Shown here: positions 1-64,000 of the stretch, piece after piece
Layout: the number at the start of each line of letters is the position of its first letter
Numbering within the stretch: position 1 is the first letter of the stretch
Assembly: GCA_019115485.1 (NCBI GenBank)
Contig: DXDM01000010.1
Span: 1-64,000, forward strand
Reading direction: 5' to 3'
Origin: Candidatus Barnesiella excrementavium
GTDB lineage: Bacteria; Bacteroidota; Bacteroidia; Bacteroidales; Barnesiellaceae
Length of the DNA stretch: 64,000 nt
Position numbers and translations under genes: made by a program
Notes under the pieces: generated by a model
Databases searched by the model: none
Told to the model about the DNA's origin: nothing
The model's input: the letters and a program-made list of their open reading frames with translations, nothing else

Positions 1-785
1 TACAGGAGATGTTCGACGTCAACATCGAGTGCGACCCTTCGACCTACGAATACTACATCGAGGACCCCGAGGCGTTGCAGGGGAGCGGAGCCCGAGTGTG
101 GGCGCTCAATACGCTGGCGGTCAACAGCCTGCTCGACGAGAGTCAGGAGCTGCGCGAGCGCATCTTGTTGGAGAATATCCCTTCGGGGCAGCAATTCCTG
201 CGCATCGTGTTCGAGGCGATGAAAGAGAACCGGGTAGTCGCCTTGTCCTACCGGTCGTTCCGCCGGACGACAGGTACCCGCACGTGGGTAGCCCCCTATT
301 TCGTCAGGCTCTTCCGGCAACGGTGGTACGTGGTGGGGCTGAATGTCACCGAGCAGAGAATCAAGACCTACTCGCTCGACCGGGTCATCTCGCTCGAACT
401 GAGCGACCGCACCTTTGTCTATCCCGACGACTTTGCCCCGGCCGACTATTTTCAGGGCTGTTTCGGCATTACCCATGGCGAAGGTGCGGCCGAGGAGGTG
501 GTGCTGCGGGTACCGGCCTTGCAGGCCAATTACCTGCGCACGCTGCCGCTGCACGAAAGTCAAGTGGAGAGCGAGCGGAGCGACAGTCACTCGATATTCC
601 GCTACCGGGTGAAGATTACCCCCGATCTGGTGCAGGAGATTTATGCCTTGGGATTCTGGCAGGCCGAGGTGTTGGCCCCCCGGTCGTTGCGCGAGGCGGT
701 GGCGGCACACTTGGCCGAGAGCCTGTCGCATTACGGGCCGTCGGGTATCACCCCGGGAGGGTCGTCGGCTCAATCGCCGGTATAG
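1..785 (+). CDS. WYL-domain transcriptional regulator, 5' end outside window
   Basis: The reading frame is open to the left edge of the window, so this is the C-terminal part of a longer protein; the ATG at 9 is probably internal. About 260 residues are visible. The stretch from about residue 65 to 150 (VVALSYRSF, then WVAPYFVRLFRQRWYVVG and YSLDRVISLEL) matches the WYL fold, followed by the usual WYL C-terminal extension. WYL proteins normally carry an N-terminal winged helix that binds DNA and use the WYL domain to sense ligands or nucleic acid; the helix-turn-helix part would lie outside the window. The 3' end overlaps the convergent DUF3108 gene by 16 bp. Family is fairly sure; the regulated target is unknown. 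Confidence 0.8.
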   Translation, partial: QEMFDVNIECDPSTYEYYIEDPEALQGSGARVWALNTLAVNSLLDESQELRERILLENIPSGQQFLRIVFEAMKENRVVALSYRSFRRTTGTRTWVAPYFVRLFRQRWYVVGLNVTEQRIKTYSLDRVISLELSDRTFVYPDDFAPADYFQGCFGITHGEGAAEEVVLRVPALQANYLRTLPLHESQVESERSDSHSIFRYRVKITPDLVQEIYALGFWQAEVLAPRSLREAVAAHLAESLSHYGPSGITPGGSSAQSPV

Positions 786-1573
786 ACTGCCTTCATCGAC
801 CCCAGGGCCAGCTTGCCCTCCACTTTGAGTGGAATGCGGCGGGAGTCGGTACCGATCCAGGCCGAGATGTTGTCGCTGGTCTTCTTGCCCGCCGAGTTGT
901 AGAAGTGGAGCCGCACCTTGAAAGTGCTGTACTCCTTTTTGTTCTGTTTGAGAATCTCCTGTCCCAGGTATTCGATATGGAGATATTCGAGGCTTTTCCC
1001 CGAGAAGATTTTGGTTTTGTAGAGCTGGTTCATGTTCATCGCCCGGAAGTTGAAGGAGCGAATGACGTAGAAGATGCTGAGCATGTCATACACGAAGCCG
1101 GGCTCGGTGAGGGTATAGTCCTCAATCACGTTCCGTTTGGGGCGGTAGAGGCGTATCTGGCCGGTGGTCGCCGTGCCGTTGTAGAGGTAGTGCACTTCGT
1201 CCTTGCGGTACGTATGGTCCTCGTCGGCCAGTTTGGCATAGTAGATGGGTGTGAGGTCGTGGTTGCGGTGCATGTCGGCCACGAGCGTGTCGCGCACGCG
1301 GAATATGTTGTCGGCAAAGGGGAGGGTGCGTGCGGTGAGTATCGAGTGGTAGCTGTTGGGGCGGACGGTCAGTTGCAGGGTGGCGGTAGCCGCCCGTTTC
1401 CAGAGGAATCCCAGTTGGTAGATAATGTCGTAGGAGAGCCGTTCGTTCTGTACGCCGGGCAGACTTTGAGCCCGTGTGGTCGCTGCCGGGAGCAGACTCC
1501 CGACGAGAAGGGCAACAGCCAGTATTGTGTTGCGAAGGGTCGCGAAGGGGAATGTATGACACGGGTATCGCAT
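770..1573 (-). CDS. DUF3108 domain-containing secreted protein
   Basis: This 267-residue protein begins with a basic N-terminus and a hydrophobic segment (TILAVALLVGSLLPAA) ending near TTRAQS, consistent with a signal peptide and export to the periplasm. The rest is beta-rich (LSYDIIYQLGFLWKRAATATLQL; WIGTDSRRIPLKVEGKLALGSMKAVYTG), typical of DUF3108, a family with no settled function. I chose the ATG at 1573 because the longer frame would run into the upstream lipoprotein gene and the signal peptide starts right after this codon. It lies 20 bp downstream of that gene and is probably co-transcribed. An envelope-related role is inference. Confidence 0.8.
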   Translation of the reverse strand: MRYPCHTFPFATLRNTILAVALLVGSLLPAATTRAQSLPGVQNERLSYDIIYQLGFLWKRAATATLQLTVRPNSYHSILTARTLPFADNIFRVRDTLVADMHRNHDLTPIYYAKLADEDHTYRKDEVHYLYNGTATTGQIRLYRPKRNVIEDYTLTEPGFVYDMLSIFYVIRSFNFRAMNMNQLYKTKIFSGKSLEYLHIEYLGQEILKQNKKEYSTFKVRLHFYNSAGKKTSDNISAWIGTDSRRIPLKVEGKLALGSMKAVYTGD

Positions 1574-1593
1574 AGGGGCGAGGATTAAACGGG

Positions 1594-3468
1594 TCAGTAG
1601 TTTCGAGCCCTTTGCTTGGGCTTGTTCTTCTTGATTTTGTCGGGTTTCTGTTTGTCGACCGGCGTGGCATAGATATCCCACTCCTGTTCGACGTCCCAGT
1701 TGGCTTTCAGTTCCAGCGGCTGAGGATAGTACGACACCTCTTCGGGCTGTCGCTTTTCGGTATAGTTGCCGGTGTCGTATTTGCCGTTTCCGTTGCGGTC
1801 GATGTAGAGGCGGGCGTAGTAGGTGCCCGGGTTGAGGTACATGAACTCCGCCCCGCCGTCGACGACCGGGGCCGATCGGACAGGCTTGTCGTTCGAGTCG
1901 AGAATCTCGACGATGGCCGGTTCGGTAGGGCCGGTGATGGCCAGGTAGAGGTTGGAGTAGTCTTCAAGAGACTTTACCTTGAACTCTTGCGTGTAGGTGT
2001 CGGTAAAGAGCCCGTAGATGTTGGTAAAGGCGATGGAGTCCATTGTCACGCGGTAGGTCTCGCCCGGAGCCCATTTGTATTCGAGGGCATAGTTGCGCAG
2101 TGCCAGGGAATCTTGCCGGAACGTAAACAGCGAGTCGGCAATGGGAATCCACAGTGTGTCGCGCTTCTGTTCGAGGTGAATCTTGGCGCGGTCGTAACTT
2201 TGCAGCGGTTCGGCAAAGGAGAAGCCGAGCGATTTGTACACGTCGAGTCGCCCGCTCGCCTGGGGCGATATTTGCAGGAATTTGATTTTGGGAGCCTCGA
2301 TGGAGTCGGTTTCCTTTTTCTTCTCCTTCTTGGGAGCCGATTTGTTGGCTCGCCTTTTCATGATGAATTTGAGCGTGTCGTTGTAGAGCGACAGTTGCCG
2401 CAGGGTGTCGGTGCGCAGATATTCGGCAGCGAAGAGCAGTGTATCCATGTTGTAGATGAGCGAATCCTTGATCCAGTAGTGCAGGGTGTCGTTGTGGACC
2501 GACCGTTCGAGGATAGCCCAGTCGTCGCCTTCGAAGTTGAGCGGTTTCAGCCGGGGCAGCGAATCGGCCGGAGCCTTGAAATAGAGGCTGATCTTGCGGC
2601 GGTCGGTGCGCTCTTCCTTGTCGAGGTATTGCGACTGGAACCCTTCGTTGAACGAGGTGAGCAGAATGTCGTTGGGATAGAAGTGCGTGTGGTTGTACTC
2701 GATGATGGTATCGATGGTGACGCTGTCCTTCCACAGCGTGTCGACATGCAGTTTGACGTCGGCCGTGGGTACCACGATGGAGTCGAAGAAGGCAATCTCC
2801 TCCGAAGGGTTGTCAAACCGGTAGTCGCGGTTGAGGTCTTTGAGGGCGAATAGGCGGTATTTGCCCGGCGTGACGTTGCGAATGGTAAAGTGTCCCAGTT
2901 CGTCGGTGCTGGCGATACGTTCCAGCGGCAACTTCTGGAAAGCCGAGTCGTCGAGGTTGCTGTGCAGGCCCACCATCATGCCGGTGACCGGTTCCAGGTC
3001 GCTGGCGTTGAGCAGGATACCCGATACTTGCAGCGAGTCGATTTTGGGTCCCGTTGAGAACGAGTAGGCAAAACTGTACAACGGGTTGCGCTCGTTGTTG
3101 TCGATGATGGAGTTGGAGAAGTCGATGGTGTAGGTCGTGTTGGGCAGTAGCGAGTCTTTGAGCAGCACCGTCACCTTGCGGCCAGAGGAGCGAATCTCGG
3201 GCATATCCTTCTGCGGGGGCGACACGATTACCTTTTCGCCGGGACTCTCGATTTGAATGATTTCGTCGAACTCGATTTCGACCCGCTGTTTCGACACGTT
3301 CAGCGCGCCGGGAGCCGGCGTGCTCTTGACAAACTGGGGCGGGGTCACGTCGCGGGGTCCGCCTCCGGGGCGCGACATGTTGGCACACGAGTATATCGAC
3401 AGCGCCACGATAAAGGCCGCTGCGAGCCGATAGGCTATGGTGGTGGAAAGAGTTCGTTTCGAGTTCAT
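1594..3468 (-). CDS. Ig-like (Big_5) domain lipoprotein
   Basis: This 624-residue protein has a lipoprotein signal: a hydrophobic stretch ending in IYSC, followed by ANMSRPGGGPRD. Residues after about 35 (PPQFVKSTPAPGALNVSKQRVEIEFDE) match the bacterial Ig-like Big_5 (SbsA-like) domain. A later segment (LEPVTGMMVGLHSNLDD ... FTIRNVTPGKYRLFALKDLNRDYRFD) resembles a Cna-B/prealbumin-like repeat, and a second such region lies near the C-terminus (PGTYYARLYIDRNGNGKYD). Proteins of this layout are common in Bacteroidetes envelopes; the function is unknown. The ATG at 3468 was chosen because a good promoter lies just upstream (3488-3518) and the signal peptide follows it. The C-terminus is very basic (KPDKIKKNKPKQ). 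Confidence 0.8.
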   Translation of the reverse strand: MNSKRTLSTTIAYRLAAAFIVALSIYSCANMSRPGGGPRDVTPPQFVKSTPAPGALNVSKQRVEIEFDEIIQIESPGEKVIVSPPQKDMPEIRSSGRKVTVLLKDSLLPNTTYTIDFSNSIIDNNERNPLYSFAYSFSTGPKIDSLQVSGILLNASDLEPVTGMMVGLHSNLDDSAFQKLPLERIASTDELGHFTIRNVTPGKYRLFALKDLNRDYRFDNPSEEIAFFDSIVVPTADVKLHVDTLWKDSVTIDTIIEYNHTHFYPNDILLTSFNEGFQSQYLDKEERTDRRKISLYFKAPADSLPRLKPLNFEGDDWAILERSVHNDTLHYWIKDSLIYNMDTLLFAAEYLRTDTLRQLSLYNDTLKFIMKRRANKSAPKKEKKKETDSIEAPKIKFLQISPQASGRLDVYKSLGFSFAEPLQSYDRAKIHLEQKRDTLWIPIADSLFTFRQDSLALRNYALEYKWAPGETYRVTMDSIAFTNIYGLFTDTYTQEFKVKSLEDYSNLYLAITGPTEPAIVEILDSNDKPVRSAPVVDGGAEFMYLNPGTYYARLYIDRNGNGKYDTGNYTEKRQPEEVSYYPQPLELKANWDVEQEWDIYATPVDKQKPDKIKKNKPKQRARNY

Positions 3469-3487
3469 GATTCCATATTTTCGGGCA

Positions 3488-3518
3488 TAAAGATAGTGCA
3501 AACCGCGGTAGAAACCAA
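3488..3518 (-). promoter_or_regulatory. Promoter for the Ig-like lipoprotein gene
   Basis: On the minus strand TTG (3518-3516) is followed by 20 nt and TATCTTTA (3495-3488), close to the Bacteroidetes -33/-7 consensus. The predicted start lies about 20 nt further on. A second -7-like box TATCTTTG (3645-3638) lies further upstream but without a -33 match. Confidence 0.55.
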
Positions 3519-3725
3519 CAGATGTCGCCTGCTACATGCCCGTCGCTCCGGTCGGTAGCAGAGCCGCAGGCTGCCGGATTCACTCCGCGAAGGTCGGACG
3601 ATTTGTCCGGGGCGTTGCATACCCTTGTGCCGTTATGCAAAGATACAACAAAAAAAGTGCGATACATTTCCTGTCGAACCTTTAATGCCCTAAAATACCG
3701 CTAATAATAAATAAATCGAATAATT

Positions 3726-3757
3726 TTGGGCATCTGTGAAAAAATAATATATCTTTG
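3726..3757 (+). promoter_or_regulatory. Promoter for secDF
   Basis: TTG at 3726-3728, a 21-nt gap and TATCTTTG at 3750-3757 form a perfect Bacteroidetes sigma-70 promoter, giving a leader of about 50 nt before secDF. Confidence 0.75.
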
Positions 3758-3812
3758 CACCTTGATAAAAATACGAAATTCAATTAAATCAAAAAAATAA
3801 AGTACTAATCAC

Positions 3813-6806
3813 ATGCAAAACAAAGGATTTATCAGAGTCATTGCGGTTTTGCTTACACTTATCTGCTTGTTCTACATTTCGTTTTCGGTTGTAACCGCTG
3901 TTTACAACAACAAAGCGAAAGAGTATGCCGCCGGCGATGAGGCGAAGTATAAACATTATATCGACTCTATCTCTACGGAAAAGGTGTATTGGTGGTATTA
4001 TACGTATCAGCAATGCCGTGAAATGGAAATAGGTTTGGGCCTCGACTTGAAAGGCGGTATGAATGTAACGCTGCAAATTTCGGTGGCCGATGTGCTCAAA
4101 TCGTTGTCGAATAACAACCCCGACCCCAATTTCAATGCGGCTATTGCTGCCGCACAGGCTGCACAAGCCGGGAACAACGACTTTATCGCTTCGTTCTACG
4201 ACGAATACAGAAAAATCGATCCCAATGTGCGATTGTCGGCTATTTTCAGTACTTTCCAATTAAAAGATAAGATAACGCCCCGTTCGACCAACGAAGAGGT
4301 AATTGCCGTTTTGCGCAACGAATTGAACAGCGCGGTAGACAACTCGTATAATGTATTGCGCACGCGTATCGACCGCTTCGGCGTGGTTGCTCCCAATATC
4401 CAAAAGTTGGAGAAAGACGGTCTTATCTCGATAGAATTGCCGGGTATCAAAGAGCCCGAACGTGTGAGAAAATTGTTGCAAGGTAGCGCAAACCTCGAGT
4501 TTTGGGAAACTTATAAGCTCGACCAGCTCATTGCCAAACTCGATGCTGTAAACAACGCTCTGGCTGCTGCCAATGCCAGCCAGGCTACCGACTCGGTAGC
4601 TGCCGAGGCTCCCGTTACCGAACCTGCACCGGCTGCAACCGACACGACGGCTACTGCCGCTGCCGCTACGGGCGACAGCACCGCTCAGTCGCTGAAAGCC
4701 AAACTGCAGAAAGAGGAGTCGGATGCCGAAATGATGGCTCGTTTCCGCAAACAGAATCCGTTGCTTTCGCTGATGAACTATACACAAGCCTACGGCGGTT
4801 CGCCGGTAATCGGTATTGTGAACAAAAACGATACGGCTGCCGTAAACAGCATGTTGTCGAGCAAGATTGCCCGCGACATCCTGCCCAGCGACCTTATCCT
4901 GCGCTGGACGGTGAAACCCATCGACGAGAAACAAACCATGTATGAACTCGTTGCCCTTAAAGCCGGTAAAGGAGGAAAAGCTCCTCTGGGCGGCGACGTG
5001 ATTACCGATGCTCGCGACGATTTCGACAAGATTAAAGGCTCGGTAGTGAGCATGACCATGAATGCCGAGGGTGCCAAGACGTGGGAGAAACTGACCCGCG
5101 ACAACATTGGCAACGCCATCGCTATCGTGCTCGACAATCAAGTATATTCGTTCCCCAATGTACATGGTGCCATCACGGGTGGTAGCTCGGAGATTACGGG
5201 CGGATTCTCGCCCGAAGAGGCCAAAGACTTGGCCAATGTGCTCAATTCGGGTAAGATGGCAGCTTCTGTAACGATTGTACAAGAAGACATCATCGGTCCT
5301 TCGCTGGGCCAGGAGGCTATTCAAAACGGATTGATTTCGTTCTTGGTCGCTTTGGTGCTGCTGATGTCCTATTTGATTATCATGTACGGCTGGACGCCGG
5401 GCCTTATTGCCAGCTTCGGTGTGATATGCAACCTTTTCTTCACTGTGGGTATTCTTGCCTCGCTGCAAGCCGTGCTCACCCTTTCGGGTATTGCCGGTAT
5501 CGTGTTGTCTTTGGCTATGGCGGTCGATGCCAACGTGCTGATTTTCGAGCGTACCAAAGAAGAATTGCGTGCGGGTAAGAATATGAAATCGGCGGTTGCC
5601 GATGGTTACAAGAATGCATTCTCGGCAATCTTCGACTCGAACTTGACCTCTATCATCACGGGTGTGATTCTGCTGATTTATGGAACGGGTCCCATCTTGG
5701 GCTTTGCCACAACCTTGATTATCGGTATCGCTACTTCGTTCTTTACGGCTATCTTTATCACCCGTCTCATTTTCGAGGCTGGTCTGAACCGCGGGAAATT
5801 CAATAATATGACTTTCACTACGGCTATTTCGCGTAATTTCCTCACCGATACCCACATCAATTTCGTAGGGTTGCGCAAGATAGGTTATATCTGCATTCTG
5901 GCCGTAATAGCCGTGTTTGTCGTTTCGTTCTTCACTCGTGGAATGAATCAAGGTATCGATTTCTCGGGAGGCCGTAACTACGTGGTTCGATTTGAACAAC
6001 CGGTAAGCCCGCTCGAAATCGAAAATATGCTTGAACCTTCGTTCGAAGGGCATTCGTTGTCGGTAATCACCATCACGAGCAGCAATCAAGTGCGTATCTC
6101 GACCAATTACCGTATTGCCGATAACGGCGAGGAGGTTGACCGTGAAATCGAAACAAAACTCTACGAGGGAATGAAGAGCCTGCTGGGCGATACTACCTAC
6201 GAAGAGTTTTCCGAGAATATGATTCAGAGCCGCCAGAAGGTAGGCCCGACTATTGCCGACGATATTAAGGTGGGAGCCTATTGGGCAGTCTTTTTCTCGT
6301 TGATTGCGATGGCTCTGTATATCTTGCTCCGATTCCGCAACATCGCGTTCAGTGCGGGTACGCTGGTTTCGGTAGCCTTTACCACTTTCTCGGTAGTGGG
6401 CTTGTACTCGCTGCTTTATGGAGTTTTGCCCTTCTCGATGGAAATCGATCAGAACTTTGTCGCTGCGGTATTGACGGTTATCGGTTACTCGGTGAACGAT
6501 ACGGTGGTAATCTTCGACCGTATTCGCGAGGAAAAAACGCTCTATCCCAAGCGCGATTTGGTAACGTCGATTAATAGCGCCTTGAACAGTACGTTGCCTC
6601 GTACAATCAATACGGGACAAAGTACGATTATCGTGTTGCTGTGTATCCTCTTGTTGGGAGCCGAGTCGGTTCGTAGTTTTGCATTTGCCATGCTGTTCGG
6701 TGTAATCATCGGTACGTTCTCGACCTTGTTCGTGGCTACGCCCATCGCTTATGAAATACAGCGTCGTGGTTTGGCCAAGAAAGCCGCCAAGGAGGCTGCC
6801 AAGTAA
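3813..6806 (+). CDS. secDF: Protein translocase subunit SecDF (fused)
   Basis: This 997-residue inner-membrane protein fuses SecD and SecF, the proton-driven accessory unit of the Sec translocon that helps pull preproteins across the membrane. The first membrane helix is at residues 7-31, the SecD motif GLDLKGG at 76-82, and the large periplasmic P1 region follows. A block of SecD membrane helices includes AMAVDANVLIFERTKEELRAG. The SecF half starts near residue 700 with GIDFSGG and ends with YSVNDTVVIFDRIRE. A low-complexity Ala/Thr/Glu linker at about residues 249-290 interrupts P1, which I believe is usual for Bacteroidetes SecDF. It is monocistronic, with its own promoter and a terminator at 6824-6869. 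Confidence 0.97.
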   Translation: MQNKGFIRVIAVLLTLICLFYISFSVVTAVYNNKAKEYAAGDEAKYKHYIDSISTEKVYWWYYTYQQCREMEIGLGLDLKGGMNVTLQISVADVLKSLSNNNPDPNFNAAIAAAQAAQAGNNDFIASFYDEYRKIDPNVRLSAIFSTFQLKDKITPRSTNEEVIAVLRNELNSAVDNSYNVLRTRIDRFGVVAPNIQKLEKDGLISIELPGIKEPERVRKLLQGSANLEFWETYKLDQLIAKLDAVNNALAAANASQATDSVAAEAPVTEPAPAATDTTATAAAATGDSTAQSLKAKLQKEESDAEMMARFRKQNPLLSLMNYTQAYGGSPVIGIVNKNDTAAVNSMLSSKIARDILPSDLILRWTVKPIDEKQTMYELVALKAGKGGKAPLGGDVITDARDDFDKIKGSVVSMTMNAEGAKTWEKLTRDNIGNAIAIVLDNQVYSFPNVHGAITGGSSEITGGFSPEEAKDLANVLNSGKMAASVTIVQEDIIGPSLGQEAIQNGLISFLVALVLLMSYLIIMYGWTPGLIASFGVICNLFFTVGILASLQAVLTLSGIAGIVLSLAMAVDANVLIFERTKEELRAGKNMKSAVADGYKNAFSAIFDSNLTSIITGVILLIYGTGPILGFATTLIIGIATSFFTAIFITRLIFEAGLNRGKFNNMTFTTAISRNFLTDTHINFVGLRKIGYICILAVIAVFVVSFFTRGMNQGIDFSGGRNYVVRFEQPVSPLEIENMLEPSFEGHSLSVITITSSNQVRISTNYRIADNGEEVDREIETKLYEGMKSLLGDTTYEEFSENMIQSRQKVGPTIADDIKVGAYWAVFFSLIAMALYILLRFRNIAFSAGTLVSVAFTTFSVVGLYSLLYGVLPFSMEIDQNFVAAVLTVIGYSVNDTVVIFDRIREEKTLYPKRDLVTSINSALNSTLPRTINTGQSTIIVLLCILLLGAESVRSFAFAMLFGVIIGTFSTLFVATPIAYEIQRRGLAKKAAKEAAK

Positions 6807-6823
6807 AAGGCTGTCAGATAAGT

Positions 6824-6869
6824 AAAAAGAGAGAGTGACCCAAAAGTCAGGTCACCCTCTCTTTTTGTT
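6824..6869 (+). terminator. Rho-independent terminator after secDF
   Basis: An A/G-rich arm (6824-6840) pairs with 6850-6866 around a 9-nt loop, with one bulge, and ends in a run of T. It lies 18 bp after the secDF stop. Confidence 0.8.
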
Positions 6870-6930
6870 TGGATTACGCCAGATGGTCACAGTGAGAGAA
6901 TGAATGCGTGTGAGTGAGAGTGTGTGGGAG

Positions 6931-6983
6931 AGAGAAAAATAAAGAGACCGCCCAAAATCTTTTTTGGGTCGGCCTCTTTTTTG
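6931..6983 (-). terminator. Terminator after tRNA-Arg
   Basis: Read on the minus strand directly after the tRNA 3' end, AAAGAGGCCGACCC pairs with GGGCGGTCTCTTT around an A/T-rich loop, followed by ATTTTTCTC. It is palindromic enough to act from both sides. Confidence 0.65.
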
Positions 6984-7055
6984 TACCCCCGCCGAGAATC
7001 GAACTCGGATTTAAAGTTTAGGAAACTTTCGTTCTATCCATTGAACTACAAGGGC
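6984..7055 (-). tRNA. tRNA-Arg (anticodon CCT)
   Basis: The 72-nt minus-strand sequence folds as a tRNA. The acceptor GCCCTTG pairs with CGGGGGT (several G-U pairs), the anticodon arm is AAAGT-TTCCTAA-ACTTT with anticodon CCT, and the T arm contains GTTCGATTC. CCA is not encoded. The anticodon reads AGG arginine codons. Confidence 0.93.
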
Positions 7056-7066
7056 ATTTCGGTGGA

Positions 7067-7097
7067 CAAAAGTAGTATAAAAATTTGTATTTGCCAA
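7067..7097 (-). promoter_or_regulatory. Promoter for tRNA-Arg
   Basis: On the minus strand TTG (7097-7095), a 20-nt gap and TACTTTTG (7074-7067) match the Bacteroidetes consensus, 11 nt before the mature tRNA 5' end. Confidence 0.7.
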
Positions 7098-7123
7098 CCT
7101 TTGCGAGTAACGAGTCGCAAAGA

Positions 7124-7849
7124 TTAGTCGAAGAGAACCCGTAATATTTGGGGCGACCGTAGTTCGTCGATACCGGGCTGGTGCAGCCGGTAGTAGGTGA
7201 GGATGCGGTCGAGCACGGCGTTTCGCTCGCCCCGGTTGAAGCGGAAGTAGCGCAGGTTGTTGAAATCCATGCGGGTGAGCCGGGCGAAAATCTCGGCCTC
7301 GCGAGCATCGAGTACATAGGCGTGCAGTGGGCGCGACGAGGTGAATATGCCGTTGAGCATATCGAAGCAGTAGCCGGGTCGATAGCTTTCCATGTTGGGG
7401 CTGAATCCCAGGAATCCACACAGTTGCAGCAGGAAGCAAAGGTGAAAATTGGCCTTCCCCTCGTCGATAAGGTTGAGTACCTGAATGGCCTGCGCCACAA
7501 AGGCGAAGAGCTGCGGATTGGGTTCGGGTTCTTTGAGAGTCTGTCCCAGCATCTCGGCCAGGAACAGCGTCTCGGCATTCTTCACCGGGTCGGTGTAGAT
7601 GTTTTGCAGGGGGAGCACGGTGCGGACCTCGACAATCTTCTGAATCTCGCGGGTGTTGCGGTAGTCGATATCGAGTTCCAAAATCGAGAAGGGCATGAAG
7701 AGCGGCCGGTACATGCGAGCCTTCCTCCCGTTCCCCTGAGGAAACAGGAAAGAGGTGCGCCCATACTCGCGGGTGTAGAGGTGTGCCACGGCCACCTTGT
7801 CGTTATAGGGAATGAGGTGCAAGACGATACCTAATGTCTTTTGAAGCAT
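7124..7849 (-). CDS. recO: DNA repair protein RecO
   Basis: This 241-residue protein matches RecO, which loads RecA onto SSB-coated single-stranded DNA with RecR during recombinational repair. The N-terminal OB-fold is visible in GIVLHLIPYNDKVAVAHLYTREYGRTSFLFPQG and the helical C-terminal part in FLLQLCGFLGFSPN. The zinc-binding cysteines found in some RecO proteins are not obvious. I used the ATG at 7849 (MLQKTLG), because the upstream extension has no family resemblance. The gene stands alone between tRNA-Arg and the divergent AraC gene. Confidence 0.9.
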   Translation of the reverse strand: MLQKTLGIVLHLIPYNDKVAVAHLYTREYGRTSFLFPQGNGRKARMYRPLFMPFSILELDIDYRNTREIQKIVEVRTVLPLQNIYTDPVKNAETLFLAEMLGQTLKEPEPNPQLFAFVAQAIQVLNLIDEGKANFHLCFLLQLCGFLGFSPNMESYRPGYCFDMLNGIFTSSRPLHAYVLDAREAEIFARLTRMDFNNLRYFRFNRGERNAVLDRILTYYRLHQPGIDELRSPQILRVLFD

Positions 7850-7869
7850 CGAAGCGTAAAGTTTTCCTG

Positions 7870-7877
7870 CAAAAATA
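7870..7877 (-). promoter_or_regulatory. -7 box for recO
   Basis: TATTTTTG on the minus strand lies about 20 nt before the recO start. No -33 TTG was found at the usual distance, so this is a weak call. Confidence 0.35.
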
Positions 7878-7985
7878 GCTTTTTTCAGGTAAAGTAGATA
7901 GCCCCAAACCTCAGGTTTTTCCCACAGTTTTTGTAGCAAAATGATAAAAGAGCCTCACAGCAAAGGGGTCTCTGGAATAAGGACT

Positions 7986-7993
7986 TATATTTG
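7986..7993 (+). promoter_or_regulatory. -7 box for the AraC gene at 8017
   Basis: TATATTTG matches the Bacteroidetes -7 element and lies 23 nt before the ATG. A -33 TTG is not evident, which would fit an activator-dependent promoter. Confidence 0.4.
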
Positions 7994-8016
7994 TAACGGA
8001 AACGTAAAAAGATGGT

Positions 8017-8835
8017 ATGGAACGGTTGGAAGTTTTTGATTGCTCGAATGTGCTTATTGCGAGTTATTTTACCGATGACCGCGGTTGTGCCCATGAAAAC
8101 CGGGATCACACACTCATCTATCTGTGCTCGGGTGAGTTGGAGATCGAGGAGCGGGGCCGACGTACCGTGCTGCATGCCGGCGATTGCGCCTTTATGCGTC
8201 GTGATAACCGCATGTGGCTGCAAAAGCGCATCGTAGGTGATGAGCCTTATCACTCGATTACCTTGAAATTTTCAAAGGCGTTTCTCAGGGAGTTTTATCA
8301 GCAACGGCTCGACATGAAGGAGATTCCCGACGAGAGTCGCCGCGAGAAAGTGAGTCTGTGGATATTGCCGCGCGACCGGGCCGATGTGCGCTCGCTGTTC
8401 GAGTCGGTTATTCCCTATTTCGAATCGAGGGAGAAGCCCTCAGAGGAGATCTTGAAGCTGAAAATGATCGAGGGGGTATATGTGCTGCTGCATACCGACA
8501 GCAGCCTGTATGCCACGCTGTTCGATTTTGTCGAGCCGTGGAAAATCGATATCCTCGATTATCTGAACGAAAACTACATGTTTGACCTTTCGTTGAGCGA
8601 GATTGCCAGTTACACAGGGCGCAGCCTGGCTACCTTCAAACGCGATTTTGCCAAGGTGAGCGATCTCACTCCACAAAAGTGGATTATCCGTCGGCGGCTG
8701 GCCGCCGCCCACGACCTGATTAAGGGAGGGAATCACCGTATTACCGATGTCTGCTACGAGGTGGGCTTCAAGAATCTGGCTCACTTTTCCAGAGCCTATA
8801 AAGAGGTTTACGGAGTCCCGCCATCGGCAAAGTGA
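8017..8835 (+). CDS. AraC-family transcriptional regulator
   Basis: This 272-residue protein has an N-terminal cupin-like sensor region (LIYLCSGELEIEERGRRTVLHAGDCAFMRRDN, about residues 33-64). The C-terminal half is a double helix-turn-helix (LSLSEIASYTGRSLATFKRDFAKVSDLTPQKWI and ITDVCYEVGFKNLAHFSRAYKEVYGVPPS), the hallmark of AraC/XylS activators. It is followed by a terminator and then by the SDR/aldo-keto reductase pair on the same strand, which makes those genes likely targets. The ligand is unknown. Confidence 0.9.
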   Translation: MERLEVFDCSNVLIASYFTDDRGCAHENRDHTLIYLCSGELEIEERGRRTVLHAGDCAFMRRDNRMWLQKRIVGDEPYHSITLKFSKAFLREFYQQRLDMKEIPDESRREKVSLWILPRDRADVRSLFESVIPYFESREKPSEEILKLKMIEGVYVLLHTDSSLYATLFDFVEPWKIDILDYLNENYMFDLSLSEIASYTGRSLATFKRDFAKVSDLTPQKWIIRRRLAAAHDLIKGGNHRITDVCYEVGFKNLAHFSRAYKEVYGVPPSAK

Positions 8836-8855
8836 GCCTCTCAGTTAAATAGATT

Positions 8856-8890
8856 GAGCCTTGCAACAAACCCGCTGCAAGGCTCGATTT
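8856..8890 (+). terminator. Terminator after the AraC gene
   Basis: A perfect 10-bp stem (8856-8865 with 8876-8885) has a 10-nt loop and is followed by GATTTTTA. The T tract runs into the -7 box of the next gene. Confidence 0.7.
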
Positions 8891-8891
8891 T

Positions 8892-8899
8892 TATCTTTG
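8892..8899 (+). promoter_or_regulatory. -7 box for the SDR-AKR operon
   Basis: TATCTTTG is a perfect -7 element 23 nt before the SDR start. It directly abuts the upstream terminator, so any -33 element would lie within that hairpin. Confidence 0.55.
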
Positions 8900-8922
8900 C
8901 ATAACACCAAATCAAAGTTATT

Positions 8923-9675
8923 ATGGAAACAATGCAAGGAAAAGTAGTGTTGGTTACCGGGGCGGCTGCCGGTATCGGGCTGGCTTGTGCCGAGGCGTTT
9001 GCCTGTGCGGGAGCTGTTGTAGTCATGGTCGATATTCACGAGCCTGTTGACCAGGCTGCCCGGTTGGTTCAGGCTGGTTATGCGGCTGTGCCCTATTGCT
9101 GTGATGTTTCAGATACTCGTGCAGTAGAGGCGATGGTCGAGTGGATTGTGGCTACCTATGGCCGACTCGATGCGGCACATAACAATGCCGGGATACAGAC
9201 TCCGCAACGGCCCATGGCCGAGATTACCGACGAGGAGTTTGACCGCACGGTGGCCGTCGATTTGAAAGGCGTGTGGAACTGCATGCGTTATGAGATACGC
9301 CAGATGCTCAAACAAGGAGGTGGTGCGATTGTCAACACCTCGTCGCAAGGTGGTGTCACGGGATTTCCCGGGCAGGCGGCCTATATTGCCTGCAAACATG
9401 CGGTGATAGGTCTCACCCGCACGGCGGCCATCGACTATGCCGCCCGGGGGATACGCATCAATGCCGTGTGTCCCGGTGTCATCAGAACCCCCATGGCCGA
9501 CGAGCTGTTGCGCCGGAATCCCGCTTTGGAGCAAGAACTGGTGCGCGACATTCCGGCCGGTCGTATGGGGCGCCCCGAGGAGATAGCCCATGCCGTGCTG
9601 TGGCTCTGTTCCAGTGAAGCCAGTTTTGTCGACGGGCATGCGTTGCTGGTCGACGGTGCATTTTCGATTCATTAA
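8923..9675 (+). CDS. SDR-family NAD(P)-dependent oxidoreductase
   Basis: This 250-residue protein is a classical short-chain dehydrogenase/reductase. It has the Rossmann cofactor motif TGAAAGIG (12-19), acidic D37 after beta-2 suggesting NAD preference, NNAG (87-90), a catalytic serine around 140-141, and YIACK with Y154 and K158. VCPGVIRTPM and the C-terminal FVDGHALLVDGA are typical. It probably oxidises or reduces a secondary alcohol or ketone in the cytoplasm; the substrate cannot be told. It is 13 bp upstream of the aldo/keto reductase, so the two likely form an operon controlled by the upstream AraC regulator. Confidence 0.93.
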   Translation: METMQGKVVLVTGAAAGIGLACAEAFACAGAVVVMVDIHEPVDQAARLVQAGYAAVPYCCDVSDTRAVEAMVEWIVATYGRLDAAHNNAGIQTPQRPMAEITDEEFDRTVAVDLKGVWNCMRYEIRQMLKQGGGAIVNTSSQGGVTGFPGQAAYIACKHAVIGLTRTAAIDYAARGIRINAVCPGVIRTPMADELLRRNPALEQELVRDIPAGRMGRPEEIAHAVLWLCSSEASFVDGHALLVDGAFSIH

Positions 9676-9688
9676 GAGAGAGGTTGTG

Positions 9689-10864
<1,176 letters not shown>

Positions 10865-10909
10865 GGTCGCTGGCAGCAGCCTATCTTCTTAACGGCTCCT
10901 CGTTTTGTA

Positions 10910-10965
10910 GTAACCTCTTGTCCCGGGCATGACCGGTCGGGGTACTTCCCCGGGGCAGAGGTTAC
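10910..10965. repeat. Imperfect 56-nt inverted repeat downstream of the AKR gene
   Basis: GTAACCTCT (10910-10918) pairs perfectly with AGAGGTTAC (10957-10965), and CCCGGG blocks pair inside, with a further GGGG/CCCC hairpin at the tip. No T run follows on either strand, so it is not a standard terminator. It may be a structured 3' end or a small remnant element. Confidence 0.55.
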
Positions 10966-11014
10966 TCGAAATAAGGCTCAGAAAGGGGTAAATGAAAGAT
11001 TTTTAGGGAAAAAT

Positions 11015-11045
11015 TTTGCCAATTCAAAAAACCGCTCTATATTTG
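11015..11045 (+). promoter_or_regulatory. Promoter for tRNA-Glu / rpsT unit
   Basis: TTTG at 11015-11018, a 19-nt gap and TATATTTG at 11038-11045 match the Bacteroidetes consensus. It is 57 nt upstream of the first tRNA-Glu. Confidence 0.7.
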
Positions 11046-11063
11046 CACTCGCATTTGGAAAGG

Positions 11064-11096
11064 GCGCCTTACTTTATACATCTAAGGCGCATTTTT
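11064..11096 (+). terminator. Leader hairpin with T run before tRNA-Glu
   Basis: GCGCCTTA (11064-11071) pairs perfectly with TAAGGCGC (11083-11090) and ATTTTTA follows. It lies between the promoter and the tRNA, so it is either an attenuator or a processing hairpin rather than the end of a gene. Confidence 0.5.
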
Positions 11097-11102
11097 ATCA
11101 AG

Positions 11103-11174
11103 GGCCCATTCGTCTATCGGCTAGGACGCAAGATTTTCATTCTTGAAAGAGGAGTTCGATTCTCCTATGGGCTA
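11103..11174 (+). tRNA. tRNA-Glu (anticodon TTC), copy 1
   Basis: The 72-nt sequence folds as a tRNA. GGCCCAT pairs with ATGGGCT, the anticodon arm is CAAGA-TTTTCAT-TCTTG with anticodon TTC, and the T arm contains GTTCGATTC. It is identical to the copy at 11521 over 73 nt. CCA is not encoded. Confidence 0.95.
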
Positions 11175-11209
11175 CGAATTAAAAATAAAATAATTAGGAG
11201 ACTATTGAG

Positions 11210-11461
11210 ATGGCAAATCATAAATCGTCGGAAAAAAGAATCAGACAAACACAAGTGAGAAACTTGCGTAACCGTTACTACGCAAAAACTGCTCGTAACG
11301 CCGTTCGTAAATTGCGCGCTACTACTGTGAAAGAAGAGGCCGCCGCTTTGTATGTAAAAGTGAGTTCGATGTTGGACAAGTTGGCTAAGAAAAACGTGAT
11401 CCACAAAAACAAAGCTGCCAACTTGAAATCGAAACTGGCTCTTCACGTCAACAAACTGTAA
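11210..11461 (+). CDS. rpsT: 30S ribosomal protein S20
   Basis: This 83-residue, highly basic helical protein starts [13 protein letters not shown] and ends KLALHVNKL, the expected form and length of S20, which binds 16S rRNA early in small-subunit assembly. It sits between two identical tRNA-Glu genes, 35 bp after the first, and is probably transcribed with them from the promoter at 11015-11045. Confidence 0.97.
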
Positions 11462-11520
11462 TTTCGTAGAGATTGAAATATCGGCAGGGGTGGCAAGAAT
11501 CCTCCGCCGGTCACAGGTAT

Positions 11521-11592
11521 GGCCCATTCGTCTATCGGCTAGGACGCAAGATTTTCATTCTTGAAAGAGGAGTTCGATTCTCCTATGGGCTA
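11521..11592 (+). tRNA. tRNA-Glu (anticodon TTC), copy 2
   Basis: Identical to the copy at 11103-11174 and followed directly by a terminator. The pair flanks rpsT. Confidence 0.95.
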
Positions 11593-11596
11593 CTTG

Positions 11597-11631
11597 AAGG
11601 TGCGACAGAAACAACTGCCGCACCTTTTTTG
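11597..11631 (+). terminator. Terminator after tRNA-Glu copy 2
   Basis: AAGGTGCG (11597-11604) pairs with CGCACCTT (11619-11626) and is followed by T residues. Confidence 0.85.
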
Positions 11632-11763
11632 TATTCGGTTGTCACCACCCGTCGATTGGTGGGTGTTGACCGCAGGGGGAGGGTGGCCTTTGCCGTAGTC
11701 GCATTTGGTGTATAAAGGCGATGATTTCTTGGCTCGATATTTCGCTGTTCCAACTTTTTTGTG

Positions 11764-11771
11764 TATTTTTG
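11764..11771 (+). promoter_or_regulatory. -7 box for gyrB
   Basis: TATTTTTG matches the -7 consensus and lies about 115 nt before the gyrB ATG. No clear -33 partner was seen. Confidence 0.4.
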
Positions 11772-11810
11772 TTTGTTCGTGGAGAGACGGCTTTCCCGGC
11801 CGCTCTCTGA

Positions 11811-13841
<2,031 letters not shown>

Positions 13842-13861
13842 TACAGCATGAAATTATACCA

Positions 13862-13895
13862 GTCAGCCCGGTGTCCTATCGGGCTGACGCTGTTT
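13862..13895 (+). terminator. Hairpin after gyrB
   Basis: GTCAGCCCG (13862-13870) pairs perfectly with CGGGCTGAC (13880-13888). The following GCTGTTTA is only weakly T-rich. Confidence 0.6.
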
Positions 13896-13955
13896 AAATA
13901 GAATTGTAAAACCCGGCCGGGTGCATGCCCCGCCTTAAAACCCAGAAGAAACGCG

Positions 13956-14225
13956 ATGGAACGGAAAGCGTTGAACAGTCTCGGCTACATGGAGTTGGTG
14001 GCCTTTTTCATTTTCGTGCTGTTTTTGGTCGGTGTCTATTTCGACGTGACCTGGCTGCAAATGGCCATGGCCGTCTGTTTCGTGGGGCCCGTGGCCGGAA
14101 TCCTGCGCTATCCCGCCCGGTGCAAATCGACCGGTGAGCCATTCGTCAAGGCCCGTTTCGCCTGGTCGGTCATCACACTGTTCCTCTATCTGGGCATGGC
14201 CTTCGGGGTGCTGTCGCTCTTCTGA
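13956..14225 (+). CDS. Small hypothetical membrane protein
   Basis: This 89-residue frame has three hydrophobic stretches: ELVAFFIFVLFLVGVYF near 13-29, LQMAMAVCFVGPVAGIL near 34-50 and SVITLFLYLGMAFGVLSLF at the C-terminus. A basic patch (RYPARCKSTGEPFVKAR) lies between the last two, so it is probably a small inner-membrane protein. I do not recognise the family. It lies between gyrB and rnr on the same strand, and the coding potential looks real because composition matches its neighbours. Confidence 0.65.
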   Translation: MERKALNSLGYMELVAFFIFVLFLVGVYFDVTWLQMAMAVCFVGPVAGILRYPARCKSTGEPFVKARFAWSVITLFLYLGMAFGVLSLF

Positions 14226-14344
14226 CAGGCCTGGCCCGGGGATAGCCGTACGAGGGCTGTGGGTCGAGACGGGAGTCGGGTGGTGACATAAGTCGCATTT
14301 CCCCTCCCATAAGGCACTTGTCCCCCAAATGAAATCGAATTTTA

Positions 14345-14375
14345 TTTGTTTCTGCAAGCACTTTCATTATCTTTG
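14345..14375 (+). promoter_or_regulatory. Promoter-like element 1 upstream of rnr
   Basis: TTTG (14345-14348), a 19-nt gap and TATCTTTG (14368-14375). Confidence 0.5.
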
Positions 14376-14425
14376 GATAAGATAGGAGGTGGTTCGGCAT
14401 AATCAAATTGAAAATTTTATTTTCA

Positions 14426-14457
14426 TTTGTTTCTGCTCTCACCTTTCGCTATCTTTG
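14426..14457 (+). promoter_or_regulatory. Promoter-like element 2 upstream of rnr
   Basis: TTTG (14426-14429), a 20-nt gap and TATCTTTG (14450-14457). Confidence 0.5.
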
Positions 14458-14496
14458 TAGAAGATAGGAGGCGTCTCAGCATAAAAATCAAGCGAG

Positions 14497-14530
14497 TTTG
14501 TTTTTCTGCATTCGACTTTCTCTATCTTTG
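14497..14530 (+). promoter_or_regulatory. Proximal promoter of rnr
   Basis: TTTG (14497-14500), a 22-nt gap and TATCTTTG (14523-14530), 27 nt before the rnr ATG. The frame upstream of the ATG at 14558 runs through this promoter, which argues against a longer protein. Confidence 0.6.
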
Positions 14531-14557
14531 TATAGGCAAAGATTAAACCCCTATAAC

Positions 14558-16699
14558 ATGAAACAGACGAAGAAGAAAGATTCCAAGCGAATCAAAAAAG
14601 AAGATATGCTGGCCAAGATGGTCGAGTTCTTCAATCAGGACAGAAAGCGGGCGTTTAATTACAAACAGGTCGCGCATGGGGTGGGGGCAACGACTACGCC
14701 CCAGAAACAGATGGTGTTCCAGTTGCTCGAAGGCATGGCCGAACAGGATTTCCTGATCGAGGTCTCGCCGGGCAAATACAAGGCCAACAGTCGGGGTACC
14801 GAAGTGATAGGCCGCTTTGAACGCCGCTCCAACGGTAAGAATCATGTGATTACTGACGACGAGCAGTCGATATTCATTGCCGAGCGCAACTCGATGCATG
14901 CCATGGACGGCGACAAGGTGCGTGCGCTGGTCTATGCCAAGCGCAAGGGGCACGAAGCCGAAGGCGAGGTGGTCGAGATTATCGAGAAGAATCCCCAGAC
15001 CTTTGTGGGCACCCTCGAAGTGCAGAAACATTTTGCCTTCCTGCTCACCGACAACAAGGTGCTGGCCAACGACATATTCATTCCCAAGAACGCCCTCAAA
15101 GGGGGCAAGACGGGCGACAAGGCGGTGGTGCGCATCACCGAGTGGCCCGACCGTGCCCGTAATCCCTACGGCGAGGTAGTCGACATCTTGGGCCCGGCCG
15201 GCGAGAACAATACCGAGATTCACGCCATCTTGGCCGAGTTCGGGTTGCCCTACCGCTATCCCGAGGCTGTGGAGAAGGCGGCCGACAAGATACCCGACAC
15301 CATTACCCCCGCCGAGATTGCCGCCCGCGAGGATTTCCGGTCGGTAACCACCTTTACCATCGACCCGAAAGATGCCAAGGACTTTGACGACGCCCTCTCG
15401 ATTCGTCGTCTCGACAACGGTCATTGGGAGGTAGGCGTGCACATTGCCGACGTGAGCTACTATGTGAAGCCCGGCAGCATCATCGACAAGGAGGCCGAGA
15501 ATCGCGGCACGTCGGTCTATCTGGTAGACCGGGTGGTACCCATGTTGCCCGAGCGGTTGTGCAACGACGTCTGCTCGCTGCGTCCCGACGAAGACAAACT
15601 CACCTTCTCGTGCATCTTCGAGTTGAACGACAACGCCGAGGTGCAGAAGTCGCACATCGCCCGCACCGTAATCCGGTCGAATCGCCGCTTTGCCTATGAA
15701 GAGGCGCAAGCCGTTATCGAGACCGGCGAGGGTGATTTCAAGGACGAGATACTTGCTTTGAACGACCTGGCGCAGAAGCTGCGCAAGCGTCGGTTTGACC
15801 ACGGGTCGATTAACTTCGACCGCCACGAGGTGAAGTTCGATATCGACGAAAAGGGCAAGCCCATCGGCGTCTACTTCAAGGTATCGAAAGAGGCCAACAA
15901 ACTCATCGAGGAGTTCATGCTGTTGGCCAACCGCACGGTGGCCGAGTTTGTGGGCAAACCCGCAAACGGGCGCAAACCCAAGGCTTTTGTCTACCGGGTA
16001 CACGATACCCCCGACCCCGACAAGATGTCGCTGTTTGCCGCCTTCATTACCCGCTTCGGTTACAAAATCAAGACCGAGGGCAGCAAGAGCGACCTGTCGA
16101 AAGGCATCAACAGCCTGCTGGCCAAGGTGCAGGGTCGTCCCGAGGAGAATCTGGTCGAGACCGTTGCCATACGCGCCATGGCCAAGGCCGTCTATACGAC
16201 GGTCAACATCGGCCACTATGGTCTGGCCTTTGACTACTATACCCACTTTACCTCGCCCATACGCCGGTACCCCGACTTGATGGTGCACCGGTTGCTCGAA
16301 CGCTATATGGCCGGAGGGCGCAGCGTCAATGTACACACGTTGGAGGACGAGTGCGAACACGCCTCGGACATGGAGCAGCTGGCTGCCAACGCCGAGCGCG
16401 CCTCAATCAAGTACAAGCAGGTCGAGTATATGAGCGAACGGCTGGGACAGGAGTACGACGGAGTCATCTCGGGCATTACCGAGTGGGGCCTCTATGTCGA
16501 AATCAACGAGAACAAGTGCGAGGGGCTGGTACCCATTCGCGACCTCGAAGACGATTACTACGAATTCGACGAGAAGAACTATTGTCTGATGGGGCGCCGC
16601 AAGCATCGCATCTACCGGTTGGGCGACCCGATTCGCATCAAGGTGGCCCGGGCCAATCTCGAGCGCAAGCAACTCGACTTTGCCCTGGTCGAGGAGTAG
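14558..16699 (+). CDS. rnr: Ribonuclease R
   Basis: This 713-residue protein is a processive 3'-5' exoribonuclease of the RNB family that degrades structured RNA. It has a lysine-rich start, an N-terminal winged-helix-like region, and cold-shock OB domains ([34 protein letters not shown]). The RNB core has the metal-binding motif [13 protein letters not shown] near 269-281 and [30 protein letters not shown]-terminal S1 domain starts near 634 ([25 protein letters not shown]). It lies between the two type II topoisomerase B-subunit genes and has its own promoter set and terminator. Confidence 0.96.
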
Positions 16700-16726
16700 T
16701 CCCGTCGCACGGAAAAACGAATATCA

Positions 16727-16772
16727 CGAAGCCCGACAGCCGCGTAAAGCCCTGCCGGGCTTCGTTTTATTT
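16727..16772 (+). terminator. Terminator after rnr
   Basis: CGAAGCCCG (16727-16735) pairs with CGGGCTTCG (16756-16764) and TTTTATTTC follows. Confidence 0.85.
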
Positions 16773-16825
16773 CTTAAAAAGGTCGTAAAAAGGGAGTTAT
16801 TCTTTTTTTACTCTCTTTTTAGCGT

Positions 16826-16833
16826 TATCTTTG
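16826..16833 (+). promoter_or_regulatory. -7 box for parE operon
   Basis: TATCTTTG is a perfect -7 element 38 nt before the parE ATG. The upstream region is T-rich without a clear TTG at the expected distance. Confidence 0.55.
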
Positions 16834-16871
16834 TAAGGAAAGCCGATACGGAATCGGCGGAATGGAAACTT

Positions 16872-18737
16872 ATGGCAGAAAATACACTGGAAAATACGGA
16901 TTTTGAATATGGCTCCGACGCCATCAAGACACTCGACTGGAAGGAGCATATCCGTCGCAGGCCCGGTATGTACATCGGAAAGCTGGGCGACGGTTCGCAC
17001 GCCGACGACGGTATCTACGTGCTGTTGAAGGAGGTTCTCGACAATGCGCTCGACGAGCACATGATGGGCTTCGGCAAACAGATTGTCGTCGAAATTTCGA
17101 GCGAGGTGGTCTCGGTGAGAGACTACGGGCGGGGTATTCCGCTCGACAAGGTGAGAGACGTGTCGTCGAAGATGAACACCGGAGGCAAGTACGACTCCAA
17201 GGCCTTCAAGAAATCGGTAGGTCTGAACGGTGTGGGTATCAAGGCGGTGAATGCCTTGTCGTCGAGTTTCTTCATACAGTCCTATCGCGACGGCATGAGT
17301 AACTCGGTGAGCTATGCCTGCGGCGAGGTCATCACCGAGAGCGGCCTCACCCCCACCGACGAGCCCAACGGCACGTTGGTGCAGTTTGCCCCCGACGGCA
17401 CGATTTTCAAGAACTATGCCTACCGCGAGGAGTTCATCGAGCCCCTGCTCAAAAACTACGTCTTCCTCAATACCGGTCTCACCATCTTGCTGAACGGTCG
17501 CAAGTTCCATTCCCGCAACGGTCTGGTCGACCTGCTCAACGAGAACATGACCACCGAGCCGCTCTACCCCATCATACATCTGTCGGGGACCGACATCGAG
17601 GTGGTCATCACGCACGGCAACCAGTATGGCGAAGAGTACTATTCGTTTGTCAACGGACAGCATACCACCCAGGGCGGTACCCATCTGACGGCATTCAGAG
17701 AGTCGGCCTCGCGCACCATCAAGGAGTTCTATGCCAAGAACTTCGAGTATACCGATATCCGCAACGGTATGGTGGCCGCCATCAGCATCAAGGTAGAAGA
17801 ACCGGTTTTCGAATCGCAGACCAAGACCAAACTGGGTTCGAAGGACATGGGTCCCGAGGGTCCCACGATTGCCAAGTTTATCGGCGACTTCATGAAGAAG
17901 GAGTTGGACAACTACCTGCACAAGCACGGCGATGTAGCCGAGGTGATGTTGAAGAAGATATTGGCCTCGGAGAAGGAGCGCAAAGCCATTGCCGGGGTGA
18001 CGAAACTGGCCCGCGAACGGGCCAAGAAGGCCAACCTGAACAACCGCAAGTTGCGCGATTGCCGCATACACTACAACGACACGAAGGGCGACCGCCAGGA
18101 CGAAAGCTGCATATTCATTACCGAGGGCGACTCGGCCAGCGGGTCGATTACCAAGATACGCAATGTAGAGACGCAGGCCGTCTTCTCCCTGCGGGGTAAG
18201 CCGCTGAACACCTACGGCCTCACGCAGAAAGTGGTCTATGAAAACGAGGAGTTCAACCTGTTACAGGCCGCTCTCAACATTGAGGACGGTATCGAGGGGC
18301 TCCGCTACAACAAGGTGATTATCGCCACCGATGCCGATGTCGACGGCATGCACATCAGGCTGCTGATGATTACCTTCCTCTTGCAGTTCTTCCCCGACCT
18401 GATTAAGAAGGGGCACGTCTATATCTTGCAGACCCCGCTCTTCCGGGTGCGTAACAAGAAGGAGACCTACTATTGCTATACCGACGAGGAGCGCATCGCC
18501 GCCATCGAAAAGTGCGGCGCCAACCCCGAGGTAACCCGCTTCAAGGGATTGGGCGAAATCTCGCCCGACGAGTTCCGTCAGTTTATCGGGCCCGACATGC
18601 GTCTCGACCGGGTGTCGTTGCGCAAGGAGGACCTGGTGAAGGAGTTGCTCGAATTCTACATGGGCAAGAACACCATGGAGCGGCAAAACTTTATCATACA
18701 AAATCTGGTTATAGAAGATGACACCAATCTCGTCTAA
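16872..18737 (+). CDS. parE: DNA topoisomerase IV subunit B (ParE-type)
   Basis: This 621-residue type IIA topoisomerase B subunit has the GHKL ATPase ([49 protein letters not shown]) and a TOPRIM domain with EGDSASGS near 417 and DADVDGMHI near 486. It differs from the gyrB product by shorter insertions and the ending [14 protein letters not shown], which favours ParE. ParE works with ParC to decatenate chromosomes; parC is not in the window. I chose the ATG at 16872 because the longer frame runs back through the promoter and the rnr terminator. The 3' end overlaps coaD by 20 bp. Confidence 0.93.
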
Positions 18738-19191
18738 ACGCATCGCCGTATTTCCCGGTACCTTCGACCCCTTTACCGTCGGCCACCTGTCGATTGTGGA
18801 CCGGGGTCTCGAACTGCTCGACGAAGTGGTAATCGCCATCGGTATCAACGATGCGAAGCGTACCTATTTTACCGTGGAGCAGCGGCTCGACATGTTGCGC
18901 GAATTTTTCCGCGACAATCCCCGGGTGCGGGTGCTGGCCTACGATTGCCTCACCATCGACCTGGCCAAGCAGTGCAACGCCGGGTTCATCTTGCGGGGAA
19001 TCCGGTCGATTAACGACTTTGAATATGAGAAAACCATTGCCGACGTGAATCGCAAGTTGTCGGGGGTGGAGACTATCATTTTATTTACCGAGCCTGAGTT
19101 GACACACGTCAGCTCGACCATCGTGCGGGAACTGCTGCGCTTCGGCCACAGTGTCGACGAGTTTGTGCCCAAGGGCTTGAAACTGGGATAA
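18718..19191 (+). CDS. coaD: Phosphopantetheine adenylyltransferase
   Basis: This 157-residue nucleotidyltransferase converts 4'-phosphopantetheine plus ATP into dephospho-CoA, the fourth step of CoA synthesis. The signature [12 protein letters not shown] (12-23) contains the TxGH nucleotide motif. [12 protein letters not shown] and the C-terminal [12 protein letters not shown] are family hallmarks. The start overlaps the end of parE by 20 bp and the stop is 13 bp before the S41 protease, so parE, coaD and the protease appear to form one operon. Confidence 0.95.
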
Positions 19192-19204
19192 ATTGGGACA
19201 GAAG

Positions 19205-20797
19205 ATGAAACGACTTTTTTTGATGATACTCCTGTTGGGTGTAACCGCAGGAGCGGTACGGGCGCAGGGCCAGAGCGAAGGCATGCGCAAGCTGAGCTTG
19301 GCCGATTTTGCCATAACGAACCTCTATGTCGATGAGGTCGACGAGAACAAGTTGGTTGAGGACGCCATACGGGGCATGCTCGAGAAGCTCGACCCGCACT
19401 CCACCTATACGACTGCCGAGGAGACCAAGGAGATGAACGAACCGTTGCAGGGCAATTTCAGCGGCATCGGCATTCAGTTCAACATGAACAAAGACACGCT
19501 TTATGTCATACAGACCATCGTGGGCGGTCCCTCGGAGAAGGTGGGAATCCTGGCCGGCGACCGCATCATCACGGTGAACGACACGGTGGTGGCCGGTGTG
19601 AAGATGAAAAACACCGACATCATGAAGCGTCTGCGCGGCGAGGCCGGCACGGTGGTGCGGGTGAGTGTGTTGCGCCGGGGTGTGAAAGAGCCCATCGAGT
19701 TTTGTATCGTGCGCGATAAGATTCCTATTTACAGCATCGATGCCTCCTATATGGCCGACAAGGAGACCGGCTACATACGGGTGAGCCGTTTTGCCGCTAC
19801 CACCGACAAGGAGTTTGCCGACGCCTTGAAGGCCTTGAAGAAGCAAGGCATGAAAAACCTGATTGTCGATTTGCAGGGCAACGGAGGCGGATATCTGGTG
19901 AGCGCCATCGCGATGGCCGACGAGTTTCTCGACGACGGGCAGTCGATTGTCTACACCGAGGGTCGCCGTTCGCCCCGCGACGATGCCTTTGCCACCAAGC
20001 AGGGTTTGTTCCAGACGGGCAAGCTCGTCCTGCTGGTCGATGAGAGTTCGGCCTCGGCCAGCGAAATCCTCTCGGGAGCCGTGCAGGACTGGGACCGCGG
20101 GGTTATCGTGGGTCGCCGCACCTTTGGCAAAGGGCTGGTACAACGGCCTATCCCCTTCCCCGACGGGTCGATGATACGCCTTACCGTGGCCCGCTATTAC
20201 ACACCGGCAGGCCGCAGCATACAGAAACCCTACGACAAGGGGCACGAGGCCTATGAGCGGGAGTTGCTCGACCGTTTCAACCACGGAGAGCTCATCTATA
20301 CCGACAGCATTCATTTTCCCGACTCGTTGCAGTACCAGACGTTGAAGAGCAAGCGCACCGTCTATGGCGGCGGAGGGATTATGCCCGATGTGTTCGTGCC
20401 GCTCGATACCACCATCTATACCGACTTTCACCGCGACCTGCTGGCCAAGGGGGTGCTGGGACAATATCCCGTGACCTACCTCGACGAGCATCGCAAGGAG
20501 TTGACCGGCCGCTATAAAAACGTAGAGCAGTTTGCCGAGGGTTTCGTGGTGACCGACGAGATGTTGGCCGACCTGTTGAAGATGGGTGAGGCCGAGAAGG
20601 TGAAATACAACGAAGAGCAATACCAGAAATCGCGTGCGCTCATCGCCTTGCAGGTAAAGGCGCTCATCGCCCGCGACCTGTTCGATACCACCGCCTATTT
20701 CCGTATCATGAATCCCGAGAATGCCTCGTTCAGTAAGGCGATGGCGATTATCCACGACGAGGCGGAGTATAACCGGTTGCTCCAACCCCGGAAGTAG
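19205..20797 (+). CDS. S41-family C-terminal processing peptidase
   Basis: This 530-residue protein has a signal peptide (MKRLFLMILLLGVTAGAVRAQG), a short helical region, a PDZ domain at about 85-160 (GNFSGIGIQFNMNKDT ... IVGGPSEKVGILAGDRIITVNDTVVAG) and a peptidase S41 domain. The nucleophile lies in ESSASASEI near 285 and the general-base lysine in FGKGLVQ near 310. Such Prc/CtpA proteases cut periplasmic proteins at their C-termini. I favour the ATG at 19205 over an upstream TTG at 19193 because the signal peptide begins there. Third gene after parE and coaD. Confidence 0.93.
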   Translation: MKRLFLMILLLGVTAGAVRAQGQSEGMRKLSLADFAITNLYVDEVDENKLVEDAIRGMLEKLDPHSTYTTAEETKEMNEPLQGNFSGIGIQFNMNKDTLYVIQTIVGGPSEKVGILAGDRIITVNDTVVAGVKMKNTDIMKRLRGEAGTVVRVSVLRRGVKEPIEFCIVRDKIPIYSIDASYMADKETGYIRVSRFAATTDKEFADALKALKKQGMKNLIVDLQGNGGGYLVSAIAMADEFLDDGQSIVYTEGRRSPRDDAFATKQGLFQTGKLVLLVDESSASASEILSGAVQDWDRGVIVGRRTFGKGLVQRPIPFPDGSMIRLTVARYYTPAGRSIQKPYDKGHEAYERELLDRFNHGELIYTDSIHFPDSLQYQTLKSKRTVYGGGGIMPDVFVPLDTTIYTDFHRDLLAKGVLGQYPVTYLDEHRKELTGRYKNVEQFAEGFVVTDEMLADLLKMGEAEKVKYNEEQYQKSRALIALQVKALIARDLFDTTAYFRIMNPENASFSKAMAIIHDEAEYNRLLQPRK

Positions 20798-20828
20798 GTT
20801 ACGGTAGTGACGTGACGAAATAATAGAG

Positions 20829-20868
20829 CCGAAGCGAAAGAGTCAATCCCTCTCTTGCTCCGGTTTTG
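20829..20868 (+). terminator. Terminator after the parE-coaD-S41 operon
   Basis: 20829-20842 pairs imperfectly with 20850-20863 and TTTTG follows. It lies between convergent genes and may serve both. Confidence 0.6.
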
Positions 20869-20889
20869 TCGTATCTTGTGGTTATTGGT

Positions 20890-21897
20890 CTATCGTTTCT
20901 TTCCTACGGCCCAAGGCAGGTATCTGTTCACTATCGGAATGAACAGGTAGATGATGAGCAGGGTGAGGGTTGTATCAATATATCCGGTAAAGACCTCTCT
21001 TTGCCCGAAGATCTTCATAAGTATCAGTTGAATGGGGACTTGTATAAGAGTATGTGCACAAAGAATGAAAAGTGTTGATACTCCTAATGTGCGGATAATC
21101 CTACAAATTTTACCTTTATTTTCATCGAAATAAGTAAAAAACGACAGGATACAGAGGAAAAACAGGATTGCTTTCAGAAAGAAATAAGCAGGGACATCGC
21201 AAGGAATAGCTTGTAGCCCAAGAAATGCAATGAGGGTTGCTATTACAAGAATATACGGGTATTTATAATGGAATATCAGATGTGAGAGCTTTAAACCGAA
21301 TAAATTGCCGGCAATGAAATAGGGTAACCATTCTATTGCTTTGTTTATCATAAAGATAGAGGGGGTTTCTTGAATATTGTCATTCCAGATAATAGTGATT
21401 GCAATTACTATGATATAGATCCATGTCCTGTATTTTGTAGGCACAACCTTATTCATGCACCAATAGATGAGTTGCATGATGAACAGGCAAAAAATGAACC
21501 ACAGAGGAACGTTGACAAATAGATAATTGTTTCTATTTGTGATATCGAATACATCAAGGATACAAGCCCAGTCAAAATTGCTGAGGGTATGATGGTCCAA
21601 TAAATTGAGAACAATACGAAAGGGGTATGATATAAGGTAGAAAAAGGTAAAAGGAATAATGAGTGTTTTAATTTTCTTTTTGAAGAATACGGGGAATGGT
21701 TCTTCTTTAAAGAAAAAACCTGAAAGGAAAAAGAAAAGAGCGTTGATATAGCTCACGTTATACCACTGGGGGTGTACGGTATGGCTCCATACAACTCCGA
21801 TAATGGCAATACCTTTGACAAGGTCTATGTAATCGATTCTTTTTGTGCGAGATAATCTTGCTGTTGAGGCCTGAGATAAGAGAGGTCTGTTTATCAT
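20890..21897 (-). CDS. Acyltransferase family 3 membrane protein
   Basis: This 335-residue protein has about ten hydrophobic segments and opens with RIDYIDLVKGIAIIGVVWSHT, where the Asp and the His match the acyltransferase-3 (OatA/NodX-like) motif. These enzymes O-acylate envelope sugars at the membrane. The coding sequence is clearly richer in A/T, and in AAT/ATA-type codons, than every neighbour, which suggests horizontal acquisition. It is a single gene between two convergent hairpins, with its own promoter at 21974-22005. The substrate is unknown. Confidence 0.85.
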   Translation of the reverse strand: MINRPLLSQASTARLSRTKRIDYIDLVKGIAIIGVVWSHTVHPQWYNVSYINALFFFLSGFFFKEEPFPVFFKKKIKTLIIPFTFFYLISYPFRIVLNLLDHHTLSNFDWACILDVFDITNRNNYLFVNVPLWFIFCLFIMQLIYWCMNKVVPTKYRTWIYIIVIAITIIWNDNIQETPSIFMINKAIEWLPYFIAGNLFGLKLSHLIFHYKYPYILVIATLIAFLGLQAIPCDVPAYFFLKAILFFLCILSFFTYFDENKGKICRIIRTLGVSTLFILCAHTLIQVPIQLILMKIFGQREVFTGYIDTTLTLLIIYLFIPIVNRYLPWAVGKKR

Positions 21898-21973
21898 GGT
21901 TTGTCGGTTGATTGTATTGTACTCTTCTGATAAGTGATTGGCGCTCTTTATGAACCATCATTTTTATGGATTA

Positions 21974-22005
21974 CAAATATAATAGAAGAGGGGTAGATAC
22001 AGCAA
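21974..22005 (-). promoter_or_regulatory. Promoter for the acyltransferase gene
   Basis: On the minus strand TTG (22005-22003), a 21-nt gap and TATATTTG (21981-21974). The -33 element lies inside the hairpin that ends the upstream M3 peptidase gene. Confidence 0.7.
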
Positions 22006-22039
22006 GGGCTGCCCTAAATAAATCGGGCAGCCCTTGCTG
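22000..22039 (-). terminator. Hairpin after the M3 peptidase gene
   Basis: A perfect 15-bp stem (22000-22014 with 22025-22039) with a 10-nt loop follows the stop at 22072. The T content after it is low on the minus strand. Confidence 0.7.
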
Positions 22040-22071
22040 TATGGTTGTGGGGAGTCTGTTTTTTCCCGGGG

Positions 22072-24165
22072 TTATTTCAGACCACGGCTACGGAGCAGTG
22101 CGTCGGGGTTGGGGTCGGCACCGCGGAATTGACGGTAAAGTGTCATGGGATCTTCGCTGCCGCCCTTTTCGAGAATGTTCTCACGGAAGGCTTTGGCGGT
22201 AGCCGGGTCGAAGATACCGTGTTCGATGAAGGCGTCGAAGGCATCGGCATCGAGCACCTCGGCCCAGGTGTAGCTGTAATAGCCGGCACAGTAGTCGTTG
22301 GTGAAGATGTGCGAGAAGTAGGTGCTGCGATAGCGGAAGGTAATCTCGTCGATGAGTCCGATGGATTGGGCCACCTCTTTTTCAAACTGGCGCACGTCAT
22401 ACTCTTTGGCTTCGGTAATCTCGTGCCAGCGCATGTCGAGAATCGAGGCGGCAATCAGCTCGGTGGTGATAAAGCCCTGGTTGAATTTCGAGGCAGCTTC
22501 GAGTTTCTCGATGAGCGAGTTGGGAATGACTTCGCCCGTCTGGTAGTGTTTGGCGTAGAGTTTGAGCACTTCGGGGTGAGTAGCCCAGTGTTCGTTGATT
22601 TGCGAGGGGAGTTCCACAAAGTCGCGAGCCACGTTGGTGCCGCTCACCGAAGGATAGTGGCAGCGGGTGAGCATGCCGTGCAGTGCGTGTCCGAACTCGT
22701 GGAAGAGGGTCTGTACCTCGTCGATGGTGAGCAGGGCAGGCGTGTCGCCGGTAGGTTTGGTAAAGTTGGCCACGTTGTAGACGATGGGGCGTACTTCGTT
22801 GCCGTCCTGTACGTAGGCCTCGCGGAAGTTGTACATCCAGGCTCCCGACCGTTTGCTGGGGCGGGGGAAGTAGTCGGTATAGAACACGGCCAGGTGTTTG
22901 CCGTCGGCATCTTTCACCTCGAAGGCCCGTACGTCGGGGTGGTAGACCGGGACGTCTTTCAGTTCGGTGATGGTGATGCCGTAGAGCTTGTTGGCCACCA
23001 TGAAGGCCCCTTCGCGCACGTTGTCGAGGCTGAAATAGGGTTTCAGCTCATCTTCGTTGAGGTCGTATTTGGCTTTGCGCACCTTCTCGGCATAGTACCA
23101 CCAATCCCAGGGAGCCAGTTTGAAGTTGCCTCCTTCGGCGTCGATAATCTTCTGCATGTCGGCCACCTCTTCCTTGGCGCGGGGAACGGCAACGTCCCAC
23201 ACCCGTTTGAGCAGGTTGTTCACGTTCTCGTCGGTCTTGGCCATGCGGTCGTCAAGAGCAAAGTCGGCATAGCTCTTGAAGCCCAGCAGATTGGCCTTTT
23301 TGAGGCGAAGGTTGACGATTTGCGAGACGATTTTCTTGTTGTCGTATTCGTTGTCGTTATCCCCTTTGCTGATGTAGGCCTTGTATATCTTTTCGCGCAG
23401 GGCCCGGTTATCGGCATATTGCAGGAAGGGAATGCGGCTGGGAGCATCGAGGGTGAATACCCATTTGCCGGCCAGATTGCGGTTGGCAGCCTCGTCGGCG
23501 GCAGCGGCAACGACAGCTTCGGGCAGACCGGCCAGGTCGGCCTCGTTGTCGATGACGAGCTGGAAGGCGTTCGATTCGGCCAGAGCATTATCGCCGAACT
23601 GAATGGAGAGTACGGCCAGCTCTTTGTTGATTTCGCGCAGAGAATCCTTGTCGGCTTCCGAGAGAAGGGCACCGGCCCGCACGAAATCCTTGTAGTGGTT
23701 TTCGAGCACTTTCATCTGTTCGGCATCGAGACCTTCGTTCTCGCGGTTGTCATATACGGTTTTGATGCGTTGGAACAGCTTGTCGTTGAGCGAGATGTTG
23801 TCGTAGTGTTCGGTCAGCTTGGGCGAAATCTCTTTGGCAAGAGCTTGGAGTTCGTCGTTGGTATCGGCCTCAGTGAGACTGCTGAAAATGAGGTTGATAC
23901 GGGAAAGCAGCAGACCACTGAATTCGAGCGGCTCGATGGTGTTCTTGAAGGTCGGAGCCTCGGGATTGTTGACAATGGCTTCGATTTCGGCATCGTGTTG
24001 TTTGATGGCCTCCTCGAAGGCGGGCATATAGTGTTCGGTCTTGATTTGCTCGAAGGGCGGTACGCCGAACGGGGTGTTAAACTCGCCGAGCAGCGGGTTC
24101 TCTTGTTGTTGATGGCATGAAATCATCATAAGAGCGGTTAGCGATGTGACTAAAAGTTTTTTCAT
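22072..24165 (-). CDS. dcp: M3-family peptidyl-dipeptidase Dcp-like lipoprotein
   Basis: This 697-residue zinc metallopeptidase belongs to the M3 (thimet/Dcp) family that trims dipeptides from short peptides. The zinc motif HEFGH is at 489-493, with the third ligand expected in the region after it (GTNVARDFVELPSQINEHW). The N-terminus MKKLLVTSLTALMMISC is a lipoprotein signal, so this copy is probably anchored in the envelope and digests peptides there. It is the last gene of a leftward group with two rhomboids and the exonuclease-like protein; the gap to the latter is 29 bp. Confidence 0.92.
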   Translation of the reverse strand: MKKLLVTSLTALMMISCHQQQENPLLGEFNTPFGVPPFEQIKTEHYMPAFEEAIKQHDAEIEAIVNNPEAPTFKNTIEPLEFSGLLLSRINLIFSSLTEADTNDELQALAKEISPKLTEHYDNISLNDKLFQRIKTVYDNRENEGLDAEQMKVLENHYKDFVRAGALLSEADKDSLREINKELAVLSIQFGDNALAESNAFQLVIDNEADLAGLPEAVVAAAADEAANRNLAGKWVFTLDAPSRIPFLQYADNRALREKIYKAYISKGDNDNEYDNKKIVSQIVNLRLKKANLLGFKSYADFALDDRMAKTDENVNNLLKRVWDVAVPRAKEEVADMQKIIDAEGGNFKLAPWDWWYYAEKVRKAKYDLNEDELKPYFSLDNVREGAFMVANKLYGITITELKDVPVYHPDVRAFEVKDADGKHLAVFYTDYFPRPSKRSGAWMYNFREAYVQDGNEVRPIVYNVANFTKPTGDTPALLTIDEVQTLFHEFGHALHGMLTRCHYPSVSGTNVARDFVELPSQINEHWATHPEVLKLYAKHYQTGEVIPNSLIEKLEAASKFNQGFITTELIAASILDMRWHEITEAKEYDVRQFEKEVAQSIGLIDEITFRYRSTYFSHIFTNDYCAGYYSYTWAEVLDADAFDAFIEHGIFDPATAKAFRENILEKGGSEDPMTLYRQFRGADPNPDALLRSRGLK

Positions 24166-24194
24166 GAGGTTATACTATTACTGTGTTAATGAAT

Positions 24195-25265
24195 TCAGGC
24201 GGGAGGCTCCCACACAAAACGGGTGAGGAGCGGGTAGTGGTCGGAACTTTTGTAGCGCAGCCGTTCGAGCCAGCGGGCTTCCATGTCTCCCCGGTAGAGG
24301 ATATGGTCGATGCGGAACCAGAATCGGTTGGCGTGGTAGGTGATGCCGAGACCCAGAGCCAGTTCGTTGTAAGCGTTGCGGAATCCCATGCGACGGAATC
24401 GGCGCACGGCGTAGGAGAGGGGCGAATCGTTGAAGTCGCCGCACACGATTACATTGCCGGGAATTCCCTCGATTCGTTCGGCCGTGAGGTCGGCCTGTTC
24501 GTTGCGGGCCCGGGCTGCGTTGACGAGCTTGGAGAGCAGGTGCTTCTTCACCTCGTCGAGATAGTCGGTATTGGGGTGAGCCGTTATTTCGTGATAGAGC
24601 TCCTTGTCGGTTTGGGTCAACCCGATAGATTCCATGTGCTGGTTGACGATGGTGACCTCATGCCCTTCAATCTGTACCCGATAGGCTGTGACGGCGCTCG
24701 ATTCGGAATAGGTGGTATCGAAGAGCAGTTCGGCCGGATATTTCGAGAGGAAATTCATGCCCAGGCTTGTGGAAATACGGTAGGGGTATATCGTGTGGAT
24801 ACTGTCGATTTGAGCCTCCGATATTTTCAGTCCGTGGTTGTGAGAGGTTAGTGCGGGGCATTCTTGCAGACACACCAGGTCGGCATTCTGTTTGAGCAGG
24901 AAGGAGAGGGTACGGTTTTGTGTCGATTCTTTACCCTCGTAGTCGAGTAAATAATAGACGTTATAGGTCATGAGGGTGAATCCCGGTTGACTGTTGTCGG
25001 GCGGCTGCGGTTTGTGTATGGGGCAATAACGGGCTATCCCGCCCCACGAAAGGATAAGTGCCGCTGCGGGTACCCATATGTAGCGGGGGTTATAGGCCAG
25101 CCATACGAAGAGGAAGGCCACACAGACGAACAGGTTGACAGGGAACAGCAATTCGAGCAGTATGCCTATGCGGGTTGGGCAATAGGCCGAGTAGGCCCCC
25201 ATGATGAGAAGTAGCCCCCACAATGAATTGATAATTAGTAAAACAGCTTTGACTACATGTTTCAT
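24195..25265 (-). CDS. Endonuclease/exonuclease/phosphatase-family membrane protein
   Basis: This 356-residue protein has three N-terminal hydrophobic segments (about 5-25, 35-60 and 65-80) and then an EEP domain. The EEP part has MTYNVYYL (start of the fold), LVCLQECP (metal-binding Glu), NQHMES, VIVCGDFNDSPLS and the terminal SSDHYPLL with its catalytic His. EEP enzymes cleave phosphodiester bonds in nucleic acids or phospholipid head groups; the membrane anchor suggests an envelope substrate, which is inference. It starts 7 bp after the upstream rhomboid gene. Confidence 0.88.
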   Translation of the reverse strand: MKHVVKAVLLIINSLWGLLLIMGAYSAYCPTRIGILLELLFPVNLFVCVAFLFVWLAYNPRYIWVPAAALILSWGGIARYCPIHKPQPPDNSQPGFTLMTYNVYYLLDYEGKESTQNRTLSFLLKQNADLVCLQECPALTSHNHGLKISEAQIDSIHTIYPYRISTSLGMNFLSKYPAELLFDTTYSESSAVTAYRVQIEGHEVTIVNQHMESIGLTQTDKELYHEITAHPNTDYLDEVKKHLLSKLVNAARARNEQADLTAERIEGIPGNVIVCGDFNDSPLSYAVRRFRRMGFRNAYNELALGLGITYHANRFWFRIDHILYRGDMEARWLERLRYKSSDHYPLLTRFVWEPPA

Positions 25266-25272
25266 ATCCCGG

Positions 25273-26178
25273 TTATTTTTTACCGGCTTCGAAGAGGCGT
25301 TTCTTCTCTTCGGCAGTCAGTGAGGTGTATCCCGATTGTTTTATCTTGTCGAGAATGGCATCGATTTCGTCGCTCTCCCGTTTCTTGCGGGCCCGATACT
25401 CCATGTCGGTCTCGGGTCGCGTCGAAGCCCGGTAGTTACCCCGTGCCGAGGGTCGTTTCACCCGAATGCGTGGACGGGGTTTGCAGGCCGTGACCAGTCG
25501 GTCGATCAGTCGGTTGAGGGGAGCCGTCAGGTCTTTCCCTTTTTCCCATCGGACGATGAACCAATATCCCAGCAGGGCGCCGCCCAGGTGGGCGATGTGT
25601 CCGCCGCCGTTGGCCGAGGTGACGCTGAGCAGGTCGATGAGTATTGTGACAATCGCAATGTATTTCAGTGAGATGGCTCCCAGGAAGAGCAGGTTGATTT
25701 TGTAGTCGGGCATGCGGAATGCGGTGGCTACGACAATGGCGATAATCGAGGCCGAGGCTCCGCACATGAGCCCCTGTTTCCCTTCGAAATAGGGGAAGAG
25801 GTTGTAGGCCAGCAGATAGAGCAGACCACCTGCCATACCGCCCCACAGGTAGAGCCCAACCATTTGCTTCTCGCCGAAAGCCATGAGGAATATCTGCCCG
25901 AACCAGTAGAGCCACAGCATGTTGAACAAGATGTGCCACACGTCGTAGTGGACAAACATGTAGGTGAGCAGCGTCCACGGGTGTGTGATAAACTCGTAAG
26001 GGTCGGAGGGCATCTCGATGTAGGGCAGAATGACCGAGAGGTCGAGGTTGAACAGCATGAACACGACCCCCGTGATGCGTAGCAGCAGGAATACGGCTAC
26101 GTTGATATAGATGAGTTTCAGCAATACCGAGCCCCGGCCGAATTGCTGTTTGAGGTTGTCAAAGATAGAAGCCGCCAC
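25273..26178 (-). CDS. Rhomboid intramembrane serine protease (long form)
   Basis: This 301-residue protein has at least six membrane segments. Catalytic residues are S142 in GASA (140-143) and H197 in AHLGG, and HYDVWHILFNMLWL matches the rhomboid HxxxxHxxxN motif. After the last helix comes an Arg-rich cytoplasmic tail of about 90 residues (KPRPRIRVKRPS, then a charged helix with DEIDAILDKIKQSGYTSLTAEEKKRLFEAGKK), common in Bacteroidetes rhomboids. It overlaps the second rhomboid gene by 20 bp. The substrate is unknown. Confidence 0.9.
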   Translation of the reverse strand: MAASIFDNLKQQFGRGSVLLKLIYINVAVFLLLRITGVVFMLFNLDLSVILPYIEMPSDPYEFITHPWTLLTYMFVHYDVWHILFNMLWLYWFGQIFLMAFGEKQMVGLYLWGGMAGGLLYLLAYNLFPYFEGKQGLMCGASASIIAIVVATAFRMPDYKINLLFLGAISLKYIAIVTILIDLLSVTSANGGGHIAHLGGALLGYWFIVRWEKGKDLTAPLNRLIDRLVTACKPRPRIRVKRPSARGNYRASTRPETDMEYRARKKRESDEIDAILDKIKQSGYTSLTAEEKKRLFEAGKK

Positions 26179-26857
26179 CGCCTATTCCTTTCTTTTTCCA
26201 ATAGCGAATGAGGAAGAATCCGAACAGCATGCCTCCCAGGTGGGCGAAGTGGGCCACACCGCTCATCGTGCCGCTGATGCCGAACAGCAATTCGAGGAGA
26301 CCGTAGAAGATGACAAAATATTTAGCCTTGATGGGAATGGGGATAAATATAATGAAGAGCGGAGCATTGGGAAACAACATGCCGAAAGCCAGCAGGATAC
26401 CGAAGGCTGCACCCGAGGCTCCCACGGTGACAAACTGGTTGAGCAGCATCGAGGTCTGCTCCCAACCCAGTTGGGCGACGGTGGCATTGATGGCCGAGTG
26501 CAGTTCGAAATACCAGGCCGCCTCCTGTACCAGACCGGCACCGATACCTGTGGTGAGGTAGTAGAAGAGAAACCGTTTGCCTCCCCACACCATTTCGAGC
26601 GTGCGCCCGAACATGAAGACCGAGAACATGTTGAAGAAGATGTGCTCGATACTGTGGGTATCGTGGAGAAACATGTAGGTCACCAGTTGAATCACGTTGA
26701 AGTCGTCGGCCTCGATGTAGTGCAGTCCCAACAGATAGTTCAGGTCTATGCCGGCGATTTTGGGCAGAGTCAATGCCGCCAGCCACACGATGAAATTAAT
26801 GATAATGATGTTGAGGGTAACAGGCGGTATCGATCCGAAAAAAGATCTGTTTTGCAT
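26159..26857 (-). CDS. Rhomboid intramembrane serine protease (short form)
   Basis: This 232-residue six-helix protein has the classical GASG motif at 147-150 (S149), H206 in AHLGG, and the EHIFFNMFSVFMFG segment. It has no long tail. I chose the ATG at 26857 because it sits just before the conserved start (NRSFFGSIPPVTLNIIIINF) and after a good promoter. It is the first gene of a leftward operon with the second rhomboid, the EEP protein and the M3 peptidase, divergent from the HU gene. Confidence 0.92.
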   Translation of the reverse strand: MQNRSFFGSIPPVTLNIIIINFIVWLAALTLPKIAGIDLNYLLGLHYIEADDFNVIQLVTYMFLHDTHSIEHIFFNMFSVFMFGRTLEMVWGGKRFLFYYLTTGIGAGLVQEAAWYFELHSAINATVAQLGWEQTSMLLNQFVTVGASGAAFGILLAFGMLFPNAPLFIIFIPIPIKAKYFVIFYGLLELLFGISGTMSGVAHFAHLGGMLFGFFLIRYWKKKGIGGGGFYL

Positions 26858-26935
26858 AAATAATACTCTTTTTCTTAGTGGGGATAATAGTCTTGAATCC
26901 AAGACATAAAACAGATTATCCCCTGATTTTGCGAA

Positions 26936-26967
26936 CAAAAATAGTGATTTTTCAAGGATTTACTCAA
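26936..26967 (-). promoter_or_regulatory. Promoter for the rhomboid operon
   Basis: On the minus strand TTG (26967-26965), a 21-nt gap and TATTTTTG (26943-26936). Confidence 0.7.
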
Positions 26968-27024
26968 CTTGGGGTGACTTATATTATAAAATAGCGACTT
27001 TTATTATATTTTTTTACTTTATTG

Positions 27025-27056
27025 TTTGCACCGTTTCATTTTAATATTTACATTTG
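27025..27056 (+). promoter_or_regulatory. Promoter for the HU gene
   Basis: TTTG (27025-27028), a 20-nt gap and TACATTTG (27049-27056), inside an A/T-rich divergent region. Confidence 0.75.
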
Positions 27057-27108
27057 CCGTGCTGCTCTTCATGGAGATTAATTTACTTAACTTTAAATTA
27101 TACACGTT

Positions 27109-27381
27109 ATGAACAAGACTGAACTAATCAATGCTATGGCCGAAAAAGCCGGTTTGAGCAAAGTTGATGCAAAAAAGGCATTGGACGCTTTTGTAGAAGC
27201 AGTTTCGGAATCACTCGTTAAAGGGGACAAAGTGGCTCTTATTGGTTTTGGAACTTTTGGCGTTGCAGAAAAAGCTGCTCGCACTGGTATCAACCCGGCA
27301 ACCAAACAAAAAATCACTATCGCTGCTAAGAAAGTGGTTAAATTCAAAGCTGGTGCTGAGTTGGCCGACAGAGTAAAATAA
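27109..27381 (+). CDS. hup: HU-family DNA-binding protein
   Basis: This 90-residue protein is a standard HU subunit: MNKTELINAMAEKAGLSKVDAKKALDAF, the beta-arm start GFGTFGVAEKAARTGINPATKQ and the C-terminal VKFKAGAELADRVK. It binds and bends DNA without sequence specificity as a nucleoid protein. It is monocistronic with a strong promoter and terminator, as expected for an abundant protein. Confidence 0.97.
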   Translation: MNKTELINAMAEKAGLSKVDAKKALDAFVEAVSESLVKGDKVALIGFGTFGVAEKAARTGINPATKQKITIAAKKVVKFKAGAELADRVK

Positions 27382-27400
27382 AGAAATTATTTAGCAGCAT

Positions 27401-27436
27401 AAAAAAGAGAGACTCTTTTGGGGGTCTCTCTTTTTT
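27401..27436 (+). terminator. Terminator after the HU gene
   Basis: 27401-27413 pairs with 27424-27436, a 13-bp A/G stem ending in a T run on either strand. Confidence 0.85.
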
Positions 27437-27530
27437 ATTTTATGCTCACTGAATGGGGCGATATGTTACGAGGCCTCACAGGTGGAAATAGTTGTGGTCC
27501 GTCGGAGCACTGTCTCCACTTGGGCTTTGA

Positions 27531-27571
27531 AGAGATAGGAGCAACCTGCGCGTAGGTTGTATCTCTTTTCT
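27531..27571. terminator. Hairpin between HU and antiporter genes
   Basis: AGAGATA and GCAACCT (27531-27547) pair with AGGTTG and TATCTCT (27553-27566), with a small bulge. On the plus strand TTTCTC follows. It lies downstream of the convergent antiporter gene. The remainder of 27437-27616 shows no gene. Confidence 0.5.
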
Positions 27572-27616
27572 CTCCCTTCCCTCAGGTGTGATGCGAGCCG
27601 TGCGAACAATCGCACC

Positions 27617-29767
27617 TTATAATTCGATTTTCTTTTTGCGGTTGCGGTGGGTCCACCGTTTTTTATAGGCGATGAGTTGCCTGAAAATCTTTTCGAGTCC
27701 CAATATCTCGGAGTGGTTGAGCATGTCGTGCGACATGGGCTCCATGAACGAGGCGGGTGCCGGCTCGGCCGTGCCGAACTGTTCGGGGTAGAGCACGATG
27801 AGGTTGTTGTCGGCGAAGTATTTCGAGAGGAACGACGGTATGTGGTCGGCATCGGCATTGAACGATACCGAGGTAGGTCGGGCGCTCACCACGATGAAGA
27901 GGTCGTCGTTGAGTACCACGTTGGCCAGCAGCAGGAAATCGTCCCAGCTTTCGAGCTTTTCAAACTCGTTGCGAATGTTGTATCGGCCCGCTCTCAACCG
28001 GGCTTTCAGGTAGGGAATGGTTTCGGGGTAGGCATAGAATATGGCGCGGCAGCCAATCTGTTTGGCCATGTTGGCCACCCGGTCTATCCAGCGGGCAAAT
28101 CCGGTTTCGTATTCGGCTTTGCGGGGTACGGCAATGACGATGCGGGTAACGGTGTTGATGGGGTTGACACACTTCGAGATGAGAATCATCTTGTTGGTAT
28201 TCTTCAACAGCGACTCGATTTTGGCGCCGAAGAAGGTGTCGACAATGTTGGCCTTGTGGTGCAGACCCAGGACCACCTCGGTGATGTTCCGCTCCTTCAT
28301 CGTGTGGATAATACCGCTGGTGATGTTCATGTCGTACCGGGCGATGGGTATCAGTTTCGTATCGGCCGACGAGGCCACCTTGCCGGCAAATTCGAGAATC
28401 GATTGCGAGCGGTAGTTGCTCGTCTTGCTGTCGTCGGTCACATGTAGTGCATACAGGGGTGATCGCCGTTGGGGCGATTTGAGCAGCAGTGCCAGATTGA
28501 TTAGGTTCTCGATGGTGCTGGGATTGGCGATGGGGATAAGAATCTGTTCGCTCTGTACGGGCGATTTGGAGGAGGCAGGCTCGTTGTTCTGCATGGCGAC
28601 CACCATTTGCCGGGCTGCCTTCTCGGTCACCAGCGTACTGATGATGCAGGTAACCAGAATCATCACAATCGTGCCGTTAAGTATCTCGTCGTTAAAGAGC
28701 CCGATGTTGTGGCCGATGATGACGGCCGCCAGCGTAGCGGCGGCCTGGGCGTTGCTCAGCCCGAAGATGAGGTTGCGGTCAATTTTGGTCATGTGGCAAG
28801 TCTTCTGGGTGAGCCAGGCGGCCAGCCACTTGCAGAAGGTAGCCACTATCGACATGTTGGCGGCCACGATAATCGTCTCGGTATTCTTGACCACCCGCAG
28901 GTCGATGAGCATTCCCACGCCGATGAGGAAATAGGGAATGAAGAGGGCGTTGCCCACAAATTCAAGCCGGTTCATCAACGGCGACACGTTGGGAATAAAG
29001 CGGTTGAGCACGATGCCGGCGAAGAAGGCTCCCAAGATGGCTTCCAGTCCGATGACCTGTGCCATGTAGGAGGCAAGAAAGACCAGAGCCAAGATGAAGA
29101 TAAACTGGGTGACGTTGTCGTTGTAGTTCTTGAAAAACCAGCGTGTGAGCCGGGGGTAGATGTAGAGTATGGCCACGCTGTAAATGATGATGTTGACCGA
29201 CAGTCTGAGCCAGAAGAACTCGGTGAGGTCACCCCTCACCATACCGGCAATCACGGCCAAGATGATAAGGGCCCCCAACACGGTGAAGATGGTACCGGCA
29301 ATGGTAACCGGTACGGCCCGGGTGCGCGAAATGCCATACCGGCTGATGATGGGATAGGCAATGAGCGTGTGCGAGGCATACATACTGGCCAGCAGAATCG
29401 AGGTCATGAGATTGAGGTGCAGGGTATAGTAACTGATAACCGCCCCTAAAATCATGGGAATGAGGAAGGTGTACAGCCCGAAAATAACACCGTCTTTCCG
29501 GCTCTTCTTGAAGTCGTTCATGTCGATTTCGAGACCCGCCAGGAACATGAGGTAGAGAATACCCACGTTGCCGAAAATCTCGAAGCTGCTGTCGCGGGCC
29601 AGCAGGTTGAGCCCGTTGGGCCCGATGATGACACCGGCAATGATGAGCCCGATGATGTGGGGTACCCGTATGCGATTCAGTAATATGGGCGCAAGCAAGA
29701 TGATTACCAGTACGATGAAGAAAATCAATACCGGATTCTCAATCGGTAGAGTCGAGAAGAAGCTCAT
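27617..29767 (-). CDS. CPA2-family cation:proton antiporter with universal-stress domains
   Basis: This 716-residue protein has an N-terminal Na+/H+ exchanger domain of about twelve helices (residues about 10-400; VPHIIGLIIAGVIIGPNGLNLL, LEIDMNDFKKSRK, SHTLIAYPI, IGLEAILGAFFAGIVLNR). The cytoplasmic C-terminal half resembles two universal-stress-protein-like units (LIPIANPSTIENLINLALLL; RIVIAVPRKAEYE). It probably exchanges Na+ or K+ for protons and helps pH or salt balance. The ATG at 29767 is preferred because the upstream extension covers the promoter. Single gene. Confidence 0.9.
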   Translation of the reverse strand: MSFFSTLPIENPVLIFFIVLVIILLAPILLNRIRVPHIIGLIIAGVIIGPNGLNLLARDSSFEIFGNVGILYLMFLAGLEIDMNDFKKSRKDGVIFGLYTFLIPMILGAVISYYTLHLNLMTSILLASMYASHTLIAYPIISRYGISRTRAVPVTIAGTIFTVLGALIILAVIAGMVRGDLTEFFWLRLSVNIIIYSVAILYIYPRLTRWFFKNYNDNVTQFIFILALVFLASYMAQVIGLEAILGAFFAGIVLNRFIPNVSPLMNRLEFVGNALFIPYFLIGVGMLIDLRVVKNTETIIVAANMSIVATFCKWLAAWLTQKTCHMTKIDRNLIFGLSNAQAAATLAAVIIGHNIGLFNDEILNGTIVMILVTCIISTLVTEKAARQMVVAMQNNEPASSKSPVQSEQILIPIANPSTIENLINLALLLKSPQRRSPLYALHVTDDSKTSNYRSQSILEFAGKVASSADTKLIPIARYDMNITSGIIHTMKERNITEVVLGLHHKANIVDTFFGAKIESLLKNTNKMILISKCVNPINTVTRIVIAVPRKAEYETGFARWIDRVANMAKQIGCRAIFYAYPETIPYLKARLRAGRYNIRNEFEKLESWDDFLLLANVVLNDDLFIVVSARPTSVSFNADADHIPSFLSKYFADNNLIVLYPEQFGTAEPAPASFMEPMSHDMLNHSEILGLEKIFRQLIAYKKRWTHRNRKKKIEL

Positions 29768-29809
29768 AACCTCGTTCGGTTTAAGGTAATTGAAACTATA
29801 AATTTGCAA

Positions 29810-29840
29810 CAAAAATACAAATAAAAGTTCGCTCTTGCAA
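29810..29840 (-). promoter_or_regulatory. Promoter for the antiporter gene
   Basis: On the minus strand TTG (29840-29838), a 20-nt gap and TATTTTTG (29817-29810). Confidence 0.7.
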
Positions 29841-29913
29841 GCCAAACCGCCTCTTCCGTATCCAATATGTGACCATGACTAAAAAACAGCAAGAAGAATA
29901 TAATTATTTCGTT

Positions 29914-29947
29914 TTGATATGATTTCGTTGAAATAGTTGTATATTTG
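29914..29947 (+). promoter_or_regulatory. Promoter for asd
   Basis: TATATTTG (29940-29947) is a perfect -7 box. The nearest TTG (29914-29916) is 23 nt upstream, slightly long. Confidence 0.55.
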
Positions 29948-30009
29948 CACCACTTTTTTAGAGAATGGGGTAATCCCGATTTTGAAATGTAAATTAGAAA
30001 AGAAAGAAG

Positions 30010-31014
30010 ATGAAAGTCGCTATTGTGGGCGCCAGCGGCGCCGTCGGACAAGAGTTCCTGAGAGTTTTGGACGAGCGGAATTTCCCGATCGACGAACTGT
30101 TGTTGTTCGGTTCCTCTCGAAGTGCAGGTCGTGCTTATCCCTTCCGGGGTAAACAGATTGTAGTCAAGGAGCTGAAACACAATGACGATTTCAAGGGGGT
30201 TGACATTGCCTTTACCTCGGCAGGCGCCGGTACCTCCAAGGAGTTTGCCGAGACGATTACCCGCTATGGTGCCATCATGATTGACAATTCGAGCGCCTTT
30301 CGCATGGACGACGATGTGCCCTTGGTGGTGCCCGAGGTGAATGGCGACGACGCTTTCGTGCGTCCGCGCGGCATCATTGCCAACCCCAACTGCACGACCA
30401 TACAGATGGTAGTGGCCTTGAATGCCATCGAGGCCCTCTCGCACATCAAGCGGGTGCATGTGGCCACCTATCAGGCAGCCAGCGGAGCCGGAGCATCGGC
30501 CATGGCCGAACTGAAAAAACAGTTTGAACAGCTTGTTGCCGGCGAACAGCCTACGGTCGAGAAGTTCTACTTCCAGTTGGCCTACAACCTTATTCCCCAG
30601 GTCGATGTCTTTACCGACAACCTCTACACCAAGGAGGAGATGAAGATGTATAACGAAACACGCAAGATCATGCACTCCGATATTGCCGTGAGCGCTACCT
30701 GTGTGCGTGTGCCGGTGATGCGGGCTCACTCCGAAGCCATCTGGATTGAGACCGAGCGTCCCGTGTCGGTGGCCGAGGCCCGCGAGGCTTTCGCCCACGC
30801 CAAGGGTGTGGTGCTCGAAGACGACCCGGCCAACCGGGTATATCCCATGCCGCTCGAAAAGGCCGGGTGCGACCCCGTGTATGTAGGGCGTATCCGCAGC
30901 GACATATCCAACCCCAACGGCTTGACCTTCTGGACGGTGAGCGACCAGATCAAGAAGGGGGCCGCCCTGAATGCCGTGCAGATAGCCGAATACCTGCTGG
31001 CTCACGGGAAATAG
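30010..31014 (+). CDS. asd: Aspartate-semialdehyde dehydrogenase
   Basis: This 334-residue enzyme reduces aspartyl phosphate to aspartate semialdehyde with NADPH, the branch point for lysine/diaminopimelate, threonine and methionine synthesis. It has the Rossmann motif [10 protein letters not shown] (7-16), [11 protein letters not shown], the nucleophile C128 in [19 protein letters not shown], and the base His in [10 protein letters not shown]. Length is normal. It is a single gene between divergent promoters and a strong terminator. Confidence 0.97.
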
Positions 31015-31078
31015 TTCCCGCCGGGGAGGGGCGCCAACCTTTTGCCCATATTGAAATTTGTATTGTTTATAAATGACC

Positions 31079-31115
31079 GACAGCCGCATGGATTGCTCCG
31101 TGCGGCTGTCTTTTT
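31079..31115 (+). terminator. Terminator after asd
   Basis: GACAGCCGCA pairs with TGCGGCTGTC, with extra G-C pairs at the loop, and TTTTT follows at 31111-31115. Confidence 0.9.
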
Positions 31116-31140
31116 AGTCATTATCGAGTTGTGTAACCGG

Positions 31141-33645
31141 TTAATCGTTTCGGTTGACATAGTCGGTGGTGAGACTCGCTTTACCCAGGTAGAAGAGGCG
31201 GGCCTTCACGACCGGTGCCTGGCAGTCGACCGGAGCCTCCCAGCGGGGCGATTCGGCCGTCGGTTCGCTGCCGTCGGTGGTGTAGCGAATCTCGGCCTGA
31301 GGGATAGGCGAATTGGCATAGAGCTTGCCCTCGACGATGCGGATACCCGGCTGGGGCAGGCGGAAGTTCACCCCTTCGCCGGCCAGGCGAGGCATCTCGA
31401 TACCGACGATTTTGGCGTTGTAGATGGCCCGGGCCTTTTCATAGAGCGCCTGTTTGTCGTCGGTCGGGGTGGGCGACCACTCGGGGAAGGTGTTCCAGCC
31501 GCGTTCGACGAGCCCGAAAATCTTGGGGAAGGTGTAGTATTGCACCATGTCGAAGCTGCCCAAAGTCTCGGCGAAGAGCTGTGCCTGTATGCCTTTGATG
31601 TGGGTGCGTCCCTGAGCCGTGAGGGCCACTTTGCCGCGGGCGGCCGTTTTGAGGTTGTTGCTTACGCCGTCGCGGTTCTCACGGGCCGAGCAGTAGATGT
31701 TGAAGGGGAGCATGTTGAACGAGGCGAACTGGTCGACATAGCCGCCCCAGATGAGCCCCGGTTCGTCCTTGTGGGGATTGTAGGCTAGGTCGAGGTAGAA
31801 GTTGTTGACGTTGCAGAGTATCACGTCGTAACCCTCGTTGGCTACGGTGTAGGGCACTACGTTGTTGCTGCCGATGGTGCTCCAGCAGTAGACTCCGTCG
31901 AATCGGGGAGCCACGCGGGCATTCAGTTCGGGCGAGTGATGGAGGGCCACCTCTTGCCACCCCGATACCTTCACCCCTTTATCGGCCAGCATGCCCGATA
32001 CTTTGTCCAGGAAGTATTCCGACAGCTGGTGCAGGTCGGTCATGCCGTTCTCTTCCATGAACCGGCGGCAGCTGGGCGAACCGGCCCACGAACCGTGAGG
32101 TACTTCGTCGCCGCCGATGTGCATGGCTGCCAAGGGCACGCCGGCATCGCGGTACATGGCGATGATTTCGTCGCTCACCTTCTCCATGAAGCGGTAGACC
32201 GAGGGGAGAGAGACATTCATGACATTATCGGTATAGGCCTGGGCCGATACATATTTCGAGGTGTCGGCCTCCTCCGAGAGCAGATACTCCCGGGCCTGCT
32301 CCATGTTGCTATCTTTCAACCGGTTGTAACGAGCCTTCATCGCCACGATGGCGGCGCGGGCGTGACCCGGCGATTCGATTTCGGGAATTACGGTGATGTG
32401 GCGCTGGGCCGCATATTGCAGCAGGTCGATAAAGTCCTGCCGGGTGTAGTAGCCGTTGCCCGTGACGGTTGTATCGGCCGGGTTCCACCCGCCGTAGTAG
32501 TTGGGGTAGAGACATTGGCTTTCGTCGCGGGTAAAGCCCCGGCGCGAGCCTATCGAGGTGAGTTCTTCGAGACCGGGAATTTCGAGCCGCCACCCTTCGT
32601 CGTCGCTGAAATGGAAGTGGAACACGTTCAGTTTATAGGCAGCCAGCAGGTCAATCAGTTTGAAGAGGTCGGCCTTGCGGGTATAGTTGCGCGAGATGTC
32701 GAGCATCATGCCGCGGTAGGGCAGGTCGGGATAGTCGTTGATGGCCACGTTTTCGAGCCGGGCGGGAATCGGCTGTCGTTTCAGCAGCGAGAGCAGCGTC
32801 TGGGTGCCGTTGAAGATGGCATGGGGCGTCCCGCCGCTGATGGTGATGTAGTTGTCTTTCACGTCCAGGCGGTAGTGCTCGTCGTTGCGCGCCTGGCTGT
32901 TCTTGGGAAAGTGACAGAGGGCGACGACGGTCTGTCCGTTGTTGGTGACGTGGTACCCTATCTTTTCCAGTTCCTGTACCAGCAGACGGGCTTCATCGGC
33001 GAATCCCTCCTCGACGCTGAGCGAGATGTTTTCGGCGATAACCGACACCCCCTCGCGCGGGGTCACCTCTTTGAGCGAAGGCAGCAGGTCGTAGGTTTGC
33101 AGCTGGTAGTCGGTCTGCAAGGCCTCGTTTTGGGCATAGCACACCTCGCCATCGGGGTAGTTGGGCACCTTGTGTCCCGGTATTGTCCATTGCGATTCGC
33201 GGGTGAAGGGAGCGATGGTAAAGGGTATGGAGACCGCTTTGTCGTCGGCCGAGACGAAGAAGGGCGACTTGGGGGTGAACTGCGTCTGAATAAAGGTGCC
33301 TCCGTTCAGGTAGGGAATGGCAATCGAGTCGCCCGGAGCGAGCGGTTGCCACGAATCGGTCGGAGCTATTTTATAGTATCCGGGGTTGACCATCTCGATG
33401 GTCACCAGCGATCCTTCACAGGCCTTGACGCCTCGTGGGGAGAGTTGGGTGAAATAGATTTCCCAGCCCGATTCGAGGGGCTTTGTCGAGGTGTTGACCA
33501 GGGTGAAGGTACTCTCGTAGTAGTCGGGCTCGACTTGGTTTTCGCCCATTTCCCATTGCAGAGACACGGGGCTTTGTGTCGACGTGTTGCAGGCGGCCAA
33601 CGTACCGAGGGCCAATGCGAAGAGCAGACGATGAGGTTTTTTCAT
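31141..33645 (-). CDS. GH20 beta-N-acetylhexosaminidase lipoprotein
   Basis: This 834-residue protein begins with a lipoprotein signal (MKKPHRLLFALALGTLAAC). An N-terminal beta domain (VSLQWEMGENQVEPDYYESTF) resembles the CHB_HEX carbohydrate-binding module. The GH20b domain follows, then the catalytic barrel (YRGMMLDISRNYTRKADL, FHFSDDEGWRLEI, HIGGDEVPHG with D513-E514 as the acid/base pair). The C-terminal segment IRYTTDGSEPTAES matches the chitobiase C-terminal domain. It removes terminal GlcNAc or GalNAc, probably from host glycans or peptidoglycan fragments, at the cell surface or in the periplasm. It lies 58 bp after the TPM gene, possibly in one operon with it and dgt. Confidence 0.94.
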   Translation of the reverse strand: MKKPHRLLFALALGTLAACNTSTQSPVSLQWEMGENQVEPDYYESTFTLVNTSTKPLESGWEIYFTQLSPRGVKACEGSLVTIEMVNPGYYKIAPTDSWQPLAPGDSIAIPYLNGGTFIQTQFTPKSPFFVSADDKAVSIPFTIAPFTRESQWTIPGHKVPNYPDGEVCYAQNEALQTDYQLQTYDLLPSLKEVTPREGVSVIAENISLSVEEGFADEARLLVQELEKIGYHVTNNGQTVVALCHFPKNSQARNDEHYRLDVKDNYITISGGTPHAIFNGTQTLLSLLKRQPIPARLENVAINDYPDLPYRGMMLDISRNYTRKADLFKLIDLLAAYKLNVFHFHFSDDEGWRLEIPGLEELTSIGSRRGFTRDESQCLYPNYYGGWNPADTTVTGNGYYTRQDFIDLLQYAAQRHITVIPEIESPGHARAAIVAMKARYNRLKDSNMEQAREYLLSEEADTSKYVSAQAYTDNVMNVSLPSVYRFMEKVSDEIIAMYRDAGVPLAAMHIGGDEVPHGSWAGSPSCRRFMEENGMTDLHQLSEYFLDKVSGMLADKGVKVSGWQEVALHHSPELNARVAPRFDGVYCWSTIGSNNVVPYTVANEGYDVILCNVNNFYLDLAYNPHKDEPGLIWGGYVDQFASFNMLPFNIYCSARENRDGVSNNLKTAARGKVALTAQGRTHIKGIQAQLFAETLGSFDMVQYYTFPKIFGLVERGWNTFPEWSPTPTDDKQALYEKARAIYNAKIVGIEMPRLAGEGVNFRLPQPGIRIVEGKLYANSPIPQAEIRYTTDGSEPTAESPRWEAPVDCQAPVVKARLFYLGKASLTTDYVNRND

Positions 33646-33703
33646 GTGCATGGTATTATAAGGGTGAATAATTGCGATTTTGTTCCGGTCGGTTTGGGGT
33701 CGG

Positions 33704-34945
33704 TTACCAGCCCGACGAGGCGCCTCCGCCACCGGTGGCTCCTCCACCAAAGCCTCCGCCGAATCCACCACCGCCAAAACCACTGCCCCGGCCCGAACCT
33801 CCTATGATGGCAGCCGCTGCGGCCACGGGGATAATGTAGGATTTGCGGACGGTCTTGTGGCAGTGGGCACAGGTGTAGCGTTTCTCGCCCAACCCGGTGC
33901 TCACGGCAGTGGCCCGGCGCAAGATGTAGTCGCCTTCGAGGCTGTAAGCCCGGCTGTGGCAGTAGGGGCAGCGCTGGTATTGGGTGAACTGGTTTTCGTA
34001 GGGATAGACGAGCGTGTTGCCGCAGTGGTCGCAGAGCCACACGTCGTAGTCGACCGAGTTGAGATGCTCCTCGGTATTCTCCTGGGGGGTGAGGTAGAGG
34101 TTATCCTCCTCCTCGTTCAGTTTGCGCATGGGGTTGCCGCACGATTCGCACTTGCGGGGTTTGTTGCGCAGCCGTCTGAGCCGCCGGTTTATCCCGGCAT
34201 AGAGCAGCCACACGAAGAAGGGGAAGATGAAGCTGCCGGTCAGCAGGAACGGACGGAAGGCCACCAGCCGTTTGTATTGCTCGTAAGGGCCTTTGCGGGC
34301 ATAGCGGGCCATAATCCACAGCATGGCAAAGAGCAAGATGTGCGAGACGACGAGCGACACGGTGAGGTAGATATTGAAGATGCGCCCCCAGTCGATTTCC
34401 AGACCCTGCATCTGTTGCGGGGCGGTAATCTCCTCGACTGCCGCGGGGTCGGTGAGTATGCGGGTGACGGCCGTGATGCCGTCGAGCATACCCTGGTCGT
34501 AGTTTCCCTCCTTGAACCGGGGCAGGATATATTGCGTCTGTATGCGTTTGCAGATGGCGTCGGGCAGGACTCCTTCCAGTCCGTAGCCGGTGCGGAAGGT
34601 GATGCGCCGCTGGTCGAGCACGAGCAGCACGAGCAGTCCGTTGTCGTTCTGTTTGCCGATGCCCCACCGGGTGAAGAGGTCGGTGGCGAAAAGGTCGGGC
34701 GAGGTGTCGCCAATCGATTCGAGAGCCACGACGGCCACCTCCGAGGTGTTGACCCCTTGCAGGTCGAGGAGCATCTGGTCGAGCCGGGTCACGGTCTCGG
34801 CCGAGAGAATGCCGTCGGGGTTGCTCACAAACCGTCGGCCGTCGGTCTGGTGGACGTTGGGCACCTGTTCGGGCGTATATCCCGCTGCGCGCAGCAAGGG
34901 GACAAGGAGCAGAAGCAAGAGTATCGTGCTGATTCTTCTTTTCAT
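33704..34945 (-). CDS. TPM-domain membrane protein with cysteine-pair zinc ribbons
   Basis: This 413-residue protein has a signal peptide, a TPM (YgcG/Psb32) domain at about 40-165 (FVSNPDGILSAETVTRLDQML, GIGKQNDNGLLVLLVLDQRRITFRTGYGLEGVLPD) and two membrane helices near 195-250. A cytoplasmic region has several CxxC pairs (CESCGNP, CDHCGNT, CPYCHS, CAHCHK), suggesting two zinc ribbons. It ends in a Gly-rich tail finishing GGGGASSGW, which is typical of the family. TPM proteins are linked to membrane quality control but the activity is unsettled. It lies 14 bp after dgt. Confidence 0.85.
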   Translation of the reverse strand: MKRRISTILLLLLLVPLLRAAGYTPEQVPNVHQTDGRRFVSNPDGILSAETVTRLDQMLLDLQGVNTSEVAVVALESIGDTSPDLFATDLFTRWGIGKQNDNGLLVLLVLDQRRITFRTGYGLEGVLPDAICKRIQTQYILPRFKEGNYDQGMLDGITAVTRILTDPAAVEEITAPQQMQGLEIDWGRIFNIYLTVSLVVSHILLFAMLWIMARYARKGPYEQYKRLVAFRPFLLTGSFIFPFFVWLLYAGINRRLRRLRNKPRKCESCGNPMRKLNEEEDNLYLTPQENTEEHLNSVDYDVWLCDHCGNTLVYPYENQFTQYQRCPYCHSRAYSLEGDYILRRATAVSTGLGEKRYTCAHCHKTVRKSYIIPVAAAAAIIGGSGRGSGFGGGGFGGGFGGGATGGGGASSGW

Positions 34946-34959
34946 GAGGGTATTCGTGT

Positions 34960-36324
34960 TTAGAGCGAAGGGAGGCTCATGCCGTTGATTTTGCGATAGA
35001 GGTCGAGGGCGTAGACGTCGGTCATGCCCGAGATGTAGTCGATGACCGCCTGCACCTTTCCGTAGAGGGTGGGGGCGTGCATCTCGTATTGTTCGGGTAC
35101 CTTGTTGAGCAGCAGCCGCGAGTAGGCCTTGTCGGGGAAACGCACGGCGTCGAGAAACTTGTCGAGCAGCACCGAGATGATGCGGTTACCGGCCAGTTCG
35201 ATGTCGAGCACGTCGGACGACTTGTAAATCTTTTCGAAGGCGGTTTCGGAGCAGTGGCGGTAGGCTTGGCAGGGACGGTCGGAGATGTGTTCGACCAGCG
35301 ACCCGGTGAAGCGCCCTTCGAGCAGCGCCTGCTCTTCGCGGCAGAAGAGGGCCGAACACTCGTCGATGAGGGTGCCGATGACGCAGGAGCGCAGGTAGAC
35401 GATTTGTTCGTTGAGGTCGGTCACCACTTTGAGCACGTCGAGAATGTGCTGTTGCCGCTTCGCGTCGAAGAAGTCGAGGAAGAGCCCTTTGACCGTCTCG
35501 GTGTCGAGTATTTTCAGTTTGTGGGCATCTTCGATGTCCATGATCTGGTAGCAGATGTCGTCGGCCGCCTCGACCAGATAGACCAGCGGGTGGCGGTGGT
35601 AGCGTTCGCCGCTGTCGCCCTCGGGAAGCATGCCCAGGTCGTCGGCGATGCGCAGGAAATCCTTCTTCTCTGAGGTGAAGAATCCCGATTTGCCCCGCTT
35701 GGTCGACTGTATCGACGAGTAGGGGTATTTCACAATCGAGGCGAGAGTCGAGTAGGTGAGCGCGAATCCTCCCGGCCGACGGCCGTGGAACTGGTGGGTG
35801 AGCAGGCGGAAGGCGTTGGCGTTCCCTTCGAAGTGGGTAAAGTCCTGCCAGTGGTGCTCGTTTTTCAACTCCTTTTTCAACACCTGCCCGTTCCCTTCGG
35901 AGAAGTAGGTGGAGATGGCGCGCTCGCCCGAATGTCCGAAGGGCGGATTGCCCAGGTCGTGAGCCAGACAGGCGGCCGAGGTGATGGCCCCCAGGTGGTA
36001 GAGCTTGTGGCACCAGGGTTCGGTGCTGTATTTTTCGGACAGCGTGGTTGATACGTTATTGCCCAGCGAACGTCCTACACACGACACTTCAAGACTGTGG
36101 GTGAGGCGGTTGTGCACAAATATACTACCCGGCAGCGGGAAGACCTGCGTCTTGTTCTGCAACCGGCGGAAGGGCGCCGAAAAGACCAGCCGGTCGTAGT
36201 CGCGCTGGAAATCGGTGCGGGTGTGACGCCGCTCGTCGTGATACTTCTCCATGCCGAATCGCTTGGAGGTAATCAGTCGGTCCCAGTGCATTTGGGTGGG
36301 GGTATCCTTGGCTTGCGTATTCAT
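34960..36324 (-). CDS. dgt: Deoxyguanosinetriphosphate triphosphohydrolase-like HD protein
   Basis: This 454-residue HD-domain enzyme hydrolyses dGTP, or other dNTPs, to the nucleoside and tripolyphosphate. Motifs are FRRLQNKTQVFPLP, RLTHSLEV with H76, and AHDLGNPPFGHSGE with H122-D123, plus YLVEAADDICYQIMDIEDA. Length suits the Dgt type with extended C-terminal region. It is divergent from dut, so two nucleotide-pool enzymes share one intergenic region (36325-36518). It leads a leftward group with the TPM and GH20 genes. Confidence 0.92.
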   Translation of the reverse strand: MNTQAKDTPTQMHWDRLITSKRFGMEKYHDERRHTRTDFQRDYDRLVFSAPFRRLQNKTQVFPLPGSIFVHNRLTHSLEVSCVGRSLGNNVSTTLSEKYSTEPWCHKLYHLGAITSAACLAHDLGNPPFGHSGERAISTYFSEGNGQVLKKELKNEHHWQDFTHFEGNANAFRLLTHQFHGRRPGGFALTYSTLASIVKYPYSSIQSTKRGKSGFFTSEKKDFLRIADDLGMLPEGDSGERYHRHPLVYLVEAADDICYQIMDIEDAHKLKILDTETVKGLFLDFFDAKRQQHILDVLKVVTDLNEQIVYLRSCVIGTLIDECSALFCREEQALLEGRFTGSLVEHISDRPCQAYRHCSETAFEKIYKSSDVLDIELAGNRIISVLLDKFLDAVRFPDKAYSRLLLNKVPEQYEMHAPTLYGKVQAVIDYISGMTDVYALDLYRKINGMSLPSL

Positions 36325-36346
36325 GATTTCTTCTCAACAATCGGTA

Positions 36347-36354
36347 CAAATGTA
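36347..36354 (-). promoter_or_regulatory. -7 box for dgt
   Basis: TACATTTG on the minus strand lies 22 nt before the dgt ATG. No well-spaced -33 was found. Confidence 0.45.
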
Positions 36355-36518
36355 GTAAAAAAGAGAGACAAAAACAGGGGCGGAGGGCAAAATAGTCGGC
36401 CCCGATTGTCGGGGTATCACATTAAAATATAAAAAATAGGGTGCTTTATTGAGAGTATTTCGTTATTTTCGCAGATTAAAAGAGTGAAAATAAGAAGTCT
36501 TTATAAACATATATCCCG

Positions 36519-36959
36519 ATGAAAGTCTCTGTCAAGATAGTCAACAAGTCGCACCATGCACTGCCCTCTTACAGCACCCTGTTTTCGGCTGGAATGGATA
36601 TCCGTGCCAACCTGTCGGAGCCGGTGACCCTGGCCCCCCTCGAACGCAAGCTCATACCTACCGGTCTCTATATCGCTCTGCCCGAGGGCTATGAGGCTCA
36701 GATACGGCCGCGCAGCGGGTTGGCCTTGAAACACGGCATCACGATTCCCAACACGCCGGGTACCATCGATGCCGACTATCGGGGCGAGGTGGGCATCATC
36801 GTGCTCAACGTGTCGGATAAGCCCTTTACCATCGAGGACGGCGAGCGCATCTGCCAGATGGTGGTGAAGGAGTATTGCCGGGTCGAATGGGACGAGGTCG
36901 AGTCGCTCGACGAGACCGAGCGCGGTGCCGGCGGTTTCGGGCATACGGGTGTAAAGTAA
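36519..36959 (+). CDS. dut: dUTP diphosphatase
   Basis: This 146-residue trimeric dUTPase hydrolyses dUTP to dUMP, keeping uracil out of DNA and feeding thymidylate synthesis. All five motifs are visible: AGMDIRA (motif 1), [11 protein letters not shown] (2), [15 protein letters not shown] (3), GERICQMVV (4) and the flexible C-terminal [11 protein letters not shown] (5). It is the first gene of a run of six rightward genes with small gaps or overlaps. The ATG at 36519 has only a weak upstream promoter match (TATTTTCG at 36464-36471). Confidence 0.97.
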
Positions 36960-36981
36960 AGAGTCTTCCCAAACAATAACG

Positions 36982-38727
36982 ATGGGGATAGGAATGCAAA
37001 GATATAGATTGATTATGGGGCTGTGTGCCGGGTTCTGCCTCGTGTTGACGAGTTGTGCCCTGCATCGCAACACGGCCGGAGGTGAGCTGTCGGACGAGGC
37101 TCGCCAGAAGTTTGAATATTTCTATTTGGAGGCCGAGCGGCAAAAGGCTCTCGGCCACGACGACGCAGCTTTCGACCTGATGTGCCGGGCTGCCGAAATC
37201 GATACGACCAGCGCGGCCGCCCGCTTCTTCCTGGCGCCTTACTACCTGCAACTGGGCAACTACGAGCAGGCCCGTACCGACTTGCGGTATGCGGCTGAAC
37301 AGTACCCCGGAAACTACTGGTACAACGTGGTGTATGCCAATTTCTCGCAGCAGAGCGGGCAGCACGACGAGGCGATACGCATCTGGTCGCGCCTGCTTAA
37401 AGAGAACCCCGACAAGGGCGAAATCAACTCGGCTCTGGCCGAGGCCTATACGGCCAAGGGTGACTTGAAGTCGGCCGTGGCCTGTTACGACAGTTTGGAG
37501 TCGGCCATGGGCATGATGGAGCCGATTACCATCGAGAAGCTCAAATTGTACGGGTACATGGGCGACCGCGACGCCATGGTGGCCGAGGCCGAGAAGTTGC
37601 AACGCACCTTCCCCCAGAATACCGACTACATGCGGCTGTTGGGCGACATCTATCTCGAAGTGGGGCGCGACTCGGCCGCCCTGTCGATGTACGACCGGGC
37701 TTTGGCACTGGAGCCCGAGAACGGTTACGTCTATCTGTCGAAAGCCGGTTATTACGAAAAGAAGGGCGACTCCATCGCCTACAACAACGAAATTCGCAAC
37801 GCCTTGATGAACAGGCATATCGACGTGAATACGAAGCTGAATATTTTCAGCACCTACATCATCGACCTCATGAAGAAGAAGCAGGAGCTGAACCGGGTCG
37901 ATTCGCTCTTTACCGACATGCTCGAACAATATCCGCAGGAGGAGCCCGTGCATCGGCTCTTCGGCATGTACCTGTCGAGCCGGAAGGAGTTTGCCCGGGC
38001 CGAGGAGCAGTATGCCATCGCTGCCGACCTGGCTCCCACCAACCCCGAGAACTGGTTGCAGCTCATCGGGCTGTACCTCTATCAGGAGAAATACCCCGAG
38101 GTAATCACGGTGGGGAAACGTGCCATACAGTATGTGCCCGACCAGAAGGATATCTACATGTATGTGGCGGTAGCCAGTACCCAGACCAAGAGTTATGCTG
38201 AGGCCCTCGACATGTTGGAGACGGGGCTCACCTATGTCGATGAAGGAGACAACGAAACGAAATCGTTCTTCTACGGACAGATGGGCGACGTGTACCACTC
38301 GTCGGGCGACCGGGAGAAGGCTTATGCCATGTATGACAAGGCTCTGTCGTACAACGCCTCGAATATAGCGGTGCTGAACAATTACAGCTACTTTCTGGCT
38401 ACCGAGGGGCGCGACCTCGACAAAGCCGAGCGCATGAGCGCCCAGACGGTGAAGGCCGAGCCCGACAACGCTACCTATCTCGACACCTATGCCTGGATAT
38501 TTTTCAAGAAGGGTGACTATTCGCTGGCCCGTCTCTACATGAAAAATGCTCTCGACAAGAGTCCGGAGGCCAGTGCCGAACTGTTTGAACACTATGGCGA
38601 CATACTCTATATGCTGGGCGAGGTCGACGAGGCGGTGGAGTACTGGCAGAAGGCGCTCGATGCGGGAAGTGAGTCGGCCGAGGTGTTGAAGGAGAAAATC
38701 AAGCAAAAGAAATACATTGAACCATGA
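36982..38727 (+). CDS. Tetratricopeptide-repeat lipoprotein
   Basis: This protein of about 581 residues has a lipoprotein signal (LIMGLCAGFCLVLTSC) and is otherwise made of TPR-like helical repeats (AARFFLAPYYLQLGNYEQARTDL; NPENWLQLIGLYLYQEKYPEVI; GDVYHSSGDREKAYAMYDKAL; EHYGDILYMLGEVDEAVEYWQKAL). It is probably a scaffold on the outer membrane. An alternative ATG at 36994 (MQRYRLI) follows a GGGGATAGG stretch and could be the true start. The stop overlaps the next ATG by 4 bp, indicating translational coupling with the DUF4292 lipoprotein. A link to lipoprotein or LPS assembly is inference from neighbours. Confidence 0.88.
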   Translation: MGIGMQRYRLIMGLCAGFCLVLTSCALHRNTAGGELSDEARQKFEYFYLEAERQKALGHDDAAFDLMCRAAEIDTTSAAARFFLAPYYLQLGNYEQARTDLRYAAEQYPGNYWYNVVYANFSQQSGQHDEAIRIWSRLLKENPDKGEINSALAEAYTAKGDLKSAVACYDSLESAMGMMEPITIEKLKLYGYMGDRDAMVAEAEKLQRTFPQNTDYMRLLGDIYLEVGRDSAALSMYDRALALEPENGYVYLSKAGYYEKKGDSIAYNNEIRNALMNRHIDVNTKLNIFSTYIIDLMKKKQELNRVDSLFTDMLEQYPQEEPVHRLFGMYLSSRKEFARAEEQYAIAADLAPTNPENWLQLIGLYLYQEKYPEVITVGKRAIQYVPDQKDIYMYVAVASTQTKSYAEALDMLETGLTYVDEGDNETKSFFYGQMGDVYHSSGDREKAYAMYDKALSYNASNIAVLNNYSYFLATEGRDLDKAERMSAQTVKAEPDNATYLDTYAWIFFKKGDYSLARLYMKNALDKSPEASAELFEHYGDILYMLGEVDEAVEYWQKALDAGSESAEVLKEKIKQKKYIEP

Positions 38728-39554
38728 GGTATATACCAATAGCACTCTGCATCGCGTGTCTCTCTGTTTTGGTCGGCTGTAAGGGGGGAAAGGAGCTGGC
38801 GTCCAGCCAGCCGGTGTCGCAGGAGATTCGGAACGATTTCGAGAATCTCGTCGCCTCGTATCCCCGGTGGGACACCTTCTCGTCGAAGGGGTCGGCCGAT
38901 TTGGCCTTGGGGCAGGGCGGTTCGCTGAGTGCCTCGACCCAGGTGCGCATGGTGCGCGGTGAGTCGCTGCAAATCTCGGTTCGCATCTTCCTGGGCATCG
39001 AAGTAGCCCGTCTCTACATGACGCGCGACAGCCTCTTCCTTGTCGACAAGATGCAGCGGCGCTACATGGCCGAGTCGCTTGCCGATATCGGCGACCAACT
39101 CTCCCAGACCCTCTCGCTGACTACGGTGCAAGAGGCCCTACTGGGCCGCATCTTCCTGCTGGATACGACATCGGGCCAGTACCGCATCGACGATTTCGAG
39201 GTGGTGGAGTCGGGGTCGTCACGCTGGTCGCTGCTGCCCCGCCGGCAAGATGCCCGGTTTGGATACCGTTTCGACCTGAACGGCACGAAGCTGCTCTCGA
39301 CGAAATGCACCTCGGCCGACGGCCGCAAGGCAGTGGTGTGCCACTATGCCGATTTCATCAGGCAAGGGCAGAGCGACAACTTCCCCACGAGCATGCAGCT
39401 GGCCCTCACGGGGGTGAGCATACCTCTGTCGCTTAACTTGCATTATGATGCCTCGTCGGTAGTCTGGAACGGGAGTGTGAGTGTAGAGAAACCCAATTTG
39501 TCAAGATATACGCGCGTCACGGCCGCGCAGTTGTTAAAGGAGTTGTCGTTATGA
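38724..39554 (+). CDS. DUF4292 lipoprotein
   Basis: This 276-residue protein has a lipoprotein signal (LCIACLSVLVGC) followed by a beta-rich LolB/outer-membrane-lipoprotein-sorting-like fold (FSSKGSADLALGQGGSLSASTQVRMVRGESLQISVRIFLGIEVARLYMTRDSLFLVDKMQRRYM), the DUF4292 family of Bacteroidetes. A LolB-like role in lipoprotein placement is plausible from the fold but unproven. It overlaps both flanking genes by 4 bp (ATGA), so TPR, DUF4292 and EnvC-like proteins are translationally coupled and probably act together. Confidence 0.85.
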   Translation: MRYIPIALCIACLSVLVGCKGGKELASSQPVSQEIRNDFENLVASYPRWDTFSSKGSADLALGQGGSLSASTQVRMVRGESLQISVRIFLGIEVARLYMTRDSLFLVDKMQRRYMAESLADIGDQLSQTLSLTTVQEALLGRIFLLDTTSGQYRIDDFEVVESGSSRWSLLPRRQDARFGYRFDLNGTKLLSTKCTSADGRKAVVCHYADFIRQGQSDNFPTSMQLALTGVSIPLSLNLHYDASSVVWNGSVSVEKPNLSRYTRVTAAQLLKELSL

Positions 39555-40795
39555 AAAGGTGGTTAATCCTGTTATGTATAATCGGGTTGGGGGCTTCGAC
39601 GGTTCTCTTCTCCCAAACCCTCGAAATGGAGAAGCTGCGCCGCAATCGGGAGCAGACCTTGAAAGAGTTGAACGAGACCAACAAGAAACTGAACAAGACG
39701 CTGCGCAGTGCCAAGAACTCGCTCAACGAGTTGAACAGCATCACGGCCGAGATTAAGCAGCAGCGCAACCTCATGGCCAAAATCAACAAGGAGATTGCCT
39801 CCATCAACCGCAAACAGCGGGCGGTGAAAGATACCATCTATCTGTTGCAGAAGGATCTCACGGCCAAGAAACGCAGCTATGCCAATGCCGTGAAGCGTAT
39901 GGGACACCGGCGGTCGGAGTATGACGAACTGATGTTTATCTTCTCGGCCTCGTCGTTGAGCGAGTCGTATCGGCGGGCCCGCTATCTGAAAGAGTATTCG
40001 GCCTGGCGCAAACGGCAGGCGGCCGAGATTGCCGAGCGCAAGCAGCAGCTCGAAGAGTTGCAGCAGCAGCTGGCCAAGAGCGTGGCCGAGAAGAATGCCG
40101 TGTTAAAGGAGCGCAGTGCCGAGGCCGAGGTGTTGCAGAAGCAGGAGAGCAGCAAGCGCAATCTGATTGCCGGACTGAAAAAACAGGAGAAACAGCTGAA
40201 ACAGGAGATTAACCGCAAGCGCAAACAGGCCGAGGCCCTCGACCGCAAGTTGGAGCAACTCATTGCCGAGGAGGAGCGTAAGTCGTCGGAACGGGCCGAC
40301 AAGGCCGACGGAAAGAGCTCGACGGCCAAGCGTTCGACCAAGGGCTACAAGATGACCAAGGAGGAGCTGGCCCTCTCGGGCAGCTTCGCGAAGAACAAGG
40401 GCAAGTTGCCCTTCCCGCTTTCGGGCAGCTACAAGATTGTGGCCCACTTCGGTCGTCAGCAGCACCCCGAGTTGCGCTATGTGCAGACCGAGAACAGCGG
40501 TATCGATATCGAGACGACACCGGGTACGAGAGCCCGTGCCGTCTTCAACGGAGTGGTCTCGCGCATCTTCGTGACTCCGGGCTACAACAGCACCATCATC
40601 GTGCGTCACGGTAACTACCTCACGATTTATGCCAACCTGAGCGAGGTCTATGTACGGGCCGGCGAGAAGGTGAAGACCGGGCAGAACCTGGGTAAGATCT
40701 ACTCCGACTCGCAGGACGGTAACCGCACCATATTGACCTTCCAGTTGTGGAAGGAGCGCACGAAGCTGAATCCCGAATCGTGGCTGAATATGTAA
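39551..40795 (+). CDS. EnvC-like murein hydrolase activator (M23/LytM family)
   Basis: This 414-residue protein has a signal peptide, a long coiled coil rich in Lys/Glu/Gln (about residues 20-265) and a C-terminal LytM domain (GSYKIVAHFGRQQHPELRYVQTENSGIDIET ... VRHGNYLTIYANLSEVYVRAGEKVKTGQNLG). The zinc-binding histidines of active M23 peptidases are replaced: NSGIDI has no His before GxD, and YANL stands where YxHL is expected. This matches EnvC, which activates amidases rather than cutting peptidoglycan itself. It probably works at division or in cell separation. Coupled to the DUF4292 gene by a 4-bp overlap. Confidence 0.88.
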   Translation: MKRWLILLCIIGLGASTVLFSQTLEMEKLRRNREQTLKELNETNKKLNKTLRSAKNSLNELNSITAEIKQQRNLMAKINKEIASINRKQRAVKDTIYLLQKDLTAKKRSYANAVKRMGHRRSEYDELMFIFSASSLSESYRRARYLKEYSAWRKRQAAEIAERKQQLEELQQQLAKSVAEKNAVLKERSAEAEVLQKQESSKRNLIAGLKKQEKQLKQEINRKRKQAEALDRKLEQLIAEEERKSSERADKADGKSSTAKRSTKGYKMTKEELALSGSFAKNKGKLPFPLSGSYKIVAHFGRQQHPELRYVQTENSGIDIETTPGTRARAVFNGVVSRIFVTPGYNSTIIVRHGNYLTIYANLSEVYVRAGEKVKTGQNLGKIYSDSQDGNRTILTFQLWKERTKLNPESWLNM

Positions 40796-40814
40796 TTGAC
40801 AAGGAGAGACCTCT

Positions 40815-41750
40815 ATGATGGAGATACACCGATACACGGCGGCCTATCACCGCGACTGGAACGATTTTGTCAACGAATCGTCGAACGGTACCTTCCTGTT
40901 CCTGCGGGAATACATGGAGTATCACGCCGACCGCTTTACCGACTATTCGCTGTTGGTCTATGACGATAACAAACTGCTGGCGCTGCTGCCGGCCAACCGG
41001 CAGGGCGATGTGCTCTATTCGCATGCCGGCCTCACCTATGGCGGCCTGATTATGACCACCCGCAACACCACGGTACAGGTGCTCGAAATCATGAAGTTCA
41101 TTGTCGATTTTCTGCGCAAGGAGCGGTTTGCCAGGTGGGTCTATAAGTGTGTGCCCCATATCTATCACCGCTATCCGTCGGAAGCCGATCTTTATGCTCT
41201 CTTCCGTTTGGGAGCCCGTTGGGTGGGGTGCAACATCTCGTCGACCGTTCAGCAGGAGAACCCGCTGCGGTTCAGGGCCGACCGCCGCAGCCGCATGAAG
41301 AAGGCCGTGCAGGCCGGGTTGCAGGTGGTCGAGACTACCGATTTCGCCCCCTTCTGGCAGGTGTTGGAGTCCAATCTGCAAGAGCGTTATCAGGTGAAGC
41401 CGGTTCATTCGCTGGCCGAAATCGAACTGTTGCACAGCCGTTTCCCCGACCGCATACGTCACTTTGTCACCCTGCGCGGCGACGAGGTGCTGGCCGGCAG
41501 TGTCATTTACGACACGGGTATCGTGGCTCATGCACAATATACCTCGGCTTCGCACGAGGGGAAAAGCTCGGGAGCCCTCGACCTGCTGTATGGAAAAATC
41601 ATCGGCGAGGTATTTGCCTCCCGCAAGTGGTTCGACTTCGGTCAGTCGACCGAGGATATGGGCCACTACCTCAACGAGGGACTCATCACTCAAAAGGAGG
41701 GGTTCGGGTGCCGGGCTGTCGCCTACAATATTTATGAGATAATTTTATAA
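40815..41750 (+). CDS. GNAT/FemAB-like acyltransferase
   Basis: This 311-residue protein fits the GNAT_acetyltransf_6/FemAB fold: an N-terminal half with WNDFVNESSNGTFLFLREYMEYH and a C-terminal acyltransferase half (LRGDEVLAGSVIYDTGIVAHAQYTSASHEGKSSGALDLLYGKII ... FDFGQS). Such proteins often transfer an acyl or aminoacyl group to a cell-wall or polysaccharide precursor. It is 19 bp after the EnvC-like gene and 5 bp before a flippase, so surface-glycan modification is a reasonable inference. The start could equally be the second Met at 40818. Confidence 0.8.
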   Translation: MMEIHRYTAAYHRDWNDFVNESSNGTFLFLREYMEYHADRFTDYSLLVYDDNKLLALLPANRQGDVLYSHAGLTYGGLIMTTRNTTVQVLEIMKFIVDFLRKERFARWVYKCVPHIYHRYPSEADLYALFRLGARWVGCNISSTVQQENPLRFRADRRSRMKKAVQAGLQVVETTDFAPFWQVLESNLQERYQVKPVHSLAEIELLHSRFPDRIRHFVTLRGDEVLAGSVIYDTGIVAHAQYTSASHEGKSSGALDLLYGKIIGEVFASRKWFDFGQSTEDMGHYLNEGLITQKEGFGCRAVAYNIYEIIL

Positions 41751-41755
41751 TCGAT

Positions 41756-43213
41756 ATGAACGGCGGAGAGGATAAAACGATATACCGCACCATCGTGAAG
41801 GCTACCGGCCTTTTCGGGGGGACGAAGGTGTTCACCATTCTCTGCTCGATTATCAAGACCAAGTTGGTGGCCGTGTGGCTGGGTGCCGAGGGGGTGGGAA
41901 TCATCGGGCTGTACCAGAATACGGTCGAGATGATCTCTTCGCTCACCCGGTTGGGTATTGGCACCAGTTCGGTGCGCGACCTGTCGCGGGCCTTCAAGTC
42001 GGGCAATTGGGATCGCTTTGCCTCGCTCGTCTCCGTCGTGCGCCGCTGGGTGTGGTTCACCGGTCTTCTGGGGGCGGTGATTATGCTCACCTTCGCCCCG
42101 CTGTTGAGTCGTTACACCTTCGGCGATTCACAGCACATTTGGGGCTATGTGTTCCTGTCGTCGGCTCTGTTGTTCACCACGCTCACCGAGGGAGAGCGGG
42201 CCGTCATTCAGGCTTCGGACCGCCTGCGGGTCCTGGCCCGTTGTTCGGTGTTGGGGTCGGTGCTGGCTCTGGCCCTGTCGTTGCCGCTGTTTTATCTCTA
42301 TGGCATTTCGGGTATCGTCCCCGCTATCATTGTCCATACCTTTTCCATCTGGCTGGTCACGGGCATACTGGGGCGTCGCATGAAGATAAAGCCAGTCAAA
42401 ATCAGTTGGGGAGAGACTTATCGGCAGGGAAAGGATATTGCTTCGCTAGGTATCTATATGACGGTGAGCGGATTTGTTACTACTCTCTATTCCTATGTAT
42501 TTGTGGCCTGGCTCAACAGCCACAGCGGTACTGGCGAGGTGGGCTATTTCCAGGCCGGATATACACTGGTGATGCAGTATGTGGGACTGGTCTTTACGGC
42601 CATGTCGATGGAGTATTACCCCCGGTTGTCGGTCGTATGCGAGGACCGTGCTCTCTTGTCGGGACACGTGTCGCGGCAGGTCGAAACCTCGTTGCTCATC
42701 TTGTTCCCCTTTATTTCCCTCTTCCTGGTTTTTCAAGATGTAATCATACACCTATTATATACTTCCGATTTTTTGGCGATAGGCGGTTATATTTCGTGGG
42801 CGGCCCTGGGCATGTTGTTCCGGGCTTTCTCGTGGAGCGTGAGTTTCGTGTTACTGGCCAAAGGAGCCGGCCGGTTCTATCTCATTACCGAGGTGTTGGC
42901 CGACTCGCTGATGTTTGTCCTCTATCTGCTGGGATATACCCGGTGGGGACTGGCCGGTGTGGGAATAGCCTATCTGCTGGCCTATCTCTGTTCGGGAGTG
43001 GGTATATATCTGTTGTGCCGGGTCAAGTTCGGGCTGCGTGTCCCGGTCAATCTCTTTTTCTATCTGCTCGCTTATGCTGCGGTTTGCTACGGTGTGTGGC
43101 AACTCGAATCAAACGGCCTGTGGATAGGAGCCTCTCTTCTTACCCTGTGTATCTGTCTCTATTCGCTCTTCCGCTTGAAAAGACTTCTGTCGGGAGGAGG
43201 CGGTAGGGGATAA
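41756..43213 (+). CDS. O-antigen translocase / Wzx-type flippase
   Basis: This 485-residue protein has about twelve to fourteen hydrophobic segments and no large soluble domain. The N-terminal KATGLFGGTKVFTILCSIIKTKLVAVWLGAEGVGIIGLYQ is typical of polysaccharide-biosynthesis MATE-like flippases, which carry lipid-linked sugar repeats across the inner membrane. Its stop codon is directly adjacent to the stop codon of the convergent glycosyltransferase, with no spacer. The two glycosyltransferases at 43214-45400 may make the transported glycan. No polymerase gene was seen nearby. Confidence 0.88.
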   Translation: MNGGEDKTIYRTIVKATGLFGGTKVFTILCSIIKTKLVAVWLGAEGVGIIGLYQNTVEMISSLTRLGIGTSSVRDLSRAFKSGNWDRFASLVSVVRRWVWFTGLLGAVIMLTFAPLLSRYTFGDSQHIWGYVFLSSALLFTTLTEGERAVIQASDRLRVLARCSVLGSVLALALSLPLFYLYGISGIVPAIIVHTFSIWLVTGILGRRMKIKPVKISWGETYRQGKDIASLGIYMTVSGFVTTLYSYVFVAWLNSHSGTGEVGYFQAGYTLVMQYVGLVFTAMSMEYYPRLSVVCEDRALLSGHVSRQVETSLLILFPFISLFLVFQDVIIHLLYTSDFLAIGGYISWAALGMLFRAFSWSVSFVLLAKGAGRFYLITEVLADSLMFVLYLLGYTRWGLAGVGIAYLLAYLCSGVGIYLLCRVKFGLRVPVNLFFYLLAYAAVCYGVWQLESNGLWIGASLLTLCICLYSLFRLKRLLSGGGGRG

Positions 43214-44314
43214 TCAGTGTTTTTCCCAAAAGTCGAGGTATTGGCGGGCTACCTGGATATGGTCGTGGTATTTCTCGACAAACTGGCGGCTCTCGGCCGA
43301 TAACCGGGGAAGTTGCTCCCGGTGCAGAATGAGTTGTTCCAATTTGTGGAATATGTCGTTGCGGTCGGGCAGCACATTGATGATGGGGTGCAGATGTTCT
43401 TCGCCGATAAACCGGTAGAACTCGGGTTCGGCTCCGCTTACTGCCACGATGCCCCGGGCCATGGCTGCCAGGGCATTGGTGGCCGGGGTGTAGGAGTAGA
43501 GCTGGTCCAAGATGACGTGGCTGTCTCTCAACCGCCTGTGATATTCGTCGAACGGCACCGAGACCACCTGGTGAATGAGGCTCTCTTTCGGATATTTGGC
43601 ATGCACCTCTTGGAGCACGTCGAGCAGAATGTCGGTCCCTTTGATGACCGTGCGGTGACGCTGTATGCCGATGAAGAACTTGACTACCTCGGGGGTCTCC
43701 CGTATGGGGCAGAAGGGATTTTTGGACAAGTCGATGGGTATGGGTATGTAGGCCAGTTTCCCGGCATATTCGGGTTGGTAGGCCATATAGTATTCATAGA
43801 GGCAGGCAATGATACCGTTTGCCTCCCGGGCCATCTCGATGTTGGGTCGCTCGTTGGGTCCGCCTATCCAGGCGGCGAGCATTTTTTCCCGTGCGGGGTG
43901 TTGCAGCGGGCGGTCTCCCACGAAGAAATCGGAGTAGCGGAAGGTCTTGCCGTCCAGACAGGCCTTTACGTAGTAGTGGTCTATGCCCAGGGCGTCGAGG
44001 AATATTTTTTTATTCTGTCTTTTCAGGTATTTGAAGATGGCCAGATTCTTTTCGGGACGCAAGTCGAAAAAAATCGGGTTGGTAACCTGCACGATGTCGT
44101 ATCCTCGCATTTGAGGCAGGTGACGAGCAATATCGACCACATACTGTATGGAGTGAAACAGGTCGTAGCCATGACGCACGATGCTGATGTCGCGCCGGTT
44201 GTTGAGCCAGTGGCTGCCGTGCGAGGCGACGGTGACCGAGTGGCCGAGGGCTCGAAGACCCTCGGCCAGGGTCCAGTGCAAGTTGCTGGCTTCGCCGATG
44301 AGGAGTATTTTCAT
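43214..44314 (-). CDS. Glycosyltransferase (group 1-like)
   Basis: This 366-residue protein begins MKILLIGEASNLHWTLAEGLRALGHSVTVASHG, the N-terminal nucleotide-fold of GT-B glycosyltransferases. It continues with IVAVSGAEPEFYRFIGEEHLHPIINVLPDRNDIFHKLEQLI, a late GT-4-like region. The classical E-x7-E motif is blurred. It probably transfers a sugar to a lipid-linked glycan. It lies 6 bp after the next glycosyltransferase gene and meets the flippase gene head-on without a gap. Confidence 0.78.
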   Translation of the reverse strand: MKILLIGEASNLHWTLAEGLRALGHSVTVASHGSHWLNNRRDISIVRHGYDLFHSIQYVVDIARHLPQMRGYDIVQVTNPIFFDLRPEKNLAIFKYLKRQNKKIFLDALGIDHYYVKACLDGKTFRYSDFFVGDRPLQHPAREKMLAAWIGGPNERPNIEMAREANGIIACLYEYYMAYQPEYAGKLAYIPIPIDLSKNPFCPIRETPEVVKFFIGIQRHRTVIKGTDILLDVLQEVHAKYPKESLIHQVVSVPFDEYHRRLRDSHVILDQLYSYTPATNALAAMARGIVAVSGAEPEFYRFIGEEHLHPIINVLPDRNDIFHKLEQLILHREQLPRLSAESRQFVEKYHDHIQVARQYLDFWEKH

Positions 44315-44320
44315 GTGAGG

Positions 44321-45400
44321 TTACGGATTAAGCAGTTCTTGGTATGCCGCAAGGGTAGCTCGGGCAACGGTGTGGGTATTCAGGTGTTCGCGGGCAAAGG
44401 CGGCGTTTCGCTCGCCCTGTCCCTGGGCTTGCAGTTGGAATGCCCGTTCGACTGCCTCGACGACCGACGACGGATCGGTAAGGTCGAAGGTGGGGTTTCC
44501 CGTTTCCCGAAGCCATTCGCCCGTGTTGCCGAACTGTGGTCCGGCCACACTCTTGTGAAAGAAGAAGGCCATGGGCACATTGCCCGAGTTGAGGGTGGCT
44601 TTGCGTTGAATGAGCACGATGTCGGCGGCCGAGAAGTAGTAGGGCAGACACGAGTTGGATATGGAGCCATGCTGTTGCCGGGCCTGCTCCTCGGGCAGTT
44701 GGAACGTCCGTTTCTGAGTCCGGTACCTCCACCAGTTGCGCAGGGGAGTCTTGCGGGTGACAAAGCAGTTGTTGTAGAAGCCGGGTGCCAGCAGGAACTT
44801 GTCGGGTATGGGCAACTGTTCGAAGGCTTGGGTGACCAGCCGTTGCTCCTCCTCGTTGCGGTAGCTGCCGAAGGTGAGTATGATGCGCTTCCCGGTGGGT
44901 AACCCCAGTTGGCGTATCGACTCCTCTTGCGAAGGGAAGGTATATCCGCACAAGTCGTAGATGTGATGCGGAATGACAAAATGGGTCACCCGGTTGTCGG
45001 GATATGCGCGGTTGAAATCTTGCAGACTGAACTTGCCCAGATGGATTATTGCATCGCACAGGGTCTCGACAATGCGGTAGAGTTCCAGTTTGTTGGAGTC
45101 GGCGCAGTAGTGAGGTATGGCGTTGTGCCGGGTGTAGACGATTTTGGTTCCCTGCCGTTTGAGTTGGACGAGTCGTTTTCGCAAGGCATTCAGCCCCTCT
45201 TCGGAGGGGTGTCGCCATTTGAAGATGACCTCGGGAAATTGAATGTGAACGATGTCGTAGCGTTTGGAGCTATGCCAAAAGGTCTCGATGTCGCACTCCG
45301 TATCGCCCGGGTTCTGCCGTTGTATCTCTTCATACAGGGAGCGGATATACAGGTTCTCTGCTTGAATAGTCTGGCGGAAATAGACAAAGAGTATGTTCAT
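44321..45400 (-). CDS. Putative glycosyltransferase
   Basis: This 359-residue protein is of GT-B type: it starts MNILFVYFRQTIQAENLYIRSLYEEI, has KIVYTRHNAIPHY and IIHLGKFSLQDFN in the first half, RIILTFGSYRNEEEQRLVTQAFEQL at the start of the second Rossmann domain, and SNSCLPYYFSAADIVLIQRKATLNSGNVPMAFFF near the end, which resembles the donor-binding loop of GT4 enzymes. The sugar is unknown. It forms a two-gene leftward unit with the downstream glycosyltransferase. Confidence 0.75.
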   Translation of the reverse strand: MNILFVYFRQTIQAENLYIRSLYEEIQRQNPGDTECDIETFWHSSKRYDIVHIQFPEVIFKWRHPSEEGLNALRKRLVQLKRQGTKIVYTRHNAIPHYCADSNKLELYRIVETLCDAIIHLGKFSLQDFNRAYPDNRVTHFVIPHHIYDLCGYTFPSQEESIRQLGLPTGKRIILTFGSYRNEEEQRLVTQAFEQLPIPDKFLLAPGFYNNCFVTRKTPLRNWWRYRTQKRTFQLPEEQARQQHGSISNSCLPYYFSAADIVLIQRKATLNSGNVPMAFFFHKSVAGPQFGNTGEWLRETGNPTFDLTDPSSVVEAVERAFQLQAQGQGERNAAFAREHLNTHTVARATLAAYQELLNP

Positions 45401-45429
45401 GGTCCGGTAGTTGAAGAGATGACACTGGA

Positions 45430-45437
45430 CAAAAGTA
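45430..45437 (-). promoter_or_regulatory. -7 box for the glycosyltransferase pair
   Basis: TACTTTTG on the minus strand lies 29 nt before the ATG at 45400. No good -33 was found. The rest of 45401-45560 shows no gene. Confidence 0.45.
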
Positions 45438-45560
45438 ATAAAATTTTAGAGTAATTTTTGTGAAGACTCTGTCGAATTGAGTTCGATAGAGGTGTTCTGC
45501 CTTGAAATATTTCTACCCTTTTTTGTGTTTTCCTCCTTCTATTTCCCTCTCTTCTCGGGA

Positions 45561-46442
45561 TTAATCGATATTCATCTTGTCCTGTCGGCGATAGGCCATG
45601 GGCGAGATTCTCTTTTGTTTCTTGAAGAATTTGCAGAAAGCTCCCTGGTCCGAGAAGTGGAGCATCTCGGCAATCTGTCCGATAGGCAGGCGGTCGTCTT
45701 CGAGCAGGGCCATGGCCTGGAGGGTAAGCTCGTCGCAGATGACGGCGTGCGGGGTTTTCCCCACCATCTCCTTGATAACCCGGGTGAGGTGTTTGGTCGA
45801 GATACAGAGGGCATTGGCATAGAATTCGATGTGGTGCTCCTCGGCAAAGTGTTTCGATACGAGGGTCATGAAGTTGAGCGTGATGAAATCGCGTTTGCTC
45901 ACATAGGGTGGTATGTTGCTGTCGCTCTCCTGATGGGTAAGCATGCAGTTGCCCAGTTCGAGACTGAAACTTTTGAAGTAGACACTGGCCAGTTCGCGCC
46001 GGTAGTAGTGGGTCGTGTCGGCCAATGTCTCGTGCAGGAGGTTGAGTTGGTGTTCGAGTCGTGTAATTTCCGGTTCGGCAAAGTGCCAGATGCGTATGTG
46101 AGGGTGTTCAAGTGAGTAGTGCAGAGGGCCGGGGCGCAGGTTTTTCAGAGACTCGCTGGCAAATTCGAACGAGACCAGGAGGCACCACCCCCGTATATCT
46201 TGACTGGCCCGTTCGATACGGGCTGTCGTCTCCATGATGTCGAAGTAGGAGTTGGCTCCTATTTCGTAGGGACGGTTGTTGAGTGTCATGTTCAGTCTCC
46301 CCGAGCAGACCATCAGGAACATGCGGCTCCCTTCGATGGTGATGCCTTCCAGCTTGTAAAACTCTTCGGGCGAAATAAGCAGAATCAGATTTCCTATCCG
46401 GCAACTCTCCGGGAAGCGGGAGGATAGCTCTTTCTGTGTCAT
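45561..46442 (-). CDS. AraC-family transcriptional regulator
   Basis: This 293-residue protein has a cupin-like sensor half (SRMFLMVCSGRLNMTLNNRPYEIGANSYFDIMETTARIERA) and a C-terminal AraC DNA-binding half (IEFYANALCISTKHLTRVIKEMVGKTPHAVI and IGQIAEMLHFSDQGAFCKFFKKQKRISPMAYRR). It is divergent from the efflux operon and separated from it by 203 bp that hold a promoter and an inverted repeat, so it probably controls that operon. The signal it senses is unknown. Confidence 0.9.
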   Translation of the reverse strand: MTQKELSSRFPESCRIGNLILLISPEEFYKLEGITIEGSRMFLMVCSGRLNMTLNNRPYEIGANSYFDIMETTARIERASQDIRGWCLLVSFEFASESLKNLRPGPLHYSLEHPHIRIWHFAEPEITRLEHQLNLLHETLADTTHYYRRELASVYFKSFSLELGNCMLTHQESDSNIPPYVSKRDFITLNFMTLVSKHFAEEHHIEFYANALCISTKHLTRVIKEMVGKTPHAVICDELTLQAMALLEDDRLPIGQIAEMLHFSDQGAFCKFFKKQKRISPMAYRRQDKMNID

Positions 46443-46472
46443 GGTGCAATTTATTTATGAAATATCGGTTTA

Positions 46473-46504
46473 CAAAAATAGAACAAAATGTCGCTAAATT
46501 ACAA
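46473..46504 (-). promoter_or_regulatory. Promoter for the AraC gene at 45561
   Basis: On the minus strand TTG (46504-46502), a 21-nt gap and TATTTTTG (46480-46473). Confidence 0.7.
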
Positions 46505-46558
46505 TTCTATACGTCAAATAGACATACGATTTCCTAATAAATTCTAATGGGGTTCCGT

Positions 46559-46587
46559 TTGGACAAATCCTTGCGCCAATTGTCCAA
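46559..46587. promoter_or_regulatory. Candidate operator: perfect inverted repeat upstream of efflux operon
   Basis: TTGGACAA (46559-46566) and TTGTCCAA (46580-46587) are exact reverse complements separated by 13 bp, giving 21 bp between centres, two helical turns. It lies 59-87 bp before the adaptor ATG. Confidence 0.55.
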
Positions 46588-46645
46588 GCGCGAGCCGGGG
46601 AACACCTTTTTCTTTTACACCGGGAAATAACAAAATTAACTAAAA

Positions 46646-47776
46646 ATGAAGGTGAAAAGATTTATTGTATTGGGTTTGTGCTGTGCCGGTGTGTTGGCGG
46701 GTTGCCAGCAAAAGGCCGGTGAACAGAGTAGTGGGGACTCTTATCCGCTCTTGACCGTAACACCCGAGGACCGGCAGCTCTCGGTGAAATATTCGGCGGT
46801 CATCGAGGGCAAACAAGATGTCGAGGTGCGTCCGCAGGTCTCGGGTACGATTACCCGGGTGTTGGTCGAGGAGGGGGCCCATGTGCGCAAGGGCGAGGTG
46901 CTCTTTGTCATCGACCAGGTACCCTACAAGGCAGCTTTGCAGAAGGCCAGGGCTACTGTGGCCACGGCCGAAGCCAATGAGGCTACGGCCAAACAGACCT
47001 TGGAGGGGAAGGAGATTCTCTTTGCCGACCGGGTAATTTCGGATTTTGAACTGAACACGGCCCGGAACGAGTACAAAAGCACGCAAGCCGCCTTGCAGCA
47101 GGCGCAGGCCGAGTTGACCGACGCGCAAAACAACCTCTCGTATACCGAGGTGAAGAGCCCCGTCGACGGCTATGCCGGCATGACCTCGTTCCGTATCGGG
47201 GCGCTGGTGAGTTCGTCGATGACCGAACCGCTCATTCGGGTGTCGGACAACTCGCAAATGTATGTCTATTTCTCCCTCACCGAAAAACAGGTGCTTGCGC
47301 TTACGGCGCAATACGGGTCGCTCGACAAGGCGCTTGCTTCGTTCCCCGAGGTCTCGCTCGAATTGAACGACGGTTCGGTCTACGGCACGAAGGGGCGGGT
47401 CGATGTCATCAGCGGCATGATCGACAAGACCACCGGCACGGTGAGCCTGCGGGCCGTATTCGACAACCAGGACAAACGGCTGTTGAGCGGCGGGTCGGCC
47501 AACGTGATTGTGCCCTACGACCGCAAGCAGTGTATCGTCATACCGCAGGGGGCGACCTATGAAATTCAGAATCGGATATTCACCTACAAGGTGGTCGACG
47601 GGAAAGCCGTGTCGACTCCCATCGAGGTGTTCGAGATAAACGATGGCACCGAGTATATCGTCGAGAGCGGTTTGCAGCCGGGCGACGTGATTGTATCGGA
47701 GGGTGCGGGCCTGTTGAAGGAGGGTACCGTGGTCGACCCTGCGGCGGCTGCACAAGAGGTTAAAGAGGAGGATTGA
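46646..47776 (+). CDS. RND efflux periplasmic adaptor subunit
   Basis: This 376-residue lipoprotein (signal LCCAGVLAGC) is a membrane-fusion protein that joins an RND pump to a TolC-type channel. It has the first lipoyl half (DVEVRPQVSGTITRVLVEEGAHVRKGEVLFVID), an alpha-hairpin coiled coil (KAALQKARATVATAEANEATAKQTLEG ... STQAALQQAQAELTDAQNNL), the second lipoyl half (VKSPVDGYAGM) and a beta-barrel domain. The frame is intact. The stop overlaps the start of the pump gene by 4 bp (47773-47776). The pump itself is broken. Confidence 0.94.
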   Translation: MKVKRFIVLGLCCAGVLAGCQQKAGEQSSGDSYPLLTVTPEDRQLSVKYSAVIEGKQDVEVRPQVSGTITRVLVEEGAHVRKGEVLFVIDQVPYKAALQKARATVATAEANEATAKQTLEGKEILFADRVISDFELNTARNEYKSTQAALQQAQAELTDAQNNLSYTEVKSPVDGYAGMTSFRIGALVSSSMTEPLIRVSDNSQMYVYFSLTEKQVLALTAQYGSLDKALASFPEVSLELNDGSVYGTKGRVDVISGMIDKTTGTVSLRAVFDNQDKRLLSGGSANVIVPYDRKQCIVIPQGATYEIQNRIFTYKVVDGKAVSTPIEVFEINDGTEYIVESGLQPGDVIVSEGAGLLKEGTVVDPAAAAQEVKEED

Positions 47777-50700
47777 TTATGAAGTTGCAGTATTTTATAG
47801 ACCGGCCCATCTTGTCGATGGTGATTTCGGTCGTTATCCTCGTGGCCGGATTGATTGGGCTTTATGCCCTTTCGGTGGAACAGTACCCCGACATCGCCCC
47901 GCCTACCATACGGGTGTCGACTACATATAGTGGAGCCAACGCCGAGGCGGTGCAGAAGAGTGTGATTGTGCCGCTCGAAGAGGCTATCAACGGCGTGGAG
48001 AACATGACCTACATGACTTCGACCGCCAGCAACACGGGTAGTGCCGAGATTACGGTCTACTTCAAACAAGGCAGCGATCCCGACATGGCGGCCGTGAACG
48101 TGCAGAACAAGGTCTCTACCGCCACCTCGCTGCTGCCGGCCGAGGTGACCAAGGTGGGTGTGACCACCATGAAGCGTCAGAGCAGTATGTTGAAAATCTT
48201 CGGGCTGTATAGTCCCAACGGTACCTACGACGAGGCTTTTCTTACCAACTATCTGAGTATCAATATCAAGCCGCAGATACAACGTATCTCGGGCGTGGGC
48301 GAGGTGAACGTGATGGGTGGCGACTATGCCATGCGTATCTGGCTGAAACCCGACGTGATGGCCCAGTATGAACTGGAACCGAGCGACGTGGAGGCGGCCT
48401 TGTCGAGTCAGAACATCGAGGCCTCGACGGGTGCCATCGGTGAGGATTCGAAGAACGTTTACCAGTATACCTTGAAATATCGGGGCCGTTTGGAAAAGGA
48501 ATAGGAGTTCGAGGAGATTGTCATCAAGGCCTTTGACGATGGTCGGGTACTGCGGTTGAAAGATATTGCCACGGTTGAGTTGGGCTCGCAGAGCTACTCC
48601 TATACCGGCCGGGTGAACGGTGCGCCGGGTGCGACCTGCATGATTAACCAGACGGCAGGCACGAATGCCAACGAAATTATCACCAGCATCGACCAGTTAC
48701 TCGACGAGTTGCAGGAGAGCCTGCCCGAGGATATGGAGATTGTGGAGCTGATGAGTACCAAGAACTTCCTCGACGCCTCCATCAACGAGGTAATCAAGAC
48801 ACTGCTCGAAGCCATCATTCTGGTGGTGCTGGTGGTCTATGTCTTCCTGCAAAATCCGCGGTCGACACTTATCCCTGCCATCAGCATCTTCGTGTCGCTT
48901 ATCGGTACCTTTGCCGTGCTCTATCTGGCGGGGTTCAGCATCAACCTGCTCACCCTCTTTGCCCTGGTGCTGGCCATCGTCACCTCTACGCTGGTGTTCA
49001 TGGCGGTGTTTGTGCCGGTCTCGTTCATGGGAGGCACCTCGGGCGTGTTCTACACCCAGTTCGGTATCACCATGGCGGTGGCCGTAGGTATCTCGGCCAT
49101 CAACGCCCTCACCCTGTCGCCGGCACTTTGTGCCCTGTTGCTGCGCCCCAATGAAATATTGGTCGACGGGAAGAAGCCCGAGTTTTCGACCCGTTTCCGA
49201 TTGGCCTTCGATTCGATATTCAAACGCCTCGTATTCAAATACAAGGAGGGGGCCAAATTCTTCATCAGGCACAAATGGCTGGTGTGGACCTCGTTTGCCG
49301 CTTCGGTGGGACTGTTGCTCTACTTCATGGCCACGACCAAGACCAGTCTGGTACCTTCGGAGGATACGGGTTCTATCTTCGTGAGCCTCGATACTCCCGC
49401 CGGCAGTACGCTGGCCGAGACGGCGAGCATCATGGACAAGGTGGAGGCCGAGTTGAAGCAGATACCACAAATCGACAATTTCAATAATGTGGCCGGTTTC
49501 GGTATGGGTACGGGTAGCGGTTCGTCGCACGGTATGTTTATCGTCAAATTGAAACCATGGGACGAACGGCCGGGTGAGGAGAACAGTGTCGATGCCATCT
49601 CGGCCGAGATTTACCGCCGCACGGCCCACATCAAGAATGCCCGGTTGTTCGTCTTCTCGCCCCCGATGATTTCGGGTTACGGTACGGGCAACAGCTTCGA
49701 GCTCTATCTGCAAGACCGTTCGGGCAAGGGCATCGATGCCCTGAGCCAGGTGACCGACAACTTCCTGGCCAAGCTGAACCAGCGCCCCGAAATCGAGATG
49801 GCCTATACCTCGTTTAGCGCCAACTTCCCCCAGTACCGGGTCGATGTCGACGAGGCCCAGTGCCAGCGGGCCGGCATCACCACCGAGAAAGTCCTCTCGG
49901 TGCTCTCGGGCTACTTCGGCAGTATCTATGCTTCGAACTTCAACCGATTTACCAAGCTGTACCGGGTCATCATACAAGCCCCGTCGGACAGCCGCAAGAG
50001 CATTCAGTCGCTCGACAACATCTTTGTCAAGACCTCCGACGGCATGGCCCCCGTCAGCCAGTTTGTCACGCTCACCAAGACCTACGGTGCCGAGTCGCTC
50101 ACGCGGTTCAACATGTTCTCGTCGATTAACGTGCAGGGCATGCCGGCCAGCGGATACAGCTCGGGCGACGTAATCCATGCCGTCAAGGAGGTGGCGGCAC
50201 AGACGCTGCCCACCGGTTACGGTTATGAGTTCTCGGGTATGACCCGTGAGGAGGAGCAGATGGCCGATTCGCACGACACGGTAATTATCTATGGGGTTTG
50301 TATCCTCTTCATCTACCTCATTTTGTGTGCGCTCTACGAGAGCCTGTTTATTCCCATGGCGGTTATCCTGTCGGTACCGTTCGGCCTGATGGGCAGCTTC
50401 CTGTTCGCCCGCCTGTGGGGTATCGAGAACAACATCTATTTGCAGACGGGTTTGATTATGCTCATCGGGTTGTTGTCGAAGACGGCCATTCTGCTTACCG
50501 AGTATGCCACCGAGCGGCGCAAGGAGGGCATGTCGCTGGCTCAGGCCGCCATCTCGGCTGCCGGGGTGCGGTTGCGGCCTATCCTGATGACCGCCCTCAC
50601 GATGATATTCGGGTTGCTCCCGTTGATGTTCGCCTCGGGCGTAGGAGCCAACGGCAACACTTCGCTGGGTGTGGGTACCGTGGGTGGTATGCTCATCGGT

Positions 50701-50799
50701 ACGGTAGCCCTGCTGTTTGTAACGCCTGTCTTCTTCATTACTTTCCAGTATATCGAGGAGCGGGTTATGGGTAAACGAAAAGAGGATAGAAAGAGATGA
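47773..50799 (+). pseudogene. RND efflux inner-membrane pump (AcrB-like), interrupted by a stop and an internal deletion
   Basis: Read through, the frame gives about 1008 residues of an AcrB/HAE1-type pump. It starts MKLQYFIDRPILSMVISVVILVAG and ends after the TM10-12 region (LLSKTAILLTEYATERRKEG, LRPILMTALTMIFGLLPL). Lesion 1 is TAG at 48502-48504 after GRLEKE; the next codons (EFEEIVIKAF) continue the family sequence in the same frame, so one base changed a Gln or Glu codon. Lesion 2 is at about 48976-48979, where ALVLAI runs straight into VTSTLVFMAVFVPV. The roughly 40 residues between them in AcrB, with TM4 and the proton-relay aspartates D407/D408, are absent in frame. A working pump is very unlikely. 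Confidence 0.9.
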
Positions 50800-52166
50800 A
50801 AAAGCTGATATGTATCGCGATGTGTGCCGTGCTGCTGAGCAGTTGCCACATCTACCGCAAATATGAACGGCCCGAAGGGCTGCCGGTCGACAGCCTGTTC
50901 AGAGGGGCCGAGTCGTACACGACCGACGACACGCTCACCTTGGGCGACCTCTCCTGGGAGGAGGTTTTCCAGGATACCCTGTTGCAGAATCTCATTCGCT
51001 TCGGGCTCGACAACAACACCGATTTGCAGACGGCGTTGCTGCGGGTAGACCAGGCTCAGGCGCAACTCACCGCTGCCCGCCTGGCCTTCCTGCCATCGCT
51101 CACCCTCTCGCCGCAAGGTACGGTGAGCAGTACCGACGGGGCCAAGGCGGTGAAGAGTTACGAGATACCGGTGCAGGCCAGTTGGGAGATCGACCTCTTC
51201 GGCAATCTGCTCAACGCCGCCCGGGGCTCCCGCTCCACCCTGTTGCAACAGGAGGCTTACCGGCAGGCGGTACAGTCGGAACTGATTGCCACGATTGCCA
51301 ACGACTACTATTCGCTGTTGATGCTTGACGAGCAAATCGGGTTGAGCCAGTCGACCTTGGAACTGTGGCGCGAACAGGTGCGCATCATGGAGTCGCTCTT
51401 GAAGGTGGGCGAGGAGACCGAGAATGCCGTGACTCAGGCACGGGCCAACCTGTATGAACTCGAAGCTACCCACAACGACCTGTTGCGGCAACAGCGCGAG
51501 GCCGAGAATGCCCTCTGCACGGTATTGGGTGTGACGCCCCGCTCCATCGAGCGGGGTGTGCTTGTCGGGCAGCAGTTCCCCGAGATTTTCAACGTGGGGG
51601 TTCCCCTGCGGTTGCTCTCAAAGCGACCCGATGTGCGTGAGGCCGAGATGACTTTGGCCAGTGCCTACTACACGACCAATCAGGCCCGCTCGGCCTTCTA
51701 TCCCAATCTCACCCTATCGGGGAGTGCCGGGTGGACCAATGCCTTGGGGCAGGTGGTGACCAATCCCGGCGGGTGGATTCTCTCGGCCGTGGCCTCGCTG
51801 ACCCAGCCCATTTTCAACCGGGGCAAGCTGGTGTCGAATCTGCGGGTATCGAAAGATGAGGAGCAGATTGCCCTGCTCAACTACAAGCAGACGCTGCTCG
51901 ATGCCGGGCAGGAGGTGAGCGACGCACTCTATGCCGTCGAGTCGGCCCAACGCAATCTCGATATTCACCAGAAACAGTGCCGCGAGTTGGAACGTACGGT
52001 CGAGTCCTCGACCGCTCTCTACAAGACAGGCAATGCCACCTATCTCGAACTGCTCACGGCGCAGCAGTCGTTGCTGAATGCCCGGTTGAATATGGTGTCG
52101 GACAGCTTCACCCATTGCCAGTCGGTCATCACCCTCTACCGTGCGTTGGGAGGTGGAGGCAACTGA
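50796..52166 (+). CDS. TolC-like outer-membrane efflux channel (NodT/OprM family)
   Basis: This 456-residue lipoprotein (signal MCAVLLSSC) has the duplicated outer-membrane efflux domain: DNNTDLQTALLRVDQAQAQLTAARLAFLPSLTLSP in the first repeat and SKRPDVREAEMTLASAYYTTNQARSAFYPNLTLSGSAG in the second, with long helices between. It forms the outer-membrane exit duct of the tripartite pump. Its ATG overlaps the stop of the pump gene by 4 bp. The frame is intact, so it could still serve another pump. Confidence 0.93.
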   Translation: MKKLICIAMCAVLLSSCHIYRKYERPEGLPVDSLFRGAESYTTDDTLTLGDLSWEEVFQDTLLQNLIRFGLDNNTDLQTALLRVDQAQAQLTAARLAFLPSLTLSPQGTVSSTDGAKAVKSYEIPVQASWEIDLFGNLLNAARGSRSTLLQQEAYRQAVQSELIATIANDYYSLLMLDEQIGLSQSTLELWREQVRIMESLLKVGEETENAVTQARANLYELEATHNDLLRQQREAENALCTVLGVTPRSIERGVLVGQQFPEIFNVGVPLRLLSKRPDVREAEMTLASAYYTTNQARSAFYPNLTLSGSAGWTNALGQVVTNPGGWILSAVASLTQPIFNRGKLVSNLRVSKDEEQIALLNYKQTLLDAGQEVSDALYAVESAQRNLDIHQKQCRELERTVESSTALYKTGNATYLELLTAQQSLLNARLNMVSDSFTHCQSVITLYRALGGGGN

Positions 52167-52181
52167 CGGCGATGACGATTG

Positions 52182-52955
52182 TCAACGGTTCTTTTCGGTG
52201 AGGTATTTCCAGTAACGCACGGGCATATCCTTCCGCTGCTTGCGGGGGTTGAGCCGCTCCCGTATGCAGATGGATTTGAAGTAGGTGCGCCACAAGTCCT
52301 GGAACAGCTTTTCGTCGTCGGCCATGAGCGACTCGTCCAGTTGACCCGTGACGAAGTGGGGCAGACTCTCGTCGAAAGTCACCTGGGTGACCTCGTGCTG
52401 GTCATAGTAATAGCCATAGTGGCGTCTCTTGTCGTAGATGACAAAGGGCTGGTCGGCAAAGCGGTCCTTGAAGTGGGCTATGGCCAGCGGCAGCACGTTG
52501 TACTGTGGCTCCATGATGCCGAAGTAGGTACCGTCGGCCGCTTTTTGGAAGCGAAGGAACTGCATCATGCGCAGTCGCTCGTAGAGCACTTTGCGGAAGG
52601 TTTCGGTGACAAATCGTATGTCGTCGTCGACCAGGTTGCGTTCGAGGCTCACGGGGCTGTCGATGTTCTTGCAGATGTAGTTGAAGAGGTGCAGGTCCAG
52701 CTCGGGAAGCTCCGAGAGGTAGCTCACGGTGAGACACGAAAGCGCCTCTTTCGAGAGCTTCTTTTCGAGGGCTCTCCACACGCGACCCGCCTTCTCCTCG
52801 TCGGTAATCACCAGGTGCACCTCGTCGTGGAACAAGGGCAGCGGCTCGTCCGTGCCCTGAATGAGTCGCGGGAATGTGTGTCGGGCGTAGGCGTCGAAGA
52901 CGGCCGTGAGCATGCCGTCGAATGTGCGGTCGTATTGAAAGATGGTGAGTGACAC
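52182..52955 (-). CDS. TIGR03915-family putative DNA repair protein (DUF4130)
   Basis: This 257-residue protein matches the DUF4130/TIGR03915 family: TIFQYDRTFDGMLTAVFDAY at the start, VTETFRKVLYERLRMMQFLRFQKAADGTYFGIMEPQYNVLPLAIAHFKDRFADQPFVIYDKRRHYGYYYD in the middle, and LWRTYFKSICIRERLNPRKQRKDMPVRYWKYLTE at the end. The family is found beside a radical SAM protein, as here, and is proposed to act in DNA repair with a uracil-DNA-glycosylase-like partner; the activity has not been shown as far as I know. It lies 16 bp after the radical SAM gene and converges on the efflux channel gene. Confidence 0.88.
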   Translation of the reverse strand: MSLTIFQYDRTFDGMLTAVFDAYARHTFPRLIQGTDEPLPLFHDEVHLVITDEEKAGRVWRALEKKLSKEALSCLTVSYLSELPELDLHLFNYICKNIDSPVSLERNLVDDDIRFVTETFRKVLYERLRMMQFLRFQKAADGTYFGIMEPQYNVLPLAIAHFKDRFADQPFVIYDKRRHYGYYYDQHEVTQVTFDESLPHFVTGQLDESLMADDEKLFQDLWRTYFKSICIRERLNPRKQRKDMPVRYWKYLTEKNR

Positions 52956-52971
52956 GTGACGAGGTTTGGAG

Positions 52972-54231
52972 TTAGAAAAGGGGAAGTTGTAGTTGTCGGT
53001 CGTCCCGCTTCGGAGAGGTCGACGGGGTCAGCAGTCGCCTGACGTTCTCGGGACGGAGTTCGTTGACGGTAGGCGACGACAGTTCGCCGCAGGTGATGAA
53101 GTACTTGGCCTTTTTCATCACCACCCCCATCTTTTTCAAGTGGTAGCTGTTGATGCGTCCGAAGCGGCGGGAGTTGACAATCTGCAAGGCCGATTTCACC
53201 CCGATGCCGGGCACCCGGAGAATCAGTTCGTAGGGGGCTTTGTTGATGTCGACGGGGAATACCTCGGGGTGTCGCAATGCCCAGGCCAGCTTGGGGTCGA
53301 TTTCGAGATCGAGGTCGGGGTTGGCGTCGTCGACAATCTCGTCGACCTTGAACTGGTAGAAACGCAGCAGCCAGTCGGCCTGGTAGAGGCGGTTCTCGCG
53401 CACCAGCGGCGGTTGTTTCAGCATGGGCAGACGCGTGTCGTAGGTGTTGACATGAATGTATCCCGAGTAGTAGACCCGTCGCATGGTGGGGCGGGCATAG
53501 AGGACCGACGACAGCCGCAAGATGTCGCGGTCGTGGTCGGGGGTAGCCCCTACGATCATCTGCGTACTCTGTCCGGCCGGGACGAATCGCGGGGCATGTT
53601 TGAACCGTTTGCGCTCCTCCTGTGCGGCAAGTGTCTGTTGCTGGATATAGGTCATGGGTTCATAGACGCTTTTGAAATCTTTCTCGGGAGCCAGCAGTTT
53701 CAGGGAACTCTCGTTGGGAATCTCGATGTTGACGCTCATGCGGTCGGCATATTTCCCGGCCTCGTTCACCAGCTCCTGACTGGCGCCGGGAATGCTTTTC
53801 AGATGGATATAGCCGTTGAAGCGGTGCAGCGTGCGCAACTCCTTTACGATGGCCACCAGCCGTTCCATGGTGTAGTCGGGGTTACGCACGACACCCGAGC
53901 TGAGGAACAGCCCTTCGATGTAGTTGCGCCGGTAAAATTCGATGGTCAGTTCGACCAGCTCCCTTACCGAGAAGGTGGCCCGGGGAATGTCGTTGCTCCG
54001 CCGGTTGATGCAGTAGGCGCAGTCGTACATGCACGAGTTGGTGAGCATCGTTTTCAGCAGGGAGATGCAACGCCCGTCGTCGGCAAAACTGTGGCATATA
54101 CCTACTCCACCTACCGTATTGCCCAGCCCTCCGCGGGAGTTGGACCGCACGGTACCGCTCGATGAGCACGATACGTCGTATTTGGCCGACTCGGTGAGTA
54201 TCTTTAATTTTCTTAGCGTCTCTTCGGTCAT
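52972..54231 (-). CDS. Putative DNA modification/repair radical SAM protein (TIGR03916)
   Basis: This 419-residue protein carries the radical SAM iron-sulfur motif as CMYDCAYC (CxxxCxxC) near residue 67-74 and a helix-hairpin-helix stretch near the C-terminus (ILRVPGIGVKSALQIVNSRRFGRINSYHLKKMG), a DNA-binding element. This layout is that of the TIGR03916 family, related to spore photoproduct lyase-type enzymes. It is the first gene of a two-gene unit with the DUF4130 protein, a pairing known across many bacteria. The lesion it acts on is unknown. Confidence 0.9.
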   Translation of the reverse strand: MTEETLRKLKILTESAKYDVSCSSSGTVRSNSRGGLGNTVGGVGICHSFADDGRCISLLKTMLTNSCMYDCAYCINRRSNDIPRATFSVRELVELTIEFYRRNYIEGLFLSSGVVRNPDYTMERLVAIVKELRTLHRFNGYIHLKSIPGASQELVNEAGKYADRMSVNIEIPNESSLKLLAPEKDFKSVYEPMTYIQQQTLAAQEERKRFKHAPRFVPAGQSTQMIVGATPDHDRDILRLSSVLYARPTMRRVYYSGYIHVNTYDTRLPMLKQPPLVRENRLYQADWLLRFYQFKVDEIVDDANPDLDLEIDPKLAWALRHPEVFPVDINKAPYELILRVPGIGVKSALQIVNSRRFGRINSYHLKKMGVVMKKAKYFITCGELSSPTVNELRPENVRRLLTPSTSPKRDDRQLQLPLF

Positions 54232-54418
54232 GACGGTATGTTGAGTTGACAGGTATATTGTTGGTAATCAAATGTCTATTTTGCAGGACCTGCTCAGGGA
54301 GTGGGAGCAGTCGCCTTGATGGTCCCGGAGGATAAAGTTACGGAGTTTTTGGCGCATCGGTGACGATTTTAAGAAAAGAAATTATAAATAGTGGAGAAAA
54401 GTAGCGATATTTGTACCG

Positions 54419-55363
54419 ATGGAACCGAGCAAGATAGCGATAGTAATTCCCGTCTATAACCGGGAGAAGGAGTTGGCGCGGACCTTTGCCTCAATCGTGG
54501 CACAGACCTACCGGCCTCTGCATGTGGTGCTGGTCGACAATGGTTCGACCGACCGCTCGCTGGCACTGTGCCAGGAGTTGAAAGTCCGGTACGAAAGCGA
54601 CGATTTTGCGGTGACGGTGGCCCAGGAGGCGAAGCGGGGTCCTTCGGCTGCCCGCAACAAAGGGTTGACGTATGTCGAGGAGGAGTTTGTCTCTTTTTTC
54701 GATAGTGACGATACCTATGCTCCTGAGGCGATAGCCTTGTACATGCAGGCTTTTGAGCAGAATCCGTCGGCCGACATCGTGGGCTGTACGGTCGAGATGG
54801 TGCCCGAGAAGGACCGTCCTTATCTGGCCAAGGCTGTTTTTTCGAACCGGGTGGAACCTCATCTGTTTCACTGTACGTTGGGTACCCAACGCTATGCCGT
54901 GCGTACGGCTTTGGTGCGGGCTGTCGGTGGCTGGCACGAAGATTACGGGCGCTGGGTCGACTGGAATCTGGGCATTCGTCTTTTATTGTCGACCCATCGT
55001 GTGGTGTGGATTAAAAGGCCTCCGCTGGTACATATCTTTCTTCATGCCGATAGTATTACCGGATATCATTATTCTACGGGTGCCTCTTATATTTTGCAGG
55101 CCATTGCCCATGCCCACGATGATGTGGAACAGAGCCGTTATCCCGATAAGCGACGTTTGCACCGTCTGTTATTCTACAAGCAGATGGTGGTGGCGGGACT
55201 CTGCCGCCGCGAGAAGAGCGAGCGGGGCGCCGAGATTTATCGCCTGACCATGGAACAGGCCGGGCACGACCGCACGTTGCGTTGGTTCCTGCCGCTGGTC
55301 TATCATTATGTGTCGTGGGGTGGCCGGGGTTCGGCTATTCTGGCCGGGTGGTTGTTACACTGA
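54419..55363 (+). CDS. Glycosyltransferase family 2 protein
   Basis: This 314-residue GT-A enzyme has AIVIPVYNREKELARTFASIVAQTYRPLHVVLVDNGSTDRS at 7-48, GPSAARNKGL, and the metal-binding DxD region FFDSDDTYAPEAI near 93-105, all typical of GT2. WVDWNLGIRLLL may be part of the acceptor side. No membrane helix is evident except a weak one at the C-terminus. The start is only 6 nt after a GATATTTG box, so the transcript may have a very short leader. It overlaps the convergent M20 gene by 9 bp. Confidence 0.9.
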   Translation: MEPSKIAIVIPVYNREKELARTFASIVAQTYRPLHVVLVDNGSTDRSLALCQELKVRYESDDFAVTVAQEAKRGPSAARNKGLTYVEEEFVSFFDSDDTYAPEAIALYMQAFEQNPSADIVGCTVEMVPEKDRPYLAKAVFSNRVEPHLFHCTLGTQRYAVRTALVRAVGGWHEDYGRWVDWNLGIRLLLSTHRVVWIKRPPLVHIFLHADSITGYHYSTGASYILQAIAHAHDDVEQSRYPDKRRLHRLLFYKQMVVAGLCRREKSERGAEIYRLTMEQAGHDRTLRWFLPLVYHYVSWGGRGSAILAGWLLH

Positions 55364-56437
55364 TTTTTCCCCGATTTCCAACTGGTCGAGCAGACAGATG
55401 TACAGCTCGATGGCTTCGCGTATCTCGTCGAGGACGATATACTCGTCGGCCGTGTGCGAACGGGCCGAGTCGCCCGGGCCCATCTTGACCGAAGGGAAAT
55501 TCATGTGTGCCTGATCGGAGAGGGTAGGCGACCCGAAGGGCTCGCGTCCGGCCAGGGTGCAACGCCGTATGAAGGGGTGCTGTGGCGAGAGGAACGAGGA
55601 GTTGAGCCGCAGCGAGCGGGGCGTGATGGTCATGTCGGGGAAATTCTCGCGCAGGATTTCGACCGCTTGGGCGTTGGAGTAGCAATCGTTGGTGCGCAGG
55701 TCGACCACAAAGTCACAGTGGTCGGGCACCACGTTGTGCTGAGTACCGGCCTGAATCTGGGTGACGGTGAGTTTTACCCGACCCAGCCATGGCGAGACGA
55801 GCGGGAACTCGAACCGGCGCAACCGTTCGATGGCCTCGGTGGCCAGATAGAGGGCGTTGATGCCCTCTTCGCGGGCGGCGTGCCCCGATTTCCCGTGGGT
55901 GGTGCAGTCGAGCACGAGCAACCCCTTCTCGCAGATGGCCGGCTGCATGCGGGTGGGTTCGCCCACAACGGCAAAGTCGACCGGTGGCAGTTCGCCCAGT
56001 GCCAAGGCAATTCCGTTGGCTCCCGATACCTCCTCTTCGGCCGAGGCCAGGAAGATAAGGTTGTAGGGCTGTTCGGTCGAGGCCAGGAAGAGGAAAGCGC
56101 CGAGCAGCGACACCACACTGGCTCCGGCATCGTTGCTGCCCAGTCCGTAGAGGCGCCCCTCCTCCTCGACGGGAGTGAAGGGGTCGCGGTTCCAGCTGGC
56201 GGTAGGTTTCACGGTGTCGAGGTGCGAGTTGAGCAGCAGGGTGGGTTTGGCAGGGTCGTAGGCTTGGGTCAGGGTCCACACGTTGTTGCCGATGCGATGA
56301 GGGGTAAATCCGTTCCGCGCGAGCGTTTCGCACAGGATTTGAGCAGCCGCCTCCTCGTCCCGACTGATTGAGGGGGTGTGAATGAGTTTTCGCAGCAGGT
56401 CGGTAGCTATGTAGTAAAGTTCGTCTTTCGATTCCAT
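55355..56437 (-). CDS. M20-family metallo-hydrolase (ArgE/DapE-like)
   Basis: This 360-residue zinc enzyme has LLNSHLDTV (first zinc His and Asp), GRLYGLGSNDAGASV (bridging Asp), the catalytic FLASAEEEVSG, the GEPT motif and DEYIVLDEIREAIELY near the end. In Bacteroides relatives this family acts as acetyl- or succinyl-ornithine deacylase in arginine synthesis; argB lies 3 kb away, which fits but does not prove it. A -7 box at 56456-56463 lies just upstream, so the longer frame to 56632 is not translated. The start is either this ATG or one at 56443. Confidence 0.88.
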   Translation of the reverse strand: MESKDELYYIATDLLRKLIHTPSISRDEEAAAQILCETLARNGFTPHRIGNNVWTLTQAYDPAKPTLLLNSHLDTVKPTASWNRDPFTPVEEEGRLYGLGSNDAGASVVSLLGAFLFLASTEQPYNLIFLASAEEEVSGANGIALALGELPPVDFAVVGEPTRMQPAICEKGLLVLDCTTHGKSGHAAREEGINALYLATEAIERLRRFEFPLVSPWLGRVKLTVTQIQAGTQHNVVPDHCDFVVDLRTNDCYSNAQAVEILRENFPDMTITPRSLRLNSSFLSPQHPFIRRCTLAGREPFGSPTLSDQAHMNFPSVKMGPGDSARSHTADEYIVLDEIREAIELYICLLDQLEIGEKSV

Positions 56438-56455
56438 GGTCATCTTCGCTTTCTG

Positions 56456-56463
56456 CAAATGTA
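56456..56463 (-). promoter_or_regulatory. -7 box for the M20 hydrolase gene
   Basis: TACATTTG on the minus strand lies 18 nt before the chosen ATG. No clear -33 was seen. Confidence 0.5.
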
Positions 56464-56691
56464 GCTTATTTTTGTCTTTTTCAGTTACTTCTTGTGACGA
56501 TTGTAGGGAAAGGTCGAGAAATTGGATTAAAATATTAACTATTATTAACTGTTTTGGTTTGGGGGGATAAGTGGCTTGAAACGTTGATGAACAGGGGAAA
56601 GAAGCCTTTGTTTTGCTATATCGAGTTGGCAAAATGAAAGAGGGAATCTGCTTAAAACTTATTAAAATGGGCTTTGAGCCAATATAATGCG

Positions 56692-56699
56692 TATCTTTG
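56692..56699 (+). promoter_or_regulatory. -7 box for the acyl-CoA ligase gene
   Basis: TATCTTTG is a perfect -7 element 22 nt before the ATG at 56722. A TTTG at 56673 is closer than usual (15-nt gap). Confidence 0.55.
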
Positions 56700-56721
56700 C
56701 GGCAGATTTATAACTCATTTT

Positions 56722-58530
56722 ATGGTAAATCAACTTACCTCGTTGGTCCGCAACCAGGCTGCCAAATACGGAAACCGTGAGGCGTTCAGCCACAAGGACT
56801 ACACAAAAAATCAATGGGTTCCTACCTCTTGGAACCGTTTTTCAGAACAGGTCTCATACATGGCGCAGGCCATGGTCCTCTTAGGCATTCGCGAGCAGGA
56901 AAACATTTCGACATATACACAGAACAAGCCCGAAAGTTTTATCGTGGACTTTGCGGCATTCGACAACCGTGCGGTAGTCGTTCCGCTCTATCCTACCAGC
57001 TCGCTCGACCAGATTGAATACATCATTAACGAAGCCGAGGTGCGCTTCCTGTTCGTAGGCGGACAGGTGCAATACGACAATGCCATTGTCGCTTTGCGGG
57101 AGTGCCCCACACTCGAGAAACTGATACTTTTCGACCCCGCTATCAAGCGGACGGCCGACGACACGACGTCGGTCTATTTCGACGACCTGTTGGAACAGGG
57201 TCGTCAGGCCGGTGCCGACGTGAAGGCTGAGGTAGAGCGTCGCCGTCAGTCCGGTAGCCCCGACGATTTGGCCACCCTCATCTACACCTCGGGAACGACC
57301 GGCGAGCCCAAGGGGGTGATGCTGGCTCACTCGAACTACGACGAGGCCATGCGCATTCACCTGCAACGGCTGGTGACCTGCTCCGACAGCGACGTGTCGC
57401 TCTGCTTCCTGCCGCTGACCCACGTGTTTGAACGGGCCTGGTCGTATTACTGCCTCACGGTGGGCATGCGCATTGCCATCAATGTCGACCCCAAGGATAT
57501 ACAGAACACCATACGCGAGGTGCGTCCCACCATCATGTGCAGCGTGCCCCGTTTTTGGGAGAAGGTCTATGCCGCCATTCAGGATAGGCTCTCGAAGACG
57601 AAGGGGGTGACCCGTCGTCTGGCCGAACGGGCTTGCGGCATCAGCCGTCGTCGCAATATCGACTGCCTGCGTGCCGGTAAGCGTCCCCCCATGTGGCTCG
57701 AATGGCAATACCGCTTCTACGACAAGTTTGTCTTCTCGAAGATTCGTCGGGCTGTCGGGGTGGAAAACGGAAACATCTTCCCCACGGCCGGGGCTCCGCT
57801 CTCCGACACAATCAACGAGTTCCTGCACATTTGCGGTATCAACATCGTCTACGGTTACGGTCTGTCGGAGACGACAGCCACGGTGAGCTGTTTCGACCGC
57901 ATCGGTTATGAATTTGGTACGGTAGGTTCGCTCATGCCCGACATTCAGGTGAAACTGGGCGAGAACAACGAGATTCTGGTGAAAGGCAAAACCGTGATGA
58001 AGGGCTATTACCGCAAACCCGAGGAGACGGCCCGCGTCTTTACCGAGGACGGCTGGTTCCGCACGGGCGATGCCGGCAAGATAAACGACGAGGGAGCTTT
58101 GGCTCTGACCGAACGGTTGAAGGACCTTTTCAAGACCTCGAACGGGAAGTACATCGCTCCGCAGGCGTTGGAGACCCGCCTGGGCGAAGACAAGTACATC
58201 GACCAGGTAGCGGTCATCGGCGACCAGCGCAAGTATGTGACGGCCATCATCATTCCGGCCTTCGAGGCCTTGAAGGAGTATGCTGCTCAAAAGCATATTC
58301 AGTATCGCAACCTGGAAGATCTGGTGAAGAACCAGAAGATTCACGCCCTTATCTCGGAGCGCATCGACGCCTTGCAGAAGAACTTTGCCCGCTTCGAGCA
58401 AATCAAGCGCTTCACGCTGCTGCCGCGTGCATTCAGCATGGAGAAGGGAGAACTGACCAACACGTTGAAGATACGCCGGTCGGTCATCAACCTGCTTTAT
58501 AAGGAGGAGATAGAGGCGATGTATGCCTAA
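56722..58530 (+). CDS. Long-chain fatty acid--CoA ligase (AMP-forming)
   Basis: This 602-residue ANL-superfamily enzyme activates a fatty acid with ATP to an acyl-adenylate and then to acyl-CoA. Motifs are YTSGTTGEPKGVMLAHSN near 189-206, YGYGLSETTATVS, and the hinge/second-domain WFRTGDAGKINDEGALALTERLKDLFKTSNGKYIAPQ; the last stretch is typical of long-chain FadD/FAA-type enzymes. The catalytic lysine lies near the C-terminus in the MEKGELTNTLKIRR region. The ATG at 56722 is supported by the -7 box just upstream. Single gene with its own terminator. Confidence 0.93.
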   Translation: MVNQLTSLVRNQAAKYGNREAFSHKDYTKNQWVPTSWNRFSEQVSYMAQAMVLLGIREQENISTYTQNKPESFIVDFAAFDNRAVVVPLYPTSSLDQIEYIINEAEVRFLFVGGQVQYDNAIVALRECPTLEKLILFDPAIKRTADDTTSVYFDDLLEQGRQAGADVKAEVERRRQSGSPDDLATLIYTSGTTGEPKGVMLAHSNYDEAMRIHLQRLVTCSDSDVSLCFLPLTHVFERAWSYYCLTVGMRIAINVDPKDIQNTIREVRPTIMCSVPRFWEKVYAAIQDRLSKTKGVTRRLAERACGISRRRNIDCLRAGKRPPMWLEWQYRFYDKFVFSKIRRAVGVENGNIFPTAGAPLSDTINEFLHICGINIVYGYGLSETTATVSCFDRIGYEFGTVGSLMPDIQVKLGENNEILVKGKTVMKGYYRKPEETARVFTEDGWFRTGDAGKINDEGALALTERLKDLFKTSNGKYIAPQALETRLGEDKYIDQVAVIGDQRKYVTAIIIPAFEALKEYAAQKHIQYRNLEDLVKNQKIHALISERIDALQKNFARFEQIKRFTLLPRAFSMEKGELTNTLKIRRSVINLLYKEEIEAMYA

Positions 58531-58560
58531 AAACGAAAAGCCAGATTTGGTAAATAAGGC

Positions 58561-58591
58561 AAGGGTGTATAATTTTGTACACCCTTTTTTT
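58561..58591 (+). terminator. Terminator after the acyl-CoA ligase gene
   Basis: AAGGGTGTA (58561-58569) pairs perfectly with TACACCCTT (58578-58586) and T residues follow. It rules out the short frame at 58523-58705 as a gene. Confidence 0.88.
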
Positions 58592-58613
58592 AATAGAAAA
58601 TTTTTAGAAAGAT

Positions 58614-59736
58614 ATGATTACACAAGAACAATTAAAAGAGACAGAAGAACGCAAGTTGGCGTTGAGGAGGTATCTTTGACATCGATTCCAAGAAAATCGA
58701 AGTAGAAGAAGAGGAGTTGCGCACCCATGTGCCCGATTTCTGGGAGGACCAGAAGAAGGCCGAAGCGCAGATGAGAAAGGTAAAGGCTTTACACTTTTGG
58801 ATAGACAGCTACACCGAAATCGAGAAATCGGTCGAGGAGTTGAAACTGGCCTTCGATTTTGTGAAGGAGGGTATCGTGACGGAAGAGGAGGTCGACGAGA
58901 TTTACCACCGCACGATGACGCAGATCGAGAATCTCGAATTGCGCAACATGTTGCGCCGCGAGGAGGACAAGTTGGGCGTCGTGCTGAAAATCAACTCGGG
59001 TGCCGGCGGTACCGAGGCACAGGACTGGGCGTCGATGCTCATGCGCATGTACCTGCGCTGGTGCGAGCAGCACAACTACAAGACCTCCATCTCCAATATC
59101 CTCGAAGGCGATGAGGCCGGTATCAAGTCGGTGACGATACAGATCGAGGGCGATTATGCCTATGGCTATTTGAAGAGCGAGAACGGTGTGCACCGGCTGG
59201 TGCGGGTGTCGCCCTACAACGCCCAGGGCAAGCGCATGACCTCGTTTGCCTCGGTGTTTGTCACCCCGCTGGTCGACGATACCATCGAAATCAACATCAA
59301 CCCCGCCAACATCTCGTGGGATACCTTCCGTTCGAGCGGAGCCGGTGGACAGAATGTGAACAAGGTGGAGTCGGGCGTGCGGTTGCGCTACCAGTTCAAG
59401 GACCCCTATACCGGAGAAGAGGAGGAGATTCTGATTGAGAATACCGAGACGCGCGACCAACCCAAGAACCGCGAGAATGCCATGCGTCAGTTACGCTCTA
59501 TCTTGTATGACAAGGAGTTGCAGCACCGCATGGCCGAACAGGCCAAAATCGAGGCCGGCAAGAAGAAAATCGAGTGGGGGTCGCAGATACGCAGCTACGT
59601 CTTCGACGACCGCCGGGTGAAAGACCACCGTACCAACTACCAGACCTCCGACGTGCAAGGCGTCATGGACGGCAAGATCGACGGCTTTATCAAAGCCTAT
59701 CTGATGGAGTTCGGTGGGGACGAAAGCAACGCATAA
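58614..59736 (+). CDS. prfB: Peptide chain release factor 2, programmed +1 frameshift
   Basis: RF2 ends translation at UGA and UAA. The gene is in two frames: 58614-58676 encodes 21 residues (MITQEQLKETEERKLALRRYL), then TGA at 58677-58679. Skipping T58677 continues in the +1 frame from GAC at 58678 to the stop at 59736, giving 373 residues. The slip site is CTT TGA C preceded at the right distance by AGGAGG (58665-58670). This is the same arrangement as in E. coli, where RF2 shortage causes the shift. Later motifs are MTSFASV and GGQ at 244-246. Annotating only the later frame from 58717 would lose the N-terminus. Confidence 0.96.
58665..58680 (+). promoter_or_regulatory. prfB programmed frameshift site
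   Basis: AGGAGG, TAT, CTT, TGA, C: an internal Shine-Dalgarno sequence three bases before the slippery CTT and the in-frame TGA. It senses RF2 level during translation. Confidence 0.93.
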
Positions 59737-59748
59737 CCCCTGTTTGTG

Positions 59749-60522
59749 ATGGAAAAACTTACGCTGATAAAAGTAGGTGGCAAGATTGTGGAGGAGCAGG
59801 AGGCATTGAGTCGCCTGCTCGCTTCGTTTGCCGCGATACCCGGGCGCAAGGTGCTGGTACACGGCGGCGGACGGTCGGCCACGGCCATGGCGGCCCGACT
59901 GGGTATCGAGAGCCGCATGGTAGGCGGCCGTCGCATTACCGACCGTCCGATGCTCGAAGTGGTGACGATGGTCTATGGCGGACTGGTCAACAAGAATATC
60001 GTGGCGGGCTTGCAGGCTCTGGGTGTGAATGCCTTGGGCATGACGGGTGCCGACATGAATATCCTCCTTTCGGACAAGCGTCCGGTGCAGGAGGTCGACT
60101 ACGGTTACGTGGGCGATGTGCGTCGGGTCGACGGTACTGCCTTGTCGGGACTGATTGAGATGGGGGTGGTTCCCGTCATCGCGCCCCTTACTCACGACGG
60201 GAAGGGTTCGATGCTTAATACCAATGCCGACACCATGGCGGGCGAGACGGCCAAGGCTTTGGCTTCGCGTTACGACGTGTCGCTGGTCTACTGCTTTGAG
60301 AAGCGGGGTGTGCTGCGTGATGAGAACGACGACAACAGTGTGATTGCCCAGATGACCCGCTCGCAGTTCGAGGATTACCGGGCACAAGGCATTGTGCAGG
60401 GCGGTATGATACCGAAACTCGAAAATGCCTTCGATGCCATTCGTCACGGGGTACGCGAGGTTATCATTACTCGCGCCGATGCCATTGGCCAGGAGAGCGA
60501 GGGAACCCGCATTGTGGAATAA
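59749..60522 (+). CDS. argB: Acetylglutamate kinase
   Basis: This 257-residue amino-acid kinase phosphorylates N-acetylglutamate in arginine synthesis. It has LIKVGGKIVEE at the start, VLVHGGGRSATAMAARLGI, and NTNADTMAGETAKAL near 160. In Bacteroides fragilis the pathway runs on N-succinyl intermediates, so the true substrate here could be N-succinylglutamate; that is inference. It is 12 bp after prfB, so they may share a transcript. A GTG at 59746 directly before the ATG is an alternative start. A strong hairpin follows at 60589-60629. Confidence 0.95.
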   Translation: MEKLTLIKVGGKIVEEQEALSRLLASFAAIPGRKVLVHGGGRSATAMAARLGIESRMVGGRRITDRPMLEVVTMVYGGLVNKNIVAGLQALGVNALGMTGADMNILLSDKRPVQEVDYGYVGDVRRVDGTALSGLIEMGVVPVIAPLTHDGKGSMLNTNADTMAGETAKALASRYDVSLVYCFEKRGVLRDENDDNSVIAQMTRSQFEDYRAQGIVQGGMIPKLENAFDAIRHGVREVIITRADAIGQESEGTRIVE

Positions 60523-60588
60523 GGCGGGAAGTTCCTCCCGTGATTGGCTCAGGCTCGATGAGGGTCGGGCAAATTGAGACTGAATAAA

Positions 60589-60629
60589 ACAGCGAGGGCT
60601 GTTCCCTGTCGGGGAGCAGCCCTCGCTGT
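60589..60629. terminator. Bidirectional hairpin between argB and the GlmU-family gene
   Basis: ACAGCGAGGGCTG (60589-60601) pairs with CAGCCCTCGCTGT (60617-60629), with further pairs toward a short loop. It separates two convergent genes. Confidence 0.75.
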
Positions 60630-60652
60630 ATCTGGTCGTGAGAGTCGTCGTT

Positions 60653-61846
60653 TTATTTCAACTGTTCGGCCTGGTTGTAGATAGCCTCGAATATGGTCTT
60701 GTCGGCCTCGGTGAGCAAGCGCCCGCGGCGAGCCATCATCTTCTCGGCAATGGCGTAGAACTTGGGCAGTTGTACATCGGTAAATCCGGCCGTACCACCT
60801 TCGCTGAACGAGGCGACGAAGTTGCGGGGGAATCCGGCTCCGTGAATGTTGACCCCCACACCTATCACTGTGGCTGTGTTGAACATGGTGTTGATGCCCG
60901 CCTTGGAATGGTCGCCCATGATGAGACCGCAGAATTGCAGATGCGTGGGCAGGAAACGGCGGGTGGGGTAGTTCCACAACTTGATTTCGCTGTAATCGTT
61001 TTTGAGGTTCGAGGCCACGGCTCCGGCACCCAGATTGCACCATTCACCGATGACGGCGTTGCCCAGGAACCCGTCGTGCGCCTTGTTGGAGAAGCCGAAC
61101 ATCACCACGTTGTTCAACTCACCGCCCACTTTGCAGTAGGGACCCAGTGTGGTGGCTCCGTAAATTTTGGTTCCCATGTTGACATAGGCATGCTCGCAGG
61201 CGGCAAACGGTGCCCGTATGCAGCTGCCCTCCATCACTTCCGAGTCGGCGCCCAGATAGATGGGGCCGTTGGTCACGTTGAAGATGGCGCACTCGGCCTT
61301 GGCTCCGGGCTCGACGAAAATCTTGGAGGTACCGTCGGCGAAACAGGGGTCGCCGATGATGCGGTTCGAGGGGCTGAGCGGCTGGCTGGTACGCCCGCGG
61401 GTGATGAGTTTGAAATCGGCTTCGAGACACTCGCCGTTGAGCAGGAAAATGTCGTAGAGATGTTGGATATACCGAAGTTTGCGGGAGCTTTCGAGGGTGT
61501 GGGCATAGCGGTTCTCCCGGAAATCGGCTTCACTCCCGCGGAAGGCGACGACTGTCTGCTGGTCGATGAGCGCTTCGCCGGGGTTCAGGATATTGACCTG
61601 TCGGGCCAGCTCCTCGTCGGGAATCAGATGACCGGCTATGAAGAGGTTGTCGTCGGTGAAGTGAGCCGGGTATTTCCCGGCCATGTATTCGGGGGTGAGG
61701 TAGGAGTAGTTGCCGGGCAACATGCGTTCCCACTTTTCGCGTATGGTGAGGATACCTATGCGTATGTCGGCAATGGGCCGGGTAAACGCCAGGGGCAGCA
61801 GTTCGAGATGCTGCTGGTTGATGTCGAAGAGAATGATATTTTTCAT
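60653..61846 (-). CDS. GlmU-family protein (sugar nucleotidyltransferase-like with left-handed beta helix)
   Basis: This 397-residue protein starts with a degenerate nucleotidyltransferase-like region (MKNIILFDINQQHLELLPLAFTRPIADIRIGILTIREKWERML). It continues with a hexapeptide-repeat beta helix (IFNVTNGPIYLGADSEVMEGSCIRAPFAACEHAYVNMGTKIYGATTLGPYCKVGG; GVGVNIHGAGFPRNFVASFSEGG). Bacteroidetes carry this family beside true GlmU; it may make a nucleotide-sugar, but the usual GxGTR uridylyl motif is not visible. It is leftward and divergent from the ACP-like gene. Confidence 0.85.
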   Translation of the reverse strand: MKNIILFDINQQHLELLPLAFTRPIADIRIGILTIREKWERMLPGNYSYLTPEYMAGKYPAHFTDDNLFIAGHLIPDEELARQVNILNPGEALIDQQTVVAFRGSEADFRENRYAHTLESSRKLRYIQHLYDIFLLNGECLEADFKLITRGRTSQPLSPSNRIIGDPCFADGTSKIFVEPGAKAECAIFNVTNGPIYLGADSEVMEGSCIRAPFAACEHAYVNMGTKIYGATTLGPYCKVGGELNNVVMFGFSNKAHDGFLGNAVIGEWCNLGAGAVASNLKNDYSEIKLWNYPTRRFLPTHLQFCGLIMGDHSKAGINTMFNTATVIGVGVNIHGAGFPRNFVASFSEGGTAGFTDVQLPKFYAIAEKMMARRGRLLTEADKTIFEAIYNQAEQLK

Positions 61847-61871
61847 AATCGCCTATAATTGATTGATACAT

Positions 61872-61902
61872 CAAAGGTAATGTAAAACTTGTGGAAAATC
61901 AA
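61872..61902 (-). promoter_or_regulatory. Promoter for the GlmU-family gene
   Basis: On the minus strand TTG (61902-61900), a 20-nt gap and TACCTTTG (61879-61872). Confidence 0.7.
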
Positions 61903-61981
61903 AATCTGAGGCGGGGTATTGTGCGGCGGGTGGGGGATTGAACAAATGGCGGCGTGTGGTCGTTTATGGAGAAAAAAGTCT

Positions 61982-62227
61982 ATGGAAGAGAATCGTTTCG
62001 TACAGCTGGTTGCGGGTATGTTGTATCGGACAGACCGCGACTCGGTTACGCCGGAAACCCGGTATAAGGGATTGAAAGAGTGGAATTTCTTGTTTGAGGT
62101 GTCGCTGGCGATGATGCTCGAAGAGGAGTATCACGTGGAGGTGACCCCCGAGGATTTTTCGAGTACGGGAACCTTGGACGAACTGTTTCAGCGGGTGTGT
62201 GTTCCCCGTTTGGTCAATAAGGATTAA
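61982..62227 (+). CDS. Acyl-carrier-protein-like protein lacking the phosphopantetheine serine
   Basis: This 81-residue protein has the size and pattern of an acyl carrier protein: DSVTPETRYKGLKEWNFLFEVSLAMMLEEEYHVEVTPEDF, then TGTLDELFQRV. This lines up with the ACP stretch around WDSL, the acidic helix II and the final helix. The residue that should be the phosphopantetheine serine is F36 (WNFL at 34-37), and the preceding Asp is Asn. It therefore cannot carry a prosthetic group in the usual way. I chose the ATG at 61982 since the upstream extension has no similarity. It is 27 bp before the asparagine-synthetase-like gene, so the two are probably co-expressed. The family assignment is by pattern only. 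Confidence 0.72.
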   Translation: MEENRFVQLVAGMLYRTDRDSVTPETRYKGLKEWNFLFEVSLAMMLEEEYHVEVTPEDFSSTGTLDELFQRVCVPRLVNKD

Positions 62228-62254
62228 AAAGACGATGAGGAGGAGTAACAGACT

Positions 62255-63943
62255 ATGAGCGGCTTGTCGGGAATTGTAGGGGAGGTAGAACAGTTGGAAC
62301 AGGTGCTGCGGCGAATGGCCGAGGCGCAGGAGCATCGGGGAGGAGAGAAGCCGGTCGGGTGGGTCTCCTCTTTTGTCGATGCCCGGGTGGGGCTGATGCA
62401 CAACCGCCGGGTGACCATCGAGTCGGCACGGGCCCCGGGTCAGCCGTTTGAAGAGGTCGACACGGGTCTGGTTGTCATGCTCGACGGCGAGATATTTAAC
62501 TACACTGAGGTGCGTGAGCATCTCTCCAATTATTACCGTTTTACGACCGAGGGGGTGTGCGAGGTGGTGGCCAAAGCCTACGACCGCTGGGGCGATAACT
62601 GTTTCGACCGTTTCGAGGGCTATTTTGCAATAGTCATCTACAATCGTTTTTCCGAGGAGTTGCTGCTCTGTCGCGACCGCTTCGGAATCAAGCCGTTGTA
62701 CTACGCCACCCATCGGGGAAACCTCTATTTCGCCTCGGAGGTGCGAGCCCTCTTTGCCGCGGGGCTCAGGCCACTGCTCTCGGCCGAGCGTTGGGCCAGC
62801 TATCTGGCCTATTCGACCTATGGTAGTCCCTACGAGACCTTTTGGGAGGGGGTGCATCAGCTGCCGGCCGGGTTCCTGTTGCACTACAACGGCTATTCGC
62901 TGGTCGAGAGGCGGTGGTATGAATTTGAGAGCCGGGTGAAGGCATGGAGCGAAGAGTCGCCCGAACGTCAGACCGAAGCCTTCCTGGAACAGCTGCACCG
63001 CAGCGTGGGGTACAGCCTTATGGGCGATATGACCAAGGGGCTCTCGTTGGACGGCGGGGTGGAGTCGGCTCTTTTTATCGCGTTGATGAAGGCGGTGGGG
63101 TGCCCCCGGTATTTGAAAAGTTACATGCACTATCGCGGCAAACTGCATCAGAGCAGTGCCCTGTGGGGGGCCGAACTGTTGTCGGAAACTGCGTTGCCGC
63201 TGGAACAGGTGTCCATCACGAAGGCGATGCTGTTGAAAGAGCTCGACTACCTGACCCGCTGGCAGGAGGAGCCGGTCGACGGGGTGGATATGGTGGCCCG
63301 GTCGGCCTTTTTCAGGGTGATGCGCAAGCGGGGGCTTGCCGTGGTCAGCGGCGGTTGGGGGTTGACCCATTTTCTGGGTGATACACCGCTTCCCGGCGAC
63401 CGATACTCGTCGCTGGTGCCGTCGGAACTGCTGTCGGCCGACTTTCGCCAACTGGCCCGAAAACCGCACTACCGGCATCTGTTCAAGTCGGAGAACAACC
63501 AGTTGAAGTTTTGTGACCTTTACTATGAGCGCCTGCCTCACCTGCTGCGTAGTGTAGACAAGATGAGCATGTACTACGGGGTACAGATTAGAAATGCCTT
63601 TCTGAATCACAATCTGATTGAGATAGCCTTTGCCCGGAGCGACGGCTCCCCTTCGGGTCGTAACCGCCGGCAATGGTTTGCCCGGCAGATTGTGGAACCG
63701 CTGCTCCCGGCACAGATACGGCTGGCGCCCGAGGGCGAACCGGGAGAGCCGGAACTGACCCCCGATTTGAAGGCATGGTCCGATGAGGTGGTATTCGACC
63801 TTCGCTACGGTCGAGCCTCGGCCTGGTTCGACCATACACGGTTGGAACAGGAGTGGCAACAGGGCGACGAGGGCCTCTTTGCCGATCCGATGAAGGTGTG
63901 GAAGCTCCTTTCGTTGTGCCTGCAACTGAAAAATCTGCCGTAG
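62255..63943 (+). CDS. Asparagine-synthetase-like protein with degenerate active sites
   Basis: This 562-residue protein has the AsnB layout, a class II glutamine amidotransferase domain (about 1-190) and a synthetase domain (about 225-500). Framework motifs are present (EHRGGEKP, LDGEIFNYTEVREHL, LLCRDRFGIKPLYYA, LYFASEVRALF). The key residues are not: residue 2 is Ser, not Cys (MSGLSGIVG); the ATP loop reads DGGVES at 266-271 instead of SGGxDS; the second loop is SGGWGLTH at 365-372 instead of SGEGADE; and RNAFLNH replaces RVPFLDH. It cannot be an ordinary glutamine-hydrolysing synthetase. The frame is open and full length, so it may be a pseudoenzyme partner of the ACP-like protein. The 57 bp after the stop show no feature. 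Confidence 0.85.
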   Translation: MSGLSGIVGEVEQLEQVLRRMAEAQEHRGGEKPVGWVSSFVDARVGLMHNRRVTIESARAPGQPFEEVDTGLVVMLDGEIFNYTEVREHLSNYYRFTTEGVCEVVAKAYDRWGDNCFDRFEGYFAIVIYNRFSEELLLCRDRFGIKPLYYATHRGNLYFASEVRALFAAGLRPLLSAERWASYLAYSTYGSPYETFWEGVHQLPAGFLLHYNGYSLVERRWYEFESRVKAWSEESPERQTEAFLEQLHRSVGYSLMGDMTKGLSLDGGVESALFIALMKAVGCPRYLKSYMHYRGKLHQSSALWGAELLSETALPLEQVSITKAMLLKELDYLTRWQEEPVDGVDMVARSAFFRVMRKRGLAVVSGGWGLTHFLGDTPLPGDRYSSLVPSELLSADFRQLARKPHYRHLFKSENNQLKFCDLYYERLPHLLRSVDKMSMYYGVQIRNAFLNHNLIEIAFARSDGSPSGRNRRQWFARQIVEPLLPAQIRLAPEGEPGEPELTPDLKAWSDEVVFDLRYGRASAWFDHTRLEQEWQQGDEGLFADPMKVWKLLSLCLQLKNLP

Positions 63944-64000
63944 ACGAGGCTGCTGCCCGGAGGGCTGCTTCGCACCTCTTTGGGAGCATAGCCGTAAAAT

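Follow-up and report, generated by a model that had tools for sequence, protein, structure and literature searches.

Beta-lactam and carbapenam synthetases are relatives of asparagine synthetase B (AsnB) without a working glutaminase; these beta-lactam-type synthetases retain the SGGxDS loop of the ATP-pyrophosphatase site and adenylate a substrate. A competent class II glutamine amidotransferase of the AsnB type carries an N-terminal Cys after Met1, a glutamine pocket (Arg49, Asn74 and Asp98; AsnB residues are numbered here as in E. coli AsnB), the SGGxDS pyrophosphate loop and the SGEGxDE motif on a two-domain fold, Ntn plus synthetase. In human asparagine synthetase (ASNS), the glutamine-binding network consists of Arg48, Val52, Asn74, Gly75, Glu76 and Asp96 (PMC6748925). 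Acyl carrier proteins (ACPs) are small helical bundles in which the Ser of an Asp-Ser-Leu motif takes 4'-phosphopantetheine. In the O-polysaccharide R-group system of Flavobacterium psychrophilum, an ACP gene, wfpD, is found together with wfpC, wfpE and wfpF (PMC6519341).

One ACP-like and one AsnB-like gene lie side by side near the end of the window, which is the whole stretch of 64,000 nucleotides of Candidatus Barnesiella excrementavium DNA that was analysed, from a genome in 60 contigs. The open reading frames place the genes 27 bp apart, as the initial annotation had stated, and the layout is as follows.

60653 to 61846, minus strand: GlmU-like UDP-GlcNAc diphosphorylase/acetyltransferase (TIGR03991), the divergent neighbour; this flank is conserved both in Barnesiella and in its sister family f22
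61982 to 62227, plus strand: ACP-like protein of 81 aa without the Ser (pseudo-ACP); reading frame from ATG 61982 to the stop at 62227, weak PP-binding match, orthologs and predicted ACP helices
62228 to 62254, plus strand: gap of 27 bp with a GGAGG-like sequence ahead of the AsnB-like start
62255 to 63943, plus strand: AsnB-like protein of 562 aa with both active sites degenerate; reading frame from ATG 62255 to the stop at 63943, supported by Pfam, orthologs, tree, AlphaFold model and structural matches

A short gap of about equal length and a purine-rich site precede the second start in all nine Barnesiella orthologs, and the two genes are probably co-translated in this genus. More genes of the set had been envisaged beyond position 64000; none was found on the contig as read to 71095, where the pair is followed by rfbC on the same strand and then by rpsL, rpsG and fusA. 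The rfbC gene also stands 3' of the AsnB gene in genome G068 but not in the f22 genome that was read. Scans for promoters and terminators gave nothing above chance, and TAN7TTTG sites in the window numbered 26 against 19.8 expected, which is not informative. No PADLOC match to an anti-phage defence family was obtained at E 0.01. A minus-strand frame of 653 aa (window 61964-63925) overlies both genes and is probably a shadow ORF.

The PP-binding match of the ACP-like protein is weak (E 0.003, below the Pfam/NCBIfam cut-off). The protein can nevertheless be aligned with ACPs, and helices are predicted at residues 2-12, 36-50, 56-60 and 65-79, with block pLDDT values of 81-93 over residues 1-70 in a fused model described below. 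An alternative start in the upstream TTG or GTG frames was dismissed, as the orthologs align from ATG 61982; this start and an 'EWN[FY]L' segment are common to the nine Barnesiella proteins. On alignment to 2ehs and others, the Asp-Ser-Leu motif of solved ACPs falls on Asn35-Phe36-Leu37, and the site that takes the prosthetic group is thus occupied by Phe:

62087 to 62089, plus strand: codon TTC for Phe36, where ACPs have the Ser that is phosphopantetheinylated, from this alignment and the Ser column of relatives

The residue is Phe in eight Barnesiella species and Tyr in the ninth. Across the clade, a bulky hydrophobic residue (F, Y, I, L, V or M) fills this column in 13 of 13 Ser-less ACPs, and Ser is found in 10 of 10 Ser-bearing relatives. 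The seven residues F, Y, W, I, L, M and V make up 38% of the compared Ser-less proteins; the sequences are related, so the 13 of 13 count is no true test, and it is suggestive of a binding role, for which this position gives the clearest clue.

The AsnB-like protein matches GATase_7 (E 5e-32) and Asn_synthase (E 4.5e-15) in Pfam/NCBIfam. Alignment to canonical AsnBs located three sites of change:

62258 to 62260, plus strand: codon AGC for Ser at the position of the catalytic Cys1
63047 to 63070, plus strand: LDGGVESA in place of the pyrophosphate loop LSGGLDSS
63350 to 63382, plus strand: GGWGLTHFLGD where canonical AsnBs have the SGEGADEVFGG motif of their synthetase site

The changes in full are Cys1 to Ser, Asn74 to Asp, Asp98 to Val, SGGLDS to DGGVES and SGEGADE to GGWGLTH. 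The pocket Arg is kept, and of the residues in the human glutamine network, the window protein differs at the Asn and at the final Asp; Asn74 and Asp98 are altered in all 17 aligned members of the degenerate family. An intact canonical asnB is present elsewhere in the same genome (C22), and a weak Asn_synthase match (21.5 bits) was seen in a 388-aa frame at G000:C5:34717-34953 (L004).

The AsnB fold is predicted to be intact. An AlphaFold model built with 17 sequences gave a pLDDT of 82.8 and a pTM of 0.86, and VIA-align matched it over its whole length to the hydroxyamidotransferase TsnB9 (7YLZ; Z 35.9, rmsd 3.1, 523 residues), E. coli AsnB (1CT9; Z 33.9) and human ASNS (6GQ3; Z 29.5), followed by beta-lactam synthetase (Z 28.5) and carbapenam synthetase (Z 25.2), the beta-lactam/carbapenam class as a whole spanning Z 24.6-28.5. 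TsnB9 is the best structural match; however, identity is 18% and the window protein bears no sign of hydroxyamidotransferase chemistry. Unlike 1CT9 and 6GQ3, it is without the Cys, the glutamine pocket, the pyrophosphate loop and the SGEGxDE motif.

It was considered whether the AsnB-like protein could still bind a nucleotide or carboxylate and catalyze an unusual step, with the carrier using another attachment residue; of this, the initial annotation had proposed a different attachment chemistry. Active homologs without a working glutaminase do exist among the structural matches (the beta-lactam and carbapenam synthetases), the altered loop retains a Gly, the last Ser and a Glu for the metal-binding Asp, and Arg49 is kept in Barnesiella. 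The change of Asp to Glu could still allow metal binding and hence some residual nucleotide binding. The SGGxDS loop that beta-lactam-type synthetases retain is, however, missing from every aligned member of Barnesiella and f22, and both the loop (DGGV, NGNL, NGSL or NGTL) and the residues after GGWGL vary between species. Nor does any Ser replace that of the carrier, where the substitute is always bulky and hydrophobic; Ser41, tried as a substitute site for the prosthetic group, is invariant in Barnesiella but common in active, Ser-bearing relatives too. Altered chemistry is therefore regarded as very unlikely, and its carrier part, a different attachment residue, found no support.

Nine of nine Barnesiella genomes carry the two genes side by side and uninterrupted, with the same flanks, and a strain-specific artefact or frameshift was thereby ruled out. 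The pair also occurs in three genomes of two other families, so that the suggested survey of co-occurrence showed it not to be confined to one strain. All nine Barnesiella ACPs are without the Ser and all nine AsnB-like proteins without the pyrophosphate loop. The claim that both proteins are missing catalytic residues is to this extent well founded, although the Cys remains in four of the nine species.

An order-wide survey of 393 genomes found the AsnB-like family in four genera only, g1 (Barnesiella), g22, g61 and g89. Confinement to one order, which this search suggested, was overturned by a phylum sample in which seven more relatives, all intact AsnBs, came from two other families of the same class. 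The clade of the ACP extends to one further family, f69. In the AsnB tree the seven intact proteins, which served as outgroup, are sister to the degenerate family, the joint clade having a support of 100/100; inside the family, f89 and f61 diverge ahead of the group formed by Barnesiella and f22 (100/99). Further, f22 groups with Barnesiella in an EF-G tree with modest support (83/65).

The AsnBs of f61 and f89 keep the Cys and SGG[IF]DSS and have changed Asn74 to Asp, Glu76 to Asn or Lys, and Asp98 to Glu, Met or His. These positions belong to the glutamine network of human ASNS (PMC6748925); the glutamine pocket is all that these AsnBs have lost. The ACP of both families is already Ser-less. 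Barnesiella and f22 share the loss of the pyrophosphate loop (xGxxES in most), which maps to the ancestor of the two. The Cys is absent from nine of nine f22 genomes and five of nine Barnesiella; the four Barnesiella species with a Cys form a single group in one tree (99/100) and not in another, and one or more losses within the genus are possible. As read from the trees, the carrier site and the glutamine pocket were lost before the ATP site, and the Cys was the last to go. In f61 and f89 a Ser-less ACP already accompanies an AsnB that is only pocket-dead. The two proteins thus did not change jointly, and this stepwise order rules out the joint loss of function proposed for the two genes.

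The initial annotation pointed to amide-forming clusters, in which ACP and AsnB-type genes are known together; such a parentage is not supported by the closest relatives. The closest Ser-bearing ACPs, which are polysaccharide R-group ACPs of equal length and core, mostly adjoin ketoacyl-ACP synthase III-like and SDR genes where the neighbours could be classified (Pfam on seven of these proteins). The arrangement is like that of wfpD, the likeness being one of gene layout and not of sequence comparison. R-group ACPs differ from the window protein in that they carry the Ser and have fatty-acid-type partner genes, neither of which is found in the window pair. The seven intact AsnBs (L167-L173) have a cytidylyltransferase-type gene next to them or close by. 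At two of these loci Pfam confirmed all three of NeuB, UDP-GlcNAc 2-epimerase and cytidylyltransferase, and at a third it confirmed the first and the last of these. These neuB-neuC-neuA-linked AsnBs of other Bacteroidia form the sister clade and have equal length and the same two-domain layout. They differ in that both active sites are complete, that they directly follow the cytidylyltransferase-type gene, mostly in polysaccharide loci, and that no Ser-less ACP was seen beside them. With ACP relatives beside synthase III and SDR genes and intact AsnBs beside neuB-neuC-neuA, both genes look like descendants of polysaccharide loci. The occurrence of L167-L173 in blocks with neuB and neuC-type genes suggests, in its own right, an uncharacterised amidation step in nonulosonate polysaccharides.

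Outside Barnesiella the two genes can be found apart. All nine f22 genomes (9/9) carry the AsnB-like gene, even though both of its active sites are non-canonical, and a search of five genomes of this family turned up no ACP of the clade. In f69 the Ser-less ACP is present in four of four genomes and the only AsnB match is of canonical type; the ACP stands alone there, with neither an AsnB-like nor a glycosyltransferase partner (L108:8384-8614, L109:9328-9600, L110:6744-6974 and L111:8413-8685). One f89 genome (G197) has kept the ACP and a glycosyltransferase-like gene, the AsnB being absent.

The gene row of f61 and f89 begins with the Ser-less ACP, and a third gene separates the ACP from the AsnB gene. 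This gene encodes a GT2-like protein in G265 and G096, as it does after the ACP in G197 (loci L065:8692-9372 (-), L067:8520-9248 (-) and L105:5399-6220 (+)). The aspartates of its DXD region are replaced (RDEE, SDKE) in an alignment with two ordinary GT2s, and the protein is possibly a third pseudoenzyme of the same gene row. In G068 the third gene encodes an unclassified protein of 415 aa (L066:9896-11143 (-)), for which Pfam gave nothing at E 1. In G173 the ACP is followed by a protein of similar appearance, cut by the contig end (L106:1-847 (-)); the assemblies of G173 and G333 break at this locus.

These gene rows bear on whether the pseudo-ACP is an obligatory subunit of the pseudo-AsnB. 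Short-gap adjacency throughout Barnesiella and the shared gene row in f61 and f89 are what such a physical complex would lead one to expect, and the hydrophobic residue in place of Ser suggests a new contact. Against it, the genes occur apart in f22, in f69 and in one f89 genome, which argues against an obligatory two-protein complex, though not within Barnesiella. A model of a read-through fusion of the ACP and AsnB-like proteins gave docking no support: the ACP part was well folded, the linker was of low confidence (near 37), and the pTM was 0.78 as compared with 0.86 for the AsnB-like protein alone, a weak test of docking with few paired rows. An obligatory complex is thus considered unlikely, and of the regulatory or structural complex proposed at the outset there remain a conserved pair and, probably, a non-catalytic role.

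It could also be argued that the pair is a functionless vestige of a lost polysaccharide pathway in slow decay, given that the motifs were lost stepwise, that the ACP has been lost in f22 and the AsnB-like gene in f69 and G197, and that the AsnB-like protein has a higher rate of evolution than its neighbours. Median pairwise dN/dS values (Nei-Gojobori) are about 0.08 for the ACP-like and 0.13 for the AsnB-like gene, as compared with 0.10 for the glmU-like gene and 0.04 for rfbC, these values being approximate since dS is near saturation for most pairs. In the closest, unsaturated pair they are 0.06 (dS 0.18) and 0.09 (dS 0.33) for the ACP-like and AsnB-like genes, respectively. All are well below 1 and indicate that both genes are under purifying selection. 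The reading frames contain no frameshift or internal stop in nine Barnesiella and nine f22 genomes, retention is universal in both families, and the Ser position always holds a bulky hydrophobic residue. Slow decay, like altered chemistry, is accordingly given little credence.

The reading preferred here, at a probability of roughly 0.6, is that the genes encode two pseudoenzymes which derive from surface-polysaccharide synthesis genes and have been kept for a non-catalytic binding role. Catalytic residues are lost, the predicted fold is conserved and selection is purifying, the combination expected of a conserved pseudoenzyme. The AsnB-like protein would no longer make an amide and would serve for binding or as a scaffold; the role of the pseudo-ACP would be that of a protein-interaction module, with a hydrophobic side chain in place of the tethered arm. 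The two proteins may interact with one another or share a partner, the most plausible setting being envelope-sugar metabolism, to which the glmU-like and rfbC neighbours weakly point. More specifically, they may constitute a two-protein non-catalytic module that senses or regulates the synthesis of envelope precursors in Barnesiella and relatives, a pseudo-ACP whose arm has been swapped for a hydrophobic side chain together with a pseudo-amidotransferase of polysaccharide origin; this proposal is tentative and, on balance, doubtful. A limited literature search found nothing relevant on Ser-less ACPs or ACP-AsnB pairs.

The pair offers a natural series for one enzyme family, from intact through pocket-dead to fully degenerate, alongside a carrier whose prosthetic-group site disappeared earlier than the ATP site of the neighbouring protein. 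As such it is well suited to testing how pseudoenzymes persist and what they do. Judging from the Pfam matches, the genes are likely to be annotated as an asparagine synthetase and an acyl carrier protein, and such labels would lead metabolic models of common gut bacteria astray.
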